From Pseudopedobacter saltans DSM 12145 (GTDB taxonomy: Bacteria; Bacteroidota; Bacteroidia; Sphingobacteriales; Sphingobacteriaceae): a DNA stretch of 64,000 nucleotides. The DNA lies in assembly GCF_000190735.1 (NCBI RefSeq), contig NC_015177.1:1-64000 (forward strand), read 5' to 3'. How positions within the stretch are numbered: position 1 is the stretch's first letter; each line of letters begins with the position of its first letter. The notes below the pieces were generated by a model. It did no database searches and was not told the DNA's origin. It worked only from the letters and a program-made list of their open reading frames with translations. Positions 1-64,000 of the stretch are shown piece by piece. The position numbers and the translations under genes were made by a program.

Positions 1-29
1 TAAAATATAGTTTTTAATGCCGATTTTTT

Positions 30-43
30 TTCGAATATTCGAA
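30..43. promoter_or_regulatory. 14-bp perfect palindrome upstream of dnaA
   Basis: TTCGAATATTCGAA is a perfect palindrome about 60 bases upstream of the dnaA start. No exact TAnnTTTG box lies in the 105 bases before dnaA, so the promoter may lie partly outside the window. The palindrome could be a protein-binding site, but no regulator is known to me for it. Its function is inference only. Confidence 0.35.
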
Positions 44-105
44 TCACGGAAATAGACACCCCCGTCAATTTCCATCGCATTTAAAATCAGATTATTAAGG
101 AAAAT

Positions 106-1533
106 ATGGAAAAAACTTGTGCCAGCGTTTGGAATAGCTGTCTTCAAATCATTAAGGATAATATACCGGCCCAAAGTTTCAAAACTTGGTTCGAACCTAT
201 ATCACCACTTAAACTTGAGGGGAGTGTTTTAACTATACAGGTACCGAGTTTGTTTTTCTACGAGTGGCTGGAGGAGCACTACGTAGGTCTACTTAGAAAA
301 ACAATCAAAAATCAATTGGGAGATGCAGGGAGATTAGAGTATAATATTGTTGTAGAGAAATCATCTGCACAAAAACCCTATACTACTAATATGCCCTCAA
401 GTGGTAACGGAGCAGAGGGCAAGAATCAATCTATGCCAATGCCTGTAGCATTGAATAAGGATATTAAAAATCCTTTTGTAATTCCTGGACTTAAAAAGTT
501 ACAGGTGGATCCTCAGCTAAATCCAAACTATACTTTCGAGAATTTTATCGAGGGGGATTGTAATCGTTTGGCAAGATCGGCGGGATATGCAGTTGCAGCA
601 AAACCGGGAGGTACCTCTTTTAACCCTTTGATGATTTACGGTGGTGTAGGATTAGGGAAAACTCACTTAGCGCAGGCTATTGGGAATGAAATTAAGGCTA
701 ATATGCCGGATAAATTGGTGATCTGTGTTTCTTGTGAGAAATTCTGCCAGCAGTTTGTCGACTCTTTGAAAAATAATACAATTAACGATTTCGTTAACTT
801 CTACCAGGCAATGGACGTAATCATAATGGATGACGTTCATAACTTTGCGGGTAAAGATAAGACACAGGATATTTTCTTCCACATTTTTAATCATTTACAC
901 CAGTCAGGGAAACAATTGATTTTAACTTCTGATAAAGCTCCTAAAGATTTAGCTGGTTTAGAAGAAAGATTATTATCAAGATTTAAATGGGGATTATCTG
1001 CCGATTTAACTGTGCCTGATATTGAAACTCGTATGGCGATCCTGAAGAAAAAAATGTATCAGGATGGTATCGAACTTCCGGAAGATGTTATTGAATATGT
1101 AGCCCATAATATAGATAATAACGTTCGCGAACTGGAAGGAGCTATGGTTTCTCTGTTGGCACAATCTACCTTGAACAAGAAAGAGGTCGATTTGGCTTTG
1201 GCAAAGCAGATGCTGAAGAATTTTATCAAAAACTCAAGCAAAGAGATTTCGATGGAATATATCCAAAAATTGGTTTGCGAATATTTTGAGGTTCCGGTTG
1301 ATATGGTGAAGTCAAAAACCAGAAAGAGAGAAATTGTACAGGCTCGTCAGATCTCCATGTATCTGGCGAAAAGTCACACCAAGACTTCGCTAAAGTCTAT
1401 AGGTGCATTCTTTGGTGGAAGAGATCATTCCACAGTAATTTACGCCTGCCAAACGGTTGAAGATTTAATTGATACAGATAAGAAATTTAAAACTTACGTT
1501 CACGATATTCAGAAGAAACTGAAGATGAACTAG
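106..1533 (+). CDS. dnaA: Chromosomal replication initiator DnaA
   Basis: DnaA binds DnaA boxes at oriC as an ATP-dependent filament, opens the origin and loads the replicative helicase. At 475 residues it has the usual length. Domain I (about 1-90) is followed by a variable linker. The AAA+ core carries Walker A GGVGLGKTH near residue 179 and Walker B MDDVH near 241, and VRELEGAM lies further on in the core. C-terminal domain IV holds the DnaA-box recognition signature GRDHSTV near 438. The ATG is preceded by AAGGA at a suitable distance, one of the few Shine-Dalgarno-like sites in the window. The gene stands alone and is closed by a hairpin terminator. No DnaA-box cluster is visible on either side, so the origin cannot be placed from this sequence. 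Confidence 0.98.
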   Translation: MEKTCASVWNSCLQIIKDNIPAQSFKTWFEPISPLKLEGSVLTIQVPSLFFYEWLEEHYVGLLRKTIKNQLGDAGRLEYNIVVEKSSAQKPYTTNMPSSGNGAEGKNQSMPMPVALNKDIKNPFVIPGLKKLQVDPQLNPNYTFENFIEGDCNRLARSAGYAVAAKPGGTSFNPLMIYGGVGLGKTHLAQAIGNEIKANMPDKLVICVSCEKFCQQFVDSLKNNTINDFVNFYQAMDVIIMDDVHNFAGKDKTQDIFFHIFNHLHQSGKQLILTSDKAPKDLAGLEERLLSRFKWGLSADLTVPDIETRMAILKKKMYQDGIELPEDVIEYVAHNIDNNVRELEGAMVSLLAQSTLNKKEVDLALAKQMLKNFIKNSSKEISMEYIQKLVCEYFEVPVDMVKSKTRKREIVQARQISMYLAKSHTKTSLKSIGAFFGGRDHSTVIYACQTVEDLIDTDKKFKTYVHDIQKKLKMN

Positions 1534-1554
1534 AGTACAGAGATAAAAAACAAG

Positions 1555-1583
1555 AAAGGGAAAGCATTAGCTCTCCCTTTTTT
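1555..1583 (+). terminator. Terminator after dnaA
   Basis: The arms AAAGGGA and TCCCTTT pair, with a short AGC/GCT inner stem, and are followed by T residues. This is a typical intrinsic terminator shape 20 bases after the dnaA stop. Confidence 0.7.
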
Positions 1584-1612
1584 GTTTTCTGTATATTAAG
1601 TTTTTAAACAAA

Positions 1613-1620
1613 TATTTTTG
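1613..1620 (+). promoter_or_regulatory. -7 promoter box TATTTTTG
   Basis: TATTTTTG is an exact match to the Bacteroidota -7 consensus TAnnTTTG and lies 43 bases before the ATG at 1663. It overlaps the TTG at 1618 that could otherwise be read as an earlier start, which favours the downstream ATG. No clear -33 TTG is seen at ideal spacing. Confidence 0.45.
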
Positions 1621-1662
1621 CAAGAAAAATGTTTATATTTATGTGTTTTTAATTCTATACTG

Positions 1663-2757
1663 ATGTATAAACCTTTACTTAACCTTAATTTATTTTATTG
1701 TTTTTTAGCAATAGGGTTAGCAAGTGTGTCTTGTGATGATAGAGAATTAATTGAAGATGCTGATACTGAAATTGTGTCAGATACAGTGGCTAATAATGGA
1801 AATATCGAATCCCCAACAGAAAATGGGTTTGTTGAGTTTTCCGAAGAAAATGCAGAATCTAAAATTTGGGAGGTTATAAAATGGAATACTTCTGACTTCA
1901 CAAGTGTATATTTCGTCAATCAACAAACCGGTTATATATGTGGTGAAAATGGAATTATTCTAAAGACTACTGATGGCGGAAAGACTTATTTAAATTTGAA
2001 TAGTGGGACAAATCAGTATTTGTATCATATAAAATTTATCAACGATTTGACAGGTTATGCTGTTGGAAATAATAAGACCATTCTCAAAACCACAAATGGA
2101 GGGAATACCTGGTCTGCTATAAATGTTTCTTTTTATGAAGACTTTAGGTCTGTATATTTCGTAAATGAAGAAATGGGATTTATTACTGGAAGTAATGGAA
2201 TTATTTTAAGAACTTCTGATAGTGGAAAGACATGGTTAAGAGTATATTCAGGAACCTATGGGGAAGGTGTTTATGGTATGTGCTTTTTAGATAATAAAAA
2301 AGGCTACGCATCGGGCAGGGGTGGCTTAATCTTAAAAACTATCGATGGCGGTATTTCATGGAACGCTCAACCAAATTTGCCATTTTTGGATGAGCAGCAT
2401 ATACTTACTTTTATTCATTTTACAGATAAAGATAATGGTTATATTGTGGGAGGAATCCCTACAGGTTACAATGGAAGTAGTGTTTTATTAAGGACTTTTA
2501 ATGGAGGAGAGAGCTGGCAACGAGTTCAGCTTCCAATATCGATAGATTATTTGACGGCAATAAAATTTGCTGATAAAAATGTTGGATATATTATAGGAGG
2601 ACAGGTTATAAATAATACATCTGTAATTTTAAAGACAATTGACGGAGGAAGTAACTGGACTAAGGAAAATGTTAATTCTTCTCGACAATATGGTTTGGAT
2701 ATAATTGGAAATAATGTCTTTTCTGTAGGTATGGATGGGACAATTTTAAAATGGTAA
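1663..2757 (+). CDS. Ycf48/BNR-repeat lipoprotein
   Basis: The protein (364 residues from the chosen ATG) starts with a lipoprotein signal ending in the lipobox ASVSC followed by DD, so it is probably anchored in a membrane. The rest is a run of about six repeats of the pattern 'GYxxGxxGxIlKTtDGGxtW', the hallmark of BNR/Ycf48-like beta-propellers. Family members include the photosystem II assembly factor Ycf48, but in non-photosynthetic Bacteroidota the function is unknown and may be surface binding or assembly. The frame stays open up to a TTG at 1618, but that codon lies in a promoter-like box, so the ATG at 1663 that begins the signal peptide is preferred. It is a single gene between dnaA and a convergent NUDIX gene. 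Confidence 0.8.
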   Translation: MYKPLLNLNLFYCFLAIGLASVSCDDRELIEDADTEIVSDTVANNGNIESPTENGFVEFSEENAESKIWEVIKWNTSDFTSVYFVNQQTGYICGENGIILKTTDGGKTYLNLNSGTNQYLYHIKFINDLTGYAVGNNKTILKTTNGGNTWSAINVSFYEDFRSVYFVNEEMGFITGSNGIILRTSDSGKTWLRVYSGTYGEGVYGMCFLDNKKGYASGRGGLILKTIDGGISWNAQPNLPFLDEQHILTFIHFTDKDNGYIVGGIPTGYNGSSVLLRTFNGGESWQRVQLPISIDYLTAIKFADKNVGYIIGGQVINNTSVILKTIDGGSNWTKENVNSSRQYGLDIIGNNVFSVGMDGTILKW

Positions 2758-2850
2758 ATATTATTGAATAGAAAGTGCTTAGCTTCTGAAGATTATAAAT
2801 CTTAGAATATATTCTTAGCTTTTATTAGAAAGCGGAAAAATCTGAGTTTG

Positions 2851-3405
2851 TTATTTTAAAGCTCCGATTTTTACCAACGCATACATTAATGCTGTAACGT
2901 GTAAGGCTTGTGGAAACTTATTCTCCAAAAGCAATTGTTTTACTTCCTCTATAGAATGCAAACTAACTTCAATATCCTCATGCTCATCTAAAGCCTGGTC
3001 TTGGATTTTCTTGCCACCTTTTGCCAAAAATCCATAGGTGATATTATTAGAAGTAGCAGGATTAGGGTAAATAGTAGATATCAGTTCAATATCTTCAAAC
3101 AAATATCCGGTTTCTTCTAAAAGCTCTCTTCTTATTGCATCTTTTGGATCTTCATCCCGGTCGATAACCCCGCCGGGAATTTCGAGAGAGATAATATCTG
3201 CAGCATGGCGATATTGTTTAATTAAAAGAACCTCATTATTTTCGGTAATGGCAACTGCATTAGCCCAGTTTGGATACTCGAGTACGTAATAATCGCTAGC
3301 TATTTTTCCATTTGGTAATTCACAGGCATCGACTCTCAATGTTGCCCAGGGCGATTTACTGATATATTTAGAAGTTAGTTTTGTCCACTTTTTTATTGTT
3401 GTCAT
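2851..3405 (-). CDS. NUDIX hydrolase, ADP-ribose pyrophosphatase-like
   Basis: This 184-residue protein carries a complete Nudix box at residues 78-100 (GG...E...REL.EETG), which binds the metal and the diphosphate. The preceding EVLLIKQYRHA segment is typical of the ADP-ribose/ADP-sugar pyrophosphatase branch (NudF-like), which hydrolyses nucleoside diphosphate sugars to a sugar phosphate and a nucleoside monophosphate. No signal peptide is seen, so it is cytoplasmic. The exact substrate cannot be told from sequence. It is a single gene, convergent with the Ycf48-like gene. Confidence 0.88.
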   Translation of the reverse strand: MTTIKKWTKLTSKYISKSPWATLRVDACELPNGKIASDYYVLEYPNWANAVAITENNEVLLIKQYRHAADIISLEIPGGVIDRDEDPKDAIRRELLEETGYLFEDIELISTIYPNPATSNNITYGFLAKGGKKIQDQALDEHEDIEVSLHSIEEVKQLLLENKFPQALHVTALMYALVKIGALK

Positions 3406-3601
3406 TCCTGTTTAAATTTGAAGTATAAACCAAAAGGGGGTTACTCGTGAAAGCTATAAGGATGATCTATAAGTTTATTAATACTTCAATTAGTAGTTGA
3501 GTTGTTAATGTCTTGTTGTTATTGTTTAAACTGTTGGGTTAGTGTTATTTCTGGTAAATATTGTTTCTCAATATCCAATACGCTTTACCCAATAGTATTA
3601 G

Positions 3602-4363
3602 CTACCAGCTTCCGCTACTACCGCCGCCACCAAAGCTACCTCCACCGAAACCTCCAAATCCACCACCGGAGCCTCCTCCAAATCCTCCAGAGCCTCCGCG
3701 ACCAGAGTTCCCCAGACCATTTAAAATGGACCACCAAAAAATATCGGCTCCACCTCTGCCTCCAATCACATTTCGTCCACCACCACGTCCGCCGCGGCCT
3801 ATTAATACGATAACGATAATTATGATTAATATAACCAGGCCAATAGGGAATCCTTCTCCATTACCTCTTTTACGCCCATCCCCTTTATATTCGCCTTTAT
3901 TGTAGCTGATTATTGCTGAAGTTGCGGCATCTAATCCTTCGTAATAATTTCCAGTCCTAAAATAAGGTTTGATTTCGTTGTCGATAATTCGCTTTGTAAT
4001 GATATCGGGAAGCATGCCTTCCATTCCATATCCAGTCTGGATAGTAACCTTTCTATCGTTTATAGCAGCCAATATAATTACACCAGTATTTTTTTCTTTA
4101 CCCCCCACTCCCCAGGCTCTTCCCAGCCGGTATCCATAGTCGCTAATGTCATAGCCGTCTAACGACCTGATTAAAACGACGGTAACCTGAATAGATGTAG
4201 AGTCGTCAAAGGCCACTAGTTTGTTTTCAAGGGCCTGTTTTTGGTCATTAGAAAGTGTTCCTGTATAGTCGTTAACCAGGGTGTTGGGCTTTGGTGGGAA
4301 ATCCTGGGCTTTGGAGAATAGCGTACCTATAACGAGTAAAAAGGCAAAAAGTATTTTTTTCAT
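3602..4363 (-). CDS. TPM-domain membrane protein with Gly-rich tail (YgcG family)
   Basis: The 253-residue protein has a signal peptide (1-19), a TPM domain (about 25-155) with the typical segments 'NDYTGTLS' and 'RAWGVGGKEKNTGVIIL', one transmembrane helix (about 171-189), and a tail from 190 to 253 made almost only of Gly, Ser and Phe. TPM domains are named after TLP18.3, Psb32 and MOLO-1 and are linked to membrane-protein quality control or assembly. The exact activity in bacteria is unsettled. It is the last gene of a lemA-TPM-TPM operon, 10 bases after the preceding gene. The strongly biased tail creates long spurious frames on the other strand. Confidence 0.87.
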   Translation of the reverse strand: MKKILFAFLLVIGTLFSKAQDFPPKPNTLVNDYTGTLSNDQKQALENKLVAFDDSTSIQVTVVLIRSLDGYDISDYGYRLGRAWGVGGKEKNTGVIILAAINDRKVTIQTGYGMEGMLPDIITKRIIDNEIKPYFRTGNYYEGLDAATSAIISYNKGEYKGDGRKRGNGEGFPIGLVILIIIIVIVLIGRGGRGGGRNVIGGRGGADIFWWSILNGLGNSGRGGSGGFGGGSGGGFGGFGGGSFGGGGSSGSW

Positions 4364-4373
4364 CTATGTGTGT

Positions 4374-4802
4374 TTAGCTAAGAAAAACAATGTCATCCGG
4401 TAATTCGTTAGTGTCGTTTTCTTGATATGGAAAAAACTTTTTCAATTGTTTTCCCGCTTCGATAATGCCAAGGCTAATTCCTTCAGCCAGATTATTTTCT
4501 TTAAAGTGTTGAGTCATGAGTTCTTTTGTGCTATGCCAAAAGTTGTCAGGTACTAATTTGTTGATTCCTTCATCACCTAAAATAGCAAACTTGTGATCGT
4601 CTGTAGCGATATATACAAGAACGCCGTTTTTTAGTTTGGTTTGCTCCATGCCTAAATCGTAAAAGCATTGAATTGCTCTTTCGTAAGGATCAGTCTTGCA
4701 ATGTTTTTCAAGACAGACCCTGATTTCACCAGAGGTAGATTTTTCTGCCCATTCAATGGCCTCTTTTACTTTTTCTTGTTCTTTCTCGCTTAACTTTGCC
4801 AT
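4374..4802 (-). CDS. TPM-domain protein, cytosolic form
   Basis: This 142-residue protein is a second, shorter TPM domain without a signal peptide or glycine tail. Segments such as 'EWAEKSTSGEIRVCLEKHC', 'GVLVYIATDDHKFAILGDEGIN' and 'LAEGISLGIIEAGKQLKKFFP' fit the family. It lies between lemA and the larger TPM gene, with 75 and 10 bases to its neighbours, so the three are probably one transcription unit. The conserved lemA-TPM-TPM arrangement in Bacteroidota suggests a joint membrane-associated role that is not defined biochemically. Confidence 0.85.
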   Translation of the reverse strand: MAKLSEKEQEKVKEAIEWAEKSTSGEIRVCLEKHCKTDPYERAIQCFYDLGMEQTKLKNGVLVYIATDDHKFAILGDEGINKLVPDNFWHSTKELMTQHFKENNLAEGISLGIIEAGKQLKKFFPYQENDTNELPDDIVFLS

Positions 4803-4877
4803 ATTCTGATTAATGAGTGTTTTTCAGAAGGTCTGTCATATTTATTACAGACCTTCTGAATGAAATGAGATATTCAT

Positions 4878-5456
4878 TTAAAACTTAACTTCCGGAGCTT
4901 TATTAGCACCAGCTTCTGCAGTAAAGCTTCCTTTTTGGGAAAATCCAAACATTCCCGCAAAGATGTTATTAGGGAATCTTCTGATGTTTGTATTGTATTC
5001 TTGTACCGCCTGATTGAAATCTCTTCTGGCTACAGCAATTCTATTTTCTGTACCCTCGATCTGAGTCTGTAAATCTAAAAAGTTTTGATTTGCTTTCAAT
5101 TCCGGATATTGTTCGGAAACTACCATTAGCCTGCCTAAAGCCTGGCTTAACTGTCCCTGTGATTCCTGGAACTTTTTGATGTTCTCTTCTGTTAGTTGAT
5201 CAGGGTTGACCTGAATAGAGGTAGCTTTGGCTCTTGCTTCAATCACCTGTGTTAAGGTTTCTTTCTCGAAATTGGCAGCGCCCTTAACAGTATTAACCAG
5301 ATTCTGGATAAGATCTGCTCTTCTTTGATACTGGTTCTCTACCTCCCCCCATTGCGCCTTAACTTTTTCGTCAAGTGCCACATTGGTATTGTACCCGCAA
5401 GAATTAAGAGAAATAACAGCAATTAATGCTATAAATCCGTAAAGTAGTTTTTTCAT
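4878..5456 (-). CDS. lemA: LemA family protein
   Basis: The 192-residue product begins with a hydrophobic N-terminus ending in LNSC, so it may be a lipoprotein or stay anchored by the helix. The body is all-helical, with the LemA signature region 'QYQRRADLIQNLVNTVKGAA' and 'YPELKANQNFLDLQTQIEGTENRIAVARRDFNQAVQEYN'. LemA proteins present a small helical bundle outside the cytoplasmic membrane, and their role is not established. The frame extends 8 codons upstream to an ATG at 5480, but the start at 5456 (MKKLLYGF) gives a normal signal peptide. It is the first gene of the operon with the two TPM genes. Confidence 0.88.
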   Translation of the reverse strand: MKKLLYGFIALIAVISLNSCGYNTNVALDEKVKAQWGEVENQYQRRADLIQNLVNTVKGAANFEKETLTQVIEARAKATSIQVNPDQLTEENIKKFQESQGQLSQALGRLMVVSEQYPELKANQNFLDLQTQIEGTENRIAVARRDFNQAVQEYNTNIRRFPNNIFAGMFGFSQKGSFTAEAGANKAPEVKF

Positions 5457-5505
5457 TTTTCTAAGTTTTTGATATTGCAATTTACGGTTTAGACTTCAAA
5501 TTTTA

Positions 5506-5513
5506 TACCTTTG
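5506..5513 (+). promoter_or_regulatory. -7 promoter box TACCTTTG
   Basis: TACCTTTG matches TAnnTTTG exactly and lies 34 bases before the ATG at 5547. This supports that start over the TTG at 5511, which lies inside the box. Confidence 0.55.
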
Positions 5514-5546
5514 TTACGATTCGGGATAAATACCCGACAAATTAGC

Positions 5547-7112
5547 ATGATAAAGGAAATTGAAGTAGTCATTTCTCCCGACTATATATTCAACAAAGAC
5601 AAAATAACAGACCAAGTTATTCGACAGTCAGGTGTAAAACCTAATTCCCTAAAACATTATTCGATTAGAAAACGATCTATAGACGCCCGAGGAAAGAATG
5701 TGGTTTACCGACTTAAGGTTGTTTTATATATCGACGAAAATCCACTTCTCGAGCAACAGAGGTTTGCTTATCAACATGTAAAAGATGCGGAGGTTGTGAT
5801 AGTTGTTGGTGCTGGACCGGCGGGACTTTTTGCTGCATTGAGATTGATAGAATTGGGATTAAAGCCTGTTGTGATAGAACGCGGTAAAGATGTTAAGCAA
5901 CGTAGGCGCGATTTGGCAGCTATTAATAAACTTGGAGTCGTAAATCCAGAATCTAATTATTGCTTTGGTGAAGGCGGTGCCGGAACTTACTCAGACGGTA
6001 AACTGTATACAAGGTCTAATAAGAGAGGAGATGTTAATAAAATGCTTCAGATTTTTGTGGATCATGGTGCTACTGAAGACATTTTGATTGATGCCAGACC
6101 ACATATTGGAACGAATAAACTGCCTCAGATTATTCAGGGAATTAGGGAAACCATAATTACTTCTGGAGGTGAAGTTCATTTTGATACCAAATTAGAGGAT
6201 ATACTTATCGATAGCCAGGGTATTAAGGCGGCGGTAACAAATAAAGGCACAATAGAAGGCAAGGCCTTAATTCTCGCTACGGGACATTCTGCAAAGGATA
6301 TCTACTATCTTTTAGACAGAAAAAATATTTTACTGGAATCCAAACCATTTGCGTTGGGCGTCCGGATTGAACATCCGCAGGAAATCATAGATCAATCTCA
6401 ATACCATTGCGAAATAAGACATGAAAACTTACCTCCTTCTTATTACAGTTTGGTAGAGCAGGTTGGTGGAAGAGGAGTATTTTCGTTCTGTATGTGTCCG
6501 GGAGGGATTATAGCTCCTTGTGCAACGGATGAACGTGAAATTGTAGTAAATGGATGGAGCCCGTCTAAAAGGAATAATCCATTTGCAAACTCGGGGACAG
6601 TTGTCCAGGTGAATTTAAGTGATATTGAAAATCCGGAAAGCCCTTTGGCTATGCTTGAGTTTCAGCATGCAGTTGAAAAAAGGGCTTTTCAAATAGGAGG
6701 AGGTGACTTAAAGGCGCCAGCTCAGCGTATGGTTGATTTTGTAAATAGAAAAATCTCTTCCGATTTACCCGAAAACTCTTATTTACCAGGTCTAAGTTCT
6801 GCAGATTTGTACGAAGTGCTTCCCCCATTCGTAGCGAAAAGTTTGGCAGGCGCTTTGCCTGTTTTTGGAAAGAAAATGGCGGGCATAAAAGGCAAGCCGG
6901 GATATTTTACCAATGACGCAGTTTTGGTCGGTGTGGAATCCAGAACATCGTCGGCAGTTAGGATTCCCAGAGACAGAGACACGCTACAACATCCGCAAGT
7001 AGCTGGATTATTTCCATGCGCAGAAGGAGCCGGATATGCTGGTGGTATAATTTCTGCTGCTATTGATGGACAGGCTTGTGCAGACGGTGTGTATAAATTT
7101 CTTAAGGGCTAG
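5547..7112 (+). CDS. FAD-dependent oxidoreductase (COG2509-like)
   Basis: The 521-residue cytoplasmic flavoprotein has an N-terminal domain of about 85 residues (beginning 'MIKEIEVVISPDYIFNKD') and then a dinucleotide-binding motif VGAGPAGLFAALR near residue 89. Further landmarks are 'SNYCFGEGGAGTYSDGKL' and a C-terminal 'PCAEGAGYAGGIISAAIDG'. This arrangement is that of COG2509 'uncharacterized FAD-dependent dehydrogenases', which occur widely. Their substrate is unknown. The longer frame from a TTG at 5511 is disfavoured because that codon falls in a promoter-like box. It stands alone, divergent from lemA. Confidence 0.88.
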   Translation: MIKEIEVVISPDYIFNKDKITDQVIRQSGVKPNSLKHYSIRKRSIDARGKNVVYRLKVVLYIDENPLLEQQRFAYQHVKDAEVVIVVGAGPAGLFAALRLIELGLKPVVIERGKDVKQRRRDLAAINKLGVVNPESNYCFGEGGAGTYSDGKLYTRSNKRGDVNKMLQIFVDHGATEDILIDARPHIGTNKLPQIIQGIRETIITSGGEVHFDTKLEDILIDSQGIKAAVTNKGTIEGKALILATGHSAKDIYYLLDRKNILLESKPFALGVRIEHPQEIIDQSQYHCEIRHENLPPSYYSLVEQVGGRGVFSFCMCPGGIIAPCATDEREIVVNGWSPSKRNNPFANSGTVVQVNLSDIENPESPLAMLEFQHAVEKRAFQIGGGDLKAPAQRMVDFVNRKISSDLPENSYLPGLSSADLYEVLPPFVAKSLAGALPVFGKKMAGIKGKPGYFTNDAVLVGVESRTSSAVRIPRDRDTLQHPQVAGLFPCAEGAGYAGGIISAAIDGQACADGVYKFLKG

Positions 7113-7229
7113 AGAAGTTAATTGCTTATAGTCTGATGGTAGAATCTAATGCAATAAAAAGATTTAATTATCGAAGACCGGTAGTCTGATAAAAAGCAAT
7201 AATTGTGTTAACTAATGAGCTTAAATAAT

Positions 7230-7592
7230 ATGAAAAAGAAAACATTGGTTTTAGGAGCTAGTACAAACCCTGCAAGATATTCTTATCTGGCAGCAAACAG
7301 ATTGGTTAACCACGGACATCCAATTATAAATGTAGGTTTAAAAAAGGGAGAGCTTGCTGGAACGTCAATAGAAAGACCGGAAGAAATTCATACTGATATA
7401 GATACAATAACGCTTTATGTGGGCCCTGCCCATCAAAAAGATTTGTATGATTATATCTTAAAAACCAAACCTAAAAGAATAATATTTAATCCGGGTACAG
7501 AAAATAGAGAATTGGAGGAAAAAGCCCAGGATTTGGGAATAGAGACAGAAAGAGCTTGTACGCTGGTGTTACTATCTACAGGCGAATATTAA
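7230..7592 (+). CDS. CoA-binding domain protein (YccU-like)
   Basis: This small cytoplasmic protein (about 120 residues) consists of one CoA-binding Rossmann domain. It starts with 'KKTLVLGASTNPARYSYLAANRL' and continues through 'VGPAHQKDLYDYIL' to 'IIFNPGTEN', the pattern of the succinyl-CoA ligase alpha-like CoA_binding_2 family. No enzymatic activity is assigned to the family. The start at 7230 (MKKKT) resembles orthologues as I know them. An in-frame ATG at 7215 would add five residues. It is followed by a strong bidirectional terminator. Confidence 0.87.
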   Translation: MKKKTLVLGASTNPARYSYLAANRLVNHGHPIINVGLKKGELAGTSIERPEEIHTDIDTITLYVGPAHQKDLYDYILKTKPKRIIFNPGTENRELEEKAQDLGIETERACTLVLLSTGEY

Positions 7593-7726
7593 CAATGAAC
7601 TTTAAAAGTTGGATTTGGTTATGATCTGAAAATGTTAAAGAATTTTCATCCTTCGTTCATCTTTCGTTATGAGCTATATTGCAGATGCTTTAGAAATGCT
7701 CCATTAAGAGAATGTTATTTTATATT

Positions 7727-7770
7727 AAAGAAGGTATCTAAAAAGTGTTAGTTAGATACCTTCTTTTTTT
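7727..7770. terminator. Strong bidirectional terminator
   Basis: A perfect 15-bp stem (arms 7727-7741 and 7752-7766, beginning AAAGAAGGTATC) with a 10-base loop is followed by a T run on the plus strand, and an A run precedes it. It separates the convergent CoA-binding gene and the lipoprotein gene. Confidence 0.9.
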
Positions 7771-7777
7771 AGAATCA

Positions 7778-8227
7778 TTATTTACAGTTCGTTGGCTTTA
7801 AGTTGAAGCCTTTTCCAAAATCGATTTGAGCGCCCGGCTTGAAATATGTTTTTCCTAAATAGGTTTCAATTTCACCATACCCCTGCGATAACTCTTCTCC
7901 CTGTTTAAGAAATACCAACGGGTTTTTAGATGGTGTTCCGTTTAAATCAAAAGAGTAGTCTACAAACAGAGTATCTCCCCTAAATTCACCAGAAATATCT
8001 CCCTGTGTATTTTGCTTCTCTTTAAATCTAAAAGCCAAGCTTCCTTGTACTTTTCCATCGTGATTGTGGATATGCATGTCTAAAGTATCGGCATTTGTAA
8101 TTGCCTGATAGCACTGGTCATGCATTGAATGATCTTCTGTAGTGGCTTGCTGTGTTTGTTTGGGGTTTTGGTTGCAGGCTAATAAAACAGATGACATTAT
8201 ACTGCTTATAAAAAATAATTTTTTCAT
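7778..8227 (-). CDS. Small lipoprotein of unknown function
   Basis: The 149-residue protein begins with a lipoprotein signal (MKKLFFISS...) and the lipobox VLLAC, giving a mature protein starting CNQNPKQTQQ. A His-rich stretch (DHSMHDQC and later HIHNHDG) could bind metal, but this is conjecture. The rest is predicted beta-rich ('GDISGEFRGDTLFVDYSFDLNG'). I do not recognise a named family, although similar small lipoproteins are common in Sphingobacteriaceae. It is a single gene, divergent from the glycan locus. Confidence 0.75.
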   Translation of the reverse strand: MKKLFFISSIMSSVLLACNQNPKQTQQATTEDHSMHDQCYQAITNADTLDMHIHNHDGKVQGSLAFRFKEKQNTQGDISGEFRGDTLFVDYSFDLNGTPSKNPLVFLKQGEELSQGYGEIETYLGKTYFKPGAQIDFGKGFNLKPTNCK

Positions 8228-8406
8228 AAATAAAATTAAAGAAGTTAATACGTAACATAAATATAATAAGAAAATTAATTAGATGAGAATTGTTTGTGTT
8301 AAAGCGAATTTTTAAAGTTACAGTTTTTACTAAAAAAAATAATTAAGTGATCTTTTAATAATTATAAAAATTAATAACTTTAGTTTGTTATTAAAATTAA
8401 TTAAAT

Positions 8407-9969
8407 ATGAAAAAACGATTACTAACCTTTATTTCCTTCATGGTTTTAACTATGAGCGCTTATTCCCAAGATATTTTGGTCAATAGGTTTTATAATAGCG
8501 GTAGCGGAGACGGTACCTCAGATTTGGTTGAATTGATAGTTGTTAAAGATAGTTTAGATATCAGAAACTGGATTATCAAAGATTATGCTAATGGAACAAT
8601 TTCATTAGAAGATGCGGGTGGGGCTTTTAGATTTAAAAATATTGATTTATGGAAAAATCTTAGAGCGGGGACAGTTATAGTTTTGATAAAACGTGCCCTT
8701 GCAGAATTAACAACTTATTCTCCTGTTTTAAACGTAGACGGAGTAATTAATTTAGCAATAAACGATGCTAATTATTTAGAAGATTTAAATTCGAAATCAT
8801 TTAATTTGACCTTGCATGAAGCAGTGTTAATTAGAAGAGATGATGGGACAGGAGCTTGGCAAGGACAAGAAAATGCAGTACATGCTTTAGGGTATGGAGA
8901 TTTTTTCAGTAGAGAAACTTGGGGCTCAATATCTTCTCCAAAATCTTTATTTAATATTGGAGTTTGGAGTGCTTCGTCTTTAAGTAACGGTACTGTTGGT
9001 GCCGTTTCTTTAAAATATGAAGATCTACAGAGTTATTTGACTCCATTTGATGTAAGCGCTTCCCTGGAAGCATTTCCAAGTTATTGGAATAAACGTTCTG
9101 ATTTAACGAGCTCTTGGCCTTATGGTGCCGAGGTTTATCAAATGACTTCTGAAACAGATGTATTCAACTTAAAAAAGAATATTTATTGCGTTGTTTTTAA
9201 TCCTAAAATAATAGAGTTAAAAGTAGGATATTCTATTTCTCCCCAAAAGACACCACAAAAATTTGTTTTAGATGAGCCAGGAACTGTGTTGGCATGTTTG
9301 AATGGGACATTTTTCTCAACTTCTGGCGCTCTGGGCTTTGTAAAAGATAGAGGTAAAAAATATGTAGATGTATTAAATTCTCTTACGAGAGATGGTAAAT
9401 CTTATCCTATTACAAGGGCTGCATTTGGTTTGTCACCAGACTTCGTTCCGTCTGTCGAATGGGTTTACGGATATCAATATACTCCTTATACTGGCGGTGG
9501 AACAGCTTATACTACACCTTATTATTACGCCGCACCGTTAGCTCAAGTCAGAGGGCAAGAGCCTCTAGTCGCTCCAGCAAAGGAAGCCGGAACATTATGG
9601 CATGTTAGCACTGCTATTGGAGGTGCGCCAATGCTAATTAAGAACGGTGTTGTTAATGTTACGGATGTTAATGAATTGGTGGAATTGGATAATACTAGTT
9701 TGAGAGCTAGAACAGCTGTAGGTTATACAGCCAAAGGGAATGTAATATTGCTGGCTGCAGAAGGAGGTAATACAGAAACAGGTGTTAATGGTTTAACATT
9801 GATTCAACTTGCTGATATTTTGAAAAATTTAGGATGTGTTGGTGCAATTAACTTAGATGGCGGGGGATCTACATCGCTAAGAATTGATAATCAACCAACT
9901 ATTAAGGTTTCTGATGCTGGAGGTGAAAGAGTGATGCCGACTGTTTTAATGTTAAAAACTAGAAATTAA
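8407..9969 (+). CDS. Secreted phosphodiester glycosidase (NAGPA domain) with lamin-tail-like N-terminus
   Basis: The 520-residue protein has a signal peptide (MKKRLLTF...AYSQ). An N-terminal region (about 22-125: 'ILVNRFYNSGSGDGTSDLVELIV', 'NWIIKDY', 'AGTVIVLI') resembles a lamin-tail (LTD) domain. The C-terminal half is a NAGPA domain with its core motifs: 'NGTFFS' near 299, 'RTAVGYTAKGN', and the signature 'NLDGGGSTSL' near 482-491. The family is named after the enzyme that removes GlcNAc from GlcNAc-1-phospho-6-mannose diesters, so hydrolysis of a sugar-1-phosphodiester outside the cell is likely. It carries no T9SS sorting tail itself, although the next gene encodes one. It is first in a five-gene run leading to a ROK repressor gene. 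Confidence 0.9.
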   Translation: MKKRLLTFISFMVLTMSAYSQDILVNRFYNSGSGDGTSDLVELIVVKDSLDIRNWIIKDYANGTISLEDAGGAFRFKNIDLWKNLRAGTVIVLIKRALAELTTYSPVLNVDGVINLAINDANYLEDLNSKSFNLTLHEAVLIRRDDGTGAWQGQENAVHALGYGDFFSRETWGSISSPKSLFNIGVWSASSLSNGTVGAVSLKYEDLQSYLTPFDVSASLEAFPSYWNKRSDLTSSWPYGAEVYQMTSETDVFNLKKNIYCVVFNPKIIELKVGYSISPQKTPQKFVLDEPGTVLACLNGTFFSTSGALGFVKDRGKKYVDVLNSLTRDGKSYPITRAAFGLSPDFVPSVEWVYGYQYTPYTGGGTAYTTPYYYAAPLAQVRGQEPLVAPAKEAGTLWHVSTAIGGAPMLIKNGVVNVTDVNELVELDNTSLRARTAVGYTAKGNVILLAAEGGNTETGVNGLTLIQLADILKNLGCVGAINLDGGGSTSLRIDNQPTIKVSDAGGERVMPTVLMLKTRN

Positions 9970-9975
9970 TCAATT

Positions 9976-10734
9976 ATGAAAAAGTTTATTTATACTATAT
10001 TTATAACTGTTGCTGTTTTTGTTAATGCTAAAGCTCAGCAATTTAAAGGCCTCCCTGTTTCTAAGAATCGTTTAACTTTAGATATAACTAAGCCGGGTGG
10101 GGTCCAATTAATAGTGGGTTCTGCTTCTTTGCAAGGTTTGGGTGCTGGAGGTGCTGGAGCTCAATTAGTAACTTATTTAAAAGATGCCATAACATTGCCT
10201 GTTACTCTATCAAAATACGATGTTAAGAAAAACTATGATAATGTGGAGCTTTCTTGGGTTACAGTATCTGAAAGGAATTTTTCTCATTTCGAAGTTTTGA
10301 GATCTACAGATGGGAAAACGTTTAATAATCTTTCCAATGTTTATCCTAAATCAGGCTCTAATAATGAAGCTAAATCTTATTCATTTACAGATTTTAATCC
10401 TATTGCTGGTGTTAATTATTATAAGTTGAAAATGATAGATTTAGATGGTTCTGTAAAAGAATCTAAAATTCTTTTTGTAAATTATAATTTAAATAGCCAT
10501 AACCTGGTCGTATATAAAGAAAACGAAACACTTCGTGTGAAATACAATTCGTTAATACAAGAAAGTGGTGAAATAGAGGTTTTTTCTATTGCAGGGGTTA
10601 AGATGTATAGTCAAAATAAGCAATTTATTGCAGGTGATAACTCTTTTATTATCCCACTATCATTGTCAAACTCGGTATTAATTGTAACGGTTTCGAGTTT
10701 AACAAAAAAAGAAAGTGTTAAAATAGTATACTAG
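9976..10734 (+). CDS. Secreted protein with FN3-like domain and T9SS-type tail
   Basis: The 252-residue protein has a signal peptide ending near KAQQ. A central segment 'VELSWVTVSERNFSHFEVLRS' through 'GVNYYKLKMIDLDG' is the FN3-like module that very often sits directly before a T9SS sorting domain. The last 75 residues ('EIEVFSIAGVKMYS', ending KESVKIVY) look like a type A sorting domain lacking the usual NP motif at its start. Almost nothing is left as a passenger, apart from about 50 residues with a Gly/Ala-rich segment. It lies 6 bases after the phosphodiesterase gene and is probably co-transcribed. It may be a partner or surface anchor for that enzyme, which is inference. Confidence 0.75.
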   Translation: MKKFIYTIFITVAVFVNAKAQQFKGLPVSKNRLTLDITKPGGVQLIVGSASLQGLGAGGAGAQLVTYLKDAITLPVTLSKYDVKKNYDNVELSWVTVSERNFSHFEVLRSTDGKTFNNLSNVYPKSGSNNEAKSYSFTDFNPIAGVNYYKLKMIDLDGSVKESKILFVNYNLNSHNLVVYKENETLRVKYNSLIQESGEIEVFSIAGVKMYSQNKQFIAGDNSFIIPLSLSNSVLIVTVSSLTKKESVKIVY

Positions 10735-10742
10735 TTTATTAG

Positions 10743-10784
10743 AATCTATCTAAAAGATATTTATAGATAGATTTTAATTTTTTT
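10743..10784 (+). terminator. Terminator after T9SS-tail gene
   Basis: Perfect 10-bp arms AATCTATCTA (10743-10752) and TAGATAGATT (10764-10773) are followed by TTAATTTTTTTT. This splits the phosphodiesterase pair from the downstream esterase unit. Confidence 0.8.
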
Positions 10785-10816
10785 TAAAAAGACTATTATT
10801 ATTTATAATAATATTA

Positions 10817-10852
10817 TATATTTGGATTAACGTGAATTGTTAATCCAAATAT
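10817..10852 (+). promoter_or_regulatory. -7 box overlapped by a perfect 14-bp inverted repeat ending at the start codon
   Basis: TATATTTG at 10817-10824 matches TAnnTTTG exactly. An inverted repeat with arms ATATTTGGATTAAC (10818-10831) and GTTAATCCAAATAT (10839-10852) and the 7-base loop GTGAATT covers the box and ends one base before the ATG of the esterase gene. It could be an operator over the promoter, or an RNA hairpin hiding the ribosome site if transcription starts further upstream. Confidence 0.6.
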
Positions 10853-10853
10853 T

Positions 10854-11648
10854 ATGAAATCAAAGATTTTATTGTTTATAATCTCTTTTCTTTTTCAAAC
10901 TGCTTTTTCACAAGATTTATTAGTAGTAGAATCTAAATTCTTAAATGCTAATGATTCTGTTCATATATATAAGCCTATTAATTATTCGCAGATACAAAAA
11001 ATACCTGTTGTTTATTTATTGCATGGACATTCCGCTAATTATAAAAGTTGGGGTAAATTAGTAGATTTACAGCAACTCGCTAATCAATTTAATTTTCTAA
11101 TAGTGTGTCCAGATGGGCAAAAGAAAAGTTGGTATATAAATTCTCTAAAAGTTGAAAATTCTCAATACGAAAGTTTTTTTATTAAAGAGCTTTTACCAAA
11201 AATTAATAAAGAATATGCCGTAAACGAAAAACAAGTTTTTATTACGGGGGCAAGCATGGGGGGGTATGGTGCTTTAAGAATGTTGTGTGTTTACCCGGAT
11301 ATTTTTTTAAGCGCAGGAAGCACTTCTGGCGTGGTAAATTTAAAACATTCTAGCTTTAAAAAGACAACTTTGGCCGAACATTTAGGAGATTTTTCAGAGG
11401 ATAATCACTTATTTGATGAATATTCTATTTCTTATATATTGCCAAAATTATCAAAAGATAAGACATTTGTTTTTGATTGTGGTACAGAGGATTATTTGTA
11501 TAAAGCAAATAAAGACTTAAGAGATAGGTGTGATGAATTGAAGTTAAAAGTTACTTATACAGCAAAGCCTGGGGCGCACACAGGATCATATTGGGCTGAA
11601 AGTTTACCTAGTCACTTTTGGTTTTTTACTAAACTTTTAAACAAGTAA
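10854..11648 (+). CDS. Secreted esterase (alpha/beta hydrolase, esterase D/feruloyl esterase-like)
   Basis: The 264-residue protein has a signal peptide ending near FSQ. It then shows 'VYLLHGHSANYKSW', the nucleophile elbow GASMGG (residues about 132-137, Ser at 134), 'FDCGTEDYL' for the acid and 'KPGAHTGSYW' for the catalytic His. This is the Esterase_D/XynZ fold (PF00756 type), whose members remove acyl groups from polysaccharides or act on small esters. In this locus it probably deacylates the glycan or its fragments outside the cell or in the periplasm. A perfect hairpin abuts its start codon. The next gene follows after 12 bases. Confidence 0.88.
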   Translation: MKSKILLFIISFLFQTAFSQDLLVVESKFLNANDSVHIYKPINYSQIQKIPVVYLLHGHSANYKSWGKLVDLQQLANQFNFLIVCPDGQKKSWYINSLKVENSQYESFFIKELLPKINKEYAVNEKQVFITGASMGGYGALRMLCVYPDIFLSAGSTSGVVNLKHSSFKKTTLAEHLGDFSEDNHLFDEYSISYILPKLSKDKTFVFDCGTEDYLYKANKDLRDRCDELKLKVTYTAKPGAHTGSYWAESLPSHFWFFTKLLNK

Positions 11649-11660
11649 TAATTATACATA

Positions 11661-12839
11661 ATGATTTTTAAAAACAGCTCGATTTTTTTATTAGGATTAT
11701 TGACCTCAAAAGCGGTTTTTTCGCAAGAGATTGGTGTCGAATCCAGAAATAGGATTATGAATGCCAAACAAGGAACTATTGTAGAACTTCCTAATTTTCT
11801 TACAGAAAATTTTAAGCATATAGCTTACGATAAAATAATACAACCTGGTCCTCAGTTCATGATTTCGGATGACCCTGAATATATTAGAATTCCCGAAGGA
11901 ATTGCGTTAAAAGAGTCAGTTAAACCGGGAGCAGTAAGGTTGTATGTTTATAATGTGAATGGAGTTAAAGAGCCCAAAAAAATTGAAAGAAAAATAACTG
12001 CTATTATTAAAAATACAGGTAATAAACCTTTAACTATTAAGATGCTTAAGTATTCGTCGCAGTTACCAAGTACCGATTATTTCTTTGTAGGTAAAAATGG
12101 TTTGTCTGATTATTTTTCGTCTAATGGAAAAGAGTTAAAAGATCGGAAAGTTGCGCCGGGCGAAGTAATTGCAATTGATCCTAAGCTAGAGAAACATGTT
12201 GTTAAATATGATGAACTAGTACATGGCTTCTATGAGTTTATTATTGATCAGCCCGCGGAGATAGCTGTATTGCAGACATCGCCGGAAAAATCGAGTGCGA
12301 AAGCATATACTGAAATTAAAACAGCAATCCCTAGCAATCATAAAAATGCAGGCAGAGGGTTGTTTGGCGTAAGTAACTATAAAATTTTTAATCAAAATAT
12401 AATTAATACAGCAGAAGGTGTTTCTCAATTGGTGCTGGCTGATGGAAAAACAGATCCTTGGGTTGTTGGAATAGAGGGAGAAAGCGGAAAAATATCTAAG
12501 CTAGCTGGAAATTATGGAGTTATTTATGACATAGATTTACAATGGAAAAGTACTGATGGTAAAGGTTTGGCTTTAGTTACTTGGAACTCTAGAGCTGGAG
12601 ATAACAAATGGTGTAGCGGAATGGCTGCTAGTATGGTAACTAGTGCTGGCGTTTTCAAGGAAGGCGTAGTGCAACTACCAAGCGACAAATTAATTACTAA
12701 AAGTGAACCAGAAGTAATTGTTATTCAGGTTTTTAAACCCAAAAATATTGGAGAAGTAGAAACTTTAAACTTGAAATATTCTCCCCCAGGAGCATCTTGT
12801 TTGCCAACACCTTTGATTTTTATTCCCGTAGATTTATAA
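11661..12839 (+). CDS. Secreted protein of unknown family
   Basis: I do not recognise this 392-residue protein. It has a signal peptide (MIFKNSSIFLLGLLTSKAVFSQ) and no transmembrane segment afterwards. The body is predicted beta-rich, with 'ITAIIKNTGNKPLTIKML', which resembles an immunoglobulin-like surface strand, and 'GVIYDIDLQWKSTDGKGLALVTWNSRAGDNKWCSG' further on. Two Cys residues (in WCSG and in GASCLPTP) could form a disulfide. It lies 12 bases after the esterase gene and 14 before a lipoprotein gene, so the three are probably co-transcribed. By position it may bind or process the glycan handled by the phosphodiesterase, but nothing in the sequence proves this. Confidence 0.75.
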   Translation: MIFKNSSIFLLGLLTSKAVFSQEIGVESRNRIMNAKQGTIVELPNFLTENFKHIAYDKIIQPGPQFMISDDPEYIRIPEGIALKESVKPGAVRLYVYNVNGVKEPKKIERKITAIIKNTGNKPLTIKMLKYSSQLPSTDYFFVGKNGLSDYFSSNGKELKDRKVAPGEVIAIDPKLEKHVVKYDELVHGFYEFIIDQPAEIAVLQTSPEKSSAKAYTEIKTAIPSNHKNAGRGLFGVSNYKIFNQNIINTAEGVSQLVLADGKTDPWVVGIEGESGKISKLAGNYGVIYDIDLQWKSTDGKGLALVTWNSRAGDNKWCSGMAASMVTSAGVFKEGVVQLPSDKLITKSEPEVIVIQVFKPKNIGEVETLNLKYSPPGASCLPTPLIFIPVDL

Positions 12840-12853
12840 TATCCTAAAATATA

Positions 12854-13729
12854 ATGAGAAGTATTTTTTTAGCCTCTATTTGTTTATTGTTCGCTGCCTG
12901 TTCAGAAGTTACCAACCAGGCTGTTATTGCACCTCAGGAAAATAAAGTAGAAAACGATTTTTTTATTGGTGAAGTTAGACCCGAAAAATCTAAGCCTTGT
13001 TTTAAAGGTGCTTATTATAGAAAATTAGTTTCTAGTCATGATAAATGGGTAGGCATTAGTGGAAAAGTTGTCCTACCGACAATTGATTTTGACCCTGGCA
13101 GAATTAACCCTAACAAGCCACAACAGTATTTGGATAATCCTTCTATTTATTTAGGAGGAAATATGGGTAATCAAGAAACAGATATTGGTCTAGCTTGGGA
13201 AATTATTAAAGATGAAAATGGTGTTATTTCAGCCGATAGAAAGGCATATCGCCCATTTTTAAGAAGAACAGGGCATATATCTGGTCAGTTAGCTATTTTT
13301 GAAAATGGGCCCGCTACTAAAGATTATTACTGGTATCCAGGAGAAGAAGTTTTTATGTCTATAGTAGTTATTTCTGATAAAAAAATCAGATTTGTAATTG
13401 AAGGAGCAGGTAAGAAATTTGAAAGAGATTTCGATTGTGATGGTTACAGTTTAAATGCTATTGGCGAATTTAAAAGAGTGAATGCTATAGATCAGGTGGC
13501 TAACGAAGGAAAACCGGTTCAAGCAACAAGTACAAAAATTAAAAACGCTGTTTGGAAGTATACTAACTTACATAGGTATGAAAATGGTAAGATTGTAGAA
13601 ACTCCGTTTCATAACGAAAGATATACAGAGATGAATTGTCCAGAGCCAGGTTATTTTTCTGTTGCTGCCGATAAGTATGAAAAAAGCAGAGGAGCCGAAA
13701 TTATCAATATCAGTGGCTCTAAATTTTAA
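12854..13729 (+). CDS. Lipoprotein of unknown function
   Basis: The 291-residue protein begins with a lipoprotein signal and the lipobox LLFAAC, so it is probably anchored in the outer or inner membrane. I do not recognise a family. Features are 'KPCFKGAYYRKLVSSHDKWVGISGKVVLP', an 'IYLGGNMGNQETDIGLAWEII' segment with the look of a concanavalin-like or sugar-binding beta-sandwich, and Trp/Tyr-rich stretches such as 'KDYYWYPGEEVF', which suit carbohydrate contact. That reading is inference. It is the last gene of the first arm of the locus and ends one base before the convergent ROK gene. Confidence 0.75.
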   Translation: MRSIFLASICLLFAACSEVTNQAVIAPQENKVENDFFIGEVRPEKSKPCFKGAYYRKLVSSHDKWVGISGKVVLPTIDFDPGRINPNKPQQYLDNPSIYLGGNMGNQETDIGLAWEIIKDENGVISADRKAYRPFLRRTGHISGQLAIFENGPATKDYYWYPGEEVFMSIVVISDKKIRFVIEGAGKKFERDFDCDGYSLNAIGEFKRVNAIDQVANEGKPVQATSTKIKNAVWKYTNLHRYENGKIVETPFHNERYTEMNCPEPGYFSVAADKYEKSRGAEIINISGSKF

Positions 13730-13730
13730 A

Positions 13731-14963
13731 TTATTCTAAATCTAGGAGTCTGTTTCTTACTAATAAACAGGCTCCAATTACTCCAGATTTTTCTCCTAAA
13801 GCTGATTTTTTAATTTTAGTATCACTATTAACTAAGCTTAAAGAGTATTTATTAATAGCACTTTTTAAAGGGAGTTCAATATATTCTCCAGTTTCGGCTA
13901 ATCGCCCTCCTAAAATTACCAATTCAGGGTTGAAAATATTTATCAATAGAGCTATTCCTCGGCCTAATTTCTCTCCGATTTCGGCAATTAATTCTATCGC
14001 AAGAACATCATCATTTTTTGCAACATTTATAATGTCTTTCAATTTTATAGAATCAATCAATGTGTCTGTGAGTTCTTGGTTTTTAAAAATTAACGAAGAA
14101 GAACCTGATTTTAATCTTTCTTTAAAAATCCTTGTTAAAGCCCAGCCCGAAGCTTCAGTTTCTAAGCATCCTTTTTTTCCGCAATTACAGATAATTTCAT
14201 TGTCAAAAATAGGTATATGACCAAATTCTCCAGCAAATCCAGATTTTCCGTAATATAATTGGCTGTTAATCATTACTCCCATGCCAATTCCGTAATCCAT
14301 ATTTAAGAAAATAACATTTTTTTCATCTTTTACCACGCCTGAGCTAAATTCGCCAAAAGCCATAGATCTTGAGTCGTTTTCTAAAAAAGTTTTTATACCT
14401 AATTCCTTTTCTAAAGTTTTAGAAAGTGGTTCTTCATTGAAATGGAAAAAACTATAACTGTATCCCGTCGAGTAATTTATTCTGCCTGATAGGTTTACTC
14501 CTAAACCAAGAATTTTTTCTTTATTAACTGGTAATCCTTTTACAAATGACTTGATAATGTTAATCAAGTCATTTAAAGATTCTTGATGATTACTTAGTAA
14601 AAAAGGAACATTCTCTTTAATAGCGATCAAATTTTTAGATAAATCTGCAATGCCAATATTTATATGATTTTGTTTTACATCCACACCTAGGAAAAAAACA
14701 GATTCAGGAATCATTCCGTATAAGTTAGGTCTTCTTCCTCCCGTTGAGCTTACTTTTCCTAAGTCTTTAATTAAACCTTCGGCTATAAGTTCGAATACGA
14801 GATTAGTTACTTTTGGAGTGCTTAGGTTGAGTGCCTTACATAAATCAGCAATAGTAGAACTACCATATCTACAGAAATAGGATATGATGTTTTTTTTAAC
14901 CTGTATGTTTTTATAAGCTACTCCAGAAATATTTTCATCGTTTAACTCTTCTAGAAATGTCAT
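13731..14963 (-). CDS. ROK family transcriptional repressor (NagC/XylR-like)
   Basis: The 410-residue protein has an N-terminal winged helix (about 18-80, 'SSTIADLCKALNLSTPKVTNLVFELIAEGLI') followed by a ROK sugar-binding domain. The ROK zinc motif is intact ('HIPIF', then 'CNCGKKGCLE' near 258-267), as are the glycine-rich segments 'ENDSRSMAFGE' and 'FNPELVILGG'. NagC-type ROK proteins repress amino-sugar genes and release DNA when they bind a sugar or sugar phosphate. Lying between the two arms of the glycan locus and divergent from the second arm, it is the obvious candidate regulator of both. It ends one base from the convergent lipoprotein gene. Confidence 0.92.
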   Translation of the reverse strand: MTFLEELNDENISGVAYKNIQVKKNIISYFCRYGSSTIADLCKALNLSTPKVTNLVFELIAEGLIKDLGKVSSTGGRRPNLYGMIPESVFFLGVDVKQNHINIGIADLSKNLIAIKENVPFLLSNHQESLNDLINIIKSFVKGLPVNKEKILGLGVNLSGRINYSTGYSYSFFHFNEEPLSKTLEKELGIKTFLENDSRSMAFGEFSSGVVKDEKNVIFLNMDYGIGMGVMINSQLYYGKSGFAGEFGHIPIFDNEIICNCGKKGCLETEASGWALTRIFKERLKSGSSSLIFKNQELTDTLIDSIKLKDIINVAKNDDVLAIELIAEIGEKLGRGIALLINIFNPELVILGGRLAETGEYIELPLKSAINKYSLSLVNSDTKIKKSALGEKSGVIGACLLVRNRLLDLE

Positions 14964-14998
14964 TGCGCCTTTATTTTGCGGTATAAGCTGTTTTTTTT

Positions 14999-15006
14999 CA
15001 AAGATA
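14999..15006 (-). promoter_or_regulatory. -7 box (TATCTTTG on minus strand) for the ROK gene
   Basis: On the minus strand TATCTTTG matches TAnnTTTG exactly and lies 36 bases before the ROK start codon at 14963. A -33 TTG was not found. Confidence 0.5.
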
Positions 15007-15051
15007 TATAAAAAAGATATTTATTTAATAATTAAGCTTTTTATTTAGATT

Positions 15052-15068
15052 TTCTTGCATAACAAGAA
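15052..15068. promoter_or_regulatory. Inverted repeat TTCTTG-N5-CAAGAA, candidate ROK operator
   Basis: Perfect 6-bp arms with a 5-base spacer lie in the middle of the intergenic region between the ROK gene and the divergent flavoprotein gene. The location and symmetry are those of a repressor site. That this ROK protein binds it is inference. Confidence 0.35.
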
Positions 15069-15166
15069 TGTAAAATCCTTTGTTAGTATAACAGGTGTGT
15101 ATTTATAAAAATAGTTAATAAAAAAAATTAAAAACTTTTATGTTGTTATTAAAAAATAAGTTATAT

Positions 15167-15174
15167 TCGTTTGT
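15167..15174 (+). promoter_or_regulatory. Probable -7 box TTCGTTTG for the second arm of the locus
   Basis: TTCGTTTG differs from TAnnTTTG at one position. It has a TTG about 20 bases upstream and lies shortly before the ATG at 15189. If real, it drives the long gene run that begins with the flavoprotein. Confidence 0.4.
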
Positions 15175-15188
15175 ACAAAAAGATAATT

Positions 15189-17030
15189 ATGCGAATATTC
15201 TATACGTTTCTAGTTTGTTTGGTGTTTTTGGGGAATAAGGTTGCTTTCTCTCAATCATCAAAATTTAATTTACAAACAGATGTGCTTATTGTTGGTGGTG
15301 GTGCAAGTGGGGTTACTGCGGCTATTCAAGCGGCAAGAATGGGAGTTGCTGTTACAATAATTGAAGAAACAAATTGGTTGGGAGGTATGCTAACCTCCGC
15401 TGGGGTTTCCGCTATAGACGGAAATCATCAATTACCTTCCGGTTTATGGGGCGAATTTAGAGAGCATCTAAGAAACCATTATGGTGGAGCGGCAGCATTG
15501 GAAACGGGATGGGTAAGTAACACTTTATTTGAGCCCTCCGTAGGTAACAAAATATTAAAAGAAATGGTTGCCAAACATGCCAATATAGCTGTTTTTTATG
15601 GTAGCAGTTTGTCTAAAATAGAAAAGCAGGAAAAAGGTTGGAAAGTTGACTTTAAAAGAGGATCAACACTTTTTAAAATAAATGCAAAAATAGTTGTTGA
15701 TGCTACAGAATTGGGAGATGTTTTTTCTAAAGTAGGAGTCAAATACAAAATTGGTATGGATAGTAAATTTATTACTAAAGAAGAATTTGCTCCAGAAAAA
15801 GAAAATGATATTATTCAGGATTTGACTTATGTAGCTGTTTTAAAAGATTATGGTTCTAAAAATAAAATAATAGCAAAACCTAAAGGTTATGATCCCAGAG
15901 AATTTACACATGCATGTGATGTACAAGATCCAGCATCACATGATAATACACCTATTATAGACTGTACTAAAATGATTACCTATGGTAAATTGCCTAATGG
16001 TAAATACATGATTAACTGGCCAAAAGACGGAAATGATATCTATTTAAATATTATTGAGAAATCGCCTAAAGAAAGAGAAGAACTTTTAAAAGAGGCTAAG
16101 TTACATACTTTAAGATTTGTGTATCATATTCAAACTGCTTTAGGGTATAAGAATTTAGGATTGGCTGATGATGAGTACGATACGAAAGATAAATTACCTT
16201 TTATTCCTTATCATAGAGAGTCTAGAAGAATTACGGCTTTAGCTAATTTAACATTACCTTATGTTTCTAAACCTTATGACCAAGAGAAACCTTTATATCG
16301 GACAGGTGTTATTGTCGGAGACTATACTATTGATCATCATCACTTAAAAAATCCTAGTGCGCCAGATATAGATTTTGTTAAAATTAAAGTACCATCGTAT
16401 AATGTCCCTTTAGGAAGTTTAATTCCCATAGGTGTAAATGATATTATTGTAGCCGAAAAAAGCATAGGTGTTTCTAACATTGTAGCGGGAGCTACCAGAT
16501 TACAGCCTGTAGTTTTAGGAATTGGACAAGCGGCAGGCGCTTTAGCCGCACTTTCTGTAAAGAAATCTTTGTCCCCGAGAGATGTATCTGTTAGAGATGT
16601 ACAAGAAGAACTGTTAAAAAGTTCTGCCTATTTGATGCCTTTTATAGATGTGAAACCTAACGATAAGAACTTTGTAGCTATTCAAAAAATTGGAGCAACC
16701 GGAATTTTAAGAGGAAAAGGAATTGCTTATAAATGGGCTAATCAAACTTGGTTTTACCCTCACCATTTAATTAGTGAATACGATTTGCTACAAGGTTTAA
16801 AAACTTATTACGTTGGTTTAGAAACCGTACAAGCTTCCGGTAAAGATTTAGAAATAGATTTTGTTGCAGAAATATTTCATCAGATAAATCCAAAATTATC
16901 TAAACAACAAATTATAAAAGAATATAAAGGCAAACAATTTTTAGATAGAGAAACGGTAGCTGTATTGTTGGATGAATATTTAAGGCCTTTTGAACAACCT
17001 GTTAATCACTTAGGGGAATTAATAAAATAG
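15189..17030 (+). CDS. Exported FAD-dependent oxidoreductase (FAD_oxidored family)
   Basis: The 613-residue protein combines a Sec-type signal peptide (MRIFYTFLVCLVFLGNKVAFSQ) with an FAD-binding motif 'VDLIVGGGASGVTAAI'-like (DVLIVGGGASGVTAAIQAAR, near residue 32) and 'NWLGGMLTSAGVSAIDGN'. A second conserved block 'LPFIPYHRESRRITA' and the C-terminal 'GATRLQPVVLGIGQAAGALA' are typical of FAD_oxidored (PF12831) proteins, often annotated next to glycoside hydrolases in Bacteroidota. The reaction is unknown; oxidation of a sugar hydroxyl or an unusual glycoside-cleaving redox step are possibilities. It opens the second arm of the locus, 33 bases before the GH20 gene. The frame extends to a TTG at 15171 that lies in a promoter-like box. 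Confidence 0.87.
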   Translation: MRIFYTFLVCLVFLGNKVAFSQSSKFNLQTDVLIVGGGASGVTAAIQAARMGVAVTIIEETNWLGGMLTSAGVSAIDGNHQLPSGLWGEFREHLRNHYGGAAALETGWVSNTLFEPSVGNKILKEMVAKHANIAVFYGSSLSKIEKQEKGWKVDFKRGSTLFKINAKIVVDATELGDVFSKVGVKYKIGMDSKFITKEEFAPEKENDIIQDLTYVAVLKDYGSKNKIIAKPKGYDPREFTHACDVQDPASHDNTPIIDCTKMITYGKLPNGKYMINWPKDGNDIYLNIIEKSPKEREELLKEAKLHTLRFVYHIQTALGYKNLGLADDEYDTKDKLPFIPYHRESRRITALANLTLPYVSKPYDQEKPLYRTGVIVGDYTIDHHHLKNPSAPDIDFVKIKVPSYNVPLGSLIPIGVNDIIVAEKSIGVSNIVAGATRLQPVVLGIGQAAGALAALSVKKSLSPRDVSVRDVQEELLKSSAYLMPFIDVKPNDKNFVAIQKIGATGILRGKGIAYKWANQTWFYPHHLISEYDLLQGLKTYYVGLETVQASGKDLEIDFVAEIFHQINPKLSKQQIIKEYKGKQFLDRETVAVLLDEYLRPFEQPVNHLGELIK

Positions 17031-17063
17031 AGTGTATTGTAGAAATTAATAAGCTGTCAATAG

Positions 17064-18917
17064 ATGTCTAAGGTTTATAAGTTTTTAGGTAGTTATTTGG
17101 TGATTTACATCTGTGCATTAATGTGTTTTGCTCAAGATGTAGGTCATAAAATAATACCTGTTCCTGTGTCTTACAAACTATTAAAGCACAGTTTTATTTT
17201 AGACAACAAGACTGCAGTGTATTTTAATTCTGAAGAGGATAAGGAATTAATAAGGTCTTTTTTAGGAAGGATTAATGATGCCACGGGATATGATCTCAAA
17301 CTTTTAAAGACTAATAGAAACGTTATTTTTTTCGAAAAGCTGAATCAATATCGCGAAGATTTGGGCGAAGAAGGGTATGAGTTAGAAGTTTCTAATAAAA
17401 AAATAAGAATTAGTGCGAATAACTCTCGAGGATGGTTTTATGGTTTAGAGACTTTAACACAATTAATACCGGTTCATACCTCAAAAATCAAAAGCTTCAC
17501 TATAAATGGTGTTTTAATTACTGATTACCCAAGATTTAAATATCGTGGATTGATGTTAGATGTAAGCAGACATTTTTTTTCAATAGAAGTTTTAAAATCT
17601 TATATCAATCAAATGGCAAAATACAAGTTTAATGTTTTGCATTTGCATTTAACAGATAACCAGGGTTGGCGAATTGCTGTAGATGGTTTGCCAAAGTTAA
17701 CTGAAGTTGGGGCATGGAGAGTTAGTAGAACTGGATATTGGAAAGGTTTTTTGCCACCTCAGCCAGATGAAACAGCAGACTATGGTGGTTTTTATTCAAA
17801 AGAACAGATTAGAGATTTGATAATTTATTCCTCTAAAAAGTTTGTAGAAATAATACCAGAAATAGATGTTCCAGGTCATAGTTTAGCATTTATAGCTTCT
17901 TATCCTTTGCTATCATGCACACAAACGCCACAAAAAGTTTTGGCTGGCGATCCGTGGAATAGCAGTAGAACTAATGTTTTGTGTGTAGGTAATGATTCTG
18001 TTTATGTGTATTTAGATAAGATTTTCTCAGAAATAGCAACATTATTTCCTAGTCAATATATTCATATGGGTGGAGATGAGGTGACCAGAGGTTATTGGGA
18101 GAAATGCGATAAATGTAAATTACTTATACAAAAAGAAGGTTTAGAGGGAGTGGAGGATTTACAGAATTATTTTATAAAAAGAGTAACGAAAATTGTAGAA
18201 GCAAAAGGAAAAAAAGTAATAGGTTGGAATGAGAATTTAAAGGGTGGTTTACCAGATAATATGACGGTCATGAGCTGGAAAAGTTATGAAGCGGGGATTA
18301 AAGCTTCTAATAATAAACAATTTGCAATTATGACTCCTGCTGCTTTCACTTATCTAGATTTTTATCAAGGAGACCCATTTTTAGAAAATGGTCCTTTTAC
18401 TGTTGCAAGGCTAAACACGATGTATAAGTTCGAGCCTTCTCCGGAAGATGCTAACGAAGCGTTTATTTTAGGAGGTCAAGGTTCTTTATGGACAGAACAA
18501 GTTCCAAACGAGCGAAAGCTTCAATATATGACATGGCCAAGAGCTTTAGCTTTATCAGAAAGGTTATGGTCTTCTAAAAATGCGAGTGGTTGGGACTTCT
18601 TTATTAAAAGAGTTGAAAAGCATTTGCTCCTTTTGGATTCCTCAAATGTAAAATACAGCACCCAATTTTATGAACCTATTATTTTTTCAGTAATCGAAGA
18701 TGGTGTTCAAAAAATTAAAATTACATCAGAGATCGAAGGTTTAGAAATATATTACTCATTTGACGATACAAGTCCCGATAAGTTTTACCCAATATATTCG
18801 CAACCGTTAACAGTTCCCAAAGGCGCGCATCACATAAGAGCAATATCTTATAAAGATGGAAAGCCTATTGGAAGGGAAATTAACTTACCGCTTGAAATAG
18901 TAATGAAACGACGGTAA
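17064..18917 (+). CDS. GH20 beta-N-acetylhexosaminidase
   Basis: The 617-residue enzyme has a signal peptide ending near CFAQ, a GH20 accessory domain (about 25-150) and the catalytic barrel (about 155-510). 'LHLHLTDNQGWRI' and 'IPEIDVPGHSLAFI' are GH20 landmarks, and 'HMGGDEV' near 333 holds the Asp-Glu pair of substrate-assisted catalysis. A small C-terminal domain ('IYYSFDDTSPD...PLTVPKGAHHIRAISYKDGK') resembles the chitobiase C-terminal module. It releases terminal GlcNAc or GalNAc from oligosaccharides, probably in the periplasm or at the cell surface. It is the second gene of the arm and precedes susC by 77 bases. Confidence 0.95.
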   Translation: MSKVYKFLGSYLVIYICALMCFAQDVGHKIIPVPVSYKLLKHSFILDNKTAVYFNSEEDKELIRSFLGRINDATGYDLKLLKTNRNVIFFEKLNQYREDLGEEGYELEVSNKKIRISANNSRGWFYGLETLTQLIPVHTSKIKSFTINGVLITDYPRFKYRGLMLDVSRHFFSIEVLKSYINQMAKYKFNVLHLHLTDNQGWRIAVDGLPKLTEVGAWRVSRTGYWKGFLPPQPDETADYGGFYSKEQIRDLIIYSSKKFVEIIPEIDVPGHSLAFIASYPLLSCTQTPQKVLAGDPWNSSRTNVLCVGNDSVYVYLDKIFSEIATLFPSQYIHMGGDEVTRGYWEKCDKCKLLIQKEGLEGVEDLQNYFIKRVTKIVEAKGKKVIGWNENLKGGLPDNMTVMSWKSYEAGIKASNNKQFAIMTPAAFTYLDFYQGDPFLENGPFTVARLNTMYKFEPSPEDANEAFILGGQGSLWTEQVPNERKLQYMTWPRALALSERLWSSKNASGWDFFIKRVEKHLLLLDSSNVKYSTQFYEPIIFSVIEDGVQKIKITSEIEGLEIYYSFDDTSPDKFYPIYSQPLTVPKGAHHIRAISYKDGKPIGREINLPLEIVMKRR

Positions 18918-18994
18918 ATGAGAATTGTTTAATCACATGATTATCTATATAGTAAAAAAGTATAAACTAAACATTAACACTAATCATAATTAAT

Positions 18995-21900
18995 ATGCCT
19001 AAATTTCTTAAGACAGGAAATGCATGTGTAAAAAGAATACTAGTACTAGCATTGGTGATTTCTTTTTATACGATAAGCATTGCTTATTCACAAGTCAGAA
19101 CTATAACTGGCAAAGTAACAGATTCAAAAAATGAACCACTAGTTGGAGTTACCATCGAAGTCAAAGAATCTAAAAAAACAACTATTTCAGATGCTTATGG
19201 TAATTTTAAAATCAGTCTGGGACCTAATGATAAAATGATAAATTTTACATACATAGGTTTCGAGCCTAAAGCAATTGTTATCGGTACACAAAAAGAATTA
19301 AAAGTTGTTTTGTCGGAATCAGTTGCTCAAATGAATGAAGTTGTTGTTATAGGTTACGGAACTGTGCAAAGAAAGGATTTGACGGGATCAGTAGGAACTG
19401 TAAATATAGCCGATTTACAAAAAGCACCAGTAAAGACATTTGATGAAGCTTTAGGCGGACGCGTTGCAGGTGTGCAGGTCACATCATCTGAAGGTCAGCC
19501 AGGTTCTGGAATTGATATTACTATTCGTGGTAATAATTCAATTACCCAAAGTAATTACCCTTTATTTGTCATAGATGGATTTCCTGTTGAAAATGCAGGT
19601 GACCAGGCTGTAAATCCATTAAATACAATAGATCCTAACGACATCGAATCCATAGATGTCCTAAAAGATGCTTCTGCCACAGCTATTTATGGAGCTAGGG
19701 GTGCAAATGGTGTAATTATAGTAACTACAAAAAGAGGCAAAATTGGTGCTCCAGTAATATCTTACAATGCATACTATGGTATACAAGAAAATAATAAAAG
19801 ATTAAACTCATTAAATCCATACGAGTTTGTAAAGTTACAATGGGAAATCGATTCGGTAAAAACTAAAGGTCTCTATTTAAAGGATGGTAAGACATTAGAT
19901 TCCTATAAAGAAATTAAAGGTATCAATTGGGAAGATCAGGTAACAAGAATAGCCCCAATGAGTAATCATTATTTAAATTTAGCAGGTGGTAGTGGCAAGA
20001 CTAGATACTCTGCCACATTGTCTTACACCGGGCAAGACGGGGTTTTAATAAACTCGGGTTTTAAAAGAACATTAGGAAAGTTTGTATTAGATCAAGAGAT
20101 TAACGATAAATTAAAAGTAGGGTTTAACGCATCTTATTCAAATGTCCAAAATTATGGTACACCAACGTCTACAAGTGGTTATGTTAACGAAACCAATATG
20201 TTGTTTAGTGTTTGGTCTTTTAGGCCAGTGGCCGTAGATCCAAAGCTCGACTTAATTAGTGAACCTATCGATCCGGAAGTAGAACAAGGGGCAAACAATA
20301 CTTTCAATCCTGTTTTAACAGCTAAAAATGAGTTAAGAGAAAACTATGGTAATAGCTTAAACGCGAACGGCTTTATAGAATATAATCTAAATAAACACTT
20401 AAAATTTAGATTTACAGGAGGTTATAGTAGCGGGATAAGAGAGTACGATGTGTTTAACGGCCAGTATTCCAGAGCAGGATTTATTTCTAATAACTCTGTA
20501 AGTGGTTCGAAAACATTTTATAAGAATAATGGGTGGCAAAACTCTAATACTGTAACATACAGCAGAAGGTTAAATAAATCACACTATTTTGATGCAATGG
20601 TTGGCTTTACTGCTGAAGCTGGGTACAGTGAGGCTTTTGGTGCAAGTGCTATCTTATTACCTAATGAAAGTTTAGGGTTAAACGGTTTAGATGAAGGGAC
20701 ACCAAATCTTATAACTTCTTATGGTTCTGAATGGAAAATGGCTTCTTTTTTAGGAAGAGTAAACTATAAGCTGTTTGATCGATTTTTATTTACAGCAACA
20801 ATTAGAGCTGATGGTTCTTCTCGTTTCCAGGGTAAAAATGTATGGGGGTATTTTCCTTCGGCTGCAGCAGCTTGGCAAATGGAAAAAGAATCCTTCATGA
20901 AAAATATACCTCAAATTTCTACTTCTAAGTTGAGGATATCTTGGGGGGTAACAGGTAACAACGCCGTAAGTAACTTTGCTTCTTATCCTGCAATGGCCCC
21001 GGTAAATACAGACGCGGGTAACTTTTATAATAACAACCCTGGATATACTTATGGAGGTAATTATCAGCTTGGCTTAGCGAATATTAGTATTGGTAATCCG
21101 GATTTAAAATGGGAGTCGACAAGTCAAATAGATATCGGCTATAACCTAGGCCTATTCAAAGATAGGTTGATGTTTGAAGCAGATGTGTACGAAAAGCGTA
21201 CAAGTGATTTGCTTTTAAATGCAGATATGTCTCCAAATACCGGATATTACCGTTCAATTAAAAATATAGGTAAAGTATCTAATAAAGGTTTGGAGTTGTC
21301 ATTAAGCTATTCGCCTATTATTAAAAAGGAATTTAAGTGGAATTCTTCATTCAATATCGCATTTAATCGAAATAAAGTTATCGCATTGGCAGAAAATCAA
21401 TATTACATTGCGTCTAGCCAAGCATGGGGTGATGACTGGAAAAATATTCCAGGATATGTTGCAGTTGTTGGTCAACCTATCGCCCAGTTTTATGGTTTAA
21501 TTTATGATGGTGTTTATGGATATGAAGATTTTATTAAAGTTGGACAAAATTATGTGCTAAAAAATGATGTTCCTTCAAATAATGCATCTAATAAAACAGT
21601 TCAACCGGGAGATATCAAATACAAAGATTTAAACGGTGATTATATCATTAATGATGATGATAAAACAATTATAGGAAATCCTGTACCAAAACATACAGGT
21701 GGGTTTTCTAACAACTTCACATATAAAGCATTTGATTTAAGTGTGTTTTTACAATGGTCTTATGGTAATGATATTTTAAATGCAAATAGAGTTGTATTCG
21801 AGTCGGCATATAAATATGGATATAACCAATGGGCTAGCTATGCAAATCGATGGACTCCGGATAACCAGGATTCGGATATTCCTGGAGTAGCTGCAATTAA

Positions 21901-22186
21901 AGGAAATGCAGTTAAAGCTTACTCAAGCAGAATTGTGGAAGACGGTTCTTTCTTACGTTTGAAAACGGTTTCGTTAGGATACACCCTGCCAAAATCGACA
22001 ATCCAAAAAATCTACATGAAATCGGCCCGAGTATATCTTGCTGCTCAAAATTTATACACATTTACCAATTATTCTGGGTATGATCCAGAGGTGTCAGTAA
22101 GAAGAAGTGCATTAACACCTGGTTTTGATTTTTCTGCTTATCCGAGAGCTAGAACTTTAACTTTTGGTATTACTACTACATTTTAA
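18995..22186 (+). CDS. SusC/RagA TonB-linked outer-membrane glycan importer
   Basis: The 1063-residue protein has a signal peptide and then the carboxypeptidase-regulatory-like extension of SusC proteins ('ITGKVTDSKNEPLVGVTIEV' to 'FTYIGFEPK'). Next come the TonB-box-like 'MNEVVVIGYG' and a plug with 'DVLKDASATAIYGARGANGVIIVTTK'. The rest is a 22-strand barrel ending in an aromatic residue (FGITTTF). With the SusD partner 11 bases downstream it imports oligosaccharides using energy from TonB. There is no N-terminal anti-sigma-interacting (STN) domain, so control by a FecR/ECF pair is not expected. That fits regulation by the ROK protein. Confidence 0.97.
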   Translation: MPKFLKTGNACVKRILVLALVISFYTISIAYSQVRTITGKVTDSKNEPLVGVTIEVKESKKTTISDAYGNFKISLGPNDKMINFTYIGFEPKAIVIGTQKELKVVLSESVAQMNEVVVIGYGTVQRKDLTGSVGTVNIADLQKAPVKTFDEALGGRVAGVQVTSSEGQPGSGIDITIRGNNSITQSNYPLFVIDGFPVENAGDQAVNPLNTIDPNDIESIDVLKDASATAIYGARGANGVIIVTTKRGKIGAPVISYNAYYGIQENNKRLNSLNPYEFVKLQWEIDSVKTKGLYLKDGKTLDSYKEIKGINWEDQVTRIAPMSNHYLNLAGGSGKTRYSATLSYTGQDGVLINSGFKRTLGKFVLDQEINDKLKVGFNASYSNVQNYGTPTSTSGYVNETNMLFSVWSFRPVAVDPKLDLISEPIDPEVEQGANNTFNPVLTAKNELRENYGNSLNANGFIEYNLNKHLKFRFTGGYSSGIREYDVFNGQYSRAGFISNNSVSGSKTFYKNNGWQNSNTVTYSRRLNKSHYFDAMVGFTAEAGYSEAFGASAILLPNESLGLNGLDEGTPNLITSYGSEWKMASFLGRVNYKLFDRFLFTATIRADGSSRFQGKNVWGYFPSAAAAWQMEKESFMKNIPQISTSKLRISWGVTGNNAVSNFASYPAMAPVNTDAGNFYNNNPGYTYGGNYQLGLANISIGNPDLKWESTSQIDIGYNLGLFKDRLMFEADVYEKRTSDLLLNADMSPNTGYYRSIKNIGKVSNKGLELSLSYSPIIKKEFKWNSSFNIAFNRNKVIALAENQYYIASSQAWGDDWKNIPGYVAVVGQPIAQFYGLIYDGVYGYEDFIKVGQNYVLKNDVPSNNASNKTVQPGDIKYKDLNGDYIINDDDKTIIGNPVPKHTGGFSNNFTYKAFDLSVFLQWSYGNDILNANRVVFESAYKYGYNQWASYANRWTPDNQDSDIPGVAAIKGNAVKAYSSRIVEDGSFLRLKTVSLGYTLPKSTIQKIYMKSARVYLAAQNLYTFTNYSGYDPEVSVRRSALTPGFDFSAYPRARTLTFGITTTF

Positions 22187-22197
22187 GAATTAAGATT

Positions 22198-24027
22198 ATG
22201 AAAAAGACATTTTTATCAATTATACTTTGTGGTTTACTTTCTACTTCTTGTAAAGATTTTTTAGATGTTGTACCAACAGATACAATTTCTCCTAAGGGGT
22301 ATTTTAAAACAGAGGCGGAAGCAGAAATCGCATTAGCAGGTGTGTACGACATTTTAGCTAAATCTGGTACATACGGCAGAACCTTATATTTTGAAATGGA
22401 TATTGCTGATGATAGTTTTGTGGCTTTATCTACATGGACACAAGATTTAGCGCTATTTAACTATTCTACTTCTGATACAAAAATTACCGATCTGTGGAAC
22501 TATTTATATACAGGTATTAACAGAGCAAATACTTTACTAGATAATATCGGTAGAGTTGAAATGGATATTACTAAAAGAAATGCTATTGAAGGACAAGCGT
22601 TATTTTTAAGAGCATATTACTATTTTTTATTAACCAATTACTGGGGAAATGTACCAATGCGTTTAACCGCAACTTCATCTGTAACGGATAATAATTTACC
22701 ATTTACACCATACAAAGATGTTTATGCACAAATTATTACTGATATGGAGAAAGCAGAGTCTATGGTTTATCCTGTATCTAAATATAATCACGCAGGCAGG
22801 GTGACAAAATCTGCAGTTTGGGGAATTTTAGCTCGGGTAAATTTAAAAATGGCAGGGGCTCCTTTAAGAGACGAATCTCGTTATGCAGAGGCAAAAAAAT
22901 GGGCAGAAAAAGTGATAGCGGAAGGACACGCGTTAAATCCAGATTTTAGAGATGTATTTATTAAAATGTGCAAAGGAACTTATGATACCAAAGAATCTAT
23001 TTGGGAAGTTGAGTTTAACAGATATAATGGTGGACAGAATGAAGAAGGATCAGTAGGTTCTATCAATGGAATTTCTGCTCCAAATATTCCATGGGGGTAT
23101 AGTTACGGAGCTAAGCATACCACTCAGTATTTCTTCGATTCTTTTGAAAACTTTACTCAAAATGTGAATGGTGTCTTAGAAAATTTCTCTCATGATATGA
23201 GACGAGATTGGACTATCAGTCCTTATTATTATTCTGGAGAGGCAAAATTAACTTATAATGCTTCCCAAATTTATAATAGGATGGATGCTAAATGGAGAAG
23301 AGAATATGAGCCAACTGACCCTAAATTTCAAAATACCACAACTATTAATTTCCCTTTATTGAGGTTTTCTGATGTGTTATTGATGTATGCAGAAGCTGAC
23401 AATGAGATTAATGGCCCTCAGTCTTTAGCGGTAGATTATGTAAATATGGTTAGGAGAAGAGCTTACGGCAAAAGTTTGGGAGAAGGGGTGAGGTATATTA
23501 ATATAACTAATGGAGGAAGCGGATATACCGTAGCTCCAGATGTAAGCATTATTGGAGGTGCAGGTAATAGTGCCGAAGCCAAGGCAATAGTTTCTGGAGG
23601 TAAAGTCACAGCTATTCAAATTCTGAATGAAGGAGTTGGTTATACTTCTGCACCTTCTATTGTCTTTTCCGGATTAGGAACTGGAGCGGTTGGAACTGCT
23701 GTTCTTACAACGAGACAAACTATAAATGCAGATTTAAAATCTACAGATATAGAAGATCAGATCGCTTTTAGAAATGCTATTAGAAAAGAAAGAATGTTAG
23801 AACTTGCTTACGAGGGTTTAAGAAGATTTGACTTAGTAAGATGGGACAATTATATCCCCACTATGAAAAACGTAGCTGCACATATTAATAGTACAACAAT
23901 TGGAAATACCACTTATCAATATGCGGCTAGGCATGGTAATAATGTTTCTGCTAGAGATACTTTAATTGCTATCCCCTCCAGAGAATTACAAATGAACAAA
24001 AGTGCTAAACCAAATAATGGTTGGTAA
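22198..24027 (+). CDS. SusD/RagB outer-membrane glycan-binding lipoprotein with an inserted beta-repeat domain
   Basis: The 609-residue protein begins with a lipoprotein signal and lipobox (STSC), followed by 'KDFLDVVPTDTISPKGYF', the classic SusD start. TPR-like parts appear ('EGQALFLRAYYYFLLTNYWGNVPM'), and the C-terminal 'RKERMLELAYEGLRRFDLVRW' and 'IPSRELQMNK' complete the fold. Residues about 430-506 are an insertion with two copies of a 'NGGSGYTxAPxVxIxGGxG' beta-repeat that SusD proteins normally lack. The insertion interrupts the family between 'VNMVRRRAYGKSLG' and 'TDIEDQIAFRNAIRKERM'. It sits over the SusC barrel and binds the glycan. Confidence 0.96.
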   Translation: MKKTFLSIILCGLLSTSCKDFLDVVPTDTISPKGYFKTEAEAEIALAGVYDILAKSGTYGRTLYFEMDIADDSFVALSTWTQDLALFNYSTSDTKITDLWNYLYTGINRANTLLDNIGRVEMDITKRNAIEGQALFLRAYYYFLLTNYWGNVPMRLTATSSVTDNNLPFTPYKDVYAQIITDMEKAESMVYPVSKYNHAGRVTKSAVWGILARVNLKMAGAPLRDESRYAEAKKWAEKVIAEGHALNPDFRDVFIKMCKGTYDTKESIWEVEFNRYNGGQNEEGSVGSINGISAPNIPWGYSYGAKHTTQYFFDSFENFTQNVNGVLENFSHDMRRDWTISPYYYSGEAKLTYNASQIYNRMDAKWRREYEPTDPKFQNTTTINFPLLRFSDVLLMYAEADNEINGPQSLAVDYVNMVRRRAYGKSLGEGVRYINITNGGSGYTVAPDVSIIGGAGNSAEAKAIVSGGKVTAIQILNEGVGYTSAPSIVFSGLGTGAVGTAVLTTRQTINADLKSTDIEDQIAFRNAIRKERMLELAYEGLRRFDLVRWDNYIPTMKNVAAHINSTTIGNTTYQYAARHGNNVSARDTLIAIPSRELQMNKSAKPNNGW

Positions 24028-24045
24028 TTATAAAAGAAATAAGAC

Positions 24046-24987
24046 ATGAAAAATATTTTATCAATATTAACGATAGCAACAACTTTTCTGTTTTCAAGTT
24101 GCCAAAAAGATGAGCCGGAAAACGTGAAATTTGATGTTACAACAGAAAAAAATGAAATCGCCGTTTCAGATTCTGTTACTTTTAATTTACAAGGCAACCC
24201 AGATTTAATCAGCTTTTATTCAGGTGAACCAGGTAAAGAATATAAATACAGAGACCGTATTTTTGAAGAAGGTTCAAAACTGGAATTAACAGTAGCTTCC
24301 AGGGTTTTGAATGGTTCGCAAGCAGATAATGTGAAATTGTTGTATTCAAATAGTTTCTCCGGTATTTACAGCGCAGCAGGCATTAAAAATGAAGAGTGGA
24401 CCGATATCTCAAATAAATTTACTTGGTCAGTTTCTCCAGGGACAAATACCTCTGCAGCTGATTATACCACTTCGGCGCCAGTAGATATTACAGATTTATT
24501 AGTGAAAGATAAACCAATTTATTTTGGTTTTAAATACGAGAGTCAGGCTGCCGCATCTAATGCCTTAGGGGGTAAAACTTGGAGAATTCCAAGGTTTGAT
24601 TTAGTTAATATTTCTAAAGATGGCGTAAGAACAACTATAGCTACTGTACATACAGCTGGTTTTACAAGTATTCCAATAATTGCGTCTACAGACCCTACAC
24701 AGGCTTGGGTTTTTGCTCAGAACTCCGCAACAGACAGGTTTTTGACTTTTGTTCCATCAAAAAGATCTGAAGCTCATTTATATTGGGCCGTTTCTTCTTC
24801 GTTTTTACCAGGGACGGTAACCCCTGATAAATCAAAAACCATTAAAGCTTATTTAGATGAAATGAAGTCTACATATAAGTACAAGTTTAGTCGCCCAGGT
24901 ACTTATATAGTGACTTTTATTGCTAAAAATGCGAATGGAAAGGGAAGTAAAGAAGTAGTTAAAGAAATAGAAATTGTTGTAAAATAG
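24046..24987 (+). CDS. DUF5017-type surface lipoprotein
   Basis: The 313-residue protein has a lipoprotein signal with lipobox FSSC. The opening 'KFDVTTEKNEIAVSDSVTFNLQGNPDLISFYSGEPGKEY' is what I know as the DUF5017 start. The middle part ('AAGIKNEEWTDISNKFTWS') resembles a carbohydrate-binding beta-sandwich, and the C-terminus ('YKYKFSRPGTYIVTFIAKNANGKGSKEVVKEIEIVV') is PKD/Ig-like. Such proteins sit behind susCD and act as accessory glycan-binding lipoproteins at the cell surface. Its position 18 bases after susD and 4 before the DUF5009 gene agrees. The ligand is unknown. Confidence 0.82.
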   Translation: MKNILSILTIATTFLFSSCQKDEPENVKFDVTTEKNEIAVSDSVTFNLQGNPDLISFYSGEPGKEYKYRDRIFEEGSKLELTVASRVLNGSQADNVKLLYSNSFSGIYSAAGIKNEEWTDISNKFTWSVSPGTNTSAADYTTSAPVDITDLLVKDKPIYFGFKYESQAAASNALGGKTWRIPRFDLVNISKDGVRTTIATVHTAGFTSIPIIASTDPTQAWVFAQNSATDRFLTFVPSKRSEAHLYWAVSSSFLPGTVTPDKSKTIKAYLDEMKSTYKYKFSRPGTYIVTFIAKNANGKGSKEVVKEIEIVVK

Positions 24988-24991
24988 GATA

Positions 24992-26392
24992 ATGAAGCTA
25001 ACTGTTAAAAGAGATAGTAGTTTAGATTCTTTACGGGGAATAGCCATCATACTAATGGTATTATCTGGAAGTATTGCTTTTTCAATACTTCCAGGTTGGA
25101 TGTACCATGCTCAGGTACCACCACCCGGGCATAAATTCATGCCCGAAATTCCTGGTATTACTTGGGTGGATTTAGTATTCCCGTTTTTTTTGTTTTCTAT
25201 GGGTGCAGCTATCCCATTGGCTATGAAGAAAAAAATAGAGAATAGCTCGTCATTAAATATTTTTATAAGTATCGTAAAAAGGTTTGTTCTTTTAACATTC
25301 TTTGCGCTTTTTACCATGCATGCCAGAGCTTGGGTGTTAAGTTCAGAACCGGGGTTAAAAGAAAATCTTTTATCGATTTTATGTTTTGTGCTGCTATTTG
25401 CCATATATGGAGACTTCGGTAAGAAGGTAAATAAAAGAACAGATTTGGCCATCAAGATAGTTGGAATCTTATTAGCAATAGGTGTCATGTTTTTCGGCTT
25501 CAGTGGTGACAAAAAATTCAACTTGTTCAATCCGGATATTATCATTCTCGTATTGGCTAATATGGCTTTTTTTGGTACCATTATTTGGTGGTTAACAGCA
25601 AAGAATCTATGGTTAAGAATAGGTGTTTTACCTTTTGTTATGGCTATATTTTTAGCGTCTAAAGAACCTGGAAGTATCAATGAAACCATATTCAATTGGA
25701 CACCCGCAGCGTGGCTGTATAAATTCTACTACCTAAAATATTTGTTCATCATTTTACCATCAACTTTGGTCGGAGAGTGGATTATCCAAGATCAAACAAA
25801 TGGAGATCAGCAAGCTATCGTCAAAAAGCATTATTCAATTTTAGCTATCGTAGGATTTTTAGTAATTGTTTGTAATGTGGTGTGTCTGTATTCCAGACAT
25901 CTGGAACTGAACTTACTCTTTAGCGCCATTTTTGCGGGGATTGCATTATATATTGCTTATCAGATTAAAAAATCTCAAGCACTCAATATTGTAGTAAAGC
26001 TCATCTATGTGGGCAGTTATTTGCTGTTTTTAGGACTTTTATTTGAGGCTTTTGAAGGAGGTATTAAAAAAGACTATTCAACATACAGTTATTACTTTGT
26101 GTGTACCGGACTTGCTTTTTTTATGATGTTGGTCTTTTATGCTTTAAATAAGATTCAGCTTTTTAAAAGATTTACCAATATGTTGGCTATGGTGGGTAAA
26201 AATCCGATGATTGCTTATACCGCAGGTAACCTATTGTTGATTCCAATATTAAAAATTACCAATACAGAAATATACTTAAATAGTTTACAGACAGGCTTTG
26301 CAGGAGGTTTATTAAGGGGGGTGCTGTTTACTGCTGTCGTGACTTTAATTACAATAATTGCTACCAAAAAGGGTGTTTTCTGGAAAACATAA
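24992..26392 (+). CDS. DUF5009 (NagX-like, HGSNAT-related) membrane protein
   Basis: The 466-residue polytopic membrane protein has about 11 helices. It opens with 'RDSSLDSLRGIAIILMVLSGSI' and 'GITWVDLVFPFFLFSMGAAIPLA', the DUF5009/NagX signature related to lysosomal heparan-alpha-glucosaminide N-acetyltransferase. Homologues sit in GlcNAc and chitin utilisation clusters. The proposed role is transmembrane acetylation of glucosamine or transport-coupled handling of amino sugars, not proven for bacteria. It follows the DUF5017 gene by 4 bases and precedes the MFS gene by 30. Its presence is one of the better clues that the imported glycan contains an amino sugar. Confidence 0.87.
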   Translation: MKLTVKRDSSLDSLRGIAIILMVLSGSIAFSILPGWMYHAQVPPPGHKFMPEIPGITWVDLVFPFFLFSMGAAIPLAMKKKIENSSSLNIFISIVKRFVLLTFFALFTMHARAWVLSSEPGLKENLLSILCFVLLFAIYGDFGKKVNKRTDLAIKIVGILLAIGVMFFGFSGDKKFNLFNPDIIILVLANMAFFGTIIWWLTAKNLWLRIGVLPFVMAIFLASKEPGSINETIFNWTPAAWLYKFYYLKYLFIILPSTLVGEWIIQDQTNGDQQAIVKKHYSILAIVGFLVIVCNVVCLYSRHLELNLLFSAIFAGIALYIAYQIKKSQALNIVVKLIYVGSYLLFLGLLFEAFEGGIKKDYSTYSYYFVCTGLAFFMMLVFYALNKIQLFKRFTNMLAMVGKNPMIAYTAGNLLLIPILKITNTEIYLNSLQTGFAGGLLRGVLFTAVVTLITIIATKKGVFWKT

Positions 26393-26422
26393 AAGATTGG
26401 ATACGAAACCTAAAAATTAAAC

Positions 26423-27712
26423 GTGATAAAAAATAAAACTTTAAGCCCTATTTATTGGATCCCTACGACATGGTTCGCTATGGGACTACCATTTGTAGCT
26501 CTATCTGGCGCAAGCTCAATTATGTATAAAAATCTGGGAATTTCAGACTCTCAGATAGCTTTTTGGACTTCGCTAATTATGTTGCCATGGACATTAAAAC
26601 CCTTATGGGGACCATTTTTAGAGCTCTATAAAACAAAAAAATTTTTCGTGTATATTACTCAAATATTTACGGGTGTTTTATTTGGTTTATTAGCTTTAAC
26701 ATTACAATTAGATCACTTCTTTAGTTTCTCCATAGCAATTTTAACCATCATAGCGATAAGCGGAGCAACACATGATACCGCAGCAGATGGAGTTTACCTT
26801 AACGAATTATCACCAAAACTTCAAGCCAAATTTGTGGGTTGGCAAGGGGCTTTTTATAATGTCGCAAAAGTATTTTCAGGAGGTGTATTGGTGTATTTGG
26901 CTGGTCAATTAGAGCAGGAAATCGGGATTAAAAATGCCTGGATGGTAGTCATGTTTATATATGGTATCATTATGGTGTGCTTAGGGATATACAATATGCG
27001 GGTACTTCCAGAGGGGAATGTGGCCAAAGAAGCAACCTCATTAAAAGAAGGTTTTGATACGTTAAAAGACGTTATCGTTACCTTTTTTCAGAAAAAGCAC
27101 ATCTGGTTTAGCCTCTGCTTTATTGTATTTTATCGCTTTGCAGAAGGTCAGGCAATAAAAATAACCCCCCTGTTTTTTAAGGCAGCAAGAGAGTCTGGAG
27201 GTTTAGGCTTAAGTACATCAGAAATAGGTCTGCTATATGGCGTTTTTGGTGCCGTAGCATTTGTATTGGGTTCCATTGTAGCCGGATATTATGTGTCTAA
27301 CAAGGGGTTAACCAGAAGGACCCTGTTGATATTGTGCGCCTTTTTTAATCTTCCATTTGCCGCTTATGCCTTTTTAGCCATTACTACACCTACCAACCTG
27401 TATGTCATTGCTTCCGCGGTAGCCATAGAATATTTTGGATATGGATATGGTTTTGTGGGACTAATCTTGTTTATGATGCAAAATATCGCTCCAGGAAAAT
27501 ATAAGATGGCCCATTACGCATTTGGTAGCGGATTAATGAACCTGGGCTTTATGATTCCATCTATGATCAGTGGTTTCTTAAGTGATTTTTTAGGTTACAA
27601 AGAGTTTTTTATATGGGTGTTAATTGCAACAATACCGGCATTTATAGTAACCTGGTTGGTGCCTTTAAGATCAGTGGAAGAAGTAGAGCAGGAAGCAGAA
27701 GTTACAGCATAA
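26423..27712 (+). CDS. MFS permease, AmpG-like
   Basis: The 429-residue protein has about 12 transmembrane helices in two halves with a cytoplasmic loop ('KEATSLKEGFDTLKDVIVTF'). 'LPWTLKPLWGPFLE' and 'ISGATHDTAADGVYLNEL' are typical of the AmpG branch (anhydromuropeptide and amino-sugar permeases). It probably moves a mono- or disaccharide amino sugar across the inner membrane. The start is a GTG at 26423, the first plausible start of the frame. It sits between the NagX-like gene and the first SGNH esterase gene. Confidence 0.88.
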   Translation: MIKNKTLSPIYWIPTTWFAMGLPFVALSGASSIMYKNLGISDSQIAFWTSLIMLPWTLKPLWGPFLELYKTKKFFVYITQIFTGVLFGLLALTLQLDHFFSFSIAILTIIAISGATHDTAADGVYLNELSPKLQAKFVGWQGAFYNVAKVFSGGVLVYLAGQLEQEIGIKNAWMVVMFIYGIIMVCLGIYNMRVLPEGNVAKEATSLKEGFDTLKDVIVTFFQKKHIWFSLCFIVFYRFAEGQAIKITPLFFKAARESGGLGLSTSEIGLLYGVFGAVAFVLGSIVAGYYVSNKGLTRRTLLILCAFFNLPFAAYAFLAITTPTNLYVIASAVAIEYFGYGYGFVGLILFMMQNIAPGKYKMAHYAFGSGLMNLGFMIPSMISGFLSDFLGYKEFFIWVLIATIPAFIVTWLVPLRSVEEVEQEAEVTA

Positions 27713-27719
27713 TTTCAAT

Positions 27720-28409
27720 ATGAAACTATTATATAAAATAAGTATAGCATGTTCAGCAGCATTGATGCTGGCTAAGGAAAGCAAAGCGCAGGAAAGCGCC
27801 ACTATCGATAGTAGTTACCTTAATAGTCGCTATGAATATCGTTTAGACTTCTTCAGGAAGATGCCAAACCAAAAAAACGAGATTGTTTTTTTAGGGAACA
27901 GTTTAACCGAGGCAGGTAAGTGGCATGAACTAGTAGGTACAAAACGGGTCGTGAACAGGGGAATTAGCGGAGATGTTACTTATGGAATTATTGCCAGACT
28001 GGATGAGGTTCTTGAATCAAAACCGGCTAAAATATTCTTGCTGTCTGGAGTAAATGACATGAAGCGGGGGATTCCTAACGAAGTCATTGCTCAAAATTTT
28101 GAGCGGATAATCAAAATGGTAAAATCTAAATCACCTAAAACAAAGCTGTATATAGAAAGTATCCTTCCTGTAAATGAAGGTATGTTGTCAGACATATATG
28201 CTAAGGTCAATAACGTTAAAATCCATGATGTCAATAAAAGACTAGAAACTTTATGCGAAAAACATAAGGTTACTTATGTCAATCTGCATCCAGTGCTATC
28301 AGATGAAAAGGAACAGCTAAAAAAGGAGCTCAGCTCTGATGGTCTTCACCTTCGTCAGGACGCTTATATTTTATGGGTTAATTATTTAAAAGAACAAAAG
28401 TTTTTATAG
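27720..28409 (+). CDS. SGNH/GDSL esterase 1
   Basis: The 229-residue protein has a signal peptide ending near KAQE. It has the SGNH blocks: block I 'FLGNSLTEAG' (nucleophile Ser61), block III 'SGVNDMKRG' with the oxyanion Asn, and block V 'SSDGLHLRQDAY' with the Asp-x-x-His pair. This fits the sialate/acetylxylan O-acetylesterase-like branch of the superfamily, so removal of O-acetyl groups from a sugar in the periplasm is likely. It is followed after 10 bases by a close paralogue, and the two are probably an old tandem duplication. Confidence 0.88.
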   Translation: MKLLYKISIACSAALMLAKESKAQESATIDSSYLNSRYEYRLDFFRKMPNQKNEIVFLGNSLTEAGKWHELVGTKRVVNRGISGDVTYGIIARLDEVLESKPAKIFLLSGVNDMKRGIPNEVIAQNFERIIKMVKSKSPKTKLYIESILPVNEGMLSDIYAKVNNVKIHDVNKRLETLCEKHKVTYVNLHPVLSDEKEQLKKELSSDGLHLRQDAYILWVNYLKEQKFL

Positions 28410-28419
28410 GAGTTATCAC

Positions 28420-29103
28420 ATGAAAAAAGTTTGGTTAATGGTAGCCGTCTTAATGGGCTTAAATATCGCTGCCAAAGCACAAAATATAAAAATAGACAGC
28501 AGTTATGCTAATTGGTATTATGTTGAACGTATAGAATACTATAAAAAGCTACAGCCTGTTAAAAATTCGATTCTCTTTTTAGGCAATAGCATTACTGAAC
28601 GAGGCGAGTGGGAGGAAATTTTGGCGGACAGCAAATATCCGATTATAAATAGAGGTATTGGAGGTGATAATTCTTTTGGGATTTTAGCTCGTATGGATGA
28701 AGTAATACGGTTTAAACCAATAGCAATCTTTTTGATGGACGGTATTAATGATCAGTTCAGGAAGCTTCCCCATGATGTAACCATCGAAAACTATCGTAAG
28801 ATTATCAGAAAGATCAAAAAAGAGTCGCCAAAAACTAAGATTTATATAGAGAGTGCATTGCCTATTAATGAGAGTATGACGAAAGAGCCTTATACCGTTG
28901 GGCGAAATGTACTGGTCCCGGAGTTGAATGAAAAAATAAAGGAGCTGGCGCGGCAAGAAGGTGTGACCTATATCGATATCTGCCCATTGTTTCAGGATGA
29001 AAGAGGCGTGTTGAAAGCCGAATACACAATGGACGGAGTACACCTGTATCCAAGTGCATATATCATTTGGGTGAATTTCTTAAAGGAAAAAAAATATTTA
29101 TAA
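28420..29103 (+). CDS. SGNH/GDSL esterase 2 (paralogue of the preceding gene)
   Basis: The 227-residue protein aligns along its whole length with the preceding one. It has a signal peptide ending KAQN, block I 'FLGNSITERGEW' (Ser57), 'DGINDQFR' for the oxyanion Asn and 'MDGVHLYPSAYIIWVNFLKEKKYL' for the Asp-His pair. Both copies keep the catalytic residues, so they may act on different acyl positions. It is separated by 84 bases from the DUF4434 gene. These contain a 7-bp hairpin, so expression of the last two genes may differ. Confidence 0.88.
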   Translation: MKKVWLMVAVLMGLNIAAKAQNIKIDSSYANWYYVERIEYYKKLQPVKNSILFLGNSITERGEWEEILADSKYPIINRGIGGDNSFGILARMDEVIRFKPIAIFLMDGINDQFRKLPHDVTIENYRKIIRKIKKESPKTKIYIESALPINESMTKEPYTVGRNVLVPELNEKIKELARQEGVTYIDICPLFQDERGVLKAEYTMDGVHLYPSAYIIWVNFLKEKKYL

Positions 29104-29110
29104 AACTGAC

Positions 29111-29127
29111 ATCATTACAATAATGAT
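29111..29127. terminator. Small hairpin between SGNH gene 2 and DUF4434 gene
   Basis: The arms ATCATTA and TAATGAT with loop CAA form a perfect 7-bp stem just after the stop codon. There is no T run, so it is at best a weak terminator or an RNA-stabilising hairpin. Confidence 0.35.
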
Positions 29128-29187
29128 TAAACACAGGGATAGTGATTTGCCAGTACAGATTACATCTGCCATAAAAATAACGAATAG

Positions 29188-30126
29188 ATGAAAATAACAG
29201 GGACTTTCATTGATGAAATATCACACGATATTCCACATCAAAATTGGGGTGAGAAAGAATGGGATCGGGACTTTGCTTATATGAGAGCAATAGGGATTGA
29301 TACCGTCATTATGATAAGAAGTGGATACAGAAAATTTATCACCTATCCGTCTACCTATTTGATAGATAAATACGGCTGTTATAAGCCAACAACCGATTTG
29401 GTTGAACTATACCTGCGATTAGCTGATAAATATGGGATGAAATTTTACTTTGGCCTGTACGACAGCGGAATTTATTGGGATACTGGAAACCTCCAACATG
29501 AAATAGATGCAAATCAATACGTTATTGAAGAGGTCTGGGCTAAGTACGGACACTATAAAAGCTTCGGAGGTTGGTATATCAGTACAGAAATTAGTAGAAA
29601 AACCAAAGGCGCAACTGAAGCTTTCAGGACTTTAGGTTTGCAATGTAAAACAGTAAGCAACGGGTTGCCAACCTTTATTTCCCCATGGATAGACGGAAAA
29701 AAAGCGGTAATGGCTTCATCTGCTCAACTTAGCAAAGAAGAAGCTGTATCTGTGCGGGAACACGAACAGGAATGGGGAGAAATATTTTCCGGAATTTCAG
29801 GAGCGATAGATGCTGTAGCTTTTCAGGACGGACATATAGATTATCATGAACTGCCGGCTTTTTTTGAAATAAATAAAAAACTGGCAGACAAATATGGAAT
29901 GGAATGCTGGACAAATGCTGAGTCTTTTGATCGGGATATGCCTATTAAATTTTTTCCTATAAAATTTGATAAGCTGCGGCTAAAGCTGGAAGCAGCAGCA
30001 CGGGCTGGTTATGATAAGGCAATAACCTTTGAGTTTTCGCATTTCATGAGCCCGCAATCAGCTTACTTACAAGCGGGACATTTATATAATAGGTATAAAG
30101 AATACTTGCAAACATTGAATTTTTGA
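29188..30126 (+). CDS. DUF4434 protein, glycoside-hydrolase-like TIM barrel
   Basis: The 312-residue protein has no signal peptide and starts 'MKITGTFIDEISHDIPHQNWGEKEW'. Together with 'AIGIDTVIMIRSGYRKFITYPS', 'YFGLYDSGIYWD', 'SFGGWYISTEIS' and 'AVAFQDGHIDYHELP', this is the DUF4434 pattern, a TIM barrel related to glycoside hydrolases. Acidic residues at strand ends (ISTEIS, FQDGH, NAESFD, FEFSHFMSP) are candidates for catalysis. It lies 13 bases before the epimerase gene and is probably cytoplasmic, acting on imported disaccharides. The substrate is not known. Confidence 0.82.
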   Translation: MKITGTFIDEISHDIPHQNWGEKEWDRDFAYMRAIGIDTVIMIRSGYRKFITYPSTYLIDKYGCYKPTTDLVELYLRLADKYGMKFYFGLYDSGIYWDTGNLQHEIDANQYVIEEVWAKYGHYKSFGGWYISTEISRKTKGATEAFRTLGLQCKTVSNGLPTFISPWIDGKKAVMASSAQLSKEEAVSVREHEQEWGEIFSGISGAIDAVAFQDGHIDYHELPAFFEINKKLADKYGMECWTNAESFDRDMPIKFFPIKFDKLRLKLEAAARAGYDKAITFEFSHFMSPQSAYLQAGHLYNRYKEYLQTLNF

Positions 30127-30139
30127 GAGAAGGACAGAT

Positions 30140-31312
30140 ATGAATCAGTACAGTGAAATTTATAGAAAAGAGTTGTTGGACAACATTATGCCGTTTTGGA
30201 CGAAACATTCTATGGACAAACAAAATGGAGGGTATTTTACTTGTTTGGATCGTTTCGGGAATGTTTTTGATACGGACAAGTTCATGTGGTTACAAGGTAG
30301 AGGAGTTTGGACATATGCTACTTTATATGATAAGCTAGAAGCTAAAAAGGAGTGGTTGGAAATTGCCATTCACGGTGCCGAGTTTATGAAAAAGCATGGG
30401 AGGGATGCAGAGGGGAATTGGTATTTTTCTTTAAATAGGGAAGGAAAGCCATTGGTGCAACCATATAACATCTTTTCAGATTGTTTTGCCACTATGGGTT
30501 TTGGAGCACTTTATACAGCTACTCAAAAAGAGGAGTATGGAGCTATCGCAAAAGCTACTTTTGAGAATATCTTAAAAAGAAGAACCAATACAAAAGGCCA
30601 GTACAGCAAAATATATCCTGGAACAAGAGATTTAAGAAACTTCTCTTTACCGATGATTCTAAGTAACCTTTCTATAGAAATAGAACATTTGTTAGATAAA
30701 AACCTGGTTGAGGAACTGATAAATGATGTGATCAACGAGGTAATGAATGTTTTTTACCAGGAAGAACATGGGATTATTTTTGAAAATGTAAATCAGGATG
30801 GTTCTTTTTCTGATAGTTTTGAAGGTAGATTGTTAAATCCGGGACACACCATAGAAGCGATGTGGTTTATGATGGATTTGGGCGTAAGATTAAGTAAACC
30901 GGAATTAATTAATAAAGCGCTGGAAATCGCCTTAAATGCTTTGGATTATGGATGGGACAAGGAGCATGGTGGTATATTCTATTTCTTAGATTTTAAAGGC
31001 TATCCTCCACAACAATTAGAATGGGATCAGAAACTTTGGTGGGTACATGTCGAAGCTTTGGTTTGTATGGCGAAGGCCTGGACACTGACTGGAAATGAAA
31101 AGGCTAAGGTTTGGTTCGAGAAACTACATGATTACACTTGGACACATTTTAAAGATAAAGAATATGGTGAATGGTTTGGTTATTTGAATAGACAAGGAGA
31201 AGTGTTGCTAAATTTAAAAGGAGGTAAATGGAAAGGCTGTTTCCATGTGCCTAGAGCGCTTTTCCAGGTTTACAAAACACTGGAATCTAAAAAGTCATTA
31301 GAATTAGTTTAA
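30140..31312 (+). CDS. N-acylglucosamine 2-epimerase (AGE, renin-binding-protein type)
   Basis: The 390-residue cytoplasmic alpha/alpha barrel follows mammalian renin-binding protein along its length. Shared blocks are 'FWTKHSMDKQNGGYFTCLDR', 'MWLQGRGVWTYA', 'NPGHTIEA' near 233, 'GWDKEHGGIFYFLD', 'EYGEWFGYLNRQGEV', and 'KGCFHVPRAL' near 366, where the His of NPGH and FHVP are catalytic in the family. It interconverts GlcNAc and ManNAc, usually in sialic acid or ManNAc catabolism. No sialidase or N-acetylneuraminate lyase is visible in the window, so ManNAc from another glycan is an alternative source. Cellobiose 2-epimerase is less likely given the close match to AGE. Confidence 0.92.
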   Translation: MNQYSEIYRKELLDNIMPFWTKHSMDKQNGGYFTCLDRFGNVFDTDKFMWLQGRGVWTYATLYDKLEAKKEWLEIAIHGAEFMKKHGRDAEGNWYFSLNREGKPLVQPYNIFSDCFATMGFGALYTATQKEEYGAIAKATFENILKRRTNTKGQYSKIYPGTRDLRNFSLPMILSNLSIEIEHLLDKNLVEELINDVINEVMNVFYQEEHGIIFENVNQDGSFSDSFEGRLLNPGHTIEAMWFMMDLGVRLSKPELINKALEIALNALDYGWDKEHGGIFYFLDFKGYPPQQLEWDQKLWWVHVEALVCMAKAWTLTGNEKAKVWFEKLHDYTWTHFKDKEYGEWFGYLNRQGEVLLNLKGGKWKGCFHVPRALFQVYKTLESKKSLELV

Positions 31313-31331
31313 GTATATCACATATAGGATG

Positions 31332-31362
31332 ATGCCCTGACATTTTCAAAGTGCCGGGGCAT
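31332..31362. terminator. Bidirectional terminator between epimerase and dGTPase genes
   Basis: The arms ATGCCCTGACA and TGCCGGGGCAT pair over 11 positions with one mismatch and one G-T pair, between two convergent genes. Confidence 0.6.
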
Positions 31363-31400
31363 TATTTGTAAGTTTCATACAGAAACGCTTCTTTTTCTTA

Positions 31401-32747
31401 TTACCTTATCGCCGGAAAAGACAGCCCTTTTATTTTTCCATACAGTTCCACAGCATATAAATCCGTCATCCCTGATACAAAGTCCAAAACAGATTGTATT
31501 TTAGAATAAGTATCATCCTTGTCTGTTAAAAACTGCTTAGGAATAAGTTTTACCAATTTTTTATAGTAATGTGTGTCGTTATGGATAAAAGCCGGAACAA
31601 ATTCTTCCAATAAGCCAGCCATAACCTTATATCCTGCTACTTCTTTTTCAATTACCGAATAGTAATTGTATATTTTTTCTACAGATATGTTTTCAATTGC
31701 TTTCCAGGCCTCAATAAGCGGAGAGGGTAGAGATTCTGTCAAACTCTGGTTAAACTCACCTTTCAATATCAGTTCCTGCTTATCGAAGAAAATCTGCGTA
31801 CAATTGATGATTAAAGTGTTGATTGCTTTAGCTCTTAATAAGCCCACTTTAGCATCATTATCATCATAATCGGTTTCCAAACGGGCTTCAGTAGAATTGC
31901 TATTGGCCAGTGGAAGCAGATATGATTTCACCTCCTCGTATGATAATATTTTTAAACGATGAGCATCTTCCAAATCAATAATACTGTAACAAATATCGTC
32001 GGCAGCTTCGAGTAAATAAACCAGAGGATGTCTATGGTAAATGATGGGTTCATCTCCGACTTTTAAAAGCTGTAATTCATCAGCTATCCTTCTGAAACTA
32101 TCCTGTTCCGATTGAAAGAAACCATACTTTTTTCTGTTGATGAAAGACTTGTTTTTTCCTGCGATCGAAGCACAGGGATATTTAGCGATAGTAGCCAATG
32201 TGGAATAGGTGAGTGCATAAGAATCATTTCCCTTTCCGTTGAAAGGATGTGTTAAGATCCTTATCGCATTGGCATTCCCCTCAAAATGAATCAAATCTTT
32301 CCATTGAGCCGGAGATACTTTGTCTTGATATTTTTTACCGTCACCATCGGTAAAATATCTTGAAATTGCTGCCTCTCCAGAATGTCCAAAGGCAGGATTG
32401 CCCAGATCATGGGCCAAAGCTGCTGCGGCAACAATGTTTCCCACTTCGCTGATTAAAGGAACCTCTTTTAACAGATCCGGACGCTCATCCTGTACCTTGT
32501 TGTGGAAAATAGTACCTAAAGATCGTCCTACACTGGCAACTTCCAGACTATGAGTGAGCCGGTTATGCACAAATATACTTCCCGGTAAAGGGAAAACCTG
32601 AGTCTTATTTTGTAGTCTTCTGAACGGGGAGGAAAAAATAATTCTATCGTAATCTTTTTGAAAATCTGATCTTGCTCTGTCCGCATAAACAGGCCTGTCC
32701 TCTTGTCCAAATCTTTTATTAGAGATTAAATGTTTCCAATCCATCAT
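31401..32747 (-). CDS. dgt: Deoxyguanosinetriphosphate triphosphohydrolase (dGTPase)
   Basis: The 448-residue cytoplasmic HD-superfamily protein has 'RRLQNKTQVFPLP', 'HNRLTHSLEVASVGRSLG', and the metal-binding 'AALAHDLGNPAFGHSGE'. These are the dGTPase signature. It cleaves dNTPs, mainly dGTP, to the deoxynucleoside and triphosphate and helps balance the dNTP pool. The chosen start (MMDWKHLISNKRFGQ) fits family members. An ATG seven codons upstream (32768) lies in a TATACTTG promoter-like element and is disfavoured. The Arg-rich start 'EDRPVYADRARSDFQKDYDRIIFSSPFRRL' is conserved. Confidence 0.94.
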   Translation of the reverse strand: MMDWKHLISNKRFGQEDRPVYADRARSDFQKDYDRIIFSSPFRRLQNKTQVFPLPGSIFVHNRLTHSLEVASVGRSLGTIFHNKVQDERPDLLKEVPLISEVGNIVAAAALAHDLGNPAFGHSGEAAISRYFTDGDGKKYQDKVSPAQWKDLIHFEGNANAIRILTHPFNGKGNDSYALTYSTLATIAKYPCASIAGKNKSFINRKKYGFFQSEQDSFRRIADELQLLKVGDEPIIYHRHPLVYLLEAADDICYSIIDLEDAHRLKILSYEEVKSYLLPLANSNSTEARLETDYDDNDAKVGLLRAKAINTLIINCTQIFFDKQELILKGEFNQSLTESLPSPLIEAWKAIENISVEKIYNYYSVIEKEVAGYKVMAGLLEEFVPAFIHNDTHYYKKLVKLIPKQFLTDKDDTYSKIQSVLDFVSGMTDLYAVELYGKIKGLSFPAIR

Positions 32748-32781
32748 AAAGTCCAAATTTGAATGCAAGTATAGTAATTTC

Positions 32782-32814
32782 TAGTTGTTAGTTCGTTAGT
32801 CTTTAGTTGTTAGT
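32782..32814. repeat. Two direct copies of TAGTTGTTAGT
   Basis: TAGTTGTTAGT occurs at 32782-32792 and 32804-32814, with a related TTCGTTAGTC between them, in the short region between two divergent genes. It is a simple local repeat. No function is evident. Confidence 0.5.
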
Positions 32815-32884
32815 CTTGATACTTCACTTATTTGTGTCTTGTTCGTGTATTTTAGCTTCGGTCTCCGGACTTATTACTTTTACT

Positions 32885-32892
32885 TACATTTG
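32885..32892 (+). promoter_or_regulatory. -7 promoter box TACATTTG
   Basis: TACATTTG is an exact TAnnTTTG match 26 bases before the ATG at 32918. It supports that start over the much longer upstream frame, which would run through the promoter. Confidence 0.5.
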
Positions 32893-32917
32893 TCTTTTCA
32901 TAAAATTCAAAATTACA

Positions 32918-33385
32918 ATGATACAAGATCCTAAACCGTTAGAAAGTGTAGCGGAATTTCATAAAGCATTTAAACATCCAGTCGAAGAAAAACCTGTAAT
33001 TCCGGCAAAAGAGCGTTGCGAATTGCGTATTTCTTTAATTGCCGAAGAATTAAAAGAATTGCAACAAGCCATTGCCGATAATGATTTAGTGGAGGTAGCC
33101 GATGCTTTCTGTGATTTGCAATATGTACTTTCAGGTGCAATTTTAGAATTTGGTTTATCTGAAAAGTTCAAGACACTTTTTGACGAAGTACATAGAAGTA
33201 ATATGAGCAAAGCTTGTAAAACTTTGGAAGAAGCAGAAGCAACTATGGCGCATTATCTGCAAAAAGATGGTACGGAAGCTTATTATAAAGAAGAAGATGG
33301 TTTATTTCTTGTTTATAGAAAGGGAGACAATAAAACCCTGAAATCTATAGCATATTCCCCGGCGGCAATCAAAGAATTGTTATAA
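32918..33385 (+). CDS. MazG-like nucleoside triphosphate pyrophosphohydrolase
   Basis: The 155-residue protein has the all-alpha NTP-pyrophosphatase pattern EExxE...ExxD: 'IAEELKELQQAI' then 'EVADAFCDLQYVL'. This superfamily (MazG, dUTPase-like, PRA-PH) converts NTPs or dNTPs to the monophosphate and pyrophosphate. In Bacteroidota this clade is often called a phosphoribosyl-ATP pyrophosphohydrolase-like protein, though a his operon is absent here. The neighbouring dGTPase suggests dNTP-pool housekeeping. The frame is open 37 codons upstream, but the ATG at 32918 follows a good -7 box and begins the conserved domain. Confidence 0.85.
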   Translation: MIQDPKPLESVAEFHKAFKHPVEEKPVIPAKERCELRISLIAEELKELQQAIADNDLVEVADAFCDLQYVLSGAILEFGLSEKFKTLFDEVHRSNMSKACKTLEEAEATMAHYLQKDGTEAYYKEEDGLFLVYRKGDNKTLKSIAYSPAAIKELL

Positions 33386-33394
33386 TATGATAAA

Positions 33395-33431
33395 AGAAAA
33401 GCTGGTTCAACTTTCCTGAACCAGCTTTTCT
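33395..33431. terminator. Perfect 15-bp hairpin terminator
   Basis: The arms AGAAAAGCTGGTTCA and TGAACCAGCTTTTCT pair perfectly around a 7-base loop, 9 bases after the stop codon of the pyrophosphohydrolase. Confidence 0.88.
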
Positions 33432-33554
33432 ATAAACACACAATATTTTACCAACTTTTAGCCGATGAGCTCTCATTGTTGATACAAAAATAATCTGAAG
33501 TAAAATAAAAAACCATGGCTTGTGTATAAAATAGATTATTATTCTATAAAGTGT

Positions 33555-33583
33555 TTGTTTGACTGAATTTTTGTCTAATTTTG
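33555..33583 (+). promoter_or_regulatory. Bacteroidota promoter (TTG-N18-TAATTTTG) for the Lrp gene
   Basis: TTG at 33555-33557 and TAATTTTG at 33576-33583 have a spacer of 18 bases, matching both consensus elements. The ATG follows 31 bases later. Confidence 0.65.
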
Positions 33584-33614
33584 CTGTGATTTAATTCGAT
33601 AAACAGAATATTTT

Positions 33615-34076
33615 ATGGAAGAGTTAGATACAACAGACACCAAGATTCTGAATTTATTACAGCAGAACGCAAGATTGACCAATAAACAACTTGCCTTAGA
33701 GCTGCAAAAATCGCCCACTTCTATCTTCGAAAGAGTAAGGAAACTGGAAGAAAAGAAGTATATCAAAAGATACGTGGCCATTTTGGACGCACATCGAATC
33801 GAGCGAAAGTTAACTGCTTTTACACATGTTCAGCTGAAAGAACATTCCCAAACTATCTTAATGAATTTCGCGAAGGAAGTCGTAAAATTTCACGAAGTGA
33901 TGGAATGTTATCATATGACGGGGGCTTTTGATTTCTTCTTGAAAATAGCGGTGAAAGACATGGAAGCCTATCATGATTTTTTGATGAATAAGCTCTCTAA
34001 ACTTTCTGACATAGGGACATTACAGAGCTCTTTCGTTATGTCAGAAGCGAAGAACGAAACAGCTTATATTCTTTAA
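33615..34076 (+). CDS. Lrp/AsnC family transcriptional regulator
   Basis: The 153-residue protein has an N-terminal helix-turn-helix ('DTKILNLLQQNARLTNKQLALELQKSPTSIFERVRKLEEKKYIKRY') and a C-terminal RAM ligand-binding domain ('HEVMECYHMTGAFDFFLKIAVKDMEAYHDFLMNKLSKL'). Such proteins form octamers and control amino-acid metabolism genes, often including themselves. It is a single gene with its own promoter, convergent with a small membrane-protein gene 8 bases beyond its stop. The ligand cannot be told from sequence. Confidence 0.93.
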   Translation: MEELDTTDTKILNLLQQNARLTNKQLALELQKSPTSIFERVRKLEEKKYIKRYVAILDAHRIERKLTAFTHVQLKEHSQTILMNFAKEVVKFHEVMECYHMTGAFDFFLKIAVKDMEAYHDFLMNKLSKLSDIGTLQSSFVMSEAKNETAYIL

Positions 34077-34084
34077 TGGGCGAG

Positions 34085-34264
34085 TTATAACGAATCATTT
34101 TCGTTATTACTCTCATCTTTCTTTTCGGGACCTAACTCGGTTTGGATAATTTTGTCTTCTAATATTTTTTTATCCTTTTTGTTCTTTTTCGCAATCCAGA
34201 CAAAGAGGACAATTAAAAGAAGAACGAACACAGCTAAAATCCCATATTCTACCGTATTTATCAT
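34085..34264 (-). CDS. Small single-helix membrane protein (59 residues)
   Basis: This short frame reads MINTVEYGILAVFVLLLIVL and continues FVWIAKKNKKDKK, then an acidic, Asn-rich tail ending ENDSL. It has one transmembrane helix (about residues 6-25) followed by a Lys-rich, presumably cytoplasmic, segment, the normal topology of small bitopic proteins. No family is recognised. Support comes from the clean helix plus positive-inside pattern and from its tight convergent fit with the Lrp gene. The start codon lies inside the arm of a near-perfect 20-bp inverted repeat, so translation may be controlled by RNA structure. A chance frame remains possible. Confidence 0.6.
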   Translation of the reverse strand: MINTVEYGILAVFVLLLIVLFVWIAKKNKKDKKILEDKIIQTELGPEKKDESNNENDSL

Positions 34265-34311
34265 TTTACTGTTTATATTAATTTGCCGTTTTAATATAAA
34301 ACAGTAAAATG
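34262..34311. repeat. Near-perfect 20-bp inverted repeat over the start of the small membrane protein
   Basis: The left arm (34262-34281, CATTTTACTGTTTATATTAA) and the right arm (34291-34311) are complementary except for one extra T. The gap is 9 bases. The left arm contains the start codon of the 59-residue gene on the minus strand, and the right arm ends in a mirror-image ATG on the plus strand. As RNA it would form a strong hairpin that hides the start. Confidence 0.8.
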
Positions 34312-34463
34312 AACTTAAAGTTGCAGATATATTAAATTGATGTTTGCTTACAGCAGTTTATCGTTTTATCTCGTGATTTTTAATCTGAAAGGAGAAGAAT
34401 ATATCGTAAGCTCAAACAAGTTAGGGTTAGAAAATTGGAACGGTATATAAATAGTGTTAAATC

Positions 34464-35075
34464 TTAATTTTCTAAAATATAATAGGTTAGTACTTCACCT
34501 TCTAAAGCCTCTTTTCTTTTTACTGGGTCTTTAATAATACTCCTGTCGTCAATAGTTAACATTAAGGCTCCAGAGTTATTAATCTTTTGCTTCCAGATTA
34601 GCCTTTTCTCACCGTTTATTTTTCTAAAAGATAAGGACCAAATTTCGCCATTCTTGAGTTTTATTTTAGGAAAATCAAAAATAATATTTGGAGAATAAGG
34701 TTCAATTTCTAAGTTTATCACATCGACAACTTTTTCTTTGCCGTTATTAACTTTTATAAAACGAGCTTTGCCGTTTTTTATCTTTAGTAATTCAGTGAAC
34801 CTTATATCTGTTTCTTGACTTAGGTTTTGTTTCAATTTCCACGTACCATTCAGTTCGTTTAATACTAGCGGTATCAATATATCAATTTTTTGACTTGCTC
34901 TGAGGCCTATACTACTTAGAGAGTCTCTTAATTTTATATAATTATACAAACCTAAGGCATTAGTATAGTTTTTGTTTGCTTCCTGTTCTATTGCGTTCTT
35001 TTCCAGATCTGTCGATGACTGTCCATAGAGAAAATGGCTGAAGAATAGTGAAGTTAAGAATATAATATGTTTCAT
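34464..35075 (-). CDS. Secreted protein of unknown function (203 residues)
   Basis: I do not recognise this protein. From the ATG at 35075 it has a signal peptide (MKHIIFLTSLFFSHFLYGQ). A helical segment follows ('TDLEKNAIEQEANKNYTNALGLYNYIKL', like a single TPR), and then a beta-rich part beginning 'ELNGTWKLKQN' that resembles the start of lipocalin-like folds ('xGTWKL...'). It may be a small periplasmic binding or stress protein; this is inference. The frame continues upstream to 35138 and would overlap the preceding gene by four bases, but the ATG at the signal peptide is the better start. It is paired with another unknown secreted protein gene. Confidence 0.7.
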   Translation of the reverse strand: MKHIIFLTSLFFSHFLYGQSSTDLEKNAIEQEANKNYTNALGLYNYIKLRDSLSSIGLRASQKIDILIPLVLNELNGTWKLKQNLSQETDIRFTELLKIKNGKARFIKVNNGKEKVVDVINLEIEPYSPNIIFDFPKIKLKNGEIWSLSFRKINGEKRLIWKQKINNSGALMLTIDDRSIIKDPVKRKEALEGEVLTYYILEN

Positions 35076-35134
35076 TCTGGTAAGTGTTAAATAAAGATTT
35101 GTATTCTGTATGGTGCTAAGTGAGGTAGTGCGGC

Positions 35135-35851
35135 TCAATTGTTACGCTTGTCTTTGTTTCTAGCTTCATTTAACATGTTCTGAATAAATAGATTTCGACT
35201 ATCCTCAATTCTTTTGCGAAGCTTTTCGTGTTTGTTCAAATAGGCAAGAACCTTTGGTGTGGGATGAAAAAAGATATCATGACCAACAGGTATGTAATTC
35301 CGTCGGATGTTATAATATGGCTTACATCCAAGCTCCTTCAATAGTTTATCGCATACATTAGCCTTACTTAATGAATTAGCAATAGTTATACGATAGGCAG
35401 TGTCGCTAATAGATCCAAATCGCAGAAATGCACCAGCAAGAAAGGCCAATTTTTCTTTTTCCTTTGGCATTATATTGTCTCTTAATTTACCTGTTAAAAT
35501 CGGCTTGCCCTGTGTTGTATAAGAACTACTTTCAGTGTAACTGTAAAACCTATTAAATCTGTCCGCCAGGAATTTAGACGAGATTGTATTTGCTCCTATT
35601 TCTATCCCGTGATACACTTCATTTGGATAAGTCACTCTTATTAAAGAATCAATTATTGATTTCATTACACTTTCAGACGGATCATATCTATCTAATAAGT
35701 TTTCTTGTCTGGGATCCAGATTTCTTCCCATATAGTCTTTTAAGGTACCCAATATTAAAAACTCATTTAGAGATTTGTTTTCAGTCTGTGCAAGCGCATG
35801 GAAATTATATGGAAATATCCACGTCAGGAGTAAAAAGTATAATGTCTTCAT
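35135..35851 (-). CDS. Secreted protein of unknown function (238 residues)
   Basis: I do not recognise this protein. It has a signal peptide (MKTLYFLLLTWIFPYNFHALAQ) and a mostly helical, charged body ('YDPSESVMKSIIDSLIRVTYPNEVYHG', 'FYSYTESSSYTTQGKPILTGKL'), with a strongly basic C-terminal segment ending 'NKHEKLRKRIEDSRNLFIQ' and 'RNKDKRNN'. Two Cys residues (NVCDKLLKELGCK) could pair. The upstream DNA is AT-rich with no exact -7 box. It is probably transcribed with the following secreted-protein gene 59 bases downstream. Its neighbourhood is a decayed stretch, so it may belong to a recently acquired or shrinking region. Confidence 0.7.
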   Translation of the reverse strand: MKTLYFLLLTWIFPYNFHALAQTENKSLNEFLILGTLKDYMGRNLDPRQENLLDRYDPSESVMKSIIDSLIRVTYPNEVYHGIEIGANTISSKFLADRFNRFYSYTESSSYTTQGKPILTGKLRDNIMPKEKEKLAFLAGAFLRFGSISDTAYRITIANSLSKANVCDKLLKELGCKPYYNIRRNYIPVGHDIFFHPTPKVLAYLNKHEKLRKRIEDSRNLFIQNMLNEARNKDKRNN

Positions 35852-36023
35852 GGTTTCTTATCCGACGGGCTTTACTTGTTTCCAAATTAGCCGCTTCTCA
35901 GTATTAAATATAAAGATTTATATTAATGTTATTAGAATAGTTCCTTATCTTAAGGATGTTTCTTTAATACGTTTTTGGGACTTCGTTTTTATCAAAATAG
36001 CTTATGTTCAGGTTTATAGCTTT

Positions 36024-36277
36024 TCAAAAGCCTTTTATCTTCTTATTATTAATAGTTAATACTATTACTCCAGTCCAGCGTTTGTTGATGTATAATCCTT
36101 CCGGTGCCTTTTCCAATATAGTAATTTGAACTTTTTCTGGTGTCAACCGATTGGCAAGTAAGTTCTTCAGCTTGATATTTGTTAGCTCATTTATAACAAT
36201 TCCATTTGCTAATACTATAGGTGCATCATCTGTTTCCTGCAATGAGGCTTTAATTGATAAGGATTTTTATCTTTCAT
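36024..36277 (-). pseudogene. Fragment resembling a TonB-dependent receptor plug segment
   Basis: A short frame (from about 36263 to 36024) reads IKASLQETDDAPIVLANGIVI and later 'VQITILEKAPEGLYINKRWTGVIVLTINNKK'. The order 'PIVLANG...ILEKA...WTGVIVLT' echoes the plug signature of SusC-like receptors and of related short secreted proteins ('PLIVVDG...VLKDA...GVIxITTK'). The only start in this frame is a TTG at 36242. An ATG at 36277 begins another frame (KDKNPYQLK) that would join this one after a single shift. I read it as a broken or remnant gene, but a real 72-residue protein starting at TTG cannot be excluded. Confidence 0.35.
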
Positions 36278-36697
36278 TTTAAAAGTTTGTGGAAGAGGAC
36301 TTTAACTAGCAAACAGACGTATTGTACAGGTGAGTCAACAGGTGAGTCAAAGTGAGAATCAACCTAACTAAGCTCCACTCAAAAAGCCTTTAAAGCCTAT
36401 TTAAATTTTTAATATTTACAACGGGTGATTTGCAGGAAATGTGTTTTGTGTAGTGTAATCAATTGTTTATAAAATGAATAAGCTCCAAACGGGGAGAATG
36501 GAGCTTAAACTAACCAATTATAAACCTAAATCAAATGATGACTCACTTAATCATGAAAAAACATTATCTGTTTTGACATTACAAATATAGGGGCTAAAGT
36601 GATATCATTTATCACCGTAAAGTCACCTATATGTAATGCTTTTGTTAACTCATTTGAGTGATTTTTGTGTTCTCGCGCAAAATTGCCAACTTTAAAT
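36278..36697. other. Non-coding stretch with leader-like and repeat remnants
   Basis: No intact gene is present. It holds a short tandem (CAGGTGAGTCAA twice at about 36327-36350), a hairpin at 36479-36507 with arms TAAGCTCC and GGAGCTTA, and an AACCAATTATAAACCTAAA segment of the kind I associate with leaders of SusC-type genes in this family. A 13-codon frame at 36535-36576 (MMTHLIMKKHYLF then stop) follows, then GTGATA-N5-TATCAC at 36599-36615 and ACTCA-TT-TGAGT at 36648-36659 upstream of the AraC gene. The first parts look like the start of a lost receptor gene. The last two palindromes are candidate operators of the copper module. Confidence 0.5.
36479..36576 (+). pseudogene. 5' leader and truncated signal peptide of a lost gene, or a leader peptide
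   Basis: An 8-bp hairpin (arms at 36479-36486 and 36500-36507) is followed by an A-rich leader and by an ATG-ATG start at 36535. The frame MMTHLIMKKHYLF begins like a signal peptide and stops after 13 codons. The arrangement resembles the start of a SusC-type gene whose body has been deleted. A regulatory leader peptide for the downstream AraC gene is the alternative. Confidence 0.35.
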
Positions 36698-37258
36698 ATG
36701 CTAACTAAAATTTATATCAAAAATATGGTCTGTCCAAGATGTATAGCTTCTGTAAAGAAGGACCTGGAAGATCTGAACTATGAAGTGAATGATATAAAGC
36801 TGGGTGAAGTTTCTATAGTTGGCGAGGTAAATATACCGCTTATAAAGCAGAGACTGGAAGAAAGTGGATTCGAACTTTTGGAAGGTAAAAACACGCAAAT
36901 CACAAATAGCATAAAATCTATCATAGTAGATCTGGTACATCATCACAATGGGGCATTGAAAGAAAATCTGTCGCAGGTTTTAACCAGAGAGCTTAATCAG
37001 GAATATTCGGTGCTCAGTAATATATTTTCATCGAAAGAAGGCCTTACAATAGAGCGATACTATATCTTGCAGCGGATAGAAAAAGTAAAAGAACTGTTAG
37101 AGTACAATCAATTAAGCCTGAAAGAAATTGCTTTTGATTTAGGATTCAGTAGTGTCGCACATTTATCTGCTCAGTTTAAAAAAGAAACCGGATTGAGTCC
37201 CAAACAATATAAAGATTTGGGAATGGCCGATAGAAAGCCAATTCATCAGATCCATTAG
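36698..37258 (+). CDS. AraC-type regulator fused to a heavy-metal-associated domain
   Basis: The 186-residue protein starts with an HMA-like metal-binding domain (about 1-66) with the metal ligands in 'NMVCPRCIASVKKDL' (Cys12 and Cys15). It ends with a double helix-turn-helix of the AraC type ('LERYYILQRIEKVKELLEY'-like, 'LSLKEIAFDLGFSSVAHLSAQFKKETGLSPKQYK'). It has no other sensor domain. Its place just before a copper P-type ATPase gene and a CopZ-like gene suggests it senses Cu(I) through the HMA domain and controls this module. The upstream frame runs 11 codons further, but the ATG at 36698 starts the HMA domain. Confidence 0.87.
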   Translation: MLTKIYIKNMVCPRCIASVKKDLEDLNYEVNDIKLGEVSIVGEVNIPLIKQRLEESGFELLEGKNTQITNSIKSIIVDLVHHHNGALKENLSQVLTRELNQEYSVLSNIFSSKEGLTIERYYILQRIEKVKELLEYNQLSLKEIAFDLGFSSVAHLSAQFKKETGLSPKQYKDLGMADRKPIHQIH

Positions 37259-37345
37259 AATAATACAAGTACACGAATAAGATCACTTGTCCTAATTTGG
37301 ATAGCAGAAAAATAATATAAACCTTAGCCATAATTATATAACACT

Positions 37346-37371
37346 TTGGGCCGCTACCTGACTTACTTTTG
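37346..37371 (+). promoter_or_regulatory. Promoter (TTG-N15-TACTTTTG) of the copper ATPase gene
   Basis: TACTTTTG at 37364-37371 is an exact -7 match. A TTTG ends at 37348, giving a spacer of 15, slightly short. The ATG follows 26 bases after the box. Confidence 0.55.
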
Positions 37372-37397
37372 TAGTGATATTAATCATTATAAAAACT

Positions 37398-39599
37398 ATG
37401 GTAGACAGCAAATCAGAAATATTTCCGGTAATCGGCATGTCCTGTGCCGGATGTGCCATAAGTGTAGAGAATGAGATCAGGTCTCTGGAAGGTGTAGATG
37501 AAGCATCTGTAAATTATGCCAATCAGCAATTAAAAGTTGTTTACGATAAAGAAAAAGTAAATCCGGAAACAATGAAAAATGCATTGTTAAGTGCAGGGTA
37601 TGATATTATTATAGCAAAGGAAAATGCTTTTGAGGAAGCCGATCAAATGCGGCAGAAAGAATACGAGAAACTGAGACATAATTTCTATTGGGCGGTTATT
37701 TTAACCATTCCGGTTTTTGTAATAGGTATGTTTTTTATGGAAATGCCCTATGCAAACGAAATCATGTTTGTTTTTAGTACTCCGGTATTATTTGTTTTCG
37801 GCCGCCAATTTTTTAAAAATGCGGTAAAGCAATTCAGGCATGGATCAGCCAATATGGATACATTGGTTGCATTAAGTACAGGTATTGCATGGTTATTTAG
37901 TGTTTTTAATACTTTAAATCCTGAATATTGGCATCATAGAGGATTACACGCCCACGTATATTTCGAATCGGCTGCGGTCGTTATAACTTTTATCATGTTC
38001 GGAAGACTTCTGGAAGCGAGGGCAAAGCATGGAACTTCAGAAGCCATAAAAAAACTGATGGGCTTACAGCCTAAAACTCTTACCGTAATCCGGGATAATC
38101 AGGAACTGAATATACCAATAGCAGAAGTGCAGGTTGGAGATTTGATCTTAGTCAAGTCGGGAGAAAAAATACCGGTTGATGGCAAAATAGAGGAAGGGCA
38201 GTCTTATGTAGATGAATCTATGTTGAGTGGAGAACCCCTTGCAGTGGCAAAAGAAAAAGGCGCTCAGGTTTATGCGGGAACAATTAATCAGAAAGGAAGT
38301 TTCAAATTCCGGGCGCAACAAGTAGGCGATAAGACTTTACTTTCACAGATTTTGAAATTAGTACAGGAAGCGCAGGGATCAAAAGCGCCGGTTCAGAAGC
38401 TGGTTGATAGAATTGCGGGTATTTTCGTTCCTGTAGTGATCGTAATTGCGCTTGTCAGCTTAGTAGCCTGGTATTTATCTGGTATTGATAATGCGATAAC
38501 TTACGGTTTACTATCTATGGTGACTGTTCTGGTCATTGCCTGTCCTTGTGCTTTGGGATTGGCTACGCCAACAGCGATTATGGTAGGGACCGGTAAAGGT
38601 GCAGAGCAGGGAATACTTATTAAAGACGCCAGTAGTCTGGAAATTGCAAAAGACGTTACTGCAATTATTCTGGATAAAACCGGAACTATTACCGAAGGAA
38701 GACCAGAAGTGATAGATAGTTTATGGTTGGAGAATTCCGAAGAAAATCAGGCTATTCTTTACAGTTTAGAGAAGGCGTCAGAGCATCCTTTAGCAGAAGC
38801 TGTTATTCAGCATTTGAAAGAAAGAGGAGTACAAGCGATGAATGTTCAGGCATTCGAAAGTTTAACAGGTAAAGGAGCGAAAGCCAGTTTCAATGGAAAA
38901 GACTATTACATTGGTAGCTCGAAATTGCTTCGGGAATTTGGATTGAGTATTGATGAAAATAGAATTGCAGAATGGCAGGAGCTAGGAAGTACAATTATTT
39001 ATTTCTTTAGTACCGAAAAGCTAATCGCAGCTTTGGCAATTGCTGATAAAATAAAGGAAAGTTCAAAAGAAGCTATTGATTATTTACATAAAGAAGGGAT
39101 AGAAGTGTATATGCTCACTGGAGATACACATTCTACAGCGGAGAAAGTATCAAGAAAAGTGGGCATTGATTATTTCTATGCAGAACAGATGCCCGGCGAT
39201 AAGGCAGATTTCGTGAAGAAATTACAGCAGCAGGGCAAAAAAGTAGCTATGGTTGGTGACGGTATCAATGATGCGCAGGCGCTGGCACAAGCCGATATTT
39301 CCATCGCCATGGGAAAAGGTTCGGATATTGCGGTAGATACAGCAGGGATAACATTATTGTCTTCCGATTTGAGAAAAGTTCCGCAAGCAATTCAGTTATC
39401 CAGAAAGACGGTGTCCGCCATTAAGCAAAACTTATTCTGGGCATTTATCTATAACGTAATTGGTATTCCTTTAGCTGCAGGAATACTTTTTCCAATCAAT
39501 GGATTTTTATTAAATCCGATGATTGCCGGAGCAGCCATGGCACTAAGTTCAGTGTCCGTCGTATTAAATAGTTTAAGGTTAAAAAACGCAAAAATTTAA
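37398..39599 (+). CDS. copA: Copper-translocating P-type ATPase (CopA)
   Basis: The 733-residue inner-membrane pump has one N-terminal HMA domain ('[15 protein letters not shown]', Cys16 and Cys19), then the membrane segments. The copper motif CPC is in '[13 protein letters not shown]' near 383, the phosphorylation site in '[10 protein letters not shown]' near 426, the His-Pro of the nucleotide domain in '[10 protein letters not shown]', and the hinge in '[16 protein letters not shown]' near 620. These are the marks of P1B-1 ATPases exporting Cu(I) or Ag(I). '[11 protein letters not shown]' in the last helices supplies further copper ligands. It belongs with the upstream HMA-AraC regulator and the small HMA protein 4 bases downstream. 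The start at 37398 follows a good promoter. Confidence 0.96.
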
Positions 39600-39603
39600 A
39601 ATC

Positions 39604-39813
39604 ATGAATTCTTTAAAATTTAAAACAAATCTAAAATGTAGCGGATGTGTAACAGCTGTTGCACCAAAATTAGACGAGATCAAAGGAATAGATAAATGGG
39701 ATGTAGATTTATCTTCACCAGAAAAAACACTAAAAGTAGAGGGAAATGTTCAGCCTGCTGAAGTAGAAAGAGCTTTTGAAAAAGCTGGCTATAAAGCAGA
39801 ATTGGAACAATAA
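39604..39813 (+). CDS. CopZ-like copper chaperone (HMA domain)
   Basis: The 69-residue protein is a single HMA domain with the metal-binding pair in 'NLKCSGCVTAVAPKL' (Cys12 and Cys15) and the pattern 'VDLSSPEKTLKVEGNVQPAEVERAFEKAGYKAEL'. It would carry Cu(I) in the cytoplasm to the ATPase or to the HMA-AraC regulator. It lies 4 bases after copA and is surely co-transcribed. In place of the common MxCxxC it has LKCSGC, with Lys before the first Cys, as in other Bacteroidota members. Confidence 0.9.
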   Translation: MNSLKFKTNLKCSGCVTAVAPKLDEIKGIDKWDVDLSSPEKTLKVEGNVQPAEVERAFEKAGYKAELEQ

Positions 39814-40214
39814 AGTCTGATAAAAAGCTTTGGTATTAAAGATTATCTGGTTCCATCCCAAATTAATAATGCAAGGTCCCCGCGATCAAAGGAAGCACAG
39901 ATTTCGCAATGTCCAATATAAAAATGGTTGCAGTTTAGTTCAGACGGCACAACCGAGCCTCTTTTTCTTCAAAAAGGGATATGCTCTATATCCTTTTTTG
40001 AAGGAAAAGTTGGTGCGATACCATTTTTCCCTGAGCGCGAGGCAAGAGTGAAGGCCATAAAAAGAATATCGGCGTCAACCATGTTGGTAGAATACCTATG
40101 CGAAGAATGAAGGCCAGTTCGCCTCATAATTTGTCCCGAACTCCTGACTGCAGTTCGTTTTGTGGAGAGCTGAATCCTCATCCAAAACAAAGCAATAAAT
40201 TTTTTATTACAGAC
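39814..40214. other. Intergenic region without a convincing gene
   Basis: Short frames here lack start context and coding character. The clearest element is a hairpin at about 39971-40002 (arms CAAAAAGGGATAT and ATATCCTTTTTTG), probably the terminator of the copper operon. The rest (40003-40214) is more GC-rich than usual intergenic DNA and may be decayed coding sequence. I see no identifiable remnant. Confidence 0.5.
39971..40002 (+). terminator. Probable terminator of the copper operon
   Basis: The 13-base arms pair with one G-T wobble around a short loop (GCTCT), and the 3' arm itself contains six T residues. Confidence 0.6.
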
Positions 40215-40249
40215 ATAAGTTGTAAACCCAAAAACACAACTTATATTTG
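40215..40249 (+). promoter_or_regulatory. Promoter TTG-N19-TATATTTG with inverted repeat in its spacer
   Basis: TTG at 40220-40222 and TATATTTG at 40242-40249 match both consensus elements with 19-base spacing. An inverted repeat, arms ATAAGTTGT (40215-40223) and ACAACTTAT (40236-40244), covers the -33 and reaches into the -7 box. It could be an operator. The protease ATG is 19 bases downstream. Confidence 0.65.
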
Positions 40250-40268
40250 GTTTTATAACCATAACTGA

Positions 40269-43103
40269 ATGAAATATTTATACCAGATATTTATTCCCCT
40301 TATAGCGATAGTTACACTGGCTTTTACTAACAGTGACAATCCGGTTAAACAATCTTTTACGCTACCTGAAAATATTTCCTACGGAGATTATTTACCTAAT
40401 ACCATTATTGTTAAATATAAAAGCTTACCTGTTGCTACTTTGGCAGAGAGACAGGTAACTTCCAAAGAACTTTCCGGTATTGAAATTATATCGATGAAAC
40501 CCGTGATAACTCAGCCCCTTAGAACATTGTCATATGCTGAGCAATCGAAGATTGACGATAATGGATTAAACAGAATTTATGCTATAAATTATAAATCAAA
40601 AAGAAATATTGAGTCTGTGATCAATCAGTTTTTAGCTGATGAAAATGTTGAATATGCCGAACCAAGTTATGTTTCAAAAACACTGGCTAGCCCAAATGAT
40701 CCATTTTTTATAGGTGGCTCACAGCCTTATCTTAATCAGGTTAAGGCACCGCAGGCATGGAATATACAAAATGATGCAAACGCAGTAGTCGTGGCAGTCA
40801 TTGATACCGGATCAGAACTGGCACACCCGGACCTGGCTGCAAATATTTTTATCAATTACAATGATCCTATAAATGGTATTGATGATGATGGCGATGGTTA
40901 TGTAGATAATTATTATGGTTGGGATTTTGGAGGGGCCAGTTTAAATTCAACCCCGGATAACGATCCCAATGTTAAGGGGGCTGATGCAGATCACGGTGTG
41001 CATGTCAGCGGGTTGGTTTCGGCAGTAACAAACAACGGAATAGGAGTGGCAAGTATCGCAAAGAATGCAAAGTTGATGATTCTTAAAGCCGGTGTAGACG
41101 ATGTGCCCAGAAGTGTATATTATGGTTATCAAGCAATTATTTATGCCGCAGATCACGGTGTGAAAATTATCAATTGTTCCTGGGGGAGTAATGGAAGAAG
41201 CAACTTCGAACAGGAAGTAATTAATTATGCGGTCAGCAAAGGTTGTTTGGTTGTAGCTGCGGCAGGTAACGACGGTAACGAAGTACCCGTTTATCCTGCG
41301 GCATATAGTGGAGTATTGGCAGTAGCAAATGTAACCGCTGAAGATATAAGAAACGGAGGTTCAAGCTATGGCTTTCATGTAGGAATCTCCGCGCCGGGGA
41401 CATCGATTTTAAATACCACTTTTTCTGGTAGCTATGGCGTAAAAAGCGGTACTTCCATGGCAGCACCTTTAGTATCGAGCGCTGCAGCTTTAGTTGCTGC
41501 GAAATATCCCAATCTTTCTGGCGTACAAATTGGCGAGATTCTGAAACAGAGCACAGATGATATATATTCAATAACTCAAAATCAGGCTTATTTAAACAAG
41601 TTGGGAACCGGGAGACTTAATGTCGAAAAAGCGTTAAGCATAGCGGGAGGTCCTGCCTTGAAAAAACAGGGAATACTGATTCATGACGAAACAGGTTCGT
41701 TAATGGCTCAAAGTACAGCAACGTTTGATATAAGAGTCAAAAATATACTGTCGGATGCCAATGACGTTTTTGTCGAACTGGGATCTTTAAATGCTAATGT
41801 TAAAGTTGTTAATGGAAAAAGGCCTGTGGGATTCATGGCTGAAGGGGAAGAAAAGGAAATTAAGGGTTTGAGTGTGGAAATCGGAAATATCGGAGAAAAT
41901 CAGGACGTGGTGTTTTATCTGGAGTACACTTCGAGTACACAAAATTATCGCTACAGAGAGTATTTTTCTGTTCCTATGAACAGAGATTACATTAACTATA
42001 GCTCTAAAGACCTGGCTACAACAATAACCAGCAATGGGAGAGTAGGATACAGTGATTTTGGAACAGAACAAGGTCAGGGATTTAATTATAAAGGTAGTAA
42101 CCTGTTATACGAATGTTCTTTGATGATAGGCAACGCCAACAATCGGGTGTCTAATAATACGCGTGTAGATGGCCATGCTGACGAGCATTTTGTGAAAGTA
42201 AAAAGGGCACAACGGAAGTCTGCTGAATCCGGAGAGTTTTTAGCAGAATCTGTATTTAATGACTCCAATAGCCTATTTCCGTTGTCGGTGGAGGTTACTC
42301 ACCGACATGTTTCTAAAGAAGATCAGGACTTTATTTTAGTTGAATATGAAGTGAAAAATACCGGAACCGAAGATTTGAACAATGTTTATTTGGGACTGTT
42401 TTCCGATTGGGATATCGGTGAAAGTGATAAAAACATCACCAAATTGAGCGAAGAAAACAGATTGGCTTATGCTTGCCCGGCAACCAATGCGCAAACCTTT
42501 GGAGGTTTAAGGTTGGTAACCGATCAGAAATTGAATTATTATCCAATGTCTTACATGATTCCGGGGGATTTTCTGGAAACAGGTGACTTCACTATTGAAG
42601 AAAAATACTTAAGCTTATCCAGTGGGATTGCTAAAAGGAGCCTGGGAGATGCATATGCTAACGGTGCAGATATCATGTATGTTTTAGGCGCTGGTCCATT
42701 TAAAATCCAAAAAGGTGAATCGGAAAGAGTAGCCTTTGCCTTTTTAGCCGCAGATAAACTGGACGATTTGATCGCTACCTCGCAAGCTGCACAAAAGGCA
42801 TATGATGTTTGGGCTGAAAAAAGTAAGATTGTTAAATATGCCCTGATGCAAAATTATCCTAATCCGGTTATCAAAAGTAACAACCCAAAGACAACTATTA
42901 ATTTGGAACTTCCTGAAGACAGTATGGTAACACTTAAAATTATAGATTTATTTGGCAGAGAATTTAAAACGGTTTGTCATCAAAAACTAACCCAGGGGAG
43001 ACATGCCTTTGAAGTTGATATGAGTAATGCTTTACCCGGAATCTATTATGGTTATGCCAATTTTAATGGTAAAATAGCAGGTATTAAAATAGCCGTTGAA
43101 TAA
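40269..43103 (+). CDS. Secreted subtilisin-like S8 protease with T9SS type A tail
   Basis: The 944-residue protein has a signal sequence, a propeptide-like region with 'NTIIVKYKS' and 'FLADENVEYAEPSYV' (inhibitor I9/fervidolysin-like), and an S8 catalytic domain. The triad is Asp in 'VAVIDTGSE' near 178, His in 'DADHGVHVSGL' near 241 and Ser396 in 'GTSMAAP'. Calcium-type segments such as 'NGIDDDGDGYVDNYYGWD' follow the Asp. A large middle region has beta-rich modules. The last 90 residues ('ALMQNYPNP', 'IIDLFGREFKT', 'LPGIYYGYANF') form a T9SS type A sorting domain, so it is secreted or attached at the surface. It is a single gene. Confidence 0.94.
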   Translation: MKYLYQIFIPLIAIVTLAFTNSDNPVKQSFTLPENISYGDYLPNTIIVKYKSLPVATLAERQVTSKELSGIEIISMKPVITQPLRTLSYAEQSKIDDNGLNRIYAINYKSKRNIESVINQFLADENVEYAEPSYVSKTLASPNDPFFIGGSQPYLNQVKAPQAWNIQNDANAVVVAVIDTGSELAHPDLAANIFINYNDPINGIDDDGDGYVDNYYGWDFGGASLNSTPDNDPNVKGADADHGVHVSGLVSAVTNNGIGVASIAKNAKLMILKAGVDDVPRSVYYGYQAIIYAADHGVKIINCSWGSNGRSNFEQEVINYAVSKGCLVVAAAGNDGNEVPVYPAAYSGVLAVANVTAEDIRNGGSSYGFHVGISAPGTSILNTTFSGSYGVKSGTSMAAPLVSSAAALVAAKYPNLSGVQIGEILKQSTDDIYSITQNQAYLNKLGTGRLNVEKALSIAGGPALKKQGILIHDETGSLMAQSTATFDIRVKNILSDANDVFVELGSLNANVKVVNGKRPVGFMAEGEEKEIKGLSVEIGNIGENQDVVFYLEYTSSTQNYRYREYFSVPMNRDYINYSSKDLATTITSNGRVGYSDFGTEQGQGFNYKGSNLLYECSLMIGNANNRVSNNTRVDGHADEHFVKVKRAQRKSAESGEFLAESVFNDSNSLFPLSVEVTHRHVSKEDQDFILVEYEVKNTGTEDLNNVYLGLFSDWDIGESDKNITKLSEENRLAYACPATNAQTFGGLRLVTDQKLNYYPMSYMIPGDFLETGDFTIEEKYLSLSSGIAKRSLGDAYANGADIMYVLGAGPFKIQKGESERVAFAFLAADKLDDLIATSQAAQKAYDVWAEKSKIVKYALMQNYPNPVIKSNNPKTTINLELPEDSMVTLKIIDLFGREFKTVCHQKLTQGRHAFEVDMSNALPGIYYGYANFNGKIAGIKIAVE

Positions 43104-43105
43104 AT

Positions 43106-43145
43106 AATCCTGAGCCGGGTAGCCGGATCAGGATTTATATTAATC
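43106..43145. terminator. Bidirectional terminator between protease and thymidine kinase genes
   Basis: The arms AATCCTGA (43106-43113) and TCAGGATT (43138-43145) enclose a second small stem GCCGG/CCGG-like. It lies between two convergent genes. Confidence 0.75.
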
Positions 43146-43157
43146 AGGCGTTTATTC

Positions 43158-43724
43158 TTAATACGATGCTTTGTCTTCGTTGTAACAAACCCTGCAGCGA
43201 GGTTCGTAACTTTCTTTTTCGCCCAGCAAAACCTTATTTGGGTTGCTGTTTAACCTTAAACTATATAATGCGGGAGCACCACATTTCATACAAACTGCCT
43301 GCACCTTAGTTACATCTTCTGCGATAGCCATTAATGCAGGTATTGGTCCAAAAGGTTTTCCCGTGAAATCCATATCCAATCCAGCGACAATAACGCGGAT
43401 CCCCTTATTGGCTAATTTTACACAAACATCAGGGAGTTCGTCATCAAAGAATTGAGCTTCGTCTATTCCGATAACTTCTACATCACTTCCATACAATAAA
43501 ATAGCTGAGGAATTTTCTACCGGTATTGAAGGGATTGCATTGGCATTATGAGATACTACCGCGCTTTCATCATAACGGGTGTCTGTCTTCGGCTTAAAAA
43601 TCTCTACATTTAGCTTCGCAATTTTTGCTCTCGTTAATCTCCTGATTAACTCTTCTGTTTTTCCAGAGAACATAGAACCACAAATGACCTCTATACTACC
43701 GCCAAACTCTTTATTCCTTTTCAA
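43158..43724 (-). CDS. tdk: Thymidine kinase
   Basis: The 188-residue cytoplasmic enzyme has the P-loop '[14 protein letters not shown]' at about 16, the Walker B-like '[10 protein letters not shown]', the lasso region '[35 protein letters not shown]', and two zinc knuckle pairs (CMKCGAP and CRVCYNED). These define the type II thymidine kinase that phosphorylates deoxythymidine with ATP in the salvage pathway. It is a single gene, convergent with the protease gene. Confidence 0.97.
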
Positions 43725-43849
43725 AATGTGAATCTCTGAATTATTGAAACCAAATTATCTTTAAATAAATAACCTTAAAAGCCTGTTTTTTGTGTTTACG
43801 GCTGTCAGGATATTTGCTTTTGTAAAAACTAATATCAGAATTTAAATGT

Positions 43850-43857
43850 TATTTTTG
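43850..43857 (+). promoter_or_regulatory. -7 promoter box TATTTTTG
   Basis: An exact TAnnTTTG match 40 bases before the ATG of the acidic protein gene. A small symmetric element TTACC-AAC-GGTAA follows at 43867-43879. Confidence 0.45.
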
Positions 43858-43897
43858 ATAGCCAAATTACCAACGGTAATAAGCTAAAAGTAATTTT

Positions 43898-44947
43898 ATG
43901 ATGATGAATAAAGAAGATATCTTACGAAAAATAGGAAATATTTTACAGGAATTAAATGAACAGCATCAGTATTTAAGTGCTAACGAGCATGTGAATATTC
44001 TTGAGTTAGAGTTGTTTACCGCGAATGCGGATTTTCTGTTGGATCATATAGAAATCTTCAAGAAACTGAATGATAGAGACAGTAATCTACAGTTGCCAGC
44101 CGCATCTTCTGTCAAAGAGGAAGATCATTCTCCTAAAGAAGTTACAGAAAAGAAAGATGAGCCAGTTTTCGAAACTCCAAAAACTGTAGAAGAAACTCTA
44201 AAAGAAGAAGAAGCAGCTTTCAAATTTGATTTTCCTGAACCTACAGAAATGATCTTCGATTTTGAAAGAGATTTGCAGGTTGAAGAGGTGTTTGATAGAA
44301 AGCTTACTCACGAAGAACAGGAAGTTATAGATAAGCTTAAACAAACGGAGGGAAATCCGGAGAATGATTTTCCGGGGGAGACAATTGTTGAGCATGAGCT
44401 TATGGAGGTTGAAGAAGAAGAGCACTCTGAGTTTGACGAAAGGTCGAAGCCAGAGGATGATCTGTTACCAAAAATCGAGGAACCTATTGTTAAAGAAGAT
44501 ATTTTGGAAACTCCACCAGCTCCGGTTATTTCTAATGAGATACCTAAAGCAGAAATAGAAGTTCAGCCCTTATTTAGTGAGCCTAAGGAAGATCCAAAGC
44601 CAATATATGAGCCAAAGCAGGAGTCGACCGTAAAGGAAGAGTCGGAGAGAAAAATGTCTTTGAATGAAATTTTGTCTGCACAACGTAATCAGGCTTCTTA
44701 CTCCAGACCTGTTACAGATTTGAAATCGGCAATTAGCCTGAATGATAAGATGATATTCATCAAAGACTTGTTTAATGGATATAATCTTGCTTATAGCGAA
44801 GCTATTGAGATTCTCAACCGATTTGACTCTTTTGAAGCAGCAGATAATTTCCTAATGAAAAATTATGCCGTTAAGAATAACTGGGCCGAAAAACAGCCTG
44901 TTGTTGATAGACTTTATGAGATCTTAAACCGTAAGTTTAGGAGTTAA
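43898..44947 (+). CDS. Acidic protein of unknown function
   Basis: The 349-residue protein has no signal peptide. It has three parts: a helical N-terminus (about 1-60, 'ILRKIGNILQELNEQHQYLSANEHVNILELELFTAN'), a long low-complexity segment rich in Glu, Pro and Lys (about 65-255), and a helical C-terminus ('MSLNEILSAQRNQASYS', 'LNDKMIFIKDLFNGYNLAYSEAIEILNRFDSFEAADNFL'). The two helical ends joined by a flexible acidic linker suggest a protein that ties two partners together. I know it only as a conserved Bacteroidota protein of unknown role. Its 3' end overlaps the end of rodA by 11 bases on the other strand. Confidence 0.8.
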   Translation: MMMNKEDILRKIGNILQELNEQHQYLSANEHVNILELELFTANADFLLDHIEIFKKLNDRDSNLQLPAASSVKEEDHSPKEVTEKKDEPVFETPKTVEETLKEEEAAFKFDFPEPTEMIFDFERDLQVEEVFDRKLTHEEQEVIDKLKQTEGNPENDFPGETIVEHELMEVEEEEHSEFDERSKPEDDLLPKIEEPIVKEDILETPPAPVISNEIPKAEIEVQPLFSEPKEDPKPIYEPKQESTVKEESERKMSLNEILSAQRNQASYSRPVTDLKSAISLNDKMIFIKDLFNGYNLAYSEAIEILNRFDSFEAADNFLMKNYAVKNNWAEKQPVVDRLYEILNRKFRS

Positions 44948-46211
44948 GTCCCATTCTGTTCGAATCTAATTTTAATAAAATAAATAATAAAATAGTAAAG
45001 CTTAACAGGGATGAACCTCCGTAACTTAAAAAAGGAAGGGGAATCCCTATTACAGGCATAAGCCCTATCGTCATGGCTATATTAATAAAGAAGTGGCAAA
45101 AGACGATACAGGCCACACAATAGCCATATATTCTGCTAAAGGATGCTCTCTGTCTTTCTGCGATATAAATAATACGCAGCAATAAAGTGAGATAAAGGCC
45201 AACAACAACAAGACTGCCTATAAAACCCCATTCCTCACCTACGGTACAGAAAATAAAATCGGTGCTTTGTTCGGGAACGAAATTGAATTTCGTCTGTGTT
45301 CCCTGAAGATATCCTTTACCTTCCATACCGCCGGAGCCAATAGCAATTTTTGACTGGTTTACATTGTAACCAGCACCCCGCAAATCTTGTGTAATTCCGA
45401 GAAGAATATCAATACGGCCTTTTTGATGGGGCTTTAACACATTTTCGTAAACAAAGTCTACACTGAAAATGAAAACGATAGACAGTAAAAATCCAGCAAT
45501 TACCGCAGTTATTTTTCTTCTGCTCTTTTGAAATTGATAGATTAACAGTCCTGCAATCGCGAGTAATCCTAAAATCACATAAAGTTTACCAAATAAGAGA
45601 GTGGTAACAAACAAAATAATCATCATTACGCCACAAATCAGGTAGTAAGGAGATAATCCCTCTCTGTATAATACCAGAATTAGCGAACCAAATACCATTG
45701 CAGAACCGGTGTCTGGCTGAAGCATAATTAAAAACATCGGAAGACCAAGAATGGCTGCACAAACGATTAATACCTTAAAATCCGTTAGTTTATAATTCCC
45801 TGTACTGATATATCTTGCCAAAAGCAAACTGGAAGACCATTTTGCAAATTCCGAAGGCTGAAGCCGGAAACTTCCGATAGGGATCCAGGCCTGATTACCT
45901 GCCACATTTCTGCCTATTACCAATACCAAAAGGAGTAACAGTATAGTGGCGCCGTAAAATATAGGCGAAAACGTGATAAAGAATTTACTGTCTAATAGCA
46001 ATATGGTTAATCCGACCAAACCAGATATAATAATAAAGATAAGCTGTTTTCCAAAGTTGGTATTGATATCGAAAATTGAAGTCACTTCATCAGAATATAC
46101 GGAGGCATAAATGTTAAACCAACCTATCGTTACCAGACACAGGAAAAGCAAAATAGTGAAGCCATCTACTCTAAAAAAGAAACCTTTATTATGTGTGTTG
46201 TAATTATTCAT
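44937..46211 (-). CDS. rodA: Rod-shape peptidoglycan glycosyltransferase RodA
   Basis: The 424-residue polytopic protein (about 10 helices) belongs to the SEDS family. Signatures are 'WIPIGSFRLQPSEFAKWS', 'MLQPDTGSAMVF', 'GGMEGKGYLQGTQTKFNFVPEQSTDFIFCTVGEEWGF' and 'MPVIGIPLPFLSYGGSSL'. RodA polymerises lipid II during side-wall growth together with PBP2. The gene overlaps the end of the PBP2 gene by 8 bases and is last in the mreBCD-mrdA-rodA operon. Confidence 0.96.
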   Translation of the reverse strand: MNNYNTHNKGFFFRVDGFTILLFLCLVTIGWFNIYASVYSDEVTSIFDINTNFGKQLIFIIISGLVGLTILLLDSKFFITFSPIFYGATILLLLLVLVIGRNVAGNQAWIPIGSFRLQPSEFAKWSSSLLLARYISTGNYKLTDFKVLIVCAAILGLPMFLIMLQPDTGSAMVFGSLILVLYREGLSPYYLICGVMMIILFVTTLLFGKLYVILGLLAIAGLLIYQFQKSRRKITAVIAGFLLSIVFIFSVDFVYENVLKPHQKGRIDILLGITQDLRGAGYNVNQSKIAIGSGGMEGKGYLQGTQTKFNFVPEQSTDFIFCTVGEEWGFIGSLVVVGLYLTLLLRIIYIAERQRASFSRIYGYCVACIVFCHFFINIAMTIGLMPVIGIPLPFLSYGGSSLLSFTILLFILLKLDSNRMGLNS

Positions 46212-48123
46212 TTCCCTTTTTTTCTAATGAAAGTTGTGATGCAGTTATCGGTTGGCTATCTGCAGAATCTTTTTTTATGAGAGGTTTAATGGGCTTTTTT
46301 TGATAAGGTAGAAGATTAGCGTTTAATAACCTGTCTACATATGCTTTAGGCCTGCTGATATTTCCACTAATATATTGTTCTACCATTAAGCTAGCGATAG
46401 GAGCAGACCATGTAGAACCATAACCTGCGTTTTCTATTACAACGGCTATTGCAATTTTGGGATTTTCTCTTGGAGCGAACGCGACAAATACAGAGTGGTC
46501 GGCACCATGAGGATTTTGTACCGTTCCTGTCTTTCCGCACATTTCTATATCGGCAATTTTTGAATAATATGCGGTTCCGCTAGGCGAATTTACTACGTGG
46601 CTCATCCCTTCAACCACTGGTTCGAAGTATTGAGTATCAACTCCCACCGGAATTTTTTCGGTATATTCTTTTTTAATAACTTTTTTATCGCCAACAGCTT
46701 TAATCAGGTGAGGTTTATAGTAAAAACCCCGGTTTGCTATTATGGCCATTGTATTTGCCATCTGTAATGGCGTAATTCCAAGTTCTCCCTGACCAATAGA
46801 AAGCGAGATATTGAAACTGGAGCCCCATTTATTACTGCCCCACCTTTTGGTATAGAAGTCGGCAGTAGGTAATAATCCCTTTCTTTCAGCTGGTAAGTCT
46901 ATACCCAGTTCTGTACCAATTCCAAATCGGGCAACTGCATTTCGCCATTTTGTATAGGCTAGATATGGTTTGGTATTAGTCTTATCTATCATACGGTTAT
47001 AGATATAGCCATAATAAGTATTACAAGAACCTTCTATAGAACGGATCAGATTGGTATTCCCGTGTACGTGTGTACACCGCATAACTCCTCTCGAGCTGTA
47101 GCGGTAACCACCACCGCAGTAGAATGAAGTAGAGGCGGTTATAGCGCCAAATTGTTGTCCGATTAAAGCATTAATTACTTTAAAGATGGAACCCGGAGGA
47201 TATTCAGCTTGTGTAGGCCTGATAAACATAGGTTTACTAGGATCCTTAAGCAGCTTCATATAGTTATTTCCCCTTTGCCGCCCAACCATCATATTGGGGT
47301 CGTAGCTTGGACTACTTACAAATGCCAATATTTCGCCGCTTGAGGGTTCTATAGCTACTACAGAACCTATTTTGTTTTTCATCAACTTTTCGCCCAGCAA
47401 TTGGAGGTTCTTATCCATAGAAGATATCAATTTATCCCCCGCTATAGCTAAAGTGTCGTATTTTCCTTCGAAGAATGCGCCCTGTTCACGATTATGAACG
47501 TCCACCATGATATTTCTTACTCCTCTTTGTCCGCGAAGCAAGTCTTCATATGACTTTTCTATGCCTGATTTACCGATATAGTCGCCTTGTCTGTAAAATC
47601 CTTCAGATTTTTCAATTTCCCTATCATTTACCTCGCCAATGTATCCTAAAAATTGTGCTGCGGTTGAATCCGGATAATATCTTACGGATCTGTTTAAGAC
47701 ATAAAATCCCGGAAATTCAAAAAGCTTTTCCTGAAAGGCGGCATAAGTTTTTGCCGACAACTGCTTTTCAAAAAGGGAAGCCCGGTATTTTGAATAGGTT
47801 ACCGCTTTTTTATATTTTTTATCAAATTGTTCTTTGGTAATATCTATCAGACCACAAAATTCCAGGGTGTCAAAAGCTTTGACCTGCGCTGGAATAACCA
47901 TCAAATCGTATATCGGTTCGTTTTGGACCAAGGTTTTTTGATTCCTGTCCAGGATGATTCCCCGAGCCGGATAAATAACCAATTTTCGAAGTACGTTGTT
48001 ATCTGCAGATAGCTTGTATCTGTCATCAACAACCTGTATATAATAGAGTCGGGCAAGTAAAGTCAGGGATACCAATATAAAGATGCCCTGGATAACATAT
48101 TTCCTGGCAAAAAAACTATTCAT
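46204..48123 (-). CDS. mrdA: Penicillin-binding protein 2 (elongation transpeptidase)
   Basis: The 639-residue protein has an N-terminal membrane anchor ('KYVIQGIFILVSLTLLARLYYIQV'), a dimerisation domain ('ARGIILDRNQKTLVQNEP', 'FLGYIGEVND') and a transpeptidase domain. The catalytic motifs are all present: SxxK in 'YPPGSIFKVIN' (near 310), SxN in 'IEGSCNTYYGYI', and KTG in 'CGKTGTVQNPHG'. It crosslinks peptidoglycan during elongation and works with RodA, whose gene overlaps it by 8 bases. A Lys-rich tail of about 30 residues follows the transpeptidase domain. Confidence 0.96.
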   Translation of the reverse strand: MNSFFARKYVIQGIFILVSLTLLARLYYIQVVDDRYKLSADNNVLRKLVIYPARGIILDRNQKTLVQNEPIYDLMVIPAQVKAFDTLEFCGLIDITKEQFDKKYKKAVTYSKYRASLFEKQLSAKTYAAFQEKLFEFPGFYVLNRSVRYYPDSTAAQFLGYIGEVNDREIEKSEGFYRQGDYIGKSGIEKSYEDLLRGQRGVRNIMVDVHNREQGAFFEGKYDTLAIAGDKLISSMDKNLQLLGEKLMKNKIGSVVAIEPSSGEILAFVSSPSYDPNMMVGRQRGNNYMKLLKDPSKPMFIRPTQAEYPPGSIFKVINALIGQQFGAITASTSFYCGGGYRYSSRGVMRCTHVHGNTNLIRSIEGSCNTYYGYIYNRMIDKTNTKPYLAYTKWRNAVARFGIGTELGIDLPAERKGLLPTADFYTKRWGSNKWGSSFNISLSIGQGELGITPLQMANTMAIIANRGFYYKPHLIKAVGDKKVIKKEYTEKIPVGVDTQYFEPVVEGMSHVVNSPSGTAYYSKIADIEMCGKTGTVQNPHGADHSVFVAFAPRENPKIAIAVVIENAGYGSTWSAPIASLMVEQYISGNISRPKAYVDRLLNANLLPYQKKPIKPLIKKDSADSQPITASQLSLEKKGNE

Positions 48124-48192
48124 TCTGTCGCGTTGTGGTTTGCAAAACTACGGCAAAACAACCATAGATAAAAATGGCTAAAGGAAGGGAAC

Positions 48193-48711
48193 CTAACTCC
48201 GTTGTTTTTTCTTGTAGAATACCAATTCTGTTACAAAAATTAGCACTATAGTCAAACCCGAGCTAATAAAAACTCTTCCTAATGTATTGCCTATTTCCGA
48301 AAATCTAAAGACTTCCAGATTGAAAACAAAAAAATGATGAATCAGAGTGAGGATAACAGTATAGAAGAAGAACCATCTAAACCCCATAATACCAAGGGTA
48401 GGTTCGGGTTCACTATCATAATTATCCTTTTGCACAGTGATATTAATAAAAAATACACGTATTAAGGCAAGCACAGTACAAGCTGCTGCATGCAGACCCA
48501 ATGTATCGTTAAACAAATCAATGGTTATTCCCAAAAGAAATGATAAGATAAACAGCAACCAGGTTGGTGTTTCGAAAGGCAGTAGTAAAATAAACAGAAT
48601 ATAAAGAAATGGAACATTGAGATTATAAAATACCATATTCTTTAATAGGAATACCTGTACAAATATAAGAACGATAAATCTTAAGATATTTTTAAATAAT
48701 ACACTATTCAT
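48193..48711 (-). CDS. mreD: Rod shape-determining protein MreD
   Basis: The 172-residue membrane protein has about five helices and 'WLLFILSFLLGITIDLFNDTLGLHAAACTVLALIRVFFI', the MreD signature. It belongs to the elongasome and links MreC and PBP2 to the MreB scaffold. Its start overlaps the end of mreC by 8 bases. A 69-base gap separates it from mrdA. Confidence 0.9.
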   Translation of the reverse strand: MNSVLFKNILRFIVLIFVQVFLLKNMVFYNLNVPFLYILFILLLPFETPTWLLFILSFLLGITIDLFNDTLGLHAAACTVLALIRVFFINITVQKDNYDSEPEPTLGIMGFRWFFFYTVILTLIHHFFVFNLEVFRFSEIGNTLGRVFISSGLTIVLIFVTELVFYKKKQRS

Positions 48712-49543
48712 TTATGCTTTCTTTATTTTGTTCTTCTAAAAGAGCCTGTTCTTCTGCAAAGAAATTCCTTATCACATATACGTGTTGCAGAGAATAAAAA
48801 TCTGTTGCTAATTTAACGTTGATATCTAAGAAATTACCACCTCCTTTTACCCCTGATGCTATCACAGTACCTACTATAATCCCTTTAGGGAAAATTCTGC
48901 CCAAACCAGAGGTAACTACTTTCATACCTTTTTTGATATGAAGCTGATTAGGAATATCTGATAAGGTTACAACATTAGGATCTTTTCCGTTCCACATTAA
49001 AGGACCGAAATAGGGAGTTCCTTCTATTAAAGAGCTAATTCTTGTATCTTCGTGGAGAACCGATTGTATTGAAGCGAAATCTTTGGAAACATTCCATACG
49101 ATACCAACAACACCTGAAGGGCCAATTACACCCATACCTTTTTTAATTCCATGTAGAGAACCTTTGTTGATAGTAAGGTAATTATTCCTGGAAGTAATAG
49201 TTTTATTGATTACCTGGGCTTCCAGATACTCGTATTGCACACGATGTACCGTATCTTTTATCAATTGCGTTTTTAGGCTGTCAGAGAAAAATGAGGAGGG
49301 GAGCATATTTCTCAACCTTGCATTTTCTTTTGCCAGACTATCGTTTACAACATCTAAATGCAGATACTTGGTAACCCCACTAACCTGATTGTAGATATTG
49401 CCAATAATTTGATTGGAAGAATTTAACGTACTCGCTCTTTGGAAATCGTTATTGCGGACCAATAAAATGATAGAGGTAGTAAAAAAGATAACGAATAAAA
49501 AGAAGGCGTTATAATTACTAATAAACCTCCAAAGATTGCGCAT
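48704..49543 (-). CDS. mreC: Rod shape-determining protein MreC
   Basis: The 279-residue protein has one N-terminal transmembrane helix ('YNAFFLFVIFFTTSIILLV'), a short coiled coil and the periplasmic beta-barrel pair ('NNYLTINKGSLHGIKKGMGVIGPSGVVGIVWNV', 'SGLGRIFPKGIIVGTV'). MreC forms filaments that activate PBP2/RodA. The C-terminus is a short acidic tail (EEQALLEEQNKESINE), typical of the phylum. It follows mreB by 68 bases. Confidence 0.94.
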   Translation of the reverse strand: MRNLWRFISNYNAFFLFVIFFTTSIILLVRNNDFQRASTLNSSNQIIGNIYNQVSGVTKYLHLDVVNDSLAKENARLRNMLPSSFFSDSLKTQLIKDTVHRVQYEYLEAQVINKTITSRNNYLTINKGSLHGIKKGMGVIGPSGVVGIVWNVSKDFASIQSVLHEDTRISSLIEGTPYFGPLMWNGKDPNVVTLSDIPNQLHIKKGMKVVTSGLGRIFPKGIIVGTVIASGVKGGGNFLDINVKLATDFYSLQHVYVIRNFFAEEQALLEEQNKESINE

Positions 49544-49611
49544 AGTATAATTAGCTATAAAAAGCCAGAAATAAAATGTTTTAGTCTTATTTCTGGCTCC
49601 TGTTATCTATT

Positions 49612-50634
49612 TTATTGTAATAAAAACTTAAAGTTTTGCGTGTTCTTAAGAGCGATACCTGTACCTCTTACAACTGCTCTTAGCGGATCATCCGCCACGT
49701 GTACAGGTAATTTAGTTTTTGCACTGATACGTTTATCCAAACCTCTTAGTAATGCACCACCTCCGGTTAGATAAATACCAGTTTGGTAAATATCAGCAGA
49801 AAGTTCTGGTGGAGTAATCTCTAATGCCTTTAAAATAGCTTCTTCAATTTTAGAAATAGACTTATCTAAACAATGCGCTATTTCGGTATAAGATACTGTA
49901 ATTTGTTTAGGAACTCCAGTCATTAAATCACGGCCCTGAACAGCAAAATCTGCTGGCGGCTCCTGCAATTCCGGTAAGGCAGAACCTACTTCTATTTTAA
50001 TTCTTTCTGCAGTTCTTTCCCCAATCATGATGTTATGCTGACGGCGGATATAGTTAACGATATCAGAGTCGAAATTATCTCCGGCAGTTCTGATCGACTG
50101 ATCGCAGACAATACCAGATAATGCAATAACGGCGATTTCTGTTGTGCCACCACCAATATCTATAATCATATTACCCATCGGTTCTTCCACATCGATACCA
50201 ATACCCACTGCAGCAGCCATAGGTTCGTGAATAAGATAAACTTCTTTAGCACCCGCTATTTCTGCCGAATCCTTAACCGCTCTTTTTTCAACTTCGGTAA
50301 TTCCAGAAGGAATACAGATTACCATTCTTAATGAAGGGAAAAACCAGCCTTTACCGTTATTGATCATTTTTATCATGCCACGAATCATGTGCTCGGCAGC
50401 ATTAAAGTTAGCTATTACACCATCTTTTAAAGGACGTACCGTTTTGATGTTCTCGTGGGTTTTACCCTCCATTTGCATCGCTTGTCGGCCAATAGCAATA
50501 ACTTTATTTGTTGTTCTGTCAAATGCAACGATAGATGGTTCGTCTACAACCACTTTGTCGTTATGTATAATGAGGGTATTTGCGGTACCCAGGTCAATAG
50601 CAATTTCTTTTGTAAACCAATTAAATAAGCCCAT
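49612..50634 (-). CDS. mreB: Cell-shape actin homologue MreB
   Basis: The 340-residue protein has the actin-fold phosphate loops 'IAIDLGTANTLI' (about 12-23) and 'MIIDIGGGTTEIAVIAL', and the adenosine motif 'GIYLTGGGALLRGLDKRI'. The amphipathic N-terminus (MGLFNWFTKE) helps membrane binding. It polymerises on ATP and directs cell-wall synthesis by the elongasome. It is the first gene of the operon, with a promoter-like box 27 bases upstream. Confidence 0.97.
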   Translation of the reverse strand: MGLFNWFTKEIAIDLGTANTLIIHNDKVVVDEPSIVAFDRTTNKVIAIGRQAMQMEGKTHENIKTVRPLKDGVIANFNAAEHMIRGMIKMINNGKGWFFPSLRMVICIPSGITEVEKRAVKDSAEIAGAKEVYLIHEPMAAAVGIGIDVEEPMGNMIIDIGGGTTEIAVIALSGIVCDQSIRTAGDNFDSDIVNYIRRQHNIMIGERTAERIKIEVGSALPELQEPPADFAVQGRDLMTGVPKQITVSYTEIAHCLDKSISKIEEAILKALEITPPELSADIYQTGIYLTGGGALLRGLDKRISAKTKLPVHVADDPLRAVVRGTGIALKNTQNFKFLLQ

Positions 50635-50660
50635 TTATAACTTAGTCTTTTTATGAGTTG

Positions 50661-50668
50661 CAAAGGTG
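50661..50668 (-). promoter_or_regulatory. Probable -7 box (CACCTTTG on minus strand) of the mreB operon
   Basis: On the minus strand CACCTTTGC resembles the TAnnTTTG element (one mismatch) and lies 27 bases before mreB. TGTTCT-N5-AGAACA at 50680-50696, a perfect inverted repeat, lies just upstream and could be an operator. Confidence 0.4.
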
Positions 50669-50696
50669 CAAAAAAAAAATGTTCTTAAATAGAACA

Positions 50697-51130
50697 AGTC
50701 TGATATTTAAGATTGTAAAAATATCGTTTTTTATTTTGTTTTAAAATTAATCTCTCGAGTATTTTTTGCTGAATTGTTAATAAATCAGCTTTTTGTTTTT
50801 GATTTTTCGAAAAATGCATTTGTCAAAAATGATTCAATCCAAAATATTTTGGGATATTCATACATCCTAAACTTAAAATCAGGAGTCTTATTGTTTGGAC
50901 CTTTTAATTTTTTAATAAAATTTAGAAAATTACTAGTGATTCTGCTTTAACACCCTTCTCGGCTTTCTATAGAATAAAAGGTTTATTACATCTACTGACT
51001 TGCTGCCGATTTTTATAAGTCGGATAAATTGAGCCCGATGGAGGCAAATATGAACTTCGGATGTATAGTTAATAACTGAAATTGATGTTTCAACCTGATT
51101 TTAGAAAATTCTCAGTTCCAGTCTGAATTA
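50697..51130. other. Long intergenic region between mreB and the giant surface protein
   Basis: No gene-like frame is present on either strand. The sequence is AT-rich in its first half. At about 51002-51024 a weak stem (CCGATTTTTA with TAAGTCGG) may act as a terminator. Nothing else is recognisable. Confidence 0.5.
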
Positions 51131-51169
51131 AATTAGTCCAAAATGATAATTATGGACTAATTAATTTTG
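51131..51169 (+). promoter_or_regulatory. Promoter of the giant surface protein: 10-bp inverted repeat next to TAATTTTG
   Basis: Arms AATTAGTCCA (51131-51140) and TGGACTAATT (51153-51162) are a perfect inverted repeat with a 12-base spacer. It runs directly into TAATTTTG (51162-51169), an exact -7 match. The ATG is 82 bases downstream. The repeat occupies the place of a -33 element, so an activator or repressor is likely to bind there. Confidence 0.6.
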
Positions 51170-51251
51170 TACGCTCAAAGTAGAGGGTTTAGTTTTGGGG
51201 ATTATTTTTATTGGATTGAATAAAAATTTTTACTATACCACCTAATGTAAT

Positions 51252-54200
51252 ATGGATATAAACTCTACTCCAAAGAGATTTGTTACTTTTTTTAAGAAGA
51301 AGGCGCTTTTTTTGTTTATTCTGTTAAGTCTTTTTGCCCAATCATCGTTTTCTCAACAACACAATGAATATTGGACAAATAACGGACGTGTGTTAACGGA
51401 CGATTATAGGATTAATTTCAAGTGGAATAGACTACCAGATTGGGGAGGATCGGACAACCAAAGTAATATGCAAATTAAATTAGGACTGGATGGCCAAGAT
51501 CAAGTACATATCTATAACGTAACTACTACAGGGTCTTTTTTTCGTTCTGATTCTGTGTTTCGAGCCATAGGTCCTAATCGTAATTATAGTTATTGGTTAA
51601 AATACGTTACTGAAGAAACTGATTATGTATTTACTCAGGAATTACATTGGGCGGAGATATCAGCATCAGGTACAACACCAAAGCTTAAAGCTCCTAAAAA
51701 TGTTAAAATAACAGAGACTCCAAATATTTCGAAAGGGCAGGTTTATCCAACAATAACCTGGGAAAAGCAAACAGCTGTTCCAGATGCGCACATCAGATAT
51801 AATGTTTATAGGAAAAAAGGAAATGAAGCTGCAGTGTTATTGGCTAATCTTTCTGCACATGTATTTAGTTATACAGATGATTCTTTAATAGAATCTGCAG
51901 ATTATACCTATTCGGTACAAACTGTTTTGGCTCTGGATAATACACCTGTTGGATGGAACAGTAATCCTGCTACTGATTTCGATCCTGCGGTAGTCGCCGG
52001 GACTTTTAAATTCTCTAACGCAGATATTACTACAACACTAGATCAAAATGGAAGAGTAAGATTAAGCTGGAATCAGGTAAGAGGAATTGCGGGTTTAGAA
52101 AATTTAGTATTATATAGAAATGGAGAAGAATTAGTTCAATTTTCAAAAAACACTACCTCTTATAACGATTCTGATATATTACCGGGGATGTTTTATCAAT
52201 ATTCTATCGGGTATATTACCGATGGGCTTTCCGGAATTGATTATGAAAATTGGAGATCTAAAACTTTCGATGGTAAATCTCAGGCCAATGGGAAAATTAG
52301 TGGATATGTTAAGGGTAAAACCAATGCCGGGGTAGAGGGTGTTGTTGTTACAGCAACAACAAAATCAAACGTTTATAACGGTAAGACTACCGAACCTTAT
52401 ACCTACAGCGCAACAACAGATGCTTCTGGGTATTACGAGATCACTAAAGTTTTTTATGGGGAAGGGGCCAATTATGAAATGAGACCTCAAATGCCAGGTT
52501 ATAATAAACCTAGGTTTGACCCGGAAAAGCTGTCCAGAAGTTTGTCATTTGATGAGTCGAACCGGCAAAATGTAAACTTTACAGATACAGCTTCTTTCGC
52601 TATTAACGGCAGGGTAAGTTTTGCAGCTATCAAAGATTCTCTGGATAATGATGTTTTTCTGCCAGTGCAAGATGCCGAAGTTTGGTTAAACGGAAAGAAT
52701 TCGGCCGTTAAGACAGACGCAAAAGGACTTTATAGTTTGTCTATTACCAATGCTGGTTTGTATACCGTTCAAATAAAATATAAAGATCATCCTATATATT
52801 TTAGTGGTACAACTGATACAGTAAAGTCGTTGTATGTTAATAATTTGATGTCTAACGTCGATTTTATTGATACAAAAACAGATACTTTAACTATAAAAGT
52901 TGCGGCAAGTTGCGATGCTCCAATTGGAGAATATGTGACATTCTTGTTGAAATCAGAAAATGCTGGCTATGTATCGGCAAATTCTTCTGCAAAATATGCG
53001 AAAAAATTGCATATCAGCTCCAATGATTTAGAAAGCGGAAGCCCTAAAAATCCTGGTCAGCCGACGAGAGGAGAGGTAAAGGTTATTTTACCAGCTACTT
53101 CTTTCGAAGGTCAGGTTCTTCAAATTTCCGAAAAAGGAGGTATCAACTCTAATAAACTAGAGTATTTTACCAAAACTTACAATATACAAAAGGTTAGTTT
53201 GGCAGAACGCTTGAAGGAACAGAAGATAGACACGACCTACAGTATAAAGACTATTAAGGCCGATACTACCTTTAAGCCAGATGGTAGTATATATAAAATT
53301 ATACCTTCAAGAAAGGATACTACAATCAATGTAGATACAACATATCTTGTTAAAAAGCCTTTAATGGATTTTATTTATCATGACAAACTCAAAGTTCTGG
53401 TAAATAATAACAATCCTGCTTTTGTAGATTCTGTTCAATTTGCACCTGGTAATACCTATAAGTATTTATTAGCTCAAAATGACAAACACCTTATAGATGT
53501 TAAAATTCAAGAGACTTATACTTATGATGGTATAACTTATAGTTGTACTTTGGATACAGGAACTGTATATATATATGATGGTATTTCGGATCTCGTGGAT
53601 AGAAAGGAATATGCTTTAGATAAGATAAGCAAAAATGTGAGGCATACGATCAAGGTAGGTAATCCAGTTTTAGAAGCTCCTTATGAAAAAAATATACAGA
53701 TTGTCGGAAAGGTAGGAAGTAGGCAGGCGAGTGCTATTATCAATGCAGTAGTAGAAGGTGAAAGGCCTCGTAACGCAACATTTGTTAGTAGAACACCTAG
53801 CATTCCATTTTTTGTGTTACATGATCCTCCCGGAGACAGATCATACGCTAAAATAAGTAAAGGAACTACATTTTCTAAAACAGGTACCACTTCGTTCAAA
53901 TTTGGAGGAGGGGCCGGAGCTTATTCAGATATCAAAGCTGGGGTAGGTTCAAATATTCCTTTTGTTGGTAAAACAGGAGGAGGTGTCCATATACAAGCAA
54001 AAATGGAAGCTGGCAGAGATAATAATGAGGGCCTTGTAACGAACACCACATTTACCTTTACTGAAGATTTTTATACATCAGGCGAACCAGAATTTGTAGG
54101 TGAAGACGGAGATGTTTTTGTAGGAGCATCTATGAACATGGTTTATGCCATGACCGATGTGTTGAAATACGATGCTTCCAAGAAGGGAATGGTTAGAGAT

Positions 54201-57200
54201 ACGTCAGTTGCCATGAATTTGAATGACTTTGGGACTGTTTTCGTTTATACTCAACATCACATAAAGAACGTCTTGTTACCTCAATTAAGAACATTGTATT
54301 CTATATCAAAGACTAAGTATGACGAAGCGTACTTTAAGCTGAAAAGCAATAGCTCATCTATTAAACCAGAAGAGGTTGATAAGTTGAAGAGAACATATTC
54401 TGAATACGAGGCAGATATTACAGGCTGGGAGAAAACTTTAGAAGAAAATAAAAAGGATAAAGCGCAAGCAGGAGAAATAAATGCAGGTGAGAACCTTAAG
54501 GGAATTGTTGGGAACAATATTTCATTTAGTGCGGGCGCAATTTATGAGAATACCTTAACAACACAAAAAGATACTACGGACGTTACCGAAACACAAATTT
54601 ATTTAAACACCGAAGGTAATGTAGGTGGTTTTGTGAATAGTGGCGAATCAAACGAAAAGGAAATTGGAGCTTTATTCTCGCTGAGATTCAATTGGGATTC
54701 AAGTACCGAAACTACCAACGGTAATACACAAACTACTTTCTATCATTTAGAGGATGATGATATTGGCGATTTCTTTTCGGTAGACTTAAAGAAAAATAAA
54801 AAATATGGTACTCCTGTTTTTAAAACAGTATCAGGTTCATCCAGTTGTCCACATGAGCCTGGAACTCAATATCGCCATCTGCCAAATATCGCGGTAAGCG
54901 GAGCGAACGAACAACGTAATGTTCCTTCGGATCAACCAGCAAAATTTGAGGTTTTAATCTCAAATAGAAGCGAGAGCGATGAGACCGTAGAGTACGGTAT
55001 TAAGTTAATACCAACTAGCAATTTAGGAGGAGCGAGAGTATTAGTAGCGGGTCAAGATGTGACGAATGGTCAGGCTAACTTTGTAATACCAACCGGTAAG
55101 AGTTTCAAATTACCAGTAGAGGTTTATAGAGGAGCATTATATAGTACCTATGAGGGCTTAACTTTAGCAATGTTCTCTGCATGTGATAACTCATTGGAGG
55201 ATGTTGATGATGATAATATAGCAAAACCAACCGTTAAACTGAATGCCTATTTCCAAAATAAGTGTAGTGAAATAGATTTGTTCTTACCAGGTAATAACTG
55301 GTTGGTGAATCAATCTAATGGTAATAAGCTGTATGTAGCGTTTAGCAAATTTGATGCGTCGGAAGCTTCTCCGTTAACAAGTGTTGCTTTACAGTACAGA
55401 AGAATTAATCAGGATTATGAGAATTCCTTATGGCAAACGGCAATAGATATTCCTAAATCAGAACTTAAGGATAAGTATTATGATTATACTTTTGATGTAA
55501 GTACGCTTCCTGATAGTAAGTATGAATTACGGGCTTTGGCTATTTGCGAAGGCGTAGATGTAAATTATTCTCCTGTATATACTGGAGTAATTGATAGATC
55601 TGCAGCGATAGCATTTGGTCTGCCTACACCTTTAAACGGTATCTTGACTACAAGTGATGTGATGAGCGTGACCTTTAATAAGGATATCACAAACTCAGCA
55701 AATGTAGTTTTAAAACGTAAGGATAATGGACAAATTATTCCTGCGACACTTGTTTACAACGATAAAACTATCGTGATTAAGACAGTTCCGGAAGCTGCAA
55801 TTGCAGATTATGAGATGATGGAGTTGAATGCTACAGTTAAGAATCTTAGAGATGGTAGTGGAAATGTTCTAACAGATAGCGTTTCATGGAACTTCGTTGT
55901 CAATATGAGTCCAATTTACTGGTCTCCGGCAAATATCGATGTTAATGCTATTGAAGGTGTTCAATCTAGCTTTAGAGCTAAATTGGTAAACAAATCGGCA
56001 CTAAATCAAAACTTTAGAATAGAGAGATTTCCAAGTTGGTTAACGCCGTCTATACGTAATTCCAGGATTGTTCCACTAGGAGAACAAAATGTGGATTTCT
56101 TAATAGATCCAAACTTAAATACAGGAACCTATACCGACACGGTATTTACCACTTGTGATGGTAAAAGGCAGTTGTTATATGTTACCGTAAATGTGCTTAA
56201 AACACCACCAAACTGGGCGGTAAATCCATCTAAATTTAGATATAACATGAGTTTTGTTACTCAGTTTAGTTTAGACGATACTGATGTAGCGACTTCTACA
56301 GATATCAGAGATATTATGGGAGTTTTTGCTGGAGACGAATGTAGAGGTTTAGCAAATATAGAATATGACTATGCAAGCAAAAAGTATGTAGCTTACGTAA
56401 CAGCGTATGCTAATAAATTAAGTAACGAGAGTTTAAGTGTGCGTTTCTGGGATACTTATCCGGGTATAGAATATCAAAGTAAAGAGCGAATAAACTTTGT
56501 GTCTAACGGAATTGTGGGCAACGGGAATAATCCTTATATATTACATCCAGAAGGGGTTTTCCAAACAATACCTTTAAAAGCAGGTTGGAACTGGGTTTCT
56601 CTAAATGTCGAAAATGCCGACATGAGAGTAAGTAAGGTGTTCAGTAAACTAAAACCTACTAGCGGTGATATTGTAAAAACCTTAAGTGCTAAAAAACCTT
56701 ATGCACAATATAATGCTAAAACTGGCTGGACGGGACCTCTAGATTCATTAAATATTTACCAGTCTTATATGGTATACTCAGCTAAAGCTGATACCATAAG
56801 AGTTTTAGGACAATTGGCTAGCCAAAGAGTAGACGTAGAGTTGAAAGATGGTTGGAATTGGCTAGGCTACCCTATGGCGGTAAATATGGAGCTTAATAAT
56901 TACTTGAAAAATTATAGCTTCTCTGATGGTGCTACCGTTAGCAGTCAAGAGGAATTTGCACAATACAATGCAGCTTCTCAAAGATGGTCTGGTAGTTTGA
57001 AATATTTACGTCCAGGAAAAGGGTATAAATATTTTGTAGAAGGAGATCATTATGCTATACCGGTGGTCACTTATCAGCCAGATTTAAGTCCAAATATACT
57101 GGCAGATATTCCGCCAGTGAAAACCGGAATACAAAAAGTTATTGCATTCGATAATGCAATGGACGTGAACGATGTGAATAGTGGTAATCAGGTGAACTTA

Positions 57201-60200
57201 GATATAGCCAGATTTGAAAATAACATGTCTTTAACGGCAAAAATTAACTTAAACGGTTTAGATATTACTGAACCAGGGAGGTTTGAGATTTTTGCTTATG
57301 TAGATGGCGAATTGGTAAATTATGTAGATACTTTAGTAAATGGGTTAAGTTTTGTATCCATAAATAGTAATGTGGAAGGGGAAGATAAACCCGTTGTAAT
57401 TAAAATTTACGATAGAATAACAGGAAGAACATATACTGCAAAATCTGATTTACCAGCAACGCCTCAACCGGCTCCACAGCAGCGAATGATGTTGAGAACG
57501 ATGTTAAGAAGTACAGCTCCGGTAGATGAACCTATTACTACACAAAGAGCAGATGAAGTCTTAGGTACGCCAGAGCATCCTGTTTCTTTTAAAGTGATGG
57601 GCGACGCTGATATTGAGGTTTACAATAGCATCAGCAGAAACCTGATTAATATTGGCGATACGCTAAAATATACCCTGAAGTTCAAAAATTTAGGACCAGA
57701 TGTAGCGGTAAATTCGGTATTAGTAGATACATTAAGTAGCGGATTAGAGTTTGTTTCTGCGACGAATGGTTTAACCTATGATGCGGCAACGAATACCTTA
57801 AAGGCAACTAAATTGCAATTAGGAGTAGATGAAATAGCTGAATATAAAGTTGTGCTTAAAGCATTAACTGTAGGTAATAAATTCTTTGGAAGAGGAGCTG
57901 TATCTTCAAATAATGATGTAGATGATTCTAACAACAGTTTCATCAGGCATACAGTAAGTGTTGCAGACCGTAGGGCGGATGTATACGTAGAAACGCAAAT
58001 TAATCGAAACAAGTTATACAAAGGCGAAGATTTAATTTACACCATTAAAATTAAAAATAACGGGCCTGATGTGGCTAAAAACGTTACTTTAGTAGATGCG
58101 ATTCCAAATGAATTTGAATATGTAACCGCATTAAATGGTACGGTTAATTTTACTAAAGCTGGACAAATCGTTAACCTATCTCAAGCTCAAATACCATCAG
58201 GAGGAGAGGCAGTCTATTCGCTGTTATTAAAGGCAGTAGATTTTGGAAATGTCAATCTAGGCCTGGGCCATGTTGCTGCGTCAAATGATAATAATATCGA
58301 CTTTGATAACAATTCGATGAATAAGCAGCAAGTCGAAATTTTAGATAACAGAGTTGACTTAGTGATAAGTTCTGAGGTTTCTAAACCACGTTTAAATATT
58401 GGTGATTTGATGAAATATACCATCGTCATTAAAAATGTGGAACAGGATTTTGCAATGAACTATAACCTGGTAGATACCTTAAGTACAGCATTTGAATTTG
58501 TTTCGGCGACAGGTGGAATCACATATAATGCATCAAACCGTACTTTAACGGCCGATAAAGCTAAAGTTAATGGAGAAGAGGTAATTCGCTACGAAATAAC
58601 TTTGAAAGCCGTTGCCGTAGGTAATCAAAAGATAGGTGCTGGTTTGGTAACGGTACTTAATGATATCAATCTTGACAATAATAAGGTAAACGTAATTCCG
58701 GTAATTGTTGAGGACAGAAGGGCAAATGTTTGGGTAAATACTCTGATAAGCAAAACGAAGTTAAATAAGAGTGAAGAATTAGTTTATACCATTAATGTAA
58801 GCAATAATGGACCAGATATAGCTTACAACTTTAAGCTACAAGATATCCTTCCAGCAGGCTTTGAATTTGTGTCTTCAACAGGAGGATTGGCTTATGATGC
58901 CGCAACAAGGAAAGTTTCTGCAAGCAAATTGCAAATGAAATCGGGTGAGGAAATTTCCTATACGGCAACCTTAAAAGCTTTAACCAATGGAACTTTCTTA
59001 TTGGGGAATGGAAATATAGCTGCTGATAACGATAATGATATCGATTTTGATAATAATACAATCAGCCAGATTGCTGTTGTTGTCGGAGAAAATAATGTGG
59101 ATTTTGCAGTAACGAAAGCCTTAAGCCGCAATCGTTTAAATATCGGAGATCAGTTAACATACACATTAAGGGTTAAAAATAACGGACCTGATTTTGGAAT
59201 AAATTATAACTTGACAGATACCATAAGCTTTGCCTTTGATATTGTTTCTTTATCAGACGGATTGTCATTTGATATCAATAAAAGAACATTAACAGCAAGC
59301 AAAATACAAGTTGCTGCCGGAGAGGAGTTACACTATCAGGTAGTTTTAAAAGCCAATGCTGTAGGCGTACAAACTTTGGGCAAAGGTTTAGTTACCGTTT
59401 TTAACGACACCGATTTATCTAACAATAAAATTCAGCATACCAATGTAAATGTAGTTGATAGAAGAGCTAACGTTTGGGTAAGCAATCAGGTTAGTACAAA
59501 TCAATTAAATAAAAGTGAAGAGCTTACCTATACCTTGTTAATCAGTAACAGCGGTCCGGATGTAGCTAATAATTTTAAATTACAAGAAAGCATTCCGGCA
59601 GGTCTGGAGTTTGTACGAGCTACCGGCGGTATAAAATATAATGCAACAAACAATACGATTACAGCTAGTAAACTTCAAATTAAATCTGGAGAAGAAGTAG
59701 AATATACAGTGGTATTGAAAGCGATAGTTGCGGGTACTATAAAGCTGGGTAACGGAGCAATTGCAGCTGATAACGACAACGATGTTGATTTTGACAACAA
59801 TTCGATCAGCCCAATATCAGTTAATGTAATTGATAATAATGTTGATTTTGCTGTATCGTCAAAAGTGAATCGTCAGCGTTTAAATATTGGAGACGAATTG
59901 GTTTACGCTGTTTCAGTAAAAAATAATAGTGCCGATTTTGGTATCAACTATAAGTTAGTAGAGACTTTAAATAAAGCATTCGAGTTTGTATCTGTGACTG
60001 GAGATGCTGTTTACGACGCTATAAAACATACTGTATCTGCAACTCAAACAAGAGTTGAAGCAGGAACTAATTTAGAATATCAAATCTTATTGAGAGCGAA
60101 GACAGTAGGAACCCAACTTTTAGGAAATGGATTGGTATCCGTTAATAACGACATCAATCTTGCTAACAATACTTTCGCTCCGATAGCTGTTGAAGTAGTG

Positions 60201-61232
60201 GACAAAAGAGCAGATGTTACGGTAACCAATGTAATTAGCCGCAGCCAGTTAGCCAAGGGAGAAGAATTAACTTATACCATTAAAGTGAGAAATAATGGTG
60301 TCGACTTAGCGAAGAATGTAATGCTAAAAGATATCTTGCCATCAGGTTTAGAGGTGATATCGGTAGCAGGAGATGCTAGTTTTAATGCTGCAACAAGAAT
60401 GCTATCAGCGAGTAGGTCGACTCTTCTTGCTGGACAAGAAGCTATTTATGCTATTACATTGAGAGCAAATGGTGTTGGTGTATTCCAATTAGGTAATGGT
60501 GCGGTAAATGCTGATAATGATAATGATGTTGATTTTGATAATAATACCATCCCTGCTTTAAATGTTAACGTAATAGATAACAGTGTTGATTTGGTAGTAA
60601 GTAGTCAGGTTGATAAAGCAAGCCTAAACATAGGTGAAGTATTCAACTATAGTATCAAGGTTAAAAACAACGGACCTAACAATGCAATAAATACGGCATT
60701 AGCAGATCAATTACCTGTTTCATTCGATTTTGTGTCATCATCTAATAATATTACTTATGATCGTGAAACAAGAACACTAAAGGCTACACAAGCCAATATT
60801 AATGCTAATGAAGAGGTAGTATATACCATTAAACTTAAAGCAAATACTTATGGCGTACTGATGTTAGGTAATGGTGCTGCCACAACTTTAAATGAAAGTA
60901 ACGAATCCGATAACAAGGTAGGTTTAGTTTCTGTAGAAGTGGTAGACCCTAGAGCTACAGAAGCAAAAATTCTTATCCCAACTTTATTTACCCCTAACGG
61001 AGATGGAATCAATGATATGTTTGAAATATTGGGGTTAAATGAATATTACGTGTCTAATAGCTTAACTATCTTTAATAAGAGCTACAATGTGGTTTACAAA
61101 AAAGACAATTATCAGAACGATTGGACAGGAGATAGATTACCAATGGGCTCATACGGCTATATCCTGAAAACAGTAGATAAAACGGGTAAAGAGCGTGTGT
61201 TTAAAGGAACGGTAACAATTATTTACCAATAA
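51252..61232 (+). CDS. Giant T9SS type B surface protein with nine DUF11 repeats
   Basis: The 3326-residue secreted protein has a signal peptide ending near FSQQ and FN3-like modules (about 145-345). Two carboxypeptidase-regulatory-like domains follow ('ISGYVKGKTNAGVEGVVV', 'NGRVSFAAIKD', about 349-540), then a long unassigned middle with a short coiled coil near 1015-1075. An Ig-like Big_5/SbsA type domain lies near 1450-1550, and two 'GWNWV/LxYP' modules near 1780 and 1866. After a Pro-rich linker, nine DUF11 repeats (about 2118-3232) precede the final 90 residues ('PTLFTPNGDGINDMFEI', 'IFNKSYNVVYKKDNYQNDWTG', 'PMGSYGYILK'), a CHU_C gliding-type T9SS sorting domain. It is probably an adhesin. 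The PorP/SprF gene downstream is its usual partner. Confidence 0.93.
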   Translation: MDINSTPKRFVTFFKKKALFLFILLSLFAQSSFSQQHNEYWTNNGRVLTDDYRINFKWNRLPDWGGSDNQSNMQIKLGLDGQDQVHIYNVTTTGSFFRSDSVFRAIGPNRNYSYWLKYVTEETDYVFTQELHWAEISASGTTPKLKAPKNVKITETPNISKGQVYPTITWEKQTAVPDAHIRYNVYRKKGNEAAVLLANLSAHVFSYTDDSLIESADYTYSVQTVLALDNTPVGWNSNPATDFDPAVVAGTFKFSNADITTTLDQNGRVRLSWNQVRGIAGLENLVLYRNGEELVQFSKNTTSYNDSDILPGMFYQYSIGYITDGLSGIDYENWRSKTFDGKSQANGKISGYVKGKTNAGVEGVVVTATTKSNVYNGKTTEPYTYSATTDASGYYEITKVFYGEGANYEMRPQMPGYNKPRFDPEKLSRSLSFDESNRQNVNFTDTASFAINGRVSFAAIKDSLDNDVFLPVQDAEVWLNGKNSAVKTDAKGLYSLSITNAGLYTVQIKYKDHPIYFSGTTDTVKSLYVNNLMSNVDFIDTKTDTLTIKVAASCDAPIGEYVTFLLKSENAGYVSANSSAKYAKKLHISSNDLESGSPKNPGQPTRGEVKVILPATSFEGQVLQISEKGGINSNKLEYFTKTYNIQKVSLAERLKEQKIDTTYSIKTIKADTTFKPDGSIYKIIPSRKDTTINVDTTYLVKKPLMDFIYHDKLKVLVNNNNPAFVDSVQFAPGNTYKYLLAQNDKHLIDVKIQETYTYDGITYSCTLDTGTVYIYDGISDLVDRKEYALDKISKNVRHTIKVGNPVLEAPYEKNIQIVGKVGSRQASAIINAVVEGERPRNATFVSRTPSIPFFVLHDPPGDRSYAKISKGTTFSKTGTTSFKFGGGAGAYSDIKAGVGSNIPFVGKTGGGVHIQAKMEAGRDNNEGLVTNTTFTFTEDFYTSGEPEFVGEDGDVFVGASMNMVYAMTDVLKYDASKKGMVRDTSVAMNLNDFGTVFVYTQHHIKNVLLPQLRTLYSISKTKYDEAYFKLKSNSSSIKPEEVDKLKRTYSEYEADITGWEKTLEENKKDKAQAGEINAGENLKGIVGNNISFSAGAIYENTLTTQKDTTDVTETQIYLNTEGNVGGFVNSGESNEKEIGALFSLRFNWDSSTETTNGNTQTTFYHLEDDDIGDFFSVDLKKNKKYGTPVFKTVSGSSSCPHEPGTQYRHLPNIAVSGANEQRNVPSDQPAKFEVLISNRSESDETVEYGIKLIPTSNLGGARVLVAGQDVTNGQANFVIPTGKSFKLPVEVYRGALYSTYEGLTLAMFSACDNSLEDVDDDNIAKPTVKLNAYFQNKCSEIDLFLPGNNWLVNQSNGNKLYVAFSKFDASEASPLTSVALQYRRINQDYENSLWQTAIDIPKSELKDKYYDYTFDVSTLPDSKYELRALAICEGVDVNYSPVYTGVIDRSAAIAFGLPTPLNGILTTSDVMSVTFNKDITNSANVVLKRKDNGQIIPATLVYNDKTIVIKTVPEAAIADYEMMELNATVKNLRDGSGNVLTDSVSWNFVVNMSPIYWSPANIDVNAIEGVQSSFRAKLVNKSALNQNFRIERFPSWLTPSIRNSRIVPLGEQNVDFLIDPNLNTGTYTDTVFTTCDGKRQLLYVTVNVLKTPPNWAVNPSKFRYNMSFVTQFSLDDTDVATSTDIRDIMGVFAGDECRGLANIEYDYASKKYVAYVTAYANKLSNESLSVRFWDTYPGIEYQSKERINFVSNGIVGNGNNPYILHPEGVFQTIPLKAGWNWVSLNVENADMRVSKVFSKLKPTSGDIVKTLSAKKPYAQYNAKTGWTGPLDSLNIYQSYMVYSAKADTIRVLGQLASQRVDVELKDGWNWLGYPMAVNMELNNYLKNYSFSDGATVSSQEEFAQYNAASQRWSGSLKYLRPGKGYKYFVEGDHYAIPVVTYQPDLSPNILADIPPVKTGIQKVIAFDNAMDVNDVNSGNQVNLDIARFENNMSLTAKINLNGLDITEPGRFEIFAYVDGELVNYVDTLVNGLSFVSINSNVEGEDKPVVIKIYDRITGRTYTAKSDLPATPQPAPQQRMMLRTMLRSTAPVDEPITTQRADEVLGTPEHPVSFKVMGDADIEVYNSISRNLINIGDTLKYTLKFKNLGPDVAVNSVLVDTLSSGLEFVSATNGLTYDAATNTLKATKLQLGVDEIAEYKVVLKALTVGNKFFGRGAVSSNNDVDDSNNSFIRHTVSVADRRADVYVETQINRNKLYKGEDLIYTIKIKNNGPDVAKNVTLVDAIPNEFEYVTALNGTVNFTKAGQIVNLSQAQIPSGGEAVYSLLLKAVDFGNVNLGLGHVAASNDNNIDFDNNSMNKQQVEILDNRVDLVISSEVSKPRLNIGDLMKYTIVIKNVEQDFAMNYNLVDTLSTAFEFVSATGGITYNASNRTLTADKAKVNGEEVIRYEITLKAVAVGNQKIGAGLVTVLNDINLDNNKVNVIPVIVEDRRANVWVNTLISKTKLNKSEELVYTINVSNNGPDIAYNFKLQDILPAGFEFVSSTGGLAYDAATRKVSASKLQMKSGEEISYTATLKALTNGTFLLGNGNIAADNDNDIDFDNNTISQIAVVVGENNVDFAVTKALSRNRLNIGDQLTYTLRVKNNGPDFGINYNLTDTISFAFDIVSLSDGLSFDINKRTLTASKIQVAAGEELHYQVVLKANAVGVQTLGKGLVTVFNDTDLSNNKIQHTNVNVVDRRANVWVSNQVSTNQLNKSEELTYTLLISNSGPDVANNFKLQESIPAGLEFVRATGGIKYNATNNTITASKLQIKSGEEVEYTVVLKAIVAGTIKLGNGAIAADNDNDVDFDNNSISPISVNVIDNNVDFAVSSKVNRQRLNIGDELVYAVSVKNNSADFGINYKLVETLNKAFEFVSVTGDAVYDAIKHTVSATQTRVEAGTNLEYQILLRAKTVGTQLLGNGLVSVNNDINLANNTFAPIAVEVVDKRADVTVTNVISRSQLAKGEELTYTIKVRNNGVDLAKNVMLKDILPSGLEVISVAGDASFNAATRMLSASRSTLLAGQEAIYAITLRANGVGVFQLGNGAVNADNDNDVDFDNNTIPALNVNVIDNSVDLVVSSQVDKASLNIGEVFNYSIKVKNNGPNNAINTALADQLPVSFDFVSSSNNITYDRETRTLKATQANINANEEVVYTIKLKANTYGVLMLGNGAATTLNESNESDNKVGLVSVEVVDPRATEAKILIPTLFTPNGDGINDMFEILGLNEYYVSNSLTIFNKSYNVVYKKDNYQNDWTGDRLPMGSYGYILKTVDKTGKERVFKGTVTIIYQ
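57606..60950 (+). repeat. Nine tandem DUF11 repeats in an alternating A/B pattern
   Basis: Repeat starts are at about 57606, 57969, 58344, 58712, 59088, 59457, 59831, 60200 and 60574. The odd copies (A) begin with a 'DxxVDxxxS' strand and then 'LNIGD'. The even copies (B) begin 'RRAxVxV' with 'LxKxEEL' and end in an Asp/Asn-rich 'DNDNDxDFDNN'. The step alternates between about 368 and about 375 bases. Confidence 0.85.
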
Positions 61233-61266
61233 AAAGCTTCGTGGTTAGATTTTAATTATTTAAAGC

Positions 61267-62235
61267 GTGAATATTTTAAAAAGAATATATCTATTGCTAA
61301 GTGTAGTTACACTTAGCAATATACAACAAGGCAAAGCCCAAACAGAATTTCAAGGCAGTCAGTATCTGTTAGATAAGTCTTACATCAACCCGGCATTTAT
61401 GGGACTTCATACCAAAGCTTCTGCAAACCTACAGTATCAGGTTGCAGGAACAGGGGAAGTAAGTGGTGCGAAAAACTATACCGTATCTGCTGCCGGGCAT
61501 TTCAGTTTACCTAAACTGAGATGCGCCATCGGCTTTAACGCGGTAAAAAATACTTTTGGAAACGATAGTTACAGCGTAGGCTACGGTAATTATGTTTATC
61601 ACTTACAGGTTTCAGAAGATATCATTATGTCGTCTTCATTGGGTTTGGGGTTACAGCAGTATAATATAAATCTTTATGATCAGGTAACTGCAAATCCGCT
61701 AGACCCTTTAGCAAGGCAAAATGTCTATAGTTCTAAATTAGATGGGCGTGTTGGCCTGTTGGGAACCCTAAAGAAACAATACTACTTAGGACTTTCTTTT
61801 GATAATATATTGTCTTTATATACCAACAATAATAGTTTTTCCTATCAAGTGCCTCCTACTTTCCGTAAGATTAATATGTATTTAATTTTGGGAGCTAATT
61901 ACGAGACGGAAGACAATTTAGTAGTGATGCCCTCTGTTTTATTTATTAAAAATATGGGAGGTATTACTTCTTTGGATATCAATACTTCTATTATGATGGA
62001 AAAGTCATTTGTTTTAGGAGTAGGATTTAGGCAACGTGTTGAAGAGCGAAATTCATTTATGGGAGCCGATGAAAAAAGTATATCACAATCCATTTTAAGA
62101 GCCAATATGTCTTATCAACTGAATAATGTTAAGAATAATATGAGGATAGGTTACTGTTATAACTTTAACGCGGCTAAAAGTGGTGTTAAAGTAGGAAGTC
62201 ATGATATTTCGCTTTCTTTTAGTATGCCTCATTAG
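61267..62235 (+). CDS. PorP/SprF family T9SS outer-membrane protein
   Basis: The 322-residue protein has a signal peptide ending near GKAQ, then 'GSQYLLDKSYINPAFMG', the typical PorP/SprF start. Barrel-type strands follow, with the closing 'RIGYCYNFNAAKSGVKVGSHDISLSFSMP'. These proteins assist the secretion or surface attachment of a specific T9SS type B cargo, usually the one encoded next door. It lies 34 bases after the giant protein gene, and this pairing is very common in Bacteroidota. The start is a GTG at 61267, since no ATG gives a complete signal peptide. Confidence 0.92.
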   Translation: MNILKRIYLLLSVVTLSNIQQGKAQTEFQGSQYLLDKSYINPAFMGLHTKASANLQYQVAGTGEVSGAKNYTVSAAGHFSLPKLRCAIGFNAVKNTFGNDSYSVGYGNYVYHLQVSEDIIMSSSLGLGLQQYNINLYDQVTANPLDPLARQNVYSSKLDGRVGLLGTLKKQYYLGLSFDNILSLYTNNNSFSYQVPPTFRKINMYLILGANYETEDNLVVMPSVLFIKNMGGITSLDINTSIMMEKSFVLGVGFRQRVEERNSFMGADEKSISQSILRANMSYQLNNVKNNMRIGYCYNFNAAKSGVKVGSHDISLSFSMPH

Positions 62236-62293
62236 AGCTGAGAATTTTTCATTGAATCCGAAAATATCGGTGATTCTTTGCGAACACTTATGG

Positions 62294-62325
62294 TTTCAAG
62301 GCGAATTATTCGCCTTGAAATTATT
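62294..62325 (+). terminator. Perfect 12-bp hairpin terminator after the PorP/SprF gene
   Basis: The arms TTTCAAGGCGAA (62294-62305) and TTCGCCTTGAAA (62309-62320) with the loop TTA are followed by TTATTT. Confidence 0.88.
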
Positions 62326-62654
62326 TCCACAATAAAATTAAAACCTATACTCCTTAGTCATATCACTTTCAATATCTAAACATATTGTCTTCTCAGATGT
62401 GATAATAAGTGCCAATTCTTTTAATCTTTCTTTTATCTCTTTTACAGTTCCAATAACCAAAGGGAATGATAATGTCTTAGGTAAAGATATTCAGTATTTC
62501 GATCCAGGAATTTAACTTTTAAATCATAGTAGTAGTATCTTTTAGAAAAACATCTAAAGGAAAAGTATTTTATGCAGAAATATTTAAGATATTCATGGAT
62601 CCTAAATGTGTATTAAAGTGTCTTATGTATATAAACTCTTTTTAAATTTTTACA
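62326..62654. other. Intergenic region with a short coding-like remnant on the minus strand
   Basis: On the minus strand 62338-62490 is open and reads like protein ('PLVIGTVKEIKERLKELALIITSEK' in two parts, ending DMTKEYRF), but it has no start codon and a stop lies directly upstream. It looks like the 3' end of a lost gene. The rest, up to the GH20 gene, is AT-rich. No exact -7 box is seen in front of that gene. Confidence 0.4.
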
Positions 62655-64000
62655 ATGAGATATAAATTATTAGTAATCGTCTTACTTTTTTGCAGCTTAA
62701 GAGGGATGTCTGATGCTATTCATGAAATTATAGAAGTCAAATGGGATTTAATAGATACGGAAACAGGTAAGGCAAACCCGGTGTCGAGGTTGACAATTAT
62801 AAATCCTACAGATAAGCCTATTTCCTGCAACGACTGGAGTATCTGGTTTAATTACATGAGAAGAATAGACCCGCTTTCTGTAGATAAAAGGTTTAGCATT
62901 ACTCATAAAAATGGCGACCTGTATCGTTTGGGATTTGAAGAAGCAAACCTTTTTATTCCTGCCAAAGGAAAACTGGAGATAAACTATGTTACTAAAGGGC
63001 TGGTACCAAATTTTACAGATGTGCCCTCTGGACTATATGTTTTGAATGAGAAAACAAATGAGACCAATAATATTAGAAACTATGATATAAATACGGATGT
63101 ATTTACTCCAGCTCAGCAGAAAATAAAATTGGCAGCGCAATATGACATTAATAATAAAAATCTGGGTGGCGAAAAGCAATTGATTATTCCAACGCCGCAA
63201 ACACTCCAATTAAAAACAGGAAAGGGATTTGTTTTGTCAGGTTCTACTTCTCTAATATTTCAACCCCAGTTTGAGAAGGAAGCAGGTAGGATAAAGGAAT
63301 TCTTTAAATCTACTTTGGGTATCGATTTGAGTCCTGTTAAAAATAATGGAAGTGTTGTGAGTTTTGTTTTAGACAAAAATTTAGGCGCCGAATCTTACAA
63401 AATAGAAATACAAAGCAATAAATTGGAAATTAAAGCTTCCGGTACAGCCGGAGCTTTTTATGCTATTCAGAGTATAAAATCTTTGATTTCTGCAAATCAA
63501 TGGAAAAAATCATCGTCAGTAGTGCTGCCTGAACTTAGCATTAATGATAGCCCAAGATTTGGATACAGAGGAGTTTCGATAGATGTGGCGAGAAACTTCC
63601 ACGATAAGTCGGCTATTTTTAGAATTATTGATGCAATGGCGATGTACAAACTGAATAAATTGCACATGCATTTGATTGATGATGAAGGTTGGAGGTTGGA
63701 AATAAAGTCTATTCCAGAACTAACGGAAGTTGGTAGCAGGAGATCGGCGGGTTATTCCACCGGTTTAAGTCTGCAGCCTTCTTATGGTTCGGGAGCAATT
63801 GCTTCAAAAAATCAATATTATACGGAAGAGGATTTTATTGAGATACTTAGGTATGCAAAAGAGAATCATATAGAAGTGGTAACAGAAATAGAAACACCTG
63901 GGCATTCCAGAGCAGCAATTAAGTCTATGCAGGCCAGGTATCAAAAATATCTGGCGTTGGGGAATATTGCAGAAGCCGAGCGTTATTTATTAAATGATCC
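62655..64000 (+). CDS. GH20 beta-N-acetylhexosaminidase with chitobiase-type N-terminal domain (5' part)
   Basis: The gene runs off the window, and 448 residues are visible. A signal peptide (MRYKLLVIVLLFCSLRG) is followed by a CHB_HEX carbohydrate-binding domain ('EVKWDLIDTETG', 'CNDWSIWFNYMRRI', 'FTDVPSGLYVL', about 25-145). Next is the GH20b domain (about 160-290), and then the barrel, with 'RFGYRGVSIDVARNFHDKSAIF', 'LHMHLIDDEGWRLEI' and 'VTEIETPGHSRAAI'. The HxGGDE catalytic pair would lie beyond the window. It should remove GlcNAc from chitobiose-like oligosaccharides, and its domain order differs from the GH20 enzyme at 17 kb. Confidence 0.92.
   Translation, partial: MRYKLLVIVLLFCSLRGMSDAIHEIIEVKWDLIDTETGKANPVSRLTIINPTDKPISCNDWSIWFNYMRRIDPLSVDKRFSITHKNGDLYRLGFEEANLFIPAKGKLEINYVTKGLVPNFTDVPSGLYVLNEKTNETNNIRNYDINTDVFTPAQQKIKLAAQYDINNKNLGGEKQLIIPTPQTLQLKTGKGFVLSGSTSLIFQPQFEKEAGRIKEFFKSTLGIDLSPVKNNGSVVSFVLDKNLGAESYKIEIQSNKLEIKASGTAGAFYAIQSIKSLISANQWKKSSSVVLPELSINDSPRFGYRGVSIDVARNFHDKSAIFRIIDAMAMYKLNKLHMHLIDDEGWRLEIKSIPELTEVGSRRSAGYSTGLSLQPSYGSGAIASKNQYYTEEDFIEILRYAKENHIEVVTEIETPGHSRAAIKSMQARYQKYLALGNIAEAERYLLND

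Follow-up and report, generated by a model that had tools for sequence, protein, structure and literature searches.

One DUF11 domain in relatives, nine in Pseudopedobacter saltans: a surface-protein stalk probably lengthened by copying a two-domain unit

A giant protein of Pseudopedobacter saltans DSM 12145, encoded in the window (the whole stretch of 64,000 nucleotides analysed, positions 1 to 64,000 of NC_015177.1), carries nine tandem DUF11 domains, whereas its seven long orthologues each carry one. The array is best read, from the sequences of its repeats and relatives, as a founder domain followed by four two-domain B-A units (1 + 4 x 2 = 9), and we consider it probable that a founder followed by a B-A pair copied to four lengthened a surface stalk of the type IX secretion system (T9SS). 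The locus gives a clean before-and-after view of how a bacterial surface stalk can grow, with one domain in seven relatives versus one plus four two-domain units here, while the rest of the gene and its partner are conserved.

The open reading frame (ORF) encodes, in order, an N-terminal leader with a carboxypeptidase-regulatory-like part, a long middle region that is conserved across orthologues, the nine DUF11 domains and a CHU_C end (Table 1). DUF11 (PF01345) matches nine stretches of the protein in Pfam (E 6.7e-111, 365 bits in total vs a cut-off of 24.6), and the repeats listed in a DUF11 search of the same genome are each singly above the cut-off. The first-pass annotation had placed the array at 57606-60950, which was right to a few bases; the boundaries given here are cuts at conserved starts and run from 57603 to 60944. 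The sorting domain at the protein end is recognized by PF13585 (E 1.3e-18, 67.3 bits, cut-off 27) and by TIGR04131 of NCBIfam (36.1 bits, cut-off 35), and it is 62-81% identical to that of the orthologues. By its CHU_C end and the linked PorP/SprF gene, the protein is classified as a T9SS substrate with a type B C-terminal domain (CTD). Type B CTD proteins bind or require cognate PorP/SprF-like proteins (PMC9143113, PMC12618676), and the PorP/SprF-family protein encoded next to the giant ORF is likely its cognate shuttle or anchor. The P. saltans genome (4.64 Mb, one contig) has DUF11 at no fewer than three further places; other long DUF11 proteins lie at C1 4384500-4404000 (frame of 2014 residues) and C1 3212000-3231500 (6438 residues), loci L120 and L121, respectively. 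Also in the window, an ORF of 944 residues at 40269-43103 encodes a putative subtilisin-type secreted protease.

Table 1. Positions in the window of the giant ORF, its repeats (with their place in the proposed B-A units), the sorting domain and the adjacent gene.
Feature	Positions	Strand	Length	Basis or remark
Whole ORF	51252-61232	+	3326 aa	Nine DUF11 domains, CHU_C end (ORF list, Pfam)
Repeat 1 (A1 by motif)	57603-57965	+	121 aa	Proposed founder; orthologous to the single DUF11 of relatives; tree 96/91 with O196, 50% identity
B1, opens B-A unit 1	57966-58343	+	126 aa	B clade 96/94
A2, closes B-A unit 1	58344-58712	+	123 aa	Sequence boundaries, tree
B2, opens B-A unit 2	58713-59087	+	125 aa	Closest is B3 (63%)
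A3, closes B-A unit 2	59088-59456	+	123 aa	Lys at isopeptide position
B3, opens B-A unit 3	59457-59831	+	125 aa	Predicted fold matches 9IFR
A4, closes B-A unit 3	59832-60200	+	123 aa	Sequence boundaries, tree
B4, opens B-A unit 4	60201-60575	+	125 aa	Sequence boundaries, tree
A5, closes B-A unit 4, adjoins sorting domain	60576-60944	+	123 aa	Sequence boundaries, tree
CHU_C / type B T9SS C-terminal sorting domain	60945-61229	+		PF13585, TIGR04131
PorP/SprF-family gene, next after the ORF	61267-62235	+		TIGR03519 (NCBIfam), E 3.5e-32, 112 bits

A search with the middle part of the protein as query identified seven long orthologues from the same family, spread over four other genera (G196, G402, G494, G021, G072, G018 and G020; frames of 2259-2480 residues), which are 46-63% identical over this part, or 39% in the most distant. 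All seven have exactly one clear DUF11 domain, immediately before CHU_C, and in all seven genomes a PorP/SprF gene directly follows the orthologue. The difference in frame length, about 850-1070 residues, is close to eight added domains. Among the 17 congener genomes examined no orthologue of this kind was found (G007 is a distant relative, 29%), and no intermediate copy number was found. When the array was compared with 150 relatives, its best non-self match was the single domain of an orthologue, as were three of the four best matches. In another family, genome G091 encodes four or more paralogues of this middle region at about 30% identity (L109, L110 and L111), with no matching CHU_C or PorP/SprF within the stretches searched.

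Within the array, two types of repeat, A and B, follow each other in turn. As had been claimed from the sequence at the outset, short and long repeats alternate strictly (Table 1) and so do their end motifs, a short ND...NN-type loop in A and (D/N)DN(D/N)xDFDNN in B, from which B1 deviates (SNDNNIDFDNN). The claimed alternation of start motifs holds for repeats 2-9, which begin with D/E-N-x-V-D or with D-R/K-R-A, but not for repeat 1, which starts with DADIEV rather than VD. Parts of the start motifs are not type-specific: NxGD also occurs in O196, the single DUF11 domain of the closest orthologue, G196, and in DUF11 domains of Cytophagales, K.EE occurs in O021, and several orthologues open their linker to the sorting domain with the DKRA seen in B4. 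Pairwise identity among the nine repeats is 47-64% in DNA and merely 31-63% in protein, and because of the latter Tandem Repeats Finder detected no array over them. In the autocorrelation of identity across the repeats, mean amino acid identity at lags 1-8 is 36.3, 47.9, 38.5, 45.7, 37.0, 42.3, 36.5 and 37.2, and lags 2, 4 and 6 exceed their neighbours in both protein and DNA. In addition, among all two-group splits of the repeats the alternating one ranks first of 246 on DNA and second of 246 on protein, where the sole better split is A2-A5 vs the rest. Thus, the alternation is real.

The copies also cluster by type in a maximum-likelihood tree of the full-length repeats, where A and B do not intermix: B1-B4 are monophyletic (96/94) and A2-A5 weakly so (80/88), in data that are short (about 123 columns) and have long branches. 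The expectation that A copies should cluster apart from B copies is borne out on the full length but not on the core columns alone, where the B clade is lost, although not rejected (p-AU 0.28), and the A2-A5 clade is weakly rejected (p-AU 0.046). Repeat 1 stands apart from both types, since it pairs with O196 (Table 1) and is equally far from A2-A5 (40.9% identity) and from B (41.7%), which is why the array is taken to consist of a founder and four B-A units. The first-pass annotation had proposed that a two-domain unit was amplified and had counted repeat 1 as an A copy; the pair itself is supported, but repeat 1 is not an A copy, so a B-A phase after the founder is more likely. For B1-B4 and A2-A5 the best quartet topologies are the same, (1,4)(2,3), as expected from B-A pairing, with the middle units closest and with small likelihood differences that are not significant, whereas those of A1-A4 and B1-B4 disagree. 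The A-B phase was judged less likely on account of this disagreement and the pairing of repeat 1 with the orthologue. On the full length, holding A1-A5 together is not rejected (p-AU 0.156), and Mantel correlations do not separate the phases (6/24 and 7/24 permutations as high); the preference for B-A over A-B pairing follows weak likelihood differences.

Two other histories of the array need to be weighed against a founder with four copied pairs. One may argue that the domains were duplicated singly and that neighbour fit later produced the alternation, through selection acting at the N-terminal strand and at the loop that precedes the last strand, to which gene conversion of these ends may have added. 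The distribution of differences fits this view, as the A/B excess of identity amounts to 20 points in the first 22 columns (54-55% within types vs 28% between) and 12 points over the last 22, compared with just 4 points for the core, and the two clades are absent from core-only trees. Nevertheless, even the core has higher identity within types (43.0 and 44.4 vs 38.3 for A2-A5 against B, with the alternating split in 5th place of 246), B2 and B3 are still sisters on the core (92/89), and four arrivals at a near-identical 11-residue B loop are less simple than copying, so that single duplications appear an unlikely source of the pattern. Under copying of B-A pairs, the pair members would have diverged mostly towards their ends, in the first strand for A2-A5 and in the acidic loop ahead of the last strand for B. 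Since the difference lies mainly there and core-only trees lose the B clade, selection on neighbour fit, or conversion at the ends, may have contributed to the origin or the maintenance of the two types.

Alternatively, recombination could have brought in a ready-made alternating block from a different protein, in which case the array would not have grown from a founder. No intermediates are seen, the gene is absent from the 17 congener genomes, and the saturation of synonymous sites would allow the block to predate its present place. Against this, the array's best non-self match in the 150 relatives is the single domain of an orthologue, and repeats 1-9 group together with O196 (89/95), apart from the DUF11 domains of other proteins. 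Moreover, a two-domain period is absent from other DUF11 arrays of the family, two long ones (26 and 19 DUF11) and two shorter ones, in which identity falls with distance. An import is thus quite improbable, more so than single duplications, and growth from a founder by B-A pairs is the history that we prefer.

The amplification is old. At four-fold sites, A pairs are identical at a frequency of 0.344 vs 0.343 expected from codon usage, and B pairs at 0.350 vs 0.344, and the longest stretch that two units share exactly is 17 bases. Identity at chance level and exact matches of at most 17 bases rule out a recent amplification and make variation between strains by slippage unlikely; hence the suggestion that repeat number could vary at present finds no support. 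Giant DUF11 proteins also occur in two Cytophagales MAGs, one of more than 7400 residues with about 57 DUF11 domains (L040, JAAFJP010000005.1) and one of more than 8300 residues with about 49 (L039, JAAFIU010000018.1). L040 contains a higher-order unit of four domains, whose copies reach 98-100% identity at lags 4 and 8, and the same unit is faint in L039. The L040 array thus resembles that of P. saltans in having a higher-order unit, but by its near-identical copies it is a recent amplification, unlike the P. saltans array, and the isopeptide lysine is kept in those of its domains that were checked.

An AlphaFold model of B2-A3-B3-A4 has a mean pLDDT of 89 and a pTM of 0.45; the domains are therefore well predicted and their mutual arrangement is not. 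B3 is predicted to fold like the DUF11 domain of crystal structure 9IFR (Z 14.4, rmsd 1.9 Å over 115 residues), and the repeats are thus predicted to have a CnaA-like Ig beta-sandwich fold. This structure was found by fold and with a Cytophagales DUF11 domain as query, and searching solved structures by sequence, either with B3-A4-B4 or with the B loop alone, returned nothing meaningful. Long Foldseek matches to integrin alpha legs were rejected, as their rmsd of about 9-27 Å over several domains reflects only strings of Ig-like domains. The isopeptide triad of 9IFR consists of Lys 715, Asp 748 and Asn 806 (PMC12617251). The acid column holds D or E in all nine repeats, the lysine column holds Lys in one of nine (A3) and in none of the seven orthologues, and the array as a whole does not carry the triad. 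Absence of the isopeptide bond is already known within the DUF11 family (PMC12617251), so the membership of the repeats stands; with the fold kept without the lysine, the stability of the array must have another source. A3, the only repeat with the isopeptide Lys plus Asp and NN, could be the one domain of the stalk that is cross-linked.

The acidic motif of B forms a loop before the last strand in the model (at about residues 104-119 and 352-367), where confidence is lower than anywhere else in the chain (pLDDT about 73 in B2 and 57 in B3, modelled without metal), and the linker to the next domain starts about ten residues after it. An earlier view of the acidic B ends as joints between domains is not supported by this predicted structure. 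Judging from Ig topology, the loop should lie near the N-terminal pole of B, by the preceding A domain and the basic D(R/K)RA start, and its acidic motif may bind calcium or pair with the arginines of that start. A stalk without an isopeptide lock could then have two alternating domain types, two kinds of joint and a metal-binding loop in every second domain, with calcium-dependent stiffness in two-domain steps, but we regard this design as doubtful.

The ancestral protein, as we picture it, had one DUF11 domain ahead of its sorting domain. Behind this founder, now repeat 1, a new B-A pair would have been gained and later copied to four pairs, resulting in nine domains, eight of them added, and about 990 extra residues. 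The giant protein would be exported to the cell surface by the T9SS via its type B C-terminal signal and is probably held there by the PorP/SprF-like protein of the adjacent gene. DUF11 arrays are typically adhesin stalks (PMC12617251), and the array probably serves as a lengthened spacer that holds the rest of the protein further off the outer membrane. This mode of growth is well known and a fairly ordinary route to a longer bacterial stalk.

DUF11 adhesin stalks, type B CTDs with PorP/SprF partners and multi-domain duplication are already known; what is new is the clear one-to-nine comparison, a founder that is not part of the repeated unit and an array in which most domains lack the isopeptide lysine. 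The domains known as DUF11 or CLIPPER (PF01345; 9IFR, PMC12617251) likewise occur as tandem copies in long surface proteins beside a sorting domain, but their isopeptide lysine is missing in eight of the nine P. saltans repeats and in all seven orthologues. SprB/SprF and other type B CTD and PorP/SprF pairs share the very long protein, the type B CTD and the PorP/SprF gene directly downstream (PMC9143113, PMC12618676); with SprB/SprF the architecture alone is common, there being no gliding evidence for the P. saltans protein. The E-G5 array of SasG in Staphylococcus aureus (PMC4458895) also alternates two types in an extended surface rod without covalent cross-links, but E and G5 are different domains, whereas both types here are DUF11. 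Calcium-stiffened extenders of RTX adhesins and SiiE (PMC7493085, PMC4083281, PMC5466336) similarly combine tandem Ig-like domains with acidic loops; in RTX adhesins calcium has been shown and lies in linkers, whereas the putative metal motif of P. saltans is in the loop before the last strand. Duplication by units of several domains has been described for nebulin (seven), fibronectin III (four), and Ig and some zinc fingers (two), two domains being the commonest unit reported (PMC1553488). The P. saltans array shares with these cases the even-lag identity peaks and the two-domain unit, but differs in belonging to a bacterial T9SS surface protein, in its very diverged units and in a founder that lies outside the unit.
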